Shown here one piece after another: positions 1-32,369 of a DNA stretch of 32,369 nucleotides. Under the pieces are notes generated by a model. That model was not told the DNA's origin and searched no databases. It worked only from the letters and a program-made list of their open reading frames with translations. Source of the stretch: a virus; IMG/VR virus record IMGVR_UViG_3300009504_000022, positions 1-32,369 of that record; one strand, 5' to 3'. The position numbers were made by a program, and so were the translations under genes. Each line of letters starts with the position of its first letter. Positions within the stretch are counted from its first letter, which is position 1.

Positions 1-1
1 C

Positions 2-439
2 AAGAAGGCAGGCGGCTCTCGCCGCCTGGGTTTCAGCATCGAAGGTGCCGTACAGAAGCGCACCGGCCCCGCAGGGCGTGTGGTTGCGAAGGCGCTCGTG
101 CGAAACGTGGCGATCACCAACTGCCCCGTGGGTGAAGGCACTCGACTCGAAGTTCTTGCGAAGAGCCTCGGGGACGTGGAGAAGGGCCTCTCTATGGGGG
201 AGGCGACTCCGGGCTCCAAGCCCGCTGGGCCGAAGTCAGGCCCCGGCGCCGGGCAAGTGCTCGCGCCGCAGTCGTTAGAGCAAGACGGGCAGCAGCGCTT
301 GCTTGACGACGGCGACGATAAGGAGATCTCGAAGTCGGCCGCTGTCGCGCGCATCCAGCATCGCTTCGCTTGCTCACCACAAACCGCCGAACGTCTTTTC
401 CAGACGATCGGCATCCTGAAGGACAACGACCTTCTCTGA
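2..439 (+). CDS. Capsid maturation (prohead) protease, C-terminal part, 5' truncated
   Basis: The frame is already open at base 2 and ends at TGA 437-439, so the true start lies before the window. The first visible residues (LGFSIEG, then a KALVRNVAITNCPVGEGT-type stretch) resemble the end of the catalytic domain of phage prohead serine proteases, where a G-[FWY]-S-[IV]-E-G strand is followed by 'V.NVAIT..PV'. The active-site Ser and His would lie upstream or close to the window edge and cannot be verified. A Gly/Pro/Ala-rich linker (bases ~200-280) leads to a charged, helical C-terminal tail of about 50 residues. Position directly before a scaffold candidate and the capsid gene fits the conserved protease-scaffold-capsid order. 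A GTG at 80 could be misread as the start, but the conserved sequence continues upstream of it. Confidence 0.7.
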   Translation, partial: KKAGGSRRLGFSIEGAVQKRTGPAGRVVAKALVRNVAITNCPVGEGTRLEVLAKSLGDVEKGLSMGEATPGSKPAGPKSGPGAGQVLAPQSLEQDGQQRLLDDGDDKEISKSAAVARIQHRFACSPQTAERLFQTIGILKDNDLL

Positions 440-453
440 AGGGAGAAAACGCC

Positions 454-1158
454 ATGAAGAAGATGACCGAACACGATCTCGAAAAAGGAATGAACGCGCT
501 CGCCGAGGCCGCGCTCAAGAACAACACCGCGACCCGCGCGGCGGACCTGTTCGCGAAGGCGCAGAGCGGGGAGATCACTGACGACGAGAAGGACGAGCTG
601 GTCAAGTCCCTGCGGGGCGACGAACTCGCAAGCAAGGTCATGGGCGGTTTCCAGACCGACACGATCCAGAAGTCCATCGACGTGAGCGACTTCCTGCGTG
701 ACGCCACCGTGGGCATCACCGACGGGCTCCGCACGCTCACCGACCACATCCAGAAGTCCCAAGGCGACGACCACGGCTACCGCGTGGCTCTCGCGACAAC
801 TCTCGCGTCCATGACCGATGTCATCACCTCGCAGAGCGAGATGCTGAAGTCGATGGCTTCGCAGCTCGGGGTGCAGCCCGCGCGCGGCCCCATGAGCAAG
901 GGCGTCCGGGGTGCACAGCCGATGGCGAAGTCTTTCGCCGGGGCTCCGACCCAGGCGAATGCCATGGAGCAGGGCTCGGACCTCTCCAAGTCGCAGATCC
1001 TCGATGGCCTCGACGCGATGATTGCCAAGGGCGGCAACAATGCGAGCAACGGCGAGGATCTCGTCAAGGCGTCCACCAAGTACGAGTCCCTCAACCAGAT
1101 CTCACCCGTGGTCCTCGCGGACGTGCAGAAGTTCCTCAACACCCACAAGGCCAACTGA
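454..1158 (+). CDS. Probable capsid scaffolding / head assembly protein
   Basis: A 234-residue, strongly helical, charged protein with no recognisable enzymatic motif. The start ATG at 454 is preceded by GGGAG at 441-445. An in-frame ATG at 370 lies inside the protease gene and is less likely. Runs such as 'LEKGMNALAEAALKN' and 'DDEKDELVKSLRGDELASK' predict long amphipathic helices. The middle third is richer in Ser/Met/Gly and the end (ISPVVLADVQKFLNTHKAN) is again helical. Location between protease and major capsid protein, size and composition all match phage scaffolds, but sequence similarity was not tested. It could instead be a minor head protein. Two copies of the dispersed TTCCAGA motif lie near this gene: 396-404 in the preceding gene and 648-655 within it. 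Confidence 0.5.
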   Translation: MKKMTEHDLEKGMNALAEAALKNNTATRAADLFAKAQSGEITDDEKDELVKSLRGDELASKVMGGFQTDTIQKSIDVSDFLRDATVGITDGLRTLTDHIQKSQGDDHGYRVALATTLASMTDVITSQSEMLKSMASQLGVQPARGPMSKGVRGAQPMAKSFAGAPTQANAMEQGSDLSKSQILDGLDAMIAKGGNNASNGEDLVKASTKYESLNQISPVVLADVQKFLNTHKAN

Positions 1159-1180
1159 GCCAGCCTTCATAGGCTTCCAG

Positions 1181-1190
1181 TTTCCAGAAA
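1181..1190 (+). repeat. Dispersed dyad motif, intergenic copy upstream of the capsid gene
   Basis: TTTCCAGAAA, a near-perfect dyad with a CA centre. It ends 15 nt before the capsid ATG and immediately precedes the AGGAG ribosome binding site. A partial copy (TTCCAG, 1175-1180) abuts it on the left. Confidence 0.75.
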
Positions 1191-1205
1191 GAGCAGGAGA
1201 ACAAC

Positions 1206-2642
1206 ATGAATGAGCAGATTTCTTGGAAAGACTACGAAGGTTTGGACGGCTTCGGCGGTGGCAGCCTTGGCAGCCCCGAGACGCTGAGTGAGCTGAACAA
1301 AGCTCTCACCGCAGGTCAGGCAATCAACAACCCAGGTGCGAGCTTTGGTGACGGTTTCCCGCTGCGCGTCGAGTCGCTGGAGCGCACGCTCAAGAACGTC
1401 ACGTACCGCATGGAGCACCTGCGGTTGTTCAAGGCCATCCCGAAGATCGGGGCCATGAACACGGTCGAAGAGCACAACGTGATCCAGTCCTACGGCGAGG
1501 GTGACGACGTCGGCTTCGTGGCCGAAGGCGATCTGCCGGAATCGCAGGACAGCGCGTACGAGCGTCAGTACGCTGTGGTGAAGTACCTCGGCACGACCCG
1601 CAAGGTGACGCACGTCATGTCGCTCGTGAAACCCGCGCACGGCAACGTGATCGCCAACGAGACGGTCAGTGGCACAATGTGGCTGCTCCGCATCCTCGAA
1701 CGCGCCTTGCTCTTCGGGCGCTCTGATCTGTCGAGCCTTCAGTTCGACGGCTACGAGAAGCTCATCGGCGACTTGGCTCCCGCTGCAAACATCATCGACA
1801 TGCGCGGCCAGCCGCTCGACGAAGATGTCCTGATCGACGCCGCGCTGACAATCTCGGACGCGCCCAACTTCGGTGTCCCCACGCACTTGCACCTCAACCC
1901 CAAGGTCAAGGCGGATCTCGTCAAAGCCTTCTTCCCCAAAGGTCGCTACGACATCGGGGCGGGTGTCAAGGGCGACATGGTCGGCCTCGACGTCAACGGC
2001 TTCACCTCGCCCGCAGGAGACATCTCCTTCGAGCCGAACGTGTTCATCACCGACGGCGGCGCTCCTGCCGTCGCGAGTGGCGATCCCTCGAAGCGCCCCG
2101 GCGCTCCGACGATCACAGCAGCGGCAACGACCCCCATCGACGCCGCCAGCCTCTTTGGTGACGATGACGCCGGGTCCTACGTCTACAAGATCGTGGCGTT
2201 CAACGACGCCGGTCGTAGCATCGCGGTCGACATCGGCGGTGCCATCGCCGTTGCGGCGGGCGAAAAGCTCACCTTCGGGGTCACTCCCGCAGGCGGCGCA
2301 CCCACCAAGTGGTACTCGCTGTTCCGCACAAAGAAGGGTGGGGCGGGCGGTACCGAGCGCCTTATCGCGCGAATCCCCAACACCGCTGGCGTCGGCCAGC
2401 TCACCGTGGATGACTTCAACACGAGCCTCCCCGGCGCCACGTCGGCGTTCATGTGGCAGCAGAACCTCGAAGTCATGAGCTGGAAGCAACTTGCCCCGAT
2501 GCTCAAGATCCCACTTGCCACCGTCGACGCGACCATCCGCTGGATGCAGCTCATCTACGGTGTGCCTGTGCTCTACGCCCCCGGTAAGACCGTGCTGTTC
2601 AAGAACATCGGCCGCGCGCCGCAGTTCAAGGGACAGCCGTGA
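1206..2642 (+). CDS. Major capsid protein, HK97-type, with an inserted Ig-like domain
   Basis: A 478-residue protein with AGGAG at 1195-1199, six bases before ATG. The N-terminal part has features of HK97-fold capsid proteins of large phages: an N-arm of about 50 residues, then 'RVESLERTLKNVTYRMEHL', a helix rich in hydrophobic positions, and an E-loop-like stretch (VGFVAEGDLPES). The C-terminal part (LATVDATIRWMQLIYGVPVLYAPGK) looks like the return strand of the A-domain. Residues ~295-410 interrupt this with a Ser/Thr/Gly/Ala-rich beta segment (PGAPTITAAA..., then GSYVYKIVAFNDAGRS) that reads like an immunoglobulin/fibronectin-type insertion, as decorates other phage capsids. It is followed by a terminator, consistent with high expression of the upstream unit. 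Capsid identity is strong from context and architecture; the Ig fold is inferred by eye. Confidence 0.88.
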   Translation: MNEQISWKDYEGLDGFGGGSLGSPETLSELNKALTAGQAINNPGASFGDGFPLRVESLERTLKNVTYRMEHLRLFKAIPKIGAMNTVEEHNVIQSYGEGDDVGFVAEGDLPESQDSAYERQYAVVKYLGTTRKVTHVMSLVKPAHGNVIANETVSGTMWLLRILERALLFGRSDLSSLQFDGYEKLIGDLAPAANIIDMRGQPLDEDVLIDAALTISDAPNFGVPTHLHLNPKVKADLVKAFFPKGRYDIGAGVKGDMVGLDVNGFTSPAGDISFEPNVFITDGGAPAVASGDPSKRPGAPTITAAATTPIDAASLFGDDDAGSYVYKIVAFNDAGRSIAVDIGGAIAVAAGEKLTFGVTPAGGAPTKWYSLFRTKKGGAGGTERLIARIPNTAGVGQLTVDDFNTSLPGATSAFMWQQNLEVMSWKQLAPMLKIPLATVDATIRWMQLIYGVPVLYAPGKTVLFKNIGRAPQFKGQP

Positions 2643-2648
2643 GCTGAC

Positions 2649-2664
2649 GTGAGCTGACGCTCAC
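2649..2664 (+). promoter_or_regulatory. Small hairpin after the capsid stop codon
   Basis: GTGAGC and GCTCAC form a perfect 6-bp stem around a TGAC loop, seven bases after the capsid stop codon. It lies just before the terminator hairpin, so the capsid mRNA would end in two tandem hairpins. The block 'gtgagctgac' is tandemly duplicated across the stop codon (2639-2658). A role in mRNA stability is inference. Confidence 0.4.
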
Positions 2665-2666
2665 CA

Positions 2667-2697
2667 AAGGAGCCCCCGAAAGGGGGCTCTTTCGTTT
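2667..2697 (+). terminator. Rho-independent terminator after the capsid gene
   Basis: AGCCCCC at 2671-2677 pairs with GGGGGCT at 2682-2688 across a GAAA tetraloop. Pairing extends outward to 2667/2692 (A-T, A-T, one G-T, G-C). The 3' arm is followed by CTTTCGTTTC, a moderately T-rich tract. This is the clearest intrinsic terminator in the window and probably sets the mRNA end or dosage between the capsid gene and downstream genes. Confidence 0.85.
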
Positions 2698-2730
2698 CGG
2701 ACGCAGCCGCTCTATACCTATGGTCCCGGC

Positions 2731-2740
2731 TTTCCAGAAA
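2731..2740 (+). repeat. Dispersed dyad motif, copy upstream of the 2750 gene
   Basis: TTTCCAGAAA, identical to the copy upstream of the capsid gene. It lies 9 nt before the ATG at 2750 and overlaps the start of that gene's AAGGGA ribosome binding site. If translation began at the upstream ATG 2720, the motif would be coding. Confidence 0.7.
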
Positions 2741-2749
2741 GGGAACCAA

Positions 2750-3433
2750 ATGCGACTACAGACGAAGTATTCCCACAAGAAGCTCACCACGATCACCGTG
2801 AACGGACGCGCCTACGAGATCGACTCGCAGTGTTGCATTGACGTTGACAACGACGCCGACTCCAAGAAGCTCCTGTCACTCGGCGACGAGTGGAGCCTGG
2901 AGGTCAGGAAGAGCGCGCTGCACTCGATTTCCAAGATCCCTGAACCGGGTAAGCCTATGCGATCGGCGGTGGAGTTCGTCACGCTGCTGGGGCAAGACAC
3001 CGAGCTGGCGACCCGCGTTGCGTCCTTGCGGAGCTTTGCGGCGCTCTCCTCCCTCGCGACGAACCTTGGCTTCCGCTTCACCGAGAACGAGTTCAAGGCC
3101 GCAACGGACCAGCTCCAGCGCACGGCGGAAAAGGCAGCGCGCGTGGACGCGGCCAGCGCGGAGAGGGCGAAGGCCGACGCTGCCAAGGTGGCAACGAAGG
3201 CTCCTCCTGCGCCGGAGAAGCCAAAGGGCAAGAAGGCCCCGGCGTACACCCCGGAGTCGGAGACGCTGCCAAAAGTCTTGGAGGAGGAGGGTAGTGGCGT
3301 TTGGCCTGACCCCGCCCCAGAGATGTCCGCCGCGTACCTGAAGCGAATGGCCGCCGCGTATGAGGTCAAGTACGATGCGACGACCACGAAGGACGCGCTG
3401 ATCGGAGCTATCCGGTTGGCGATGTTCGAGTAG
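2750..3433 (+). CDS. Hypothetical virion-region protein with a LEM/HeH-like C-terminus
   Basis: A 227-residue protein. I chose ATG 2750 (AAGGGA about 6 nt upstream) over the in-frame ATG 2720, which lacks a good ribosome binding site. The N-terminal ~100 residues look globular, with beta strands (TITVNGRAYEI). Residues ~115-180 are an Ala/Lys/Glu-rich helix followed by a Lys/Pro linker. The last ~33 residues (YLKRMAAAYEVKYDATTTKD, then ALIGAIR) have the spacing of short helix-extended-helix (HeH/LEM/SAP) modules that bind DNA or proteins and often end phage head proteins. The gene directly after the capsid often encodes a head accessory protein. That role is inference. Confidence 0.6.
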   Translation: MRLQTKYSHKKLTTITVNGRAYEIDSQCCIDVDNDADSKKLLSLGDEWSLEVRKSALHSISKIPEPGKPMRSAVEFVTLLGQDTELATRVASLRSFAALSSLATNLGFRFTENEFKAATDQLQRTAEKAARVDAASAERAKADAAKVATKAPPAPEKPKGKKAPAYTPESETLPKVLEEEGSGVWPDPAPEMSAAYLKRMAAAYEVKYDATTTKDALIGAIRLAMFE

Positions 3434-3441
3434 ACGCCCGA

Positions 3442-3449
3442 TTCCAGAA
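3442..3449 (+). repeat. Dispersed dyad motif, intergenic copy
   Basis: TTCCAGAA in the 40-bp gap between the genes at 2750 and 3474, 24 nt before the next ATG and upstream of its AGGAGA ribosome binding site. Confidence 0.65.
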
Positions 3450-3473
3450 CGCCCCCAACCGCAGGAGATAGAC

Positions 3474-3806
3474 ATGGGTTTCCCAAAAGAAGCACGCGAC
3501 CACATTCCGTACGCCGCCGACCAGGGCTTGCCCCACCTCGCGGGTGCCGCCAAAGCTGGGGTGAGCGTTCAGCGCAAGAAGATCACCCTCGACGGCGCCG
3601 CACCGCACGCCATCGATCTCGAAGCGGAGGGCCTTTCGCCCATGGCTGACTCGACCTACTGCGTCCTCGTTGGCGGCGAGACGTTGGCGCCTGTGATGGT
3701 GGACGAGAGCACGCAGACGTCCGTCGGGTTCGACCTCCTCGGGGGCGCGGCTGCCGAGGTCGTGCACCTCGTGATTGTCGGCACCCTCAAGGGTCAAGCG
3801 GTCTGA
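3474..3806 (+). CDS. Small virion-region protein, unknown function
   Basis: A 110-residue protein with an excellent ribosome binding site (GCAGGAGATAGAC before ATG). The first ~30 residues are Ala/Gly-rich and probably extended. The rest (KKITLDGAAPHAIDLEAEGL, then 'YCVLVGGETLAPVMVD') alternates hydrophobic and polar residues as in a small beta-sandwich. It has no membrane segment, no catalytic motif and no cysteine pairing beyond Cys62. It is one of three consecutive beta-rich proteins of about 95-110 residues after the capsid gene, which suggests head decoration or fibre-adaptor roles, but I do not recognise the family. A perfect 10-bp hairpin follows it. Confidence 0.6.
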   Translation: MGFPKEARDHIPYAADQGLPHLAGAAKAGVSVQRKKITLDGAAPHAIDLEAEGLSPMADSTYCVLVGGETLAPVMVDESTQTSVGFDLLGGAAAEVVHLVIVGTLKGQAV

Positions 3807-3817
3807 TACCCCGGGGT

Positions 3818-3842
3818 GGGGTGGGCCGCGATGGCCCACCCC
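3818..3842 (+). terminator. Perfect 10-bp hairpin between two small genes
   Basis: GGGGTGGGCC (3818-3827) pairs perfectly with GGCCCACCCC (3833-3842) around a GCGAT loop. No clean T-run follows (CGTTCTGG), so it may be an RNA-stabilising or attenuating hairpin rather than a full terminator. The dispersed motif copy at 3844-3853 starts two bases after the stem. Confidence 0.5.
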
Positions 3843-3843
3843 G

Positions 3844-3853
3844 TTCTGGAAAA
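3844..3853 (+). repeat. Dispersed dyad motif, intergenic copy
   Basis: TTCTGGAAAA (TG-centre orientation) directly 3' of the 10-bp hairpin and 16 nt before ATG 3870, just upstream of the AAAGAGG ribosome binding site. Confidence 0.75.
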
Positions 3854-3869
3854 CCGAAAGAGGCGCTCC

Positions 3870-4160
3870 ATGGGCATGCAAAATCTCGGTGGGATTCCAC
3901 GTGCGAAGACAGTGTCGATCGACACGACGGGGCGCGTTGTCCCTTTCGAGGCGCTCTCGATGAGTATTCTCGTGCGTGCTGCGGGGAACGCGTGCCGCCT
4001 CTACTTCACGAAGGACGATTTCGACGCCAACATCAACTTCTGGGAGGTGAGGGTCGCGGACCCCCCGCTCCAAATCCCTTTGGAGGACCGAAGCATCTTC
4101 ATGCGCGGTGTGGTTGGTGCCTCTGACGTGCAGCTCGTCGTCTTCCACCGCAAGGGCTGA
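3870..4160 (+). CDS. Small virion-region protein, unknown function
   Basis: A 96-residue protein from ATG 3870 (AAAGAGG about 6 nt upstream; ATG 3876 is a close alternative). The frame is open from GTG 3816, but that start would translate through the 10-bp hairpin and has no ribosome binding site. The protein is beta-rich: 'KTVSIDTTGRVVPFEALS' and 'LYFTKDDFDANINFWEVR', ending 'VQLVVFHRKG'. It resembles small head-decoration or fibre-adaptor proteins in size, but this cannot be assigned from sequence alone. The stop is followed two bases later by a hairpin that hides the next gene's Shine-Dalgarno. Confidence 0.6.
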   Translation: MGMQNLGGIPRAKTVSIDTTGRVVPFEALSMSILVRAAGNACRLYFTKDDFDANINFWEVRVADPPLQIPLEDRSIFMRGVVGASDVQLVVFHRKG

Positions 4161-4161
4161 T

Positions 4162-4176
4162 GCCCCTCTGAGGGGC
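4162..4176 (+). promoter_or_regulatory. Hairpin sequestering the ribosome binding site of the 4178 gene
   Basis: GCCCCT (4162-4167) pairs perfectly with AGGGGC (4171-4176) around a CTG loop. The only Shine-Dalgarno-like sequence before ATG 4178 (AGGGG) is in the 3' arm. Translation of the upstream gene ends at 4160, so a terminating ribosome could melt the stem and couple the two genes. The structure is seen; the regulation is inferred. Confidence 0.5.
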
Positions 4177-4177
4177 C

Positions 4178-4465
4178 ATGCCAAACGTCCCACGACGACC
4201 GATTGAGCCACACACGAGATGGCGTACGCAGGTGGCGCTTGTCCCGGTGAGCGCAACGGTGTTCACAACTCCCGAAAAGTTCGTCCATGTCATCGACGGG
4301 GCGAGCATCGCCCTGTTCTGTAACGGGCAACGCCTGGAGTCTGGAATCGGCAACGACTTCACGGTGTCCGAGGGCGGCGGCCCAGGCAGCGGGTTTGACA
4401 CTGTTACGCTACTGTTCGTATCGGAGCCGTCCGACAAGTTTCGCGCTGACTACTTCGTCTTCTGA
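4178..4465 (+). CDS. Small virion-region protein with an NGQRLESG...TVSEGGGPG-type beta motif
   Basis: A 95-residue protein starting at ATG 4178. The N-terminus is basic and proline-rich. The core 'ALFCNGQRLESGIGNDFTVS' followed by EGGGPGSGFDTVTLLF is a pattern I recognise from small phage structural proteins, where a beta-hairpin (NG.RL..G.D) precedes a Gly-rich turn and a final strand ending '..ADYF'. The exact role is not established and may be head/tail decoration or a fibre base. The gene sits immediately before a 523-residue beta-rich structural protein whose C-terminus has a similar 'YLNGELLRN' motif, suggesting related folds. Confidence 0.65.
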   Translation: MPNVPRRPIEPHTRWRTQVALVPVSATVFTTPEKFVHVIDGASIALFCNGQRLESGIGNDFTVSEGGGPGSGFDTVTLLFVSEPSDKFRADYFVF

Positions 4466-4469
4466 CCTA

Positions 4470-4478
4470 TCTGGAAAG
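4470..4478 (+). repeat. Dispersed dyad motif, intergenic copy
   Basis: TCTGGAAAG in the 24-bp gap before the gene at 4490, 11 nt upstream of its ATG. It overlaps or replaces the normal Shine-Dalgarno position (GAAAGAGAG). Confidence 0.65.
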
Positions 4479-4489
4479 AGAGCACCTTC

Positions 4490-6061
4490 ATGGCACGTAC
4501 GTTCATCCGTCAAGAAGTTCAGATCGCACAGTCCCTCAACTTTCTCGACAACGTCGCTCCCGGCGCGACGATGGAGAGCGGCGCGGCGAACATCGAGGAC
4601 GACCTCAACAACATCCGGTCGCTGCTCAACCTCCACAAACGAGCCGATCAGTCGCTCAACTGGTACGACGACCTCGTCGCGCCGACCACGTTCCCCGGGG
4701 AGGGCAACGTCAAACGCGGCGTCGACGAGGTCAACCAAAGCCTGCACGACGTCGAGCGCAAGCGCGTCCTCCGCACCATGACCGGACTCGTCGACGTTAC
4801 CGTGGGCGCCGGCAACAACTTCAAGGTGCTGCTCATCGGCGAGCTGCCCGCGAACACCACGGCTGCCGTCGGCAACGTGAGCACGCGCGGCACCGTCGCC
4901 GCTGCCCACGGTGGTACCTTTGGTACTCACGCTCTAACGGAGGTCAGCGGCACGACCTCGATCTCGCCGAAGAATCTGTGCGACGTGGTTGACGGCGCAA
5001 CGCGCGACCCGATTCTCTCCGGTGGGCGAACCATTTATGCCCTGTTCCAGACGGAGACAGCGACCGACGGCCACACGATGACCGGCACCACGACCACGCG
5101 CGCGCAACTGAGCTTCGTGCGGCTCAACGCGGCTGGCGATGACCTCGAAGCCGTCCCCGTCGCCGACGTCGAGAACCGCGTCATCAACTTCTCCAGCGTC
5201 GAGCGCGTCGCCCTCGAAGACCTCAACGAGCAGGACTTCCTGCGCGGCGCCGCCATCGACGTGCCCGCCAGCTTCGCTGTCACCCGGCAGGGCGCGTACA
5301 ACGGTCAGGGCACCGCTCCCGTCGATCTCACGACCGACGCCACCCTCGACCTCGAAGGCGCGGGCCTCGCGTGGCGCATCCGCGACGACGCGGAGGCCAA
5401 CCTATTCTCGGTCGTCGAGGGCAGCGCGGGCGGCACGAGCGAGGTCGCTATCGGCACCGACGTCGATACGTTCAACGTGGACGCGGTCGTCAACGACTTC
5501 CGCACCGGGCTCCGCGCGAACACCGCTGGCACGCGTCCGATCCATGTCGGCGTGAACGACGGCGTGATCGAGTCGACGGCTGGCGACCTCCGGGTACTCT
5601 CGGCGGGCGAGCTGTTCCTCGACGACGTCAACCAGACGGGCTCGACGTGGGCGCAGACCGACGGCATCAAGCTGTCGGACTCGACCGCTGAGTGGGACGC
5701 CTTCGACGCGAAGTTTGGTGAAGTCTCGCTGCTCAACGCCATCACCAACAGCGCTGTCACGCGCACAAAAGTTCAGGCGACGCTCACCGCCAGCGTCACC
5801 GCCGACAACGACGTCAACGGTCCCGGCACGCCGCACGCCAACACAAACGTGGATCTCCCACCGTACGACGCTGTTGTCTTCGTCGACGACGTCGAGGTCT
5901 ATCTCAACGGCGAGCTTCTGCGGAACGCAGTCAACGATGCGGGCGGCGAGGACGTCTATCCCGGTGGCACCCCGACCGAAGGCGACCTCCGCTTCCAGTT
6001 CAACCTGCAAGGCGTCGGGGCCAAGCCAGATCAGATCACGGTGATCGTGAACGGGCAGTGA
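4490..6061 (+). CDS. Large beta-rich virion structural protein, fibre-like
   Basis: A 523-residue protein. Residues 1-75 (IRQEVQIAQSLNFLD, then 'NIEDDLNNIRSLLNLHKR', ending in NWYDD) match an N-terminal module common in phage virion proteins, with a coiled-coil-like helix before the body. The middle is Thr/Ala/Asp-rich and predicted all-beta, with no enzymatic motif. Residues ~360-415 (GDLRVLSAGELFLDD, SGSTWAQ-type, 'FDAKFGEVSLLNAI') and the C-terminus (VEVYLNGELLRN, then YPGG, then DQITVIV) are further modules I recognise from such proteins. It probably forms a trimeric head or neck fibre or appendage. The function label is inferred from composition and location; the structural nature is fairly secure. 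Confidence 0.7.
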   Translation: MARTFIRQEVQIAQSLNFLDNVAPGATMESGAANIEDDLNNIRSLLNLHKRADQSLNWYDDLVAPTTFPGEGNVKRGVDEVNQSLHDVERKRVLRTMTGLVDVTVGAGNNFKVLLIGELPANTTAAVGNVSTRGTVAAAHGGTFGTHALTEVSGTTSISPKNLCDVVDGATRDPILSGGRTIYALFQTETATDGHTMTGTTTTRAQLSFVRLNAAGDDLEAVPVADVENRVINFSSVERVALEDLNEQDFLRGAAIDVPASFAVTRQGAYNGQGTAPVDLTTDATLDLEGAGLAWRIRDDAEANLFSVVEGSAGGTSEVAIGTDVDTFNVDAVVNDFRTGLRANTAGTRPIHVGVNDGVIESTAGDLRVLSAGELFLDDVNQTGSTWAQTDGIKLSDSTAEWDAFDAKFGEVSLLNAITNSAVTRTKVQATLTASVTADNDVNGPGTPHANTNVDLPPYDAVVFVDDVEVYLNGELLRNAVNDAGGEDVYPGGTPTEGDLRFQFNLQGVGAKPDQITVIVNGQ

Positions 6062-6073
6062 ACGAGGTAGTTC

Positions 6074-6589
6074 GTGAAGGAGTACACCAAGGGTCGCCTC
6101 GATCTCGCTAATGACCTCGGAGAGCAGCTCGACAAGCTCGCCGAGCTGTCAGAGCAGGAGGTCTATCAACGCGCTGGGCAAGCGTCCGGTCTGCGTGAGG
6201 GAGCTGAGAAAGTGCGGCTCCTTCACGCGCACGTGGACAAGGACTTCGAGGAAGACAAGCTCAAGGGTGTGAGCGACCTCGAAGGTGTCGCGACGGTGAA
6301 GCTCTACATCACCCGCGCGACCGAGATCCTGCTGAATCTGTCCGAGAAGGCCAAAGCGGAGCACCTCGTGGCGAACGGGAAGGCTGCGCAGGCGAAGCAA
6401 GCCGTCGAGGTCGTTCAGCGCTACGCACGGGCGGCGAAGGTCACTCTGGAGCAGAGCTACGCATCGGAAGCGGAGGCGGCGAAGCTGAAGGAGGACGGCG
6501 CCATGCGTCCGTCGCGCGGCGGACGCGAGTCGGTCGCCGACAGGCGAGCGCGTCCCGCGAAGGCCAAGGCCAAGAAGAAGGTGAAGTAG
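6074..6589 (+). CDS. Coiled-coil, lysine-rich tail protein of unknown function
   Basis: A 171-residue protein beginning at GTG 6074, with GAGG about 7 nt upstream. Residues ~1-135 are almost entirely helical and heptad-like (LANDLGEQLDKLAELSEQEV, then 'KAEHLVANGKAAQAKQAVEV'). The last ~30 residues are a basic, disordered tail (RRARPAKAKAKKKVK) suited to binding nucleic acid or an acidic surface. There are no cysteines and no membrane segment. It sits among virion genes and ends 2 bp before the next GTG, so translation is likely coupled. A chaperone or internal virion protein is possible; I do not recognise the family. Confidence 0.6.
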   Translation: MKEYTKGRLDLANDLGEQLDKLAELSEQEVYQRAGQASGLREGAEKVRLLHAHVDKDFEEDKLKGVSDLEGVATVKLYITRATEILLNLSEKAKAEHLVANGKAAQAKQAVEVVQRYARAAKVTLEQSYASEAEAAKLKEDGAMRPSRGGRESVADRRARPAKAKAKKKVK

Positions 6590-6591
6590 CC

Positions 6592-7047
6592 GTGGCGGGC
6601 GCACGCAACGAGCGCGTCGAGGACTTGTTCTTCCAGCCGCTCTCAGGTGAACCGACCGAGGAGGGGCAAGTACGTTTCGTAGACGGCGACCTCCGCGCGT
6701 TCCTAGACGGTGTGGTTCAGAGTCTCGTCACGGGTTCTGGAATAACAGCTTCCGGGCATAGCTCGCTGCTGCAACTCATCCACTTCATCGACGAAGGCCC
6801 CGCCGAAGGCTTCACGACCGGAGCAACGAAGACCGTCACGGGCACAGTGTTCCCGTCCCAAGTGCTCTGGCGCCGCGCAGACAGCACCAAGCTCGTCGAG
6901 CAGAACATCACGTGGACCGGGGCGAACGCGACGACCGTGGAGTGGAAGATCTACGCCGCTGACGGAACCACCGTGCTCGCGACCATCACCGACACGATCA
7001 CCTACAGCGGCCCGTTTGAGGCGTCGCGCGTGAGGGCCATCGCATGA
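6592..7047 (+). CDS. Beta-rich virion-region protein, unknown function
   Basis: A 151-residue protein starting at GTG 6592, two bases after the preceding stop; no separate Shine-Dalgarno fits, so coupling is likely. Residues 1-60 contain 'FVDGDLRAFLDGVVQSL' and 'SLLQLIHFIDEGPAEGF'. Residues ~75-150 read as a single Ig-like sandwich: VTGTVFPSQVLWRR, then 'TTVEWKIYAADGTTVL', then TITDTITYSGPF, which is typical of phage virion adhesive domains. It overlaps the next gene by ATGA. The TTCTGGAATA motif copy at 6735-6744 falls in a Ser-Gly reading phase (GSGIT). Confidence 0.6.
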   Translation: MAGARNERVEDLFFQPLSGEPTEEGQVRFVDGDLRAFLDGVVQSLVTGSGITASGHSSLLQLIHFIDEGPAEGFTTGATKTVTGTVFPSQVLWRRADSTKLVEQNITWTGANATTVEWKIYAADGTTVLATITDTITYSGPFEASRVRAIA

Positions 7048-7961
7048 GCAACCTCTCGCCTGCTTCGATCCTGTACGACGCCACTGGCGTCGAGAAAGGC
7101 ACGGGCGCTAACCCCGTGCGCACAGACCCCACGGGCACCACAACGCAGCCCGTGAGCGGTCCCCTGACGGACACGCAGCTCCGCGCGAGCGCGGTCCCCG
7201 TGTCCGCAGCCAGCCTTCCGCTACCTACCGGCGCAGCCACCGAGGCAACGGCGCTGACACTCCTCACGCAAGCCGACTTCGTCACGCGTACAGGCGAGGT
7301 ACAGGCTACGCCGACGGCGAACACGATCCTCGCGCGGCTCAAGGACATCTTTGACGGCATCGTCGCGAGACTCGGGACGCTCGGGCAGAAAGCGATGGCG
7401 GCGAGCACGCCCGTGGTCATCGCCAGTGACCAGAGTGCAGTGAACGCGCAGCTTACCGACGACTCCGGGGTCAAGCTCGGCGTCGACAACGGCTTCGCCA
7501 TCCCGGCAGGTACCGACGGCATTTTGGCCATGGCCACCGACTATGACGGTATTGCCCGACGTCTCAGGACGACCACCGACGGCCGGCTCATCACCAACAG
7601 CGCCGTCTCGTCGCCACCGGGAAACACCGCCGTGACGCAGGTTCACGTCGGGAACGTGTCATCCGTGACCGACAACTTCTACGTCATCCCAAACGGGGCG
7701 CAGCTCAAGATCCAGCGGTTTGCCGGTGGCGGCGAGGGCGCTATTGGTGGCAGCAAGGTCGAGATCTACTGGGCACCGAACGGCGACACTACGGGCATCG
7801 AGGTTATCCGCGTCGGCTACGTCAGCGGCAACAACTTTGAGTTTTCTCTCGACTGGGATGCGCCCGCCGTCGGCGACGGCACGCGGGCGATCATGATACG
7901 ACGGGAGCGGTTCAGCGGCGGCGGCGTCGAGCTGGCTGGCTTCTGGGATGGGTACTACTAA
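7044..7961 (+). CDS. Virion structural protein with a PVSGPLTDTQLRASAVPVS repeat-type linker
   Basis: A 305-residue protein with an ATGA overlap to the upstream gene. Residues ~33-70 contain a Pro/Val/Ser linker (QPVSGPLTDTQLRASAVPVS) followed by LPLPTGAATEATALTLL. I recognise this low-complexity pattern from many tailed-phage virion proteins, where it links globular domains. The C-terminal ~100 residues are beta-rich and aromatic (KVEIYWAPNGDTTGIEVIRV, then 'FEFSLDWDAP', ending in FWDGYY), consistent with a small beta-sandwich. No catalytic motif is seen. Adjacent genes suggest a shared appendage or decoration module, but the exact position in the virion is unknown. Confidence 0.65.
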   Translation: MSNLSPASILYDATGVEKGTGANPVRTDPTGTTTQPVSGPLTDTQLRASAVPVSAASLPLPTGAATEATALTLLTQADFVTRTGEVQATPTANTILARLKDIFDGIVARLGTLGQKAMAASTPVVIASDQSAVNAQLTDDSGVKLGVDNGFAIPAGTDGILAMATDYDGIARRLRTTTDGRLITNSAVSSPPGNTAVTQVHVGNVSSVTDNFYVIPNGAQLKIQRFAGGGEGAIGGSKVEIYWAPNGDTTGIEVIRVGYVSGNNFEFSLDWDAPAVGDGTRAIMIRRERFSGGGVELAGFWDGYY

Positions 7962-8656
7962 TGAACAACCTGTCCGTCACGTACAGCGTGTGGCGCGAGC
8001 TGGCGCTCGCGAACCCAAGCTGGGCGAAGTATCACGTCGTCAAAGGCGCGACGCGCCTCGTCGCCACTGGCGACAGTCAGATACAGCTCCTATCCGACGC
8101 CGTCGACGACGACGACGTCGACCACGCGGCGACATTCCCGACATCGGTCCTCGTCGCGCTGCGCGAGGACGCGATGGCGCTGCTCATCGGACACACACTT
8201 CCGCCAACGACCGACACACACGCCGTCGTTGTCGCCCCGACGTTTCTGCACGCCAGCGAACAGGCACGTCTGGAGGGCTTCGCACTGGAGTGTGAGCCGG
8301 ACCAGACAGCGATTCTGGACGTGGAGACGACGACGCAGCTTCTCGTTCAAGGCGGTCAGTTCTGGGCGCAGGACTGCGTACGGGGGGACAAGGCGCAGTT
8401 CGCCGTCGTCGACAAAAACGACGTGCTCGGGCTGCACACACAACTTGGCCTTCCGCTCGGCACGCCCATTGAGCTTGTGCGGTACGTCAAGGACTATCGA
8501 CTGCCGACGTCTTCGCTGTGGCGTGAGGAGATCATCATGCCCACGGTCGCGCCCGTGGCGACGGGCCTATTTATGCGCACGATCTACGAGGCTGCGTCCG
8601 GTGGCGGCACACGGCATCTCGGCGTTCTCTACCGCTGGTACATCGGAGGTGCATGA
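7961..8656 (+). CDS. Virion-region protein of unknown function
   Basis: A 231-residue protein whose ATG shares one base with the preceding TAA (TAATG). It has mixed alpha/beta predicted content, with an Asp-rich loop near residue 50 (DAVDDDDVDH). A later segment 'FLHASEQARLEGFALECEPD' looks like part of a beta-jelly-roll or C-type adhesive domain. The C-terminus 'RHLGVLYRWYIGGA' is hydrophobic and beta, as at an oligomer interface. No known motif was recognised. It is coupled to both neighbours and so belongs to the same operon. Confidence 0.55.
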   Translation: MNNLSVTYSVWRELALANPSWAKYHVVKGATRLVATGDSQIQLLSDAVDDDDVDHAATFPTSVLVALREDAMALLIGHTLPPTTDTHAVVVAPTFLHASEQARLEGFALECEPDQTAILDVETTTQLLVQGGQFWAQDCVRGDKAQFAVVDKNDVLGLHTQLGLPLGTPIELVRYVKDYRLPTSSLWREEIIMPTVAPVATGLFMRTIYEAASGGGTRHLGVLYRWYIGGA

Positions 8657-8826
8657 TGTCGGAACCCGTGATCAAGGTCGTCGAGGTCGGTGCTGACGGG
8701 AAGACCGTGGACAAGTCCGGTGCTCCCGTCGCGAAGGTGCGCGCGACCGACACCCTGACTCCAGAACAGATTCAGGAAGTGATTATCAAAACGCAGAAGA
8801 AGCTAAGGGCAAGTCATGCAACGTGA
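8656..8826 (+). CDS. Small 56-aa protein overlapping the patatin gene
   Basis: Frame MSEPVIKVVEVGADGKTVDK and onward, ending at TGA 8824-8826. GGAGG at 8645-8649 lies 6 nt before ATG 8656; ATG 8653 is only 3 nt away and less likely. The start overlaps the upstream stop (TGATG), and the stop runs 11 bp into the patatin gene. The sequence is basic and mixed: a short beta hairpin, then a helix (TPEQIQEVIIKTQKK). Length and coupling suggest a small adaptor or accessory protein, but no function can be assigned. It is short enough to be missed by common ORF length cut-offs. The strong ribosome binding site and filled gap argue that it is real. Confidence 0.6.
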   Translation: MSEPVIKVVEVGADGKTVDKSGAPVAKVRATDTLTPEQIQEVIIKTQKKLRASHAT

Positions 8827-9637
8827 GCAAGTCGACGTCGTCGTCGCAGGTGGTGCGTCGCACGTAGTAACGCTCGCCGCAGGGCTGAGTACGCTCTCGA
8901 CGATCGTGGACATTGTGAGTGTGGGCGGGGCGTCTGCTGGCGCCATCTCTGCGGCTGCGGAAGCATTCGCTGTTCCCGTCCACAAGCAGAAGGCTCTCCT
9001 GAAAAAAGTGCTGACGCGCGACTACCTGAAGGATCGAGCCTGGAATCCGCTCGACCGTTACGGTCTCTACGCGGGCGACAACCTCTACAAAGAGTTGAAG
9101 GACCTCTTTGGTGGCAAGACGATGGGCGAGGCACTCATCCCGCTGCGCGTCGTGGTCTGCGACCTTTGGACGAGGCAGCCGGTCGTCATCGAGGGTGGAC
9201 CCGGCTGCAACCCCGAGCACGCGAAGCTGAAGGTTGTGGACGCACTGCGCTGCTCGGCAGCGATCCCCGTCTTCTTCAAGGCGTGGACTCTTCCAGAATG
9301 GCGAGGCAACCGGCTCTTCGTGGACGGCGGCACTGCCGCGAACTTCGCTATGGGTATGTTCGATGACAGCCCCCGTCGCACCATCGGCTTGCGCCTCACG
9401 CCTGCGCCGATGGACGACGTGAAGCCGGTGAGGAGCCTCGTGGCGTTTTGTGAAGCCGTTGCCTCACTCGTGCTTTGGGCTTCCGACAACGCGCACATAT
9501 CGAGGAAGCGGTATGCCGATGTCATTTCGCTTCCGCAGATCGGCAGCGGTCTCAACTTCAACCTGACGGATGAGGTGTTCGAGGAGAGGTGGGCGGCTGG
9601 AGTAGCAGGGGTGCCCGGGGCTCAGTTTCTCCTATAG
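8816..9637 (+). CDS. Patatin-like phospholipase / lipid acyl hydrolase
   Basis: A 273-residue protein with the patatin signature. The nucleophile elbow G-x-S-x-G is GGASAG with Ser40 central. The second dyad residue lies in 'RLFVDGGTAANFAMG' (Asp170, DGG). The N-terminal Gly-rich loop (VVVAGGAS, residues 8-15) sits where the oxyanion hole is formed. 'ALRCSAAIPVFFKAW' (143-157) matches the conserved ASxAxPxxF helix before the Asp. Both catalytic residues are present, so it is predicted active on phospholipid or acyl esters via a Ser-Asp dyad. It has no signal peptide or TM segment. It is shorter than many bacterial patatins but retains the core. Its location in a virion operon is unusual. It could be a virion component for membrane penetration, a host-membrane or lysis effector, or cargo. 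Confidence 0.85.
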   Translation: MQREQVDVVVAGGASHVVTLAAGLSTLSTIVDIVSVGGASAGAISAAAEAFAVPVHKQKALLKKVLTRDYLKDRAWNPLDRYGLYAGDNLYKELKDLFGGKTMGEALIPLRVVVCDLWTRQPVVIEGGPGCNPEHAKLKVVDALRCSAAIPVFFKAWTLPEWRGNRLFVDGGTAANFAMGMFDDSPRRTIGLRLTPAPMDDVKPVRSLVAFCEAVASLVLWASDNAHISRKRYADVISLPQIGSGLNFNLTDEVFEERWAAGVAGVPGAQFLL

Positions 9638-9666
9638 GCTGGGGTACACCGGCACTCGGGGGTTTC

Positions 9667-9945
9667 ATGGTCGACAGTCTCGGGATCAAGGACATACTCG
9701 AAGCCATTCAAACGGGTGGTCCGTGGACGTTGCTGATCGGCGCAGGTTGGGTGGTCCGGTATCTCTACCAGGGGCGCGAAGGCGACCGAGACAGGCACGA
9801 CGCTGAGAAGCAGAAACTCAACGATCGCTTGATCGGAATGGCTGAGAAGCAGAACGAAGTTCTGGAAAAGGCGACACACAACCAAGTCCTGCTGTTGGAG
9901 GCGGTCCAAAGGGCTCGCCTCCCGAACGACGGAAGGCACTCATGA
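9667..9945 (+). CDS. Small protein with one TM segment and a coiled coil (holin-like topology)
   Basis: A 92-residue protein from ATG 9667. The frame stays open back to GTG 9589, but that start would lie inside the patatin gene. Residues ~17-35 ('GGPWTLLIGAGWVVRYLYQG') form one plausible membrane segment. Residues ~40-84 (DRDRHDAEKQKLNDRLIGMA and following) are an amphipathic coiled coil. This topology, together with adjacency to a phospholipase, recalls small holin or spanin-like proteins, but no family was recognised and no endolysin is visible in the window. It ends in an ATGA overlap with the next gene, so all three are probably co-translated. One motif copy (TTCTGGAAAAG, 9860-9870) is read as Leu-Glu-Lys. 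Confidence 0.6.
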   Translation: MVDSLGIKDILEAIQTGGPWTLLIGAGWVVRYLYQGREGDRDRHDAEKQKLNDRLIGMAEKQNEVLEKATHNQVLLLEAVQRARLPNDGRHS

Positions 9946-10361
9946 TTTTTTTCAGCAAGAAGAAGAAGAAGGATTCGCCGTCCCCCCGCTCCCCCTTTAC
10001 CGACGAAACGACGCTCGGGAACATCCTGATGCAGATGCGCGTCATCACACGGGCGCAGCTCCTTACAGCGATCGGGCGGAAGGCCCAGCACGATGACATG
10101 CTCCTCGGCGCGTTGCTGAAGGAGCTAGGCTTCTGCTCCGACGCGCAGGTCGCAAAGGCGCTCACGCTCCAAGCGAAGATGCGCTCCGGTGATGTCGGAG
10201 ACGCGGCGATGGAGATGATGGAGCTGCGTTTGGAATCGTTTGGTGCTCGCGAAGACCAGCTCACCGAGGCAATCCAGAAGCGGAACGAAGAGGTGCGTGG
10301 GCACGGCGAGCAGGCGGGCGTCTGGCTCGTCCCATTCTCACCGGAGACGATGAAGTCGTGA
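9942..10361 (+). CDS. Protein with a GspE/MshE N-terminal (MshEN)-like domain
   Basis: A 139-residue protein. After a Lys-rich N-terminus (FFSKKKKKD), residues ~25-83 contain two successive motifs of the type 'LG.iL...g.it..qL..Ai..q': LGNILMQMRVITRAQLLTAI, then 'LLGALLKELGFCSDAQVAKAL'. This is the pattern of the N-terminal domain of type II secretion/type IV pilus ATPases (GspE, PilB; MshEN, known in some members to bind c-di-GMP). No ATPase domain follows, so it is a free-standing module. The C-terminus (LTEAIQKRNEEVRGH and following) is helical. The role is unknown; ATGA and GTGA overlaps tie it to both neighbours. The similarity is by eye. Confidence 0.6.
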   Translation: MIFFSKKKKKDSPSPRSPFTDETTLGNILMQMRVITRAQLLTAIGRKAQHDDMLLGALLKELGFCSDAQVAKALTLQAKMRSGDVGDAAMEMMELRLESFGAREDQLTEAIQKRNEEVRGHGEQAGVWLVPFSPETMKS

Positions 10362-10882
10362 TTGAAGGTGTCGTAGGTTCTCCACTGCTGTTGGAGGTCG
10401 CGCTTGCTGACGGCGTGGAGACTCGGTTTCCGCGCGCCCGCATTTACGACGCTGCTGGTGTTTTCCAGATAGACGTGGACCTCACGCATACGGCGGACGG
10501 GTTCTACCAAGGGCTGTGGACGGCAGGTCCCGCCGCACAATATGTGGCGCACTACACCGTGTTCTCAGACGCGCCCCGCACGGTGGTGGACCCTTCCTAC
10601 GACCGAGTTCTCGACCACATTCAGATCCGCGCGCTGGATCAGGACTTCTCTTTCCAGAAGCTCCTTGGTCACCTTGGTGAAAACATGCGTGATGACGTCC
10701 TCACGTATGACATCAACAGCCGCCCGCTCACCATGCGCCGGCGCATCTTCGCCACGAAGGCGGCTGCCCTAGCAAGCACGCCCGGTAGCACGGGCGAGGG
10801 TGAGATCCTGACCATCACGGTCGCAGCGGCGCACATCGACGCCGCGAAGTGGGAAACGCTCGTGATGGTGCGGGAGCCATGA
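10358..10882 (+). CDS. Virion-region protein with an N-terminal Ig-like domain
   Basis: A 174-residue protein that starts at GTG 10358 inside a GTGA overlap with the preceding stop. Residues ~5-70 look like one beta-sandwich ('LEVALADGVETRFPRARIYD', then QIDVDLTHTADGFYQGLW), followed by a helix-rich part (DFSFQKLLGHLGENMRDD). The end (GEGEILTITVAAAHIDAAKW) is again beta. The N-terminal pattern of a Gly-rich strand pair preceding an 'H..DG.Y' loop recalls small virion proteins that carry a charge-and-Ig-like module in phage operons. Function is unknown. Two copies of the dispersed motif (10461-10469, 10651-10660) lie in the Phe-Gln phase. Confidence 0.55.
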   Translation: MIEGVVGSPLLLEVALADGVETRFPRARIYDAAGVFQIDVDLTHTADGFYQGLWTAGPAAQYVAHYTVFSDAPRTVVDPSYDRVLDHIQIRALDQDFSFQKLLGHLGENMRDDVLTYDINSRPLTMRRRIFATKAAALASTPGSTGEGEILTITVAAAHIDAAKWETLVMVREP

Positions 10883-11169
10883 GCGTATCTGGGCGCTTCA
10901 CGCTGGGGTGGCTTGACGACGCCTCTACCGTCATCGTCAACGTCTACCCAACGGCGGTGATCGCTGCGAAGCTCCTGGGGGACACCCCGCTGGTGGCGTT
11001 GCTGAGCTTGCCGCCTGCGTTTTCAGCGACGTGGCTGGCCGACGCACTTCTGGAAGCCGTGGTAGGACTGGATGCCGCGTTCGCGGCGACCGTGGGGCCG
11101 GACGCCACGCTTCAGGCTACCATCGAACCGGGCAGCGGCTTCACGGCGATCCTGTCCTGCGGAGAGTAG
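10879..11169 (+). CDS. Small hydrophobic virion-region protein, unknown function
   Basis: A 96-residue protein; ATG 10879 overlaps the preceding stop (ATGA). ATG 10849 is in frame but lies inside the upstream gene. The sequence is rich in Ala, Leu, Val and Thr, with alternating short strands ('FTLGWLDDASTVIVNVYPT', then AAFAATVGPDATLQATIEPG). The Leu/Ala-rich middle (KLLGDTPLVALLSLPPAFS) could be mistaken for a membrane span but contains several Pro and Asp residues. It may be a small beta-barrel decoration protein. I do not recognise the family. The motif copy at 11048-11056 (TTCTGGAAG) lies inside and is a full CTTC/GAAG dyad. Confidence 0.5.
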   Translation: MSVSGRFTLGWLDDASTVIVNVYPTAVIAAKLLGDTPLVALLSLPPAFSATWLADALLEAVVGLDAAFAATVGPDATLQATIEPGSGFTAILSCGE

Positions 11170-11171
11170 AG

Positions 11172-11819
11172 ATGGCGAAGAAAGAAGTCACGCTCTCACT
11201 TGTCCTCGGGGATAGCGAGGATTTCCTCGTCACTGTCACTGACGATACGGCGCCGGTACCCCTCAAGATCGACCTCTCGGTGGCGGTTGACGGTACCGCA
11301 TCGCGCCCCGCCATCGTCCGATTCGCCGTCAAGAAGACGCCCGCCACCATGGACAACCCGGAGGCGCTTGTTTTCAAAACGAGCTACTTCGACGACCAGC
11401 TCCCGCTCCTCGCACAAGTCGGGGCTACGCTCGGGCAGTGCCGCCTCTTGCTCGACAAGCCGGACACGGACGACGCAGCGGCGGGCGACTACCGCTACGA
11501 CTTGGAGGTCACGCGCCAGGACGCCGCGCGCGTGGGTGCGAGCGGTGTGGGGATGGTCGCTGTGACGGCGGACAGCGTCGTTGTCACCGGCACAGGGACC
11601 GCGTTCCAGAAGGCGAAGGTCGGTGACGTCCTGCAACCGCTCGGGGTTTTGAACACCAAGCCCGTCAAGATCGTGAGCATTGCGAGTGCTACGAGCCTGG
11701 AGGTCGAGGCCCCCATCTTCCAGACCGAGGCGAACGTCCCGTTTGAGCTGCGGCGAGGAAAGCACAAGACCGCCGCGCGTGGCCCCTTCGTCCTCATCCA
11801 GAGCGTCGTTTCGCAGTAG
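11172..11819 (+). CDS. Beta-rich virion-region protein, unknown function
   Basis: A 215-residue protein from ATG 11172, two bases after the previous stop, with GGAG upstream; the same frame extends further back but inside the preceding gene. The N-terminal ~115 residues read as an Ig-like or charge-recognition fold ('VTLSLVLGDSEDFLVTVTDD', then 'RYDLEVTRQDAARV'), similar to phage proteins that describe a small accessory beta domain. Residues ~135-190 ('SVVVTGTGTAFQKAKVGDVL', then LEVEAPIFQTEANVPF) are a second beta module typical of a C-terminal virion domain. Three motif copies fall in or around its 3' part (11604, 11718, 11824). No enzymatic motif. Confidence 0.55.
   Translation: MAKKEVTLSLVLGDSEDFLVTVTDDTAPVPLKIDLSVAVDGTASRPAIVRFAVKKTPATMDNPEALVFKTSYFDDQLPLLAQVGATLGQCRLLLDKPDTDDAAAGDYRYDLEVTRQDAARVGASGVGMVAVTADSVVVTGTGTAFQKAKVGDVLQPLGVLNTKPVKIVSIASATSLEVEAPIFQTEANVPFELRRGKHKTAARGPFVLIQSVVSQ
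11366..11384 (+). repeat. Palindrome of the TTTTCAAAAC family
   Basis: A 19-bp inverted repeat centred on C11375: GCTTGTTTT and AAAACGAGC with one G-T pair. The core GTTTTCAAAAC is A/T-rich in a GC-rich gene. Related cores occur at 15471, 19037 and 29709. Confidence 0.5.
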
Positions 11820-11823
11820 GAGG

Positions 11824-11832
11824 TTTTCCAGA
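11824..11832 (+). repeat. Dispersed dyad motif spanning a 12-bp gap
   Basis: TTTTCCAGA fills the gap between the genes at 11172 and 11832; its last base is the A of the next ATG. The Shine-Dalgarno (AGGAGG, about 11818-11823) lies just upstream, so here the motif occupies the spacer. Confidence 0.7.
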
Positions 11833-12890
11833 TGGCGCCAAGCACCAAGTATCCCGGTCGCGTGTACTTCTACGCGCAGAATCCCGAGGACCTCATCGCT
11901 GCGGGCTACGACTCGTTGCGCGTCGAGCGGCGCAAGGACTTTGCCTCGCCATTCGTGAAGCTCACGAAGGGGGACAAGGTGGGGGAGCTGCGGCTCGCCC
12001 CAGGGCGGAACAACTATCACTTCACCGACAATGTCTCTGCCGACGGTACGACGGGCGCGGACACCACGACCGAGTACCGCGCTGTGATCCAGAACAGCGA
12101 GGACCCTGGCACACCTGTCGACCTGCCCCAGCCTGTGCAAAAGGCGGTGAGCCTCGATTTCGAGATGGTGCTCACGGTGCAAGAGCTGCGGGACATCTAC
12201 CTGTGGGGGCAGGAGAGGTCCCTCGTCAGAGACGACGGGAGGGAGATCCCCGACTATGTGATGGTGCACTACATCCGGTATGGCATCGCGAAGGTCGAGC
12301 GCATGCTCAACATCTCGGTTCTGCCAACACTGATTCTGGAAAAACACGACTACATGCGCGAGAACGGTGTCGCGCGCGGTGAGTACCTGTTCTTCTCTCT
12401 CGATCAGTTCCCCGTCATCGACATCGAGAGTGTGGCGCTCGTCCTCCCTGGCTCCCCCCGGCGGGAGTACCCGAAGGAGTGGTTCCGCTGGCACGCTGAC
12501 GATGGGCAGCTCTTTCTCGTGCCTTCGGCTCTCGGCGTCGCGCCTTCGGCGACCGGGGTGCCTATGTCGCCCCGGCGCTTGATTCCAGATGCGTACGAGA
12601 TCACGTACTACGCGGGTTTCGACCCTGCGCGCTTGCCCCCCGAGCTGAAGGACGCTGTGGGAAAAGAAGCGGCAGGAGGCCCCCTGAACATCGGCGGTGA
12701 CTTGCTACTTGGTGCGGGTATCGCGTCGTCGAGCCTTTCACTCGACGGGCTTTCGCAGTCGATCAACACCACGTCCTCGGCGACGAACGCCGGCTACGGG
12801 GCTAGGTTGATTCAGTACGAGAAGGAGCTGAAGACGCTCTACAAGGTGCTCTTGCCGTACTACCGTGGGCTGAAAATGCGTGTTGCGTGA
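11832..12890 (+). CDS. Neck / head-tail connector-type structural protein (candidate)
   Basis: A 352-residue protein with a strong AGGAGG about 9 nt before ATG. The first half contains 'YFYAQNPEDLIAAGYDSLRV' and a linker rich in Asp/Thr. The middle ('DYVMVHYIRYGIAKVERML') is helical, then a beta segment (EYLFFSLDQFPVIDIESVAL). Near the C-terminus (residues ~260-345) comes 'LPPELKDAVGKEAAGGPLNI' and a Ser/Leu-rich stretch 'SSSLSLDGLSQSINTTSSA', then an amphipathic helix ending the protein. The pattern of a Gly/Ser-rich stretch before a long C-terminal helix is known from proteins of the capsid-to-tail joining region of large phages. That, plus position just before other neck genes, supports a connector role, though not proven. 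Confidence 0.55.
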   Translation: MAPSTKYPGRVYFYAQNPEDLIAAGYDSLRVERRKDFASPFVKLTKGDKVGELRLAPGRNNYHFTDNVSADGTTGADTTTEYRAVIQNSEDPGTPVDLPQPVQKAVSLDFEMVLTVQELRDIYLWGQERSLVRDDGREIPDYVMVHYIRYGIAKVERMLNISVLPTLILEKHDYMRENGVARGEYLFFSLDQFPVIDIESVALVLPGSPRREYPKEWFRWHADDGQLFLVPSALGVAPSATGVPMSPRRLIPDAYEITYYAGFDPARLPPELKDAVGKEAAGGPLNIGGDLLLGAGIASSSLSLDGLSQSINTTSSATNAGYGARLIQYEKELKTLYKVLLPYYRGLKMRVA

Positions 12891-12895
12891 GCGTG

Positions 12896-12908
12896 CGCTA
12901 GCCTAGCG
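12896..12908 (+). promoter_or_regulatory. Small hairpin upstream of the 12911 start
   Basis: CGCTA and TAGCG pair around GCC in the 20-bp gap, ending 2 nt before ATG 12911. No other clear Shine-Dalgarno is visible there. The stem is only 5 bp, so any regulatory role is weakly supported. Confidence 0.3.
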
Positions 12909-12910
12909 AG

Positions 12911-13753
12911 ATGCCCGAGCCTCTCGACAACGCCTTCAGCGTCTACCCGCAGGCCGGGTCGCCATCGGAGAAGTTCGCGCGCACCGACTTCCGTACGTCG
13001 GGCACAGAAGACGCGACCGAGTTCGAGACGTTGATTGAGACGAAGTGTCCGCGCCTCGCGTGGGCACGAGCTTCGATCTGCTCGTGTAAGGGCTTCAACG
13101 ATCAAACGGAGCAGACAAACCCCGACTGTCCGAAGTGCAACGGGCTTGGCTGGCGCTACTACCGCCCCGTCGACTACTGCGTCGACGTGGGGCGGATCGG
13201 AGCCCTTGACGAGCTTCAGACGTCTATTCTGGAAAAGGCGAACGCGGTGGTCGTACGCGGGCTCATGGTAGGGCTTGCGGCTTCCCCCGACATCTTCAAT
13301 GCGCTCGGGAAGTGGGCTCTCGGTTCTGGAACGCTGACGATGCGTCCGCGCAATCGCGTCGGATACTACGATCGCATCATCCAGCTTGACGTCGTCGACA
13401 CGTTCTCCGAGGTCATCACTGTCGATGGTGCGGGCATCCCCACGCGCTATCCGATGCACAGCCTCAACTTCATCGCGTCCGTGGACGCTGAGTTCTCGAA
13501 CGACGATGTCACGCTCTTCGGCGACGGTACGCTGCGGTGGAAGACGGGGCGCATGCCTGTGGTGGGCACGCGCGTCACCCTCAGTTACATGCACCATCCC
13601 GCGTGGGTCGTCATCGAATACCTGAATGTCAACCGCACCTCGCTCCTGAAGCTGCGCAACCCCGCACCGCAGACACCGCAGGGCGACACACAGCATCTTC
13701 CGCTTCGCGTGCTCGTGCGGCGCGAGCATCTCCCGATGGACCCCACCGAGTGA
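12911..13753 (+). CDS. Neck / head-closure protein with a cysteine cluster (candidate)
   Basis: A 280-residue protein. The notable feature is a Cys cluster: Cys46, Cys57-x-Cys59, then Cys73-x2-Cys76 in 'NPDCPKCNGLGWRYY'. The CPKCNGLGW knuckle resembles DnaJ-type zinc motifs, so a structural zinc site is likely. Such knuckles recur in phage head-tail joining proteins of comparable size. The C-terminal half is beta-rich (LNFIASVDAEFSNDDVTLFG, then 'RVTLSYMHHPAWVVIEYLNV'). It overlaps the next gene by GTGA and follows the preceding gene by 20 bp. The zinc-binding prediction is by motif; the neck role is by position. Confidence 0.6.
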   Translation: MPEPLDNAFSVYPQAGSPSEKFARTDFRTSGTEDATEFETLIETKCPRLAWARASICSCKGFNDQTEQTNPDCPKCNGLGWRYYRPVDYCVDVGRIGALDELQTSILEKANAVVVRGLMVGLAASPDIFNALGKWALGSGTLTMRPRNRVGYYDRIIQLDVVDTFSEVITVDGAGIPTRYPMHSLNFIASVDAEFSNDDVTLFGDGTLRWKTGRMPVVGTRVTLSYMHHPAWVVIEYLNVNRTSLLKLRNPAPQTPQGDTQHLPLRVLVRREHLPMDPTE

Positions 13754-14553
13754 TCAAGATCGTCATCCTGGCGAACGAAGACATCGCCGCGACTGTGGGC
13801 ATGCTCGCGGACAAGAGCGTCGTCCGCTCGGTGATACAGGACGTGATGGAGGGTGCACGGCACGAGTGGATCAAGCTCGCGGGCAGCGCGCTGTCCACGA
13901 CGCGGCGTGACTATGTCAACGGGATCCAGAAGGTCGACATGAGCGGGTTCACCGCGTCGATCTCTCTCGTCGGGGTGCTGCCGAACAGGGTCGAGGAGGG
14001 CATGGACGCCTACGACATGCACACGACATTGCTCGGCCCAAACGTCCCCGTGGTCCCCTGGGGATCGGGGCAGAAGGGCAAGCACGAAAGCAAGGCCCAC
14101 CCTGGCAAGTTCTACCGGGTGATCCCGTTCAAGCACCAAACCCCAGGCAGCATAGGACAAGGAGGCGGTGTACCGATGGGCAAGTCGTATCAGGGCGTCG
14201 TCGCGGATTCAGCAGCCCTGGGCAAGAAGATCCACGCAGCGGCGAAGAAGCTCGCGGCCACTACCGGCATGCCGGGTGAGAAGCCTACATGGGGTGGCAG
14301 ACTTCCCGCAGGGCTCGCCCCTAAGATTCAGGACACGCATTCCACGGACATCTATGCTGGGATGGTGAAGTTCGCGAAGGGCTACCAGAGTGCCACGCAG
14401 GTCACGTATGGGACCTTCCGCGTGATCAGTGACATGCAGCCGCACAAGTGGCATCACCCCGGCATGCCCGGCGTTCATCTCGCCGATCAGGTGCAAAAGT
14501 ACATCGAGAAGGTCGCAACGATGGCGTTCTCGGCTCTGGCGGGTGCCACATGA
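13750..14553 (+). CDS. Tail-completion / neck protein candidate
   Basis: A 267-residue protein beginning at GTG 13750 (GTGA overlap with the preceding stop); the frame is open farther upstream, but only inside the neighbouring gene. N-terminus: 'IVILANEDIAATVGMLADKS' then a helix 'VVRSVIQDVMEGARHEWIKL', as in HK97 gp10-like tail completion proteins that start with a helix and contain a basic body. The middle is rich in Gly/Lys/His (GSGQKGKHESKAHPGKF). The C-terminus is helical (HLADQVQKYIEKVATMAF). The gp10-like suggestion is weak. Position between the neck proteins and a tail-terminator candidate supports a joining role. ATGA overlap with the next gene. Confidence 0.5.
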   Translation: MIKIVILANEDIAATVGMLADKSVVRSVIQDVMEGARHEWIKLAGSALSTTRRDYVNGIQKVDMSGFTASISLVGVLPNRVEEGMDAYDMHTTLLGPNVPVVPWGSGQKGKHESKAHPGKFYRVIPFKHQTPGSIGQGGGVPMGKSYQGVVADSAALGKKIHAAAKKLAATTGMPGEKPTWGGRLPAGLAPKIQDTHSTDIYAGMVKFAKGYQSATQVTYGTFRVISDMQPHKWHHPGMPGVHLADQVQKYIEKVATMAFSALAGAT

Positions 14554-15221
14554 TGATCGAGCGCCTCGTGTTTCGCGCCATCACCGACGGCATCGCTCGG
14601 CTCAAGGCCGACCCGGACGAGTTGCTGAGCTTCTTCGAGTGCGAGGCTCTTCTGGAAAAAAAGGAAGCGACGGAGATTCGGGACTACTTCTTGGCGAATA
14701 CTCCCTCGGTCATTCACGGCTATGCGCGGGCTGACGCGAAGTTCCCGCTCTACGCCATCATGGTCACGGCTGAGTCGCAGAGTGACAAGTTCATCGGCGA
14801 CGAGGGCGGCTTCATGGACGACCCCGCTGACCCGGAGTTTGGTACCGACGAGTTGGCGTCTATCTGGGACTACACCCTCAACATTGTCTGCTATTCGCAG
14901 CACCCCGACGTCACCCTCTACAACTTCCAACTGCTGAAGAACATTATGGCGGCGGCGCTCCCGTTCTTCAAAAACGACGACTACTTCGACATCACGCTGT
15001 CGGGGGCGGATATGGCACCGGACAGCGCTACGATGCCCGCAGGGCTCTTCCTGCGTAGGCTCCAGTTCAACGCCAGGCGCCAGTTCACCCAGCCGTTGAT
15101 CGGGAGTAAGCTGGGCCGCGCGTGGACGTTGAGCGGCTTGTTCATCGACCGCGAGGGCGCGCAGAGCGAAGATGTCGGTGACGTTCGTACGAATGTGAGG
15201 GTCAATGCCAAAGAAGACTGA
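14550..15221 (+). CDS. Tail terminator / completion protein candidate
   Basis: A 223-residue protein from ATG 14550 (overlapping the upstream stop); ATG 14553 immediately following is an equally possible start. It begins with a helix (MIERLVFRAITDGIARLKAD). A central core 'FPLYAIMVTAESQSDKFIGD' and SIWDYTLNIVCYSQHPDVTL alternates strands and helices as in tail-terminator proteins of the gpU / T4 gp15 type, which cap tail tubes. The position, after neck proteins and before the sheath, is where such genes occur. This is inference. Its end overlaps the next gene by 17 bp. A motif copy (TTCTGGAAAAAAA, 14650-14662) reads as Leu-Glu-Lys-Lys. Confidence 0.5.
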   Translation: MMIERLVFRAITDGIARLKADPDELLSFFECEALLEKKEATEIRDYFLANTPSVIHGYARADAKFPLYAIMVTAESQSDKFIGDEGGFMDDPADPEFGTDELASIWDYTLNIVCYSQHPDVTLYNFQLLKNIMAAALPFFKNDDYFDITLSGADMAPDSATMPAGLFLRRLQFNARRQFTQPLIGSKLGRAWTLSGLFIDREGAQSEDVGDVRTNVRVNAKED

Positions 15222-15498
15222 CGCCACCGACGCACCGACGCGCTGGACTGTGCCTGTCGTCCCCCCCGCCGAGCACCCCGAGCTTGCGGCTCTCGCCGCA
15301 GCGCGTCTGGAACAGGCGGCACCCGTACCGCAGCTCCTCGCCCTCGACGCCTTCGTGCGCTTCGTGTTTGGCGGCAAAAACTTTGACCAGTCGGCGGGTT
15401 TCGTTCGTTGGGCGCAAAAACAATCGCTCACGCGCCAGACGCACGCACAGTGGACCTCGCATCTGGAAACTTTTCAAAACAGACGTATCGGAGGCTAG
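15205..15498 (+). CDS. Small protein of unknown function ahead of the sheath
   Basis: A 97-residue protein overlapping the 3' end of the preceding gene by 17 bp. Composition is Ala/Pro-rich at the N-terminus (TRWTVPVVPPAEHPELAALA), then helical ('AFVRFVFGGKNFDQSAGFVR'). It ends with TAG at 15496-15498. The last base pairs CTAG (15495-15498) are also the stop of the HNH gene on the opposite strand, so the two genes end tail-to-tail on a shared palindrome. Two motif copies (15306, 15461) and one TTTTCAAAAC (15471) lie inside, the last two adjacent. No family recognised. It may be a tail accessory protein. Confidence 0.55.
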   Translation: MPKKTDATDAPTRWTVPVVPPAEHPELAALAAARLEQAAPVPQLLALDAFVRFVFGGKNFDQSAGFVRWAQKQSLTRQTHAQWTSHLETFQNRRIGG

Positions 15499-16031
15499 AG
15501 CACATGCTTCCACGTCACGCCACGAGCAACGAGGCTCACAGCCACGAGGGAGACGCCGAAGCGTTCGGCCAGCTCCTTCAGCGGCGTGGCCGGCGTCTTT
15601 GCGCGTTCGTGGCGGATGGTTCGCACGTCCTCCTCCGTGAGCTTCGCAAGATGTTGCTCGGAGCCGTGAGCTTTGCGCCCGCGCTTCTTCTGGTACATGT
15701 CGTCCATGTTGGCTTTGTCGTCACCGAGGAACAGATGAGTGGGGTTGCAGCATCCCCGGTTATCGCAGCGGTGCAGGACGAGGACGCCGTCTGGAATACA
15801 GCCGCGAGCAAAGGCCCACGCAACACGATGGGCGACTGTCATGGAGAACCGCTTGCGGTCCGCAACGGTAGGCGCGCGCACGATGCCGTAACCGTGCTTC
15901 CCGCGCGTCTCGTACATCCAGCACGCGCTCTCCATTCCTCGGATGAGCGGACCGTCCTTGTCGACGTGATTCCAGAACCAGTTTTCGGTGGGTTGCCACG
16001 GGGTTTTTGTCGGACCTCGCTTGGTGTTCAT
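15495..16031 (-). CDS. HNH homing-type endonuclease
   Basis: The only minus-strand gene. I take the start at ATG complementary to 16029-16031 (178 residues), the first residue of MNTKRGPTK. The frame is open 21 codons further but would run into the sheath gene. The HNH core is clear: 'AHRVAWAFARG' (67-77), then HRCDNRGCCNPTHL (87-100) with the His/Cys pairs C89, C94, C95, H99 of zinc-type phage HNH enzymes, then GDDKANMDDMYQKKRGRK. Residues ~130-178 look like a helix-turn-helix DNA-binding tail ('LKELAERFGVSLVAVSLVAR'). Such genes are free-standing homing elements in phages. It sits between a small gene and the sheath gene, sharing the CTAG stop with the former. Promoter: only a weak TATACC at about 16041 on this strand. 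Two dispersed-motif copies are inside. Confidence 0.93.
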   Translation of the reverse strand: MNTKRGPTKTPWQPTENWFWNHVDKDGPLIRGMESACWMYETRGKHGYGIVRAPTVADRKRFSMTVAHRVAWAFARGCIPDGVLVLHRCDNRGCCNPTHLFLGDDKANMDDMYQKKRGRKAHGSEQHLAKLTEEDVRTIRHERAKTPATPLKELAERFGVSLVAVSLVARGVTWKHVL

Positions 16032-16062
16032 ACCCACAGGTATACCACGACCGTCGGGAAGG

Positions 16063-18399
16063 ATGGCTAATATCGCTACTTCAATCTTCTTCAATGGACG
16101 CGTGATCTCGGTCCCTGGCAGCTACTCTCGTGTGGACGCTTCTGGTCTGGAAAGCGTCGGTCTGGGTGCTGCCGGCATCGTCGCTGTGCTGGGGACAGCG
16201 GAAGGCGGCAAGCCGGTATCTGCGGTGACGAATCCCGGCGAACTCGCGCGCTTCACGCGCCCCGAGAAGATGCGTGCGGCGTTCCGGCTTGGGCAGCTCC
16301 GCGAGGTGGGCGGCATGCTCTTCGAGCCCGCGCGAGACGAGGACATTCTCGGGGGCGCGTCACAGGTCGTCGCCCTCAAGGTGAATCCGTCGACGCAAAG
16401 CGTGGGCGTCCTCAACAGGGCCGCAGTCCCGCAGATCGACCTCACGAGCGTCGACTACGGCGCCTTCACGGAGCAGATCAACGTCGAGGTGCAGGCAGGA
16501 ACCTCGCTCGGTAAGAAAATCACGATTCGATTCGAGGGCGCCATTGAGACGGGCGACAACATCGGAGGAGGCCCCCTCGCGTCGCTGCAATACAGCGGCG
16601 GCGGCACAGGCTACAACACCGCGACCGCGTCGGTGAACGCCGCTGGCGACATCACCGTTGACGCGACCCGCACCGGAATCGGGCAGAACAACCTCATCGA
16701 CGCACCACACGGCGGTGGCGCTGCCGAAGTCGTCTCGGCGGATGCCGGTGACATCACACAGACCGTCACGGTGTTCGGCCTCGTTGCAGGCATCGCCACG
16801 AGGGTCACGGTCCCGCTGAATGGTACGACTCCGGTGCCCCTCGGCTCTTTTGACGCGTCGAAGTTGCTCGGCGTACACATCGAAGGCGCCGCGCCCACTG
16901 CCGGTATCGTCACGGTAAGGACTGTCGCGGGGCCGGTCGACGTGTTCACGATCCCCGCCGGTCAGACGACCGAGGGTGTCATCAAGTGCGACTTCTGCTT
17001 CGTGGACAAGGCGTCATTCACGCTCGCCATCGACGCAGCAGGCACCGAAGACATTCTCGTCTTCGGGCGCAACGCAGCGATGACTCCGCTCGCGGAGCTG
17101 GTGACGCTCACAGGCGTAGTGCCGGTCGTGACTGCCGCGACCACCTACTACCTCATCGACTTTCTCGTCGTCGGCGAGCTGCCCGCAGCGCGCACCCTCA
17201 CCGCGACGGTGGTGGCTGCGAAGTCTCTCGCCACGGTGCAGACCACGGTGCAAAAGGCGGCGGACTTCTTCAACGCGAGGAGTTTCCTCGTCGCTGGCCC
17301 CGTCACGCGTGGCTTCATCTTCACTGTCCTCACGGGGCAGCGGACATTCCCGGTTGCGGAGCTGGACGTCAAGAGCAGCACCAACATCCAAGACCCCGCG
17401 ACCCTCTCGTTGTCGGCGGAGCTGTATGCCGTCATCGCCTGGATCAATCAGAACAGCGTCCTCGTGACGGCGAAGGCGTCTACGGGCGCGACTGATGTGC
17501 CCGACGACACGGTGAGTCCCGTCTTCCTTGCCGGTGGCATCGAGGGTGTGGCGCTCTTCTCGCACTACCAAGCGGCGCTGAATCTGCTGAAGCAGACGCG
17601 CGTCAACAGCATCGTCGACCTCTCAGGCGACCCTGCCGTGGCTGCGGCGGTGAACGCGCACTGTGCGTACATGGGCGGCATCGGCCGCAGCGAGCGCGAC
17701 GGCTTCGTCGGTTTGCTCAACGGTGCGATGACGGGCCTTGCCAGCAAGGCGGAGATCGTTGACCAGATCGTCGACCTCAACAGCCGCCACATGCGCGCTT
17801 GGGCGCAGACTGTGGAGCGGTTCAACACGGCCGGGGAGCGCGAGGTCTTCCCGGCGCCCTATGGCGCGGCCATCCTCGCGGGCATGCAGGCGGGTTCTCC
17901 GGTGGGCACTGCGCTCACGCACAAGTTCATGAACGTCCTCGGGATCGCGCAGCACTCGTCGTGGAACCCCACGGACGACGCGGAGGAGTTGATCAACGCG
18001 GGCCTTGTGTTCGGCGAGGCGATTGACGGCGTCGGTCGGCGCGTTGTGCGTAACGTGACGACGCACCTCACATCAAACAACATCGCTTTCGTGGAGGGCT
18101 CGGTCAACGAGGCTGTCAACTTCGCGGTGTTCAACTTCCGCACGAACCTCGAAGTCGCCGTCGGCAAACGTGGCTTCGCGGGTACGCTGTCAGCGACGCG
18201 CGCCGTGGCAATCGGCACGCTCGGCTTGCTTGTCGACGAGACCGTCATCACCGGCTGGCGCTCGCTGGACATGGAGCTGATCGTTGACGTGCTCGACGTC
18301 TCCGTCGAGCTGGCCCCCGTCATTCCCATCAACTTCGTCCGCACCACGGTGCATCTCGTCACGCTCACACAGCTCGCTGCTGCGCAAGCGGGCGCGTGA
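16063..18399 (+). CDS. Contractile tail sheath protein
   Basis: A 778-residue protein from ATG 16063 (GGGAAGG directly upstream; the open frame extends back into the HNH gene). The N-terminus has the sheath signature: 'FFNGRVISVPGSYSRVDAS' followed by GIVAVLGTAEGGKP, characteristic of contractile sheath proteins. The long middle is Thr/Val/Ala-rich and beta-folded (probably the variable outer domains; longer than many sheaths). The C-terminal region (~620-778) contains 'GTLSATRAVAIGTLGLLVDE' and ends in VIPINFVRTTVHLV, as expected for the conserved sheath C-terminal domain. It is followed by the tube gene, as usual in myoviruses. This gene sets the window as a contractile-tail phage. Only one copy of the dispersed motif lies in it (16146-16154). 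Confidence 0.95.
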   Translation: MANIATSIFFNGRVISVPGSYSRVDASGLESVGLGAAGIVAVLGTAEGGKPVSAVTNPGELARFTRPEKMRAAFRLGQLREVGGMLFEPARDEDILGGASQVVALKVNPSTQSVGVLNRAAVPQIDLTSVDYGAFTEQINVEVQAGTSLGKKITIRFEGAIETGDNIGGGPLASLQYSGGGTGYNTATASVNAAGDITVDATRTGIGQNNLIDAPHGGGAAEVVSADAGDITQTVTVFGLVAGIATRVTVPLNGTTPVPLGSFDASKLLGVHIEGAAPTAGIVTVRTVAGPVDVFTIPAGQTTEGVIKCDFCFVDKASFTLAIDAAGTEDILVFGRNAAMTPLAELVTLTGVVPVVTAATTYYLIDFLVVGELPAARTLTATVVAAKSLATVQTTVQKAADFFNARSFLVAGPVTRGFIFTVLTGQRTFPVAELDVKSSTNIQDPATLSLSAELYAVIAWINQNSVLVTAKASTGATDVPDDTVSPVFLAGGIEGVALFSHYQAALNLLKQTRVNSIVDLSGDPAVAAAVNAHCAYMGGIGRSERDGFVGLLNGAMTGLASKAEIVDQIVDLNSRHMRAWAQTVERFNTAGEREVFPAPYGAAILAGMQAGSPVGTALTHKFMNVLGIAQHSSWNPTDDAEELINAGLVFGEAIDGVGRRVVRNVTTHLTSNNIAFVEGSVNEAVNFAVFNFRTNLEVAVGKRGFAGTLSATRAVAIGTLGLLVDETVITGWRSLDMELIVDVLDVSVELAPVIPINFVRTTVHLVTLTQLAAAQAGA

Positions 18400-18404
18400 T
18401 CCCA

Positions 18405-18413
18405 TCTGGAAAA
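18405..18413 (+). repeat. Dispersed dyad motif between sheath and tube genes
   Basis: TCTGGAAAA lies in the 30-bp gap between the sheath stop and the tube ATG, 16 nt upstream of that ATG, and immediately precedes the strong AAGGAGG at about 18415-18421. Confidence 0.75.
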
Positions 18414-18429
18414 CTAAGGAGGCATCGTC

Positions 18430-18882
18430 ATGGCTGAAGGTGAAAAGGGTCGAGTCTTCACGGGTGCGCGCGCCCGTCTGCTGATTGAAGGGCAGAAGGT
18501 CGGCTACGCGCGAAACTGCAATGGACGTGAGGAGATTCAGTACGAGCCTGTGGAGGTGCTCGACAACATCGAAGTCGAGGAGCACGTCCCCGTCCGCTAC
18601 CGAGTCACGTTCTCCATGTCGCGTGTGCGCATCGTCAAGGAGACGTTGAAGAGCCTCGGGTACTACCCGAAGCTCGGCAACAACCCCGGTGAGCACCTCT
18701 TGAACATCCTCACGTCAGGGACGCTCACGGTTGCCATCGAGGACAACAAAACCGGGTCGCCGATCATGATTCTGGAGCAGGCGAAGGCACAATCGAAAAA
18801 CTTCTCCGTCGATGCCTCGGGCATGGTCGCAGAGGACGTCGACTTCGTGGCCATTCGCATGAGGGACGAATCTGAGGTCTAG
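18430..18882 (+). CDS. Tail tube protein
   Basis: A 150-residue protein with a near-consensus AAGGAGG upstream. It opens 'GRVFTGARARLLIEGQKVGY' and contains a beta-barrel pattern (EEIQYEPVEVLDNIEVEEHV, then 'VRYRVTFSMSRVRIVK'), followed by 'TLTVAIEDNKTGSPIMILEQ'. This matches XkdM/gp19-type tube proteins (about 140-160 residues), which stack as hexameric rings inside the sheath. The location directly after the sheath strongly supports this. It ends 23 bp before the next gene. I see no unusual features. Confidence 0.85.
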   Translation: MAEGEKGRVFTGARARLLIEGQKVGYARNCNGREEIQYEPVEVLDNIEVEEHVPVRYRVTFSMSRVRIVKETLKSLGYYPKLGNNPGEHLLNILTSGTLTVAIEDNKTGSPIMILEQAKAQSKNFSVDASGMVAEDVDFVAIRMRDESEV

Positions 18883-18905
18883 ACGGCTGACTAGGGGGAA
18901 CTTCG

Positions 18906-19151
18906 ATGGACATGACTGAAGAACTGGAAGTTCTGAGGAGATCCGTGGCGCACGCAGAGGAAAAAGCCTCCCGCGCGGAGGAGCGGGCGGAGTCGGCCGC
19001 CTCTATTGCCCTCGGCGCGGTGGAAAGCGTGAGGCATTTTCAAAACGCCCTGGAGGCTGGTCACGCGCAGATGGGCGAGATGCTCGTCGCACAGCGCAAA
19101 ATGGTGAGCATCGTTGAGATGCTCGCCAGGTCCGTTATGGAGCGCACGTAA
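18906..19151 (+). CDS. Small coiled-coil protein between tube and chaperone genes
   Basis: An 81-residue, entirely helical protein with AGGGGGA before ATG 18906. Heptads are apparent ('LRRSVAHAEEKASRAEERAE', then SAASIALGAVESVRHFQ). It has no membrane span and no cysteine. It could be a tail assembly factor or accessory chaperone, but no family is recognised. It carries one TTTTCAAAAC palindrome (19033-19049) in its Phe-Gln-Asn codons. Confidence 0.6.
   Translation: MDMTEELEVLRRSVAHAEEKASRAEERAESAASIALGAVESVRHFQNALEAGHAQMGEMLVAQRKMVSIVEMLARSVMERT
19033..19049 (+). repeat. Palindrome of the TTTTCAAAAC family
   Basis: GGC-A-TTTT-C-AAAA-C-GCC: a 17-bp inverted repeat with one mismatch (A/C). 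It is A/T-rich within a GC-rich coding region. Confidence 0.45.
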
Positions 19152-19161
19152 CGTCTTCCCA

Positions 19162-19174
19162 TTTTCTGGAAAAA
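19162..19174 (+). repeat. Dispersed dyad motif, best full-length copy
   Basis: TTTTCTGGAAAAA contains the perfect 12-bp dyad TTTTC-TG-GAAAA. It lies in the 57-bp gap before the tail assembly chaperone gene, 34 nt upstream of its ATG and 5' of the ribosome-binding hairpin. It is the clearest copy of the family. Confidence 0.8.
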
Positions 19175-19185
19175 CCCGTAGGTTC

Positions 19186-19205
19186 GTGCTCCCCCAAAGG
19201 AGCGC
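19186..19205 (+). promoter_or_regulatory. Hairpin sequestering the ribosome binding site of the tail assembly chaperone
   Basis: GTGCTCC (19186-19192) pairs with GGAGCGC (19199-19205; one T-G pair) around a CCCAAA loop. The AAAGGAG Shine-Dalgarno for ATG 19209 is partly in the loop and partly in the 3' arm. This could limit chaperone translation relative to the abundant tube protein. The structure is seen; the role is inferred. Confidence 0.5.
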
Positions 19206-19208
19206 CTC

Positions 19209-19673
19209 ATGACCGAGATGGATGACAGGCTGAAGAAGCTGGAGATGACGCATCTCCCGATGAGTGACCTGAAAGCGCAGGTTGCATCCTCCATGGATGA
19301 GAAACCCCCCGAGGACCCGAAGCGGCTGGCCCGGCTCAACGCGCGCTACACCTTCCGGTTCGACTTCACCGCGAAGAACGGGAAGCGCTGGGAGGGCACG
19401 TTCACCTCGGTGATCCCGACCATCAAGACTCGGCAGATGATCGGAGTGCTGCGGTCGCAGATGGGCGGCGGCGCCCCCATCGGCTCGCTCGACAACTACG
19501 TCGACAACCTCAACTACGCCGTCGCGCACCTCACGTTCATGCTCGACGAGACGGCGCCTGACTTTCCAGAGTGGGCGAATGACCTTCGCAACCTCGATGA
19601 TCCGTCGGTTGTGTTCGCCTTGTGGAATACGGAGGTACAGCCTCACGAGGCTATGTTTCTCGGACGAGAGTGA
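19209..19673 (+). CDS. Tail assembly chaperone, short (unshifted) form
   Basis: A 154-residue protein from ATG 19209. An N-terminal acidic/helical stretch (DRLKKLEMTHLPMSDLKAQV) precedes a beta-sandwich with 'NARYTFRFDFTAKNGKRWEG', then SVIPTIKTRQMIGVLRSQ and a C-terminal helical part (NYAVAHLTFMLDETAPDF). The position between tube and tape measure is that of the gpG-type chaperone that binds the tape measure before tube polymerisation. The downstream frame lacks a start of its own and is open across the stop, so this product is expected to be extended by frameshift in a fraction of translations (the gpG-T analogue). It lies downstream of the RBS hairpin at 19186. Confidence 0.8.
   Translation: MTEMDDRLKKLEMTHLPMSDLKAQVASSMDEKPPEDPKRLARLNARYTFRFDFTAKNGKRWEGTFTSVIPTIKTRQMIGVLRSQMGGGAPIGSLDNYVDNLNYAVAHLTFMLDETAPDFPEWANDLRNLDDPSVVFALWNTEVQPHEAMFLGRE
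19666..19673 (+). other. Candidate -2 programmed ribosomal frameshift site
   Basis: The end of the short chaperone reads CGA GAG TGA. The last sense codon GAG (19668-19670) can slip back two bases onto an identical GAG (19666-19668) with full repairing of tRNA-Glu. Translation then continues AGT GAG ATC in the open downstream frame. The adjacent stop would promote pausing. Tail assembly chaperones commonly use frameshifts: -1 mostly, -2 in phage Mu. A +1 shift could give the same frame, but no good slippery sequence for it is visible. Confidence 0.55.
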
Positions 19674-20022
19674 GATCCGCTCTCGGGCAAAGAGGAACGC
19701 CACGGACGGTCTTGCTAGACTGCGCCGATGGTGGTCAAAAAAATACGGCAGGCCGACCACCGATGACGTTTTCCAGAACAGCACCTACCCGGAGCTGTTG
19801 GAGGAGTTCTACGAAGATCTGTGGGTTGAGAAACGACAGCTCGAAGCGATCGAGCAGGAGAACGGCAAGCTGGAGAAGTACGACCGTGAAAGGCTGAAGT
19901 ACGTGTGCGCCCTACTAGACATAACGGACTACGTCTCAGACGATCCGCTGTTCGATAAGTGGGAGCGCGAGCTGGCGGCTGGCCTGACCCCTGACCTCAA
20001 CGAAGGGCTCCCCGATGGCTGA
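19669..20022 (+). CDS. Tail assembly chaperone, frameshift extension (T-like part)
   Basis: This frame is open from upstream of the short chaperone's stop to TGA 20020-20022. It has no plausible start of its own: its ATGs at 19579 and 19597 are inside the chaperone-coding region and have no ribosome binding site. From the proposed shift point it reads 117 residues: 'SEIRSRAKRNATDGLARLRR' and a helical domain ('ELLEEFYEDLWVEKRQLEAI'), a typical chaperone T-domain size. The fused product would be ~271 residues. It overlaps the tape measure start by 8 bp. It carries the motif copy TTTTCCAGAAC at 19769. Confidence 0.65.
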   Translation, partial: SEIRSRAKRNATDGLARLRRWWSKKYGRPTTDDVFQNSTYPELLEEFYEDLWVEKRQLEAIEQENGKLEKYDRERLKYVCALLDITDYVSDDPLFDKWERELAAGLTPDLNEGLPDG

Positions 20023-22120
20023 CAAAAAAACAACCGTCTCTCTTGAGTTTCACGCGAAGGGTGCCGAGAAGTCCGAGAGACAGATCAAGAAGACCTTCGA
20101 TGCGATGGACCCGTCGGAGGCGATGGAGAAGTTCGACAAGCTCGCCGACAAGCTGGAGGACTTGGGTAAGGTGTTCAAGCGCCTCGAAAACAGCGCCGAC
20201 CTCAAGGGCATGACGGATAGCATCCGTGACATGACCCACGCGGTCGTTGAGCTAACGAACGCGAAGAAGAAGGACCACGAACAGGACGAGCGCAGCGCGG
20301 GAAGACACAGCTTTCGCACCGGACTCGTACAAGGCGCGGGGGTAGGGCAGTTCATCCCGCCAAACGTCAGGATGGCTAGGTACGCGGGGGGACAGCTCGT
20401 GGGGCGTGCCGCGCGTGGGGCCGCAGGCGCAGCGTACGGCTCCACAATCGGGGCAGCGTTCGGAGGCGCAGGCGCCATGGGCCAGGGCCTCGCTGGCATC
20501 CCTGGGGTCGGCCCAGCGCTCGCGGGCCAGTTCCAGAACCTCATGGGCGCGGCGCAGGAGGCGCTGTCGCACGAGGGGGCGAGGTACGCGCAGCGTGAGA
20601 CTGAGGGCCTCTTCACCGGCCCGGCCCGGAGAGCAGCGGCGCGGGTGGCAGGTGACGCAGCAGCAGCAGCAGCGCCACAAGAGGATGTCTTCGCCGCGAT
20701 GGATGCCGCGCGGAAAGGGGCGTCGACATCGGAGGGCAAGCTGGGTGCGGCGGGGGAGTCCTACAACGCCCGCCTCGCGGCTATGGTCCAACACCGGATG
20801 GTCACCGAGGGCTTCCCCGAAAAGCGCCCCTCTCTGGGGCCGGGGGTCTCGTACGACAAGAGAAGAACCGAGATCGAGTACGAGCTGAACAGAACGCTGC
20901 AAGCTAAGGGCGAAGGCTCTAACCGGGACATGGAGAATATCGTACGGGCGGCGGGGCAAGCCGCGACCGACCGAAACGAGGCGGCAAAGGCGAAGGCTCG
21001 GTCGGAGGCCGCAAGCCCGGCCAGTCCTTTCCAGATGATGGCTCGGGCGGGTGTGCGGTTCGGAATGGGGCCGGATGCAGCGGTGGAGTTCGGAGGTTCG
21101 CTTGCCAGGGCGGGGGGTGGCACCCTCGCCCAGTTCGACAACACGAACATGCAGCTCGCGATGGCGCTGAAGCAGTTGGGCGTCGGACCTGAAGCCACGG
21201 GCATGATGGCGCGCGGTGCGCGCACAGGTGCCACAGGTGAAGGGGATTTCACGAGCGTCATGATGGCGTCTATGAAGGGCGGCGTGGCGCTGGGACTAGA
21301 TGCAAGTGACCTCGCCAACTACATGCAGGATATGGCGCACAACATCGCGTCTTGGGATCAGACCGGCATGTCGGTCAACGTCGACAACATCAAAGAGCTA
21401 CAGCAACAGACTGCGATGACCGGGCTCGGCGGGATTCAGGGCGCCCGTGTTGCGGCGGGCCTCAAGGTGGTGGGCGACGAGATAGCGGTGGGCGGGCCGC
21501 AGTCTGCGTCGCAGATGCTCATGATGCGTGAGCTGTACGGCTACCAGGGCGGGGGCATCGAGGACTGGCAGGCGGCGAAGGTGCGCGCCGAAGTCGGGGA
21601 CCTCACCAAAGGAAGTGGGGTGGAAGGGCTCCTACGCACCGTCATGGGGCAGGCGGGTGACGGGACTGGTCCCGCCACACAGGCAGCACGCACGGAGGCT
21701 TTGCAGAACTTCTTCAAGAACGTGAACATCACCCTGGGGCCGACCCTGGCGGGGAGGATCGCTGGCGGGGATGAGGGGGCAGTGCTCAGAGTGCAGGAGG
21801 AGCTGCGAGCAGCGCGATCCAAAAGCGTCACCGAAGCAGATGTTCTCAGAGCCGGAGAAGCGACCGGCGCGCTTCAGGAGGAAGCTGTCGTCAAAGGAAA
21901 GCGTATCACTGCGGGCTACAAGGGACTTCCCGCCATGCAAGAGCTGGAGCACGCGACGACGACAATGTTGAAGAACGCGTCTGCGTTCGGGGGCATATTG
22001 GACACACTGGCGGGGGTCGGCTCTGACATCGCGGAACTCCTCGGGCCGGGCGCGAAAAACCTCGCGATGATCCTCGAAGACTTGGCTCGCCGCACAGGGC
22101 TTGGAACGGCGGAGCACTGA
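20015..22120 (+). CDS. Tape measure protein
   Basis: A 701-residue protein. N-terminal ~100 residues are a charged coiled coil (EKSERQIKKTFDAMDPSEAM, then 'LADKLEDLGKVFKRLENSAD'). Residues ~125-175 are Gly/Ala-rich and hydrophobic, as in the membrane-active segment of tape measures. The rest is a long Ala/Gly/Met-rich helical body ('AGVRFGMGPDAAVEFGGSLA'). Location after the tail assembly chaperone and before the hub is canonical. At about 0.15 nm per residue this would set a tail of roughly 105 nm, short to average for a myovirus. A small CAG run (~20658-20672) encodes a poly-Ala stretch. It ends TGATG, overlapping the next gene by one base. Confidence 0.85.
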   Translation: MADKKTTVSLEFHAKGAEKSERQIKKTFDAMDPSEAMEKFDKLADKLEDLGKVFKRLENSADLKGMTDSIRDMTHAVVELTNAKKKDHEQDERSAGRHSFRTGLVQGAGVGQFIPPNVRMARYAGGQLVGRAARGAAGAAYGSTIGAAFGGAGAMGQGLAGIPGVGPALAGQFQNLMGAAQEALSHEGARYAQRETEGLFTGPARRAAARVAGDAAAAAAPQEDVFAAMDAARKGASTSEGKLGAAGESYNARLAAMVQHRMVTEGFPEKRPSLGPGVSYDKRRTEIEYELNRTLQAKGEGSNRDMENIVRAAGQAATDRNEAAKAKARSEAASPASPFQMMARAGVRFGMGPDAAVEFGGSLARAGGGTLAQFDNTNMQLAMALKQLGVGPEATGMMARGARTGATGEGDFTSVMMASMKGGVALGLDASDLANYMQDMAHNIASWDQTGMSVNVDNIKELQQQTAMTGLGGIQGARVAAGLKVVGDEIAVGGPQSASQMLMMRELYGYQGGGIEDWQAAKVRAEVGDLTKGSGVEGLLRTVMGQAGDGTGPATQAARTEALQNFFKNVNITLGPTLAGRIAGGDEGAVLRVQEELRAARSKSVTEADVLRAGEATGALQEEAVVKGKRITAGYKGLPAMQELEHATTTMLKNASAFGGILDTLAGVGSDIAELLGPGAKNLAMILEDLARRTGLGTAEH

Positions 22121-23700
22121 TGCCTAGCTCATCTGGAAAACCCGGGTTCAAGGGCTCGACAACGGTCGCCTGCGAAGTGTTCCTCTACTCGCACACGGAC
22201 GATCCGATCTTGCCGAAGGTGAACGGCGGGGTCTGGGAGTTTCGAGCTACGGACATCCGGGGGAAAGAGCCGGCGCTCCGCTCGTTGACTACAAACAAGT
22301 CCCTGCGAGGAGTCGGTACGTTCTCCATCGCGGTCGTAGTCCCACGCGCCGAAGGCGGCGCTCCCGACTTCTACGACACACTCGTCGACGACGACTGGAT
22401 CGATCTCGTCGTGAATGTGAGCGGGAAACGCTACCACACTCTCCGGGGCATCATCGACACGTTTCGCGAAGACATCGTGACCGAAGGGAGCGGTGCAACG
22501 ACGAGAGTGGTGACCATCACCGGCTACGACTTCACGCAAGTCTTCGTGAAAACCCTTGTGTGGTTCAATCAGTTTCGCGCTGAGAATGTGAGCCTCACGG
22601 CGGCGCTCACCACGTTCGATAAACTGCGGGTGGGCGGCAATGTCGCTCTCTGCGTGTCGCGTATGCTCTACGGGTTCATGGACACGATGACGAGCGCGAA
22701 ACCGCCGCGCGCGAACTGGACGCTTCCGCCAGGAATGCCGCTATCCATCCCCCTGGGTGGACCAGCAGCGATCCTGCGCCGCCTGGCCGCCACCGTGGCT
22801 GACCCCAACGCCCCGACCACTTTTCCAGATACCTTCATCTATCAGGACAGCGCGTACACCGACTTCCCCGCGCGCTACGCGCTCGCACAGACGTACCTGA
22901 ACCCAAACGGAGCGGGCTGCTGGGCCTTAGCGCAAGAGTGGAGCGACCCTTCATTCTGTGAGCTGATCTCAGATCTGTATGGCGCGGATGAACTGCCGAT
23001 CGAACCTGACCGTGAGTACAACGTCACCGACACGGTGATGGCTGTGGTGCTGCGGGACATCCCATTTCCGACGGTGGAGCAGGACGCACAGAGCCCCTAT
23101 TTTCGCCTGCCGATGGCTGTCGTCGCCCCGCAAGACGTCGTTTCCCGCAACGTGGGGCGCGGAGGCGCGGAGCGCTACAACGCATTCTTCGTCTCACCGC
23201 AGGCGTTGCAAGCCCTTGGCGCGAATGCCCTCGACCTCCAAGGGCCACTTTGGGACGTGGAGAGCATCGCACGGCATGGCATGCGTCCGTTCTATGTCGA
23301 CTCGAAGTTCATCGCGGAAAAGTCATCCTTGGGGATCATGTCGGTCCAGAGCCGTGTGCTCGCGATGAACTACCACTGCCTCAACCCTTACTTTCTGAAT
23401 GGGACGATCGGCCTTAGCAGGATTCGCCCCGACATCCGTGTCGGCACGCGCCTCCGTATCACTGGCGCCACGCCCGAGGAGGACATCACGTTCTACGTCG
23501 AGGAGGTGTCCCATTCATGGTCGCTTGGGCGGCACTCCACCTCTATCGGTGTCACGCGTGGCTGGCGAGGGACCGACGCTTCCCTCCTGACTGCTCTCAC
23601 CACGATGGCAGCGCGGTACGAGATCCTGCCTGGGAAAAACGTGGTCCCGCAAAAGCCAGAGGGCACACTTGCCGTGCTAGAGGGAGTGGTCGAGGTATGA
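22120..23700 (+). CDS. Baseplate hub protein (gp27/gp44-like)
   Basis: A 526-residue protein whose ATG overlaps the tape measure stop. A motif copy (TCTGGAAAA, 22132-22140) lies at residues 5-7. The N-terminal region forms a beta-barrel-like pattern (GVGTFSIAVVVPRAEG, then 'WIDLVVNVSGKRYHTLRGII') with DTFREDIVTEGSGATTRVV, the pattern of hub barrels ('W.G.I......' preceding a T-rich strand). The C-terminal part (RPDIRVGTRLRITGATPEED, then 'FYVEEVSHSWSLGRHSTSIG') is the usual second barrel of Mu gp44/T4 gp27-like hubs. It sits between the tape measure and the spike, as expected. It overlaps the next gene by ATGA. Confidence 0.7.
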   Translation: MPSSSGKPGFKGSTTVACEVFLYSHTDDPILPKVNGGVWEFRATDIRGKEPALRSLTTNKSLRGVGTFSIAVVVPRAEGGAPDFYDTLVDDDWIDLVVNVSGKRYHTLRGIIDTFREDIVTEGSGATTRVVTITGYDFTQVFVKTLVWFNQFRAENVSLTAALTTFDKLRVGGNVALCVSRMLYGFMDTMTSAKPPRANWTLPPGMPLSIPLGGPAAILRRLAATVADPNAPTTFPDTFIYQDSAYTDFPARYALAQTYLNPNGAGCWALAQEWSDPSFCELISDLYGADELPIEPDREYNVTDTVMAVVLRDIPFPTVEQDAQSPYFRLPMAVVAPQDVVSRNVGRGGAERYNAFFVSPQALQALGANALDLQGPLWDVESIARHGMRPFYVDSKFIAEKSSLGIMSVQSRVLAMNYHCLNPYFLNGTIGLSRIRPDIRVGTRLRITGATPEEDITFYVEEVSHSWSLGRHSTSIGVTRGWRGTDASLLTALTTMAARYEILPGKNVVPQKPEGTLAVLEGVVEV

Positions 23701-24731
23701 AGACTCCACGCCACCAGTCGGAAGGCATGTCGGGGGGTAGGCGCAAGCAGAGCGCCATCCCACAGAGCCGTGGCTTCGGCGATCACCGCACGCGCGCGGG
23801 AGGGCTCATCCTGCGTGGGGTGGTCCTCAACAGCTACGTGCAGCTCGACGGTCCTCTCGCGCTCCCGCCAGGCTCCTCGGCCGTCTCGGGGGTCTATTGC
23901 GACCTCCTCGTCTACGCGTCGATCGAGGGCTATAGAAACGGCCCCCTGTTGAGTGTGCCCGTGGTGCAAAATGCGGGCATGCACACGGGGCACATCTGGG
24001 TTCCGCGACCGTCGCGGCAAGACGTGTCGGGCGCTGACTTCACCCCGGACTTCTCCGACCCGGCGGATCTCGACGGGGACCACGTCCTCGTGCAGTTTCT
24101 CGAAGACGACCTCACGCGCCCGCTCATCACCGGGCGATACTTGCATCCGCGCATGGGGCAGGGGAACGAAAACCTCCCCGCAGCGGGGCACAGGATGCAG
24201 CTCAAGCTCAGCGACAAAGAGCCGTATTTCTGGAAACACTCAGGCTCGTACTTCGGCATCGACGGTGACGGCAACTTCACCCTCGACACAACTCGCGCGC
24301 ACAGCGGTGAATACAACGCAAGCGGTGAAGAGGAGCCCGCTGCGAATGCGGCGAACGGCAACGCCACCTTCGTACTCAGCGACAAAACGGCACTCACGGT
24401 GCTCGGCGTAGACAAGGACGGGAACAACCCGAAGTTCTCGCTGACGCTCTCCGACAATCAACTCGTCGTACAGCTTAGCGATGGCGCGAGCCTCAAGGTC
24501 GAGGACAAGGATGGGAACGCGATCACCACCCTCGGCGACGGCGCCGCGAACGCGGTCAACTTCCAGAAGCTCAACGAGTGGTGGGAGACGATGAAGGCCG
24601 CACTGACGGCGTTCGACCTGCACGTCCACGCGAGCGCGATGGGGCCTACCGGGCCTCCGGTCCCCGTCATTGCGGCGACCTCCATCGCAGCAAACGCAAA
24701 GTCGACGCACCTCCTCATTCCAGATGAGTGA
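23697..24731 (+). CDS. Baseplate spike (gpV/gp5-type) with OB-fold and beta-helix tail
   Basis: A 344-residue protein from ATG 23697. Residues ~126-152 are the OB-fold core 'GDHVLVQFLEDDLTRPLITG' followed by RYLHP, as in gpV/VgrG-type spikes. Downstream, repeated short strands (YFGIDGDGNFTLDTTRAHSG, then 'TALTVLGVDKDGNNPKFSLT', then LKVEDKDGNAITTLGDG) predict the triangular beta-helix of a trimeric spike. The C-terminus ends with 'FDLHVHASAMGPTGPPV', a His- and Pro-rich tip as in many phage spikes. GTGA overlap with the next gene. Motif copies: TTTCTGGAAAC (24227), 24561, 24718. Confidence 0.75.
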   Translation: MKTPRHQSEGMSGGRRKQSAIPQSRGFGDHRTRAGGLILRGVVLNSYVQLDGPLALPPGSSAVSGVYCDLLVYASIEGYRNGPLLSVPVVQNAGMHTGHIWVPRPSRQDVSGADFTPDFSDPADLDGDHVLVQFLEDDLTRPLITGRYLHPRMGQGNENLPAAGHRMQLKLSDKEPYFWKHSGSYFGIDGDGNFTLDTTRAHSGEYNASGEEEPAANAANGNATFVLSDKTALTVLGVDKDGNNPKFSLTLSDNQLVVQLSDGASLKVEDKDGNAITTLGDGAANAVNFQKLNEWWETMKAALTAFDLHVHASAMGPTGPPVPVIAATSIAANAKSTHLLIPDE

Positions 24732-25837
24732 TCCAGATGCCCGTCGCCGACCTAAGCACTGAGATGAAGAAGTTCATGCTTCCCACAGGCGGAAGCGGGG
24801 ACGGCGATCCCTCCCCGAGTGGTTGGCCCGATGACGGCTACGTCGCGCCGACGCCCACCCAAGGGATGACGCTCGCGGGCTCGCCGAACAACGTGACACT
24901 GGTCGGTGCGGGATTCACCCCCGGCGCGCTCGCGGGCGGGACTGCGTCCATCTCGCAGACGGTTACACCGCCGGACACCAACCCTCCCCCCGATCTGCTC
25001 GCTGCGGGCGTAAAAATCCTCTCGAACACCGCGACACAAGTGGTTCTGGAAAATCCCATCAATGACGGCGCCGGTGAGCTGACGGCGACGATTGCGGCGT
25101 CCGCCGATGACCAAGTGCTCTTCAACCTGGGGACGACGGACATCTCCCTCGTGACGAGCGTTACGCGCATCTCACCCGCCACCGATGGCGCGGCGGACGT
25201 CGCAGTGGCGGGTCACAACCTCGCGACGGGTATGGTCGGCATCGGTGAGATGACGCCCGGCGTCTTGGCCGGGGAGCAAATCGAGTTCAAATACCGACGA
25301 GCTGGTGGACCTGTTCCATCTGGAAAAGCGTACCTCATCACCCCACCGCGCCCTCCCCCTGGGGCCGCGTTCACCGTCGGCTCGGCGTGGAGCGATGCGT
25401 ACGGCGTCTACTTCGGCGCGGGCTCTCCAGCCCCGACGCCCGGCTCCTACGCGGGTGCCATCGCGGCCATGAAAGCCACTATGGACGGGCTCTCGGCGGT
25501 CCCGCTGATGGGCGCCGTCTCGTTCACGGCGGGCCTCCTCGCGTTCTGGGGTGTCGTCGCTGCGCAGGCTGCGACGATTTGGCCTTCGCTCACGGCTGTC
25601 TCAGCGGTGCCTCCGCCCCCTATTTTTGGCGTTGGCCCGAGCATCCTGCTCGGTATGACGCCGCTCACCGTCGTTCCGATCCCCGCACCGAACCAACCGG
25701 GGCCGGGGTGGTCAGACGCGCGCGCGCAATCGGACATCGACACAATGGCGGCACTCATCGCGTTGGCCAACGACGGCGGGCTCATCATCTCGCAGCCGGG
25801 ACCTGCTCCAGTGCCGGTCCCGTTCATCCTCGGGTAG
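24728..25837 (+). CDS. Pro/Ala/Gly-rich protein next to the spike, unknown function
   Basis: A 369-residue protein that starts at GTG 24728 in a GTGA overlap with the spike stop. The N-terminal ~45 residues are Gly/Pro/Ser-rich; residues ~45-130 are beta ('NNVTLVGAGFTPGALAGGT'). The second half is dominated by Ala/Gly/Pro and hydrophobic residues: VPLMGAVSFTAGLLAFWGVV, then 'FGVGPSILLGMTPLTVVPIP'. These are hydrophobic enough to insert in or contact membrane, though Pro content argues against simple TM helices. Placed after the spike and before the gp25-like protein, it is probably a tail-tip or baseplate component. I recognise no family. A membrane-active tip protein is a speculative option. 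Confidence 0.5.
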   Translation: MIQMPVADLSTEMKKFMLPTGGSGDGDPSPSGWPDDGYVAPTPTQGMTLAGSPNNVTLVGAGFTPGALAGGTASISQTVTPPDTNPPPDLLAAGVKILSNTATQVVLENPINDGAGELTATIAASADDQVLFNLGTTDISLVTSVTRISPATDGAADVAVAGHNLATGMVGIGEMTPGVLAGEQIEFKYRRAGGPVPSGKAYLITPPRPPPGAAFTVGSAWSDAYGVYFGAGSPAPTPGSYAGAIAAMKATMDGLSAVPLMGAVSFTAGLLAFWGVVAAQAATIWPSLTAVSAVPPPPIFGVGPSILLGMTPLTVVPIPAPNQPGPGWSDARAQSDIDTMAALIALANDGGLIISQPGPAPVPVPFILG

Positions 25838-25856
25838 AGTGGCAGCGGAGCACACC

Positions 25857-27734
25857 ATGGGACTTCTGGAACTTGCGTTCGAGCTGAATCGGCAAGAAGC
25901 CGTCGATGACAGCAAGTACCTCCAGCAGTCCGTCTATTTTTTCGAGCTGCGCGTCCCTGAGTCTGTCGCGAAAAGCGTAAATCGCAACTTCATCTACCCG
26001 CTCATCATCGCGCCCGAGAGCTACCGGATGAGTGAGCCCTTCGCTGTGTCGAAGTCGCCGACGAACTTCTCCGGGCTCTGGGTCGAGGAGAACGGTACGC
26101 TTTGGCGAGACCTCACCATCTCGGGGACGACCGGCTTCAAACCCCGTAGGGGGGCACACGGACTGAACGGCGTATCTGGAAACGCCACGGTGGCGATCCC
26201 GTATGAAGGGAAGTCCTACGACCGCAGTCAGCAGTTCAGCATCGTGCACGCCCTGTCCGGTCAGAGGCACTTTCAGTTCCTCCAAGACGCGGTCTTCCGG
26301 ACATACGCGGATTTGAAGCGAGACCCCGCCACAGCGGACGGCACAGAGCTGTTCTTTCACAACCTGCGGGATGACGAGCGGTGGCGCGTCATCCCGATGC
26401 AGTTCGATATGGAGCGCTCGGCGAAGTCGACGAATCTGTACCGCTACACGATTCAACTCATGTGCGTCGAGGGCGCCGCCACGTCCAAGTTGGCGCTCTC
26501 CGAGGATGAAAACATACTCAAACAGGTCAAGGACGGTATCCGCATGGTCGGCTTCGGGCTGAGCTTGTTGAGCAGCGGAATCAACGACCTGACAAACGCG
26601 CAGAACGATCTACGCATGACGTTTCTTTCTTTCGCCTCGTGGTTCGACAATGTCGGGACCATAGCGAGCGCGGCGAAGACGTTCTTGCGGGGCACGCAGT
26701 CCCTCATTGCTGTGCCTCTCGCGTTCATTGAGTCCACGAAGTTCGTCCTCGACGAGTCCCTGGCGGCGTACAACGAGCTGTTGATCCTCGGGCAAGCGCC
26801 TGACGTGCCGAACAGCGTACTCAACACCATGCGAAAGATCGGGGATGGGCTCAACGTGATTGGCAGCTACCCGGAGCTTTTTCGCAGCAGCACGGGACGT
26901 GAGATCGACGAGTTCATCCGCAAGGGAGACATCCTCACGGTGCGTGGGCAAGAGCAGCTCGCGCTCGCCGAGGCACAGCCATCACCGAACAACTTCCGCG
27001 AGTTCAACCAGCTCGGTAGCGGGCTGTTGCCTGGGGACTACGCACGCGCCAGGGACGAGCTGGGGCTCGGGCGCAACGTCCCGCGCTACACCGGAGCAGC
27101 GGAGCAGATCATCCAGCGTGGCGACACCTTGGCGAACCTCGCTGGTAGGTATCTCGGTGACGCCCGCAAGTGGAAGTTCCTCGCCATCGTCAACGACCTT
27201 CGTCCTCCGTACATCTCAGATGACGGCTTGCCCGGAACGCTGACGGTGGGTGACTCCATCCTCATCCCCAACTTCTCCCGTGAGCAGGGCGCGCGCGGCT
27301 CACCCGTGGTGCTGGGCGTGATGGCGGAGCAGCCGGGCGATGAGCACGCGCTCGGGGTGGATTTGCGTGTGGAAGATTCTGGAAAAGGGCAGTATGACCT
27401 CCTTGTCGACTACGACGGTGGGGCGATCGACATGAAGCTCTCTCGTGGGCGTGATTGCCTTGCACAAGGTATTCGCTCCCGGCTTACGACGGAACGCGGG
27501 TTCGACATCCTGTATAAGCAGCTTGGCGTCCACCGCACGGTGGGCCTCGGGCTCACAGTCGTCGACAAGCAAGTGGCGCAGCTCCGCCTCATCGAAGCCA
27601 TTCAAAGCGACCCCCGCATCTCCGCAGTCCGTAGCTTTGTTTTCGCCAACGAACCTTCGGACACTCTGACCGCTGAGATCGACGCCGAAGTGCGTGGGTT
27701 CACTCGGTCTGAGAAGATTATCGTCCGCCCATGA
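25857..27734 (+). CDS. LysM domain fused to a gp25-like baseplate wedge protein
   Basis: A 625-residue protein from ATG 25857 (GGAG about 8 nt upstream; GTG 25839 in frame is less likely). Residues ~1-200 look like a tail-tube/tape-measure-interacting region (SVYFFELRVPES, then 'QFLQDAVFRTYADLKRDPAT'). Residues ~410-470 are a LysM domain: YTGAAEQIIQRGDTLANLAG, then 'DARKWKFLAIVNDLRPP', ending in DSILIP. Residues ~530-620 match gp25-like wedge proteins (GRDCLAQGIRSRLTTERG, then 'IEAIQSDPRISAVRSF'). In many myophages these are separate genes (XkdP-like LysM protein, XkdS-like wedge); here they are one polypeptide. It probably acts as a baseplate adaptor that connects hub and wedge. High confidence for the LysM and gp25-like regions by motif. 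Confidence 0.85.
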   Translation: MGLLELAFELNRQEAVDDSKYLQQSVYFFELRVPESVAKSVNRNFIYPLIIAPESYRMSEPFAVSKSPTNFSGLWVEENGTLWRDLTISGTTGFKPRRGAHGLNGVSGNATVAIPYEGKSYDRSQQFSIVHALSGQRHFQFLQDAVFRTYADLKRDPATADGTELFFHNLRDDERWRVIPMQFDMERSAKSTNLYRYTIQLMCVEGAATSKLALSEDENILKQVKDGIRMVGFGLSLLSSGINDLTNAQNDLRMTFLSFASWFDNVGTIASAAKTFLRGTQSLIAVPLAFIESTKFVLDESLAAYNELLILGQAPDVPNSVLNTMRKIGDGLNVIGSYPELFRSSTGREIDEFIRKGDILTVRGQEQLALAEAQPSPNNFREFNQLGSGLLPGDYARARDELGLGRNVPRYTGAAEQIIQRGDTLANLAGRYLGDARKWKFLAIVNDLRPPYISDDGLPGTLTVGDSILIPNFSREQGARGSPVVLGVMAEQPGDEHALGVDLRVEDSGKGQYDLLVDYDGGAIDMKLSRGRDCLAQGIRSRLTTERGFDILYKQLGVHRTVGLGLTVVDKQVAQLRLIEAIQSDPRISAVRSFVFANEPSDTLTAEIDAEVRGFTRSEKIIVRP

Positions 27735-27742
27735 GGTAGTCC

Positions 27743-29122
27743 GTGCCCACGTCCCAACTCAAGCGTTACGAGCAGATTTTACAGGCAATGCTCAACGCCG
27801 TCGTCGCCCGTACCGATTTGTCCGACCTCACGGACGCCTCGGTGTTCAAACACCTCCTCGCTGGCCCGGCGCGCGAGATGGACGAGATTTACTATCAGCT
27901 AGCGCTCATCCCCGACCGTTGGAACATCGACACCGCTGTCGGGGACGACCTCGATCAACGCGCGACGGAGATCCAACCCGCGCTCCTCTTCAGACAGCAG
28001 GCAACAAAAGCCACGGGTTCGGTCGTGTTTTCCAGAACGGGCACGGTCGGTACGACCGTCATCCCCGTCGGGACCACGGTCAAGACGGTGGACGGTAAGT
28101 CCTTCGAGACCACGGCGGTCGCCACTATCGCCGACACGTTCACTGCCGCCCCCGCTGTCGCGGCTATCGCGGTTCTCGGCGGCGCGTCTGGGAACGTCGC
28201 CCCGAACACCATCACACAGTTTGAAGCGAAGCCCCCCGGCGTCAACTTTGTGAACAACCCCGCCTCCTTCGCCACAGGCTCCGACAAGGAAACAGACGAC
28301 GCCTTCCGTGACAGGCTGAAGGCGTTCCTCCGCACTCTAGCGCGCTGCACGCCCGAAGCCCTGGAGTTCATTTCCCGCAGCGTGGTCCTCTCAAACGGGC
28401 AGCGCGTGGTGTATTCCCACGTCTTCGAGGACCCGATATTTCGCGGAGAGGTCATCCTTTACGTCGACGACGGTTCTGGAACGGCGGAGACGGTCGTCGT
28501 CATCGCGGCGGAGAACGTGACCGCAGGCTTGGGAGGCCCCCCACCGAACAGTGCCGTCGGCGGAGAGGAGTTCCTTTCGCTCAACAACAAACCCGTCAAG
28601 CCGACGGTGCCTGTCGTGATCACGTCAGCCCCGCGCGGCATCCTCACCCCCGACGTCGACTACATTCTCGACGATGCCAGCGGGCAGCTCTACTTCACTC
28701 CCGCCCTCTCGGCAGGGGAGACTATCGACGCGGCGTACACCCACTTCAGCGGCTTGATCCAACAAGTGCAGAAGGTCGTCGACGGCGATCCACTCGACCG
28801 CGCCAACTATCCCGGCTGGCGCGCGGCCGGAGTGCGGGTGCGGGTGCGCACGCCTCAGATTCTTCAGCAGGTCGTGCAGGCGACCCTCACCATCCAAGAA
28901 GGCTACTCCTCGGCGGCAGTTCAGGCGGACGTCAAGGCGGCTTTGTCGGGCTACATCAACGGCCTCGGTATCTCAGGTGACGTCATCCGCAACGAGCTGA
29001 TCGCGGTCATCATGGGGGTGTCGGGCGTCTACAACGTCTCGCTCGTGCAGCCTGTGTCGGATGCCGTCATGCTCGACGACCAGCTTCCGCGCGTGACTTC
29101 TGGAAACATCCTGCTGAGCTGA
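27743..29122 (+). CDS. Baseplate J-like (gp6-type) wedge protein
   Basis: A 459-residue protein starting at GTG 27743 with GAGG about 8 nt upstream. The J-family signatures are there: GDDLDQRATEIQPALLFR near residue 67 (start of the wedge domain), then 'ATGSVVFSRTGTVGTTVIPV', then 'GSDKETDDAFRDRLKAFLRT' near 178 and a helix 'CTPEALEFISRSV'. The C-terminal domain ends 'GDVIRNELIAVIMGVSGVYN'. Middle Ser/Thr-rich strands add an insertion with 'VTPDVDYILDDAS'-type beta. It has the usual position after the gp25-like protein and forms the outer baseplate ring. Motif copies at 28028, 28474 and 29098. The perfect palindrome GGTGTTCAAACACC lies at 27841-27854. Confidence 0.93.
   Translation: MPTSQLKRYEQILQAMLNAVVARTDLSDLTDASVFKHLLAGPAREMDEIYYQLALIPDRWNIDTAVGDDLDQRATEIQPALLFRQQATKATGSVVFSRTGTVGTTVIPVGTTVKTVDGKSFETTAVATIADTFTAAPAVAAIAVLGGASGNVAPNTITQFEAKPPGVNFVNNPASFATGSDKETDDAFRDRLKAFLRTLARCTPEALEFISRSVVLSNGQRVVYSHVFEDPIFRGEVILYVDDGSGTAETVVVIAAENVTAGLGGPPPNSAVGGEEFLSLNNKPVKPTVPVVITSAPRGILTPDVDYILDDASGQLYFTPALSAGETIDAAYTHFSGLIQQVQKVVDGDPLDRANYPGWRAAGVRVRVRTPQILQQVVQATLTIQEGYSSAAVQADVKAALSGYINGLGISGDVIRNELIAVIMGVSGVYNVSLVQPVSDAVMLDDQLPRVTSGNILLS
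27841..27854 (+). repeat. Perfect palindrome GGTGTT-CA-AACACC
   Basis: A 14-bp dyad with a CA centre inside the J-like gene. It is related in form (CA centre, flanking TT/AA) to the other small palindromes at 29706 and the dispersed motif. A single occurrence could be chance. Confidence 0.35.
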
Positions 29123-29123
29123 C

Positions 29124-30065
29124 ATGGCGCGCACAAAGATCACCCTGACGAACGACGCGCGCGTCCCGAGGGTGGTCGCATTCGCCAACGGCGTGTCGTG
29201 GTACGCGTATCTCCGCGAGTCAGGGGGGCTCTACGTCCAACGCTTCTTCGGAGACACTTTCGGCGCGGAGACGCTCGTGGTCGCTACGGCGGCTTGGGTG
29301 GACATCATCCACGATCCTGTCGCAAGCGAAGCGTGGATCTACTTCATTCACGACGGCACCGTGTTCCGCATGCGCGTCACGGATGATCTGGAAACGCCCT
29401 CCCTCCAAGTGTTCCAGCGCAGCACCGGCTGGAACGTCGTCGTGGAGCGAGCACAGGCCGGCGAGCCCTCGGCGGCAAGGTGGTCGCTAACGCCCGCCCC
29501 TCCGGTAAAGCTCGCGCGATCGGAGTCGGTGACCCCCTCCCTGCCGGGCGAACCAAGCGCCGCTTCCTTCTCCCCCCGGGTGTTCTTCCCGCCGAACATC
29601 GCGCTCGTGCTCTCAGGTGATCCCTCGCTGCGGCTGCTCGTCATCACACAGCCTGCCGCATCCTCGATCGAGAGGATTCGGTTCGTGCGTGTCTATCGCG
29701 CCGATCCGTTTCAAAACGGGCTCCAGCTCCATGCGACGCTCGCCTGCCCACCAAGCACGTTCCAGCTCTCCCTGTTGGTGCCCGCAAACACGGGCTCCAC
29801 CGTCGCGTGGGCTGCGGTGAACGTACGCGACGACGGACTCGTCAGTGGCCTCTCGGCGTTGGTTTTTGAGTTCCCCGGCTTTGAGTGGAAGCTCGGAGAT
29901 GGCATCCGAGGAGCCCCTCCCGGCGAACCATCCGCAGCAAAGTGGACGCTGACGCCAGCCCCCCCGATCAAGTACGCTGCTACCCCCGACCCCGTCAGCG
30001 GACTGCCGTCGGGCGAACCATCCGCAGCAAGCTGGGCAGTCAACGGCGTCGACATTCTGAAGTGA
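29124..30065 (+). CDS. Baseplate/fibre-associated protein with GEPSAA repeats
   Basis: A 313-residue protein that starts one base after the J-like stop. The first ~100 residues are beta (SWYAYLRESGGLYVQRFFGD). Four repeats of the type GEPSAA[RSK][WF] occur: residues ~113-130 (with SLTPAPPVK), ~142-149, ~267-283 (with TLTPAPPIK) and ~297-304. They lie as two pairs on either side of a central beta domain (~150-250, 'SSIERIRFVRVYRADPFQNG'). These Pro/Ala repeats suggest flexible linkers or copied adhesive segments. The last two are encoded by an identical 19-mer, 90 bp apart. It could be a fibre-attachment protein or the tail-fibre connector. I recognise no family. Confidence 0.6.
   Translation: MARTKITLTNDARVPRVVAFANGVSWYAYLRESGGLYVQRFFGDTFGAETLVVATAAWVDIIHDPVASEAWIYFIHDGTVFRMRVTDDLETPSLQVFQRSTGWNVVVERAQAGEPSAARWSLTPAPPVKLARSESVTPSLPGEPSAASFSPRVFFPPNIALVLSGDPSLRLLVITQPAASSIERIRFVRVYRADPFQNGLQLHATLACPPSTFQLSLLVPANTGSTVAWAAVNVRDDGLVSGLSALVFEFPGFEWKLGDGIRGAPPGEPSAAKWTLTPAPPIKYAATPDPVSGLPSGEPSAASWAVNGVDILK
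29460..30036 (+). repeat. Four GEPSAA-encoding repeats
   Basis: Repeats start at about 29460, 29549, 29922 and 30012. Copies 3 and 4 share the 19-mer GGCGAACCATCCGCAGCAA (29922-29940 and 30012-30030). Copies 1 and 3 also share the 3' extension encoding LTPAPP[VI]K. This suggests duplication of a two-unit segment. Confidence 0.7.
29706..29719 (+). repeat. Perfect palindrome CCGTTT-CA-AAACGG
   Basis: A 14-bp dyad with a CA centre, including TTTCAAAAC. It is related to the TTTTCAAAAC palindromes at 11366 and 19033. Confidence 0.45.
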
Positions 30066-30072
30066 GGACATG

Positions 30073-32369
30073 ATGACCGAACCGAGCATTGGACGTGTGG
30101 TGGACAATATCGTGGGGCACGTCGAGTGGACGCTCCGCAACGAAGACGGTTCCATAGCGGAGCAGGGTTCTGGAAAAAACGTGTTCACGCGTTGGGGAAA
30201 GCGCTGCCTCGCCTCGGGCATGTTCCCCACCAAACTATTTATCCTTGCCGATGAGCGGGACACCGACCCCTTGTGGGGCAACCACTTCATGGCCGATCTG
30301 CTCACGCCTACGTTCGTGAAAGTCAATGAGTTCGCGAACGACGTCAGCACCCTGACACGCACTTTCACCTCGGTGTTCGGACTACCTTCCGCGACACGTA
30401 CGATCCGAAAGCTCGCCCTTGGTTACTCAAATGCCGTAGACATAGGAAACGGCTCTGGGACGATGCTCGCGACACACATCGTCCTTACGACCCCCATCGT
30501 GCAAGCCACGTCGCAAACATTCGAGGTCGCGTACCGGCTCACCATCGTGCTCGGCTCCCAGACAAAGGGCCTCCGCCGTTGGAACACCTTTCGTCCCAGC
30601 GACGAGAGATTCCTCGCGGAGCGCTACATTGCTGGCACCTCCACCGATCAGAACAACCACCATCTCGGCCACATGGTTTTTGGGCAGCGCTTCTTTGTGG
30701 ATCAAGACGCGAAGTATGTCGGCGGTGATGGGTACCCCGCAATCGACGCTGCGCTTACGATGACCTCAAGTACGTGGTACGGCGGTACCATGCAACGCAG
30801 CGTGAGCAAGTCGATCGGCGCCACGCCCGCGAACAACGATCTGAGACAAGGGGCCTGGGGCTTCATCTCCTCCCAGCGGACGCAATCAACGCAGGACGCG
30901 CCCCTGCACGGCGCCACCATCAACCAGACCTTCGGGTGGTCGATCTTCGCCACCGGAGAAGGCGTCCTCACGCCCGTGTTCAAGCATCCTGCGGGGCAGG
31001 ACCACTACTTCAACGTCATCGCCTCGGTCGCGCTCTCCCAGGGCACGGTAGAGTTCGACGGCCCGTTTCGTCCTGACGACCCGAACGTCCCGTGGCATCG
31101 CGGCTACCAGATCAGGATCATCGACGCTGGCGACACGGACCCCGGCACCGAAGGGACGTACATCTTCGGATGTAACCCGGTGTGGTCATACACATTCTTC
31201 AGTTGGTATTTCTTGCATGACACGAGCTGGCGCCCATCAACACCCCTGGCTCGGACCATTGACATCGCATCTGGGGAGTCGCTTGGAGCCCCGCCCCCTG
31301 AGTTGGTGTGGGACGGGGTGGACACGTATTGGTCTGCCGCGAACGCCACGGGGACGGACAATCGACTCCGTCGGTGGCGCGCGGGCACAAACGAGCAGCA
31401 CTTCCTGACTGTGGTGGCGGACACTACGCGGTACTACGGCTTCGACTCTCCACAGGCATCGTCTGGGAGCTATTCGCTGGCGAGCGACGGGGCGGGGCTT
31501 GTGTTCATGATCGAGTCCAACGCGACCATCGCGCTTCAGAAACTCTTCGTCATCGACAACACTAAGCCCGGCCGCTTCTACCAGCGTCCGTCTGGAAACG
31601 TACTCACGGCGAACCCACAGACATTCACGGTGGACGCGGCGGACGAGATCCACGGCATGGCTCCCTTTGTCGTGGGGGACGTCGGGAAAAAGATCCGCAT
31701 GGTGGACACCGTGAGCAACGGCTCCGACGTTGTTCGCACGATCACCGGGTTCAACAGCGGCAGCAGCGTCGACCTAGACGGCGCAGCGTTCGTGACGGAG
31801 AGCGGGATACTCTGGCACTGGGTCACGGTGGAGAAGCGCTCCACGGGGGCTTTTGCTTCGCCCGTCACGAACAACAGCGAATACGACATCGTGAATGACC
31901 GCTTGTGGGTGTTCACGGCGGCCGGCCTCCAGGTCTCACTCGACAAGGGGCTGACGTGGTCCGCCGTCATCAACGATTTGAACGGTCTTTCGACTTCGCT
32001 CGCGCAGACAGTGCTCACGCGAGACGGGCAGGTGCGCAATCGCACGTCCTTCGTCGGCAGCGACGGTGCGCTCTACTGGATCGACTCGAATAACGCGATC
32101 AACAAATATGTCGGAGCTGGTCCTGGGGGCGTGCACACGCGGCTCACGCAGGCCGCGCTGCCTGGGTTCGCGAACGGGTTCACGAAGGGCACGCTGAGTA
32201 CGATGATCTGGGAGCAGGACGCTTGTGACGTCGTCGATGGTCAGGGTGCGGTTTGGATCGGGCAGGACGTCGCTTTCGGACGTGGCCTTTGGCGCATCCC
32301 GCTCAACAACTTCACGGTCGGAGGAGCAGTCGCGCTCGATTGGTACACGATGGGCGCAGCTACCGAAAA
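30073..32369 (+). CDS. Large probable tail fibre / adhesin with an Asp-box, 3' truncated
   Basis: The frame runs without a stop from ATG 30073 (ATG 30070 also possible; GAGG just upstream) to the window end, at least 765 residues. N-terminal ~150 residues look like an attachment domain (GRVVDNIVGHVEWTLRNEDG). The long middle is aromatic-rich and beta ('WYGGTMQRSVSKSIGATPAN', then VFKHPAGQDHYFNVIASVAL). At residues 622-629 is S-L-D-K-G-L-T-W, an exact Asp-box (SxDxGxTW), as in BNR/sialidase-type beta-propellers, followed by 'GSDGALYWIDSNN'. It is probably the receptor-binding fibre or a large baseplate-attached adhesin. Whether it has enzymatic (glycosidase) activity cannot be told. Motif copies at 30168 and 31591. 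Confidence 0.7.
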   Translation, partial: MTEPSIGRVVDNIVGHVEWTLRNEDGSIAEQGSGKNVFTRWGKRCLASGMFPTKLFILADERDTDPLWGNHFMADLLTPTFVKVNEFANDVSTLTRTFTSVFGLPSATRTIRKLALGYSNAVDIGNGSGTMLATHIVLTTPIVQATSQTFEVAYRLTIVLGSQTKGLRRWNTFRPSDERFLAERYIAGTSTDQNNHHLGHMVFGQRFFVDQDAKYVGGDGYPAIDAALTMTSSTWYGGTMQRSVSKSIGATPANNDLRQGAWGFISSQRTQSTQDAPLHGATINQTFGWSIFATGEGVLTPVFKHPAGQDHYFNVIASVALSQGTVEFDGPFRPDDPNVPWHRGYQIRIIDAGDTDPGTEGTYIFGCNPVWSYTFFSWYFLHDTSWRPSTPLARTIDIASGESLGAPPPELVWDGVDTYWSAANATGTDNRLRRWRAGTNEQHFLTVVADTTRYYGFDSPQASSGSYSLASDGAGLVFMIESNATIALQKLFVIDNTKPGRFYQRPSGNVLTANPQTFTVDAADEIHGMAPFVVGDVGKKIRMVDTVSNGSDVVRTITGFNSGSSVDLDGAAFVTESGILWHWVTVEKRSTGAFASPVTNNSEYDIVNDRLWVFTAAGLQVSLDKGLTWSAVINDLNGLSTSLAQTVLTRDGQVRNRTSFVGSDGALYWIDSNNAINKYVGAGPGGVHTRLTQAALPGFANGFTKGTLSTMIWEQDACDVVDGQGAVWIGQDVAFGRGLWRIPLNNFTVGGAVALDWYTMGAATE

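Follow-up and report, generated by a model that had tools for sequence, protein, structure and literature searches.

We found that a tail assembly chaperone (TAC) gene of a contractile-tailed phage is very probably, at about 92%, decoded into two forms by a programmed +1 frameshift at the slip site UUU_CUC (19656-19661, plus strand). Positions are those of the window, by which we mean the whole 32,369-base IMG/VR virus record IMGVR_UViG_3300009504_000022. Most ribosomes would read ORF A (19209-19673, plus strand) to its TGA at 19671-19673 and release a 154-aa chaperone. In a minority, the peptidyl-tRNA-Phe on UUU 19656-19658, with CUC in the A site, would slip one base forward and pair with UUC 19657-19659, and reading would resume at UCG GAC GAG AGU GAG. 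The product would be a 270-aa fusion, in which residues 1-150 of A are followed by 120 residues of a second domain encoded in another frame, frame B. The slip itself we infer from sequence patterns, and its efficiency from known TACs. By analogy with lambda gpG/gpGT, both forms would act in tail assembly, the short form coating the tape-measure protein and the fusion recruiting tail-tube subunits.

Chaperone gene and overlapping frame

In the window, the genes for the sheath (15988-18399, phrog_279) and a tube-like protein (18430-18882, phrog_985) are followed by ORF A, frame B and a 701-codon ORF in the tape-measure position (20015-22120, plus strand). The last was assigned by synteny, having no family match of its own in the family searches, and SPO1, Adastra and others have the same gene order. 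Just upstream of the sheath gene lies an HNH_3 endonuclease gene on the minus strand (15495-16094; Pfam E=7e-12), likely a homing endonuclease oriented opposite to the structural genes. It overlaps the first GTG of the sheath ORF (15988), and the true sheath start is probably a later ATG preceding ANIATSIFFNG. The structural gene region also contains a patatin-like phospholipase gene (8816-9637; Pfam PF01734, E=2e-17), and an ORF at 29124-30065 carries several GEPSAA(R/S/K)(W/F) repeats with no Pfam match.

ORF A encodes an N-terminal TAC domain that matches the tail assembly chaperone family phrog_25000 (E=3e-4), and the profile of the A family matches SPO1 gp10.2 (E=3.8e-11). The AlphaFold model of A is confident (pLDDT 88), and a BFVD search with it matched annotated TACs of phages, including that of Bacillus phage JL (E=2e-4); a fold search of the PDB with the same model returned nothing significant. 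The C-terminal extension in frame B, which begins FSDESEIR and includes a WW pair (19657-20022, plus strand; 120 aa from TCG 19660), was modelled as helical (pLDDT 88). In the separate models, the last helix of A stops at residue 150 and the first helix of B starts at B residue 2, which is consistent with one unbroken helix across the junction.

Frame B is +1, or equivalently -2, relative to A. As the first-pass annotation had stated, it is open across the stop codon of the short form, from 19441 to the TGA at 20020-20022, where its end overlaps the start of the ORF at 20015. For comparison, we collected 23 loci by scanning with the sheath protein and with B, and a B alignment search gave 42 matches on contigs partly shared with those loci. 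Pairing of A and B profiles resulted in 44 distinct loci, the window included; grouped by the nucleotides around the site at 75% identity, these form 39 clusters, among which the median pairwise identity of the fused protein is 33%. The window's protein A as a query against viral contigs gave no matches, and a search of genome contigs with B found no prophage relatives. Wherever both profiles match, B is offset by +1 from A, so that an open overlapping frame encoding a conserved protein is more than chance would give. An alignment of frame B from 18 loci has F1, A11, W25, D96, L98, D100, W102 and E103 invariant. As in TACs of the G/GT type, a domain homologous to a known TAC is thus followed by a second one in another frame, conserved as a protein and without a conserved start.

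The proposed UUU_Y slip site

We mapped the site interval in 32 loci, numbering codons from Phe 150 of A, which is invariant in them. In the +1 frame, stops occur as far as codon -6 and are absent from -5 on, and the A frame first shows stops at +4; any slip site common to these loci must therefore lie within that interval, which holds HEAxF and then several variable residues. The protein would be almost identical if the +1 shift took place at a different codon from -5 to +3. At the F codon, conservation moves from A to the +1 frame, with B exceeding A from about codon +5, and frame B reads F-[SAG]-D from this codon in many loci.

The codon at F150 is TTT in 36 of the 39 clusters, whereas two control Phe columns of the same genes, invariant or nearly so, have TTT in 12/39 and 8/38 (Fisher p about 4e-14). 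Phe codons elsewhere in these genes are more often TTC (109) than TTT (50). On the tree, TTT and TTC interchange at least 11 and at least 8 times at the control columns, against a single switch at the site. In all 36 clusters with TTT, that codon is followed by C or T, compared with a first-base pyrimidine frequency of 0.38. The residue after the Phe changed at least 15 times on the tree (among L, R, H, F and W), never to a purine-initial codon. tRNA-Phe re-pairs well at +1 only with a pyrimidine as the fourth base, and a pyrimidine after UUU is therefore the pattern expected for slippage on UUU_Y. In the window, UUU_C provides the in-frame UUU and a base permitting +1 re-pairing; the A-site codon is CUC instead of the CGN of twelve cultured relatives, CGN being a trait of the known UUU_C examples (PA-X, HF1) and not an established requirement. 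By a crude ORF count, the window's contig uses CUC more than any other Leu codon, so there is no obvious rare-codon pause at this site. The three clusters lacking TTT (L021, L041 and L052) have TTC, CTT or TAC followed by AAA AGT, in which AAA_A would allow a +1 slip by tRNA-Lys. In these loci and in L051, where UUU is likewise replaced and AAA AGT comes next, A extends about 45-48 codons past the site.

A possible stimulator is formed by the conserved codons CAC GAG GCT ATG before the slip site (19644-19655, plus strand), in which a weak Shine-Dalgarno-like GAGG ends 5 nt before UUU. Anti-Shine-Dalgarno pairing is maximal 5-9 nt upstream of UUU, and 67% of the loci reach -5 kcal/mol or better, against 22% of in-gene control windows (p=2e-5). 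The pairing signal is confounded by the conserved His-Glu codons and is only suggestive of a stimulatory role. Downstream, an 8-bp hairpin (19665-19685, plus strand) begins 7 nt after the UUU codon, and the 100-nt stretch has z = -2.7; a search for conserved downstream RNA structure in the 39 loci found this hairpin unshared (mean z -0.5).

Alternative routes to the second domain

The first-pass annotation had placed a -2 shift at GAGAG (19666-19670, plus strand), four codons downstream of the UUU and inside the window-specific hairpin. In this proposal, tRNA-Glu slips from GAG 19668-19670 to GAG 19666-19668 ahead of the TGA. The sequence CGA GAG TGA is indeed present at 19665-19673 with the two GAG codons overlapping, so exact re-pairing is possible. 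The stop codon in the A site could also pause the ribosome, the reading frame agrees, and phage Mu provides a precedent (PMC5009743, PMC3498833). However, GAGAG before the stop codon occurs in the window alone: relatives differ in their overlaps and do not conserve it, an outcome that the annotation had itself named as refuting its proposal. The stop of A lies 4 to 50 codons past the conserved Phe, depending on the locus, and in L017 and L018 it falls at +4, the position of the window's GAG, which is therefore unusable as a slip site there. Codons that would re-pair identically at -2 number 26 per 1504 overlap codons in the 39 loci; the 76-codon overlap of the window should hold about 1.3 of them and contains two, so GAGAG is not above chance. 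Moreover, the frame-B residues FSDE, which lie upstream of GAGAG, are already conserved in relatives. A conserved codon pair for re-pairing two bases back, as in TACs of the Mu type, is absent; we also considered -2 re-pairing of CTC to TTC, which fails in the relatives that carry CGC, CAT or TGG at that codon. We consider a -2 shift at GAGAG very unlikely. What stands of the earlier proposal is a programmed shift into the +1/-2 frame of a TAC; its site, and probably its direction, do not. The two could be told apart by peptides, as the +1 shift at UUU_CUC would create the junction PHEAMF-SDESEIR and the tryptic peptide NLDDPSVVFALWNTEVQPHEAMFSDESEIR, and the -2 shift would instead create EAMFLGRE-SEIR, with the peptides NLDDPSVVFALWNTEVQPHEAMFLGR and ESEIR. 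The corresponding +1 junction in SPO1 would read HSF-VNQV.

More improbable still is that B is made as a separate protein, by an internal start or by re-initiation past the stop of A. The window does have ATG 19579, ATG 19597 and TTG 19609 in frame B, contrary to the earlier claim that B has no start of its own, and the annotation of several cultured relatives lists B as its own gene. The claim holds in that none of these starts is conserved: 11 of the 39 loci have no ATG, GTG or TTG from the start of the open frame to codon +12, and some relatives have +1-frame stops close upstream of the site. Furthermore, existing annotations treat the SPO1 and Adastra proteins as +1 fusions ("ribosomal slippage" and "+1 frameshift product", respectively), with the slip codon unnamed. 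In most of the public relatives examined, the fused domain is a separate hypothetical gene. Such records include L026, L027, L071, L072, L074-L077 and L079, all of which have UUU_CGN where the slip site would be expected. Finally, joining of the frames by polymerase slippage on a homopolymer, as known in some genes (PMC5009743), or by a sequencing indel can be practically dismissed, as the run here is just three T and 44 distinct loci from many samples share the relative frame.

Comparison with known frameshift systems

The closest counterpart of the +1 shift at UUU_CUC is Bacillus phage SPO1 gp10.2/gp10.2-gp11.1, which shares with the window a homologous A domain, the gene order and, within the overlap, a UUU_C close to the end of A. 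In SPO1 the next codon is CGU instead of CUC, the B domain is longer and acidic, and the sequence identity is weak. The open overlap holds UCC_UUU_CGU in SPO1 and UCC_UUU_CGC in Adastra, and UUU_CGN is found at the equivalent place in twelve cultured phages, namely these two, LysYB1, EalM-132, Goe26, PHB04, Dolphis, Touem01, ST4, phiT5282EW, fHe-Yen8-01 and Mecenats66. The SPO1 sequence is exactly the site of influenza A PA-X, at which +1 slippage on UUU_C was fixed by peptide evidence, with a wider UUU_C class of +1 sites predicted (Firth 2012, PMC3498833). PA-X resembles the window in the P-site UUU_C and the +1 slip of tRNA-Phe to UUC; its gene and ribosome are unrelated, and the analogy is one of mechanism only. 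TTT-CGC was proposed as the site for HF1-group haloviruses (PMC7230728, 2020), whose TAC pair likewise precedes the tape measure in a +1 relation with TTT_C near the end of A. Their host is archaeal and their codon is CGC, and the likeness is one of arrangement and site. A narrow literature search, which did not cover the SPO1 genome paper, found nothing on UUU_CGN in phages beyond the halovirus proposal.

The tens of natural variants suggest that a minimal bacterial +1 site needs UUU with a pyrimidine next, the following codon being widely free. It is an evenly balanced question whether UUU_Y +1 slippage, aided by a weak upstream SD-like element, tolerant of many A-site codons and occasionally replaced by AAA_A, is an ancient TAC signal shared by a large set of contractile-tailed phages (the SPO1 group, the PHB04/Dolphis group, the window's uncultured group and perhaps the HF1 haloviruses), in which the real requirement would be UUU plus a pyrimidine rather than UUU_CGN.

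Like lambda gpG/gpGT and the Mu TAC, the window gene precedes the tape-measure gene and would yield a short and a long chaperone from a single start. Lambda uses -1 and Mu uses -2 (PMC5009743); the window and its relatives conserve neither type of site, and what had appeared to be a second phage case of -2 frameshifting is thereby corrected. A -1 shift at GTTTTT is known from Vandenendeviridae myophages (PMC12846349). The probable frameshift in the window's TAC adds to the already known types of TAC frameshift and of UUU_C site.
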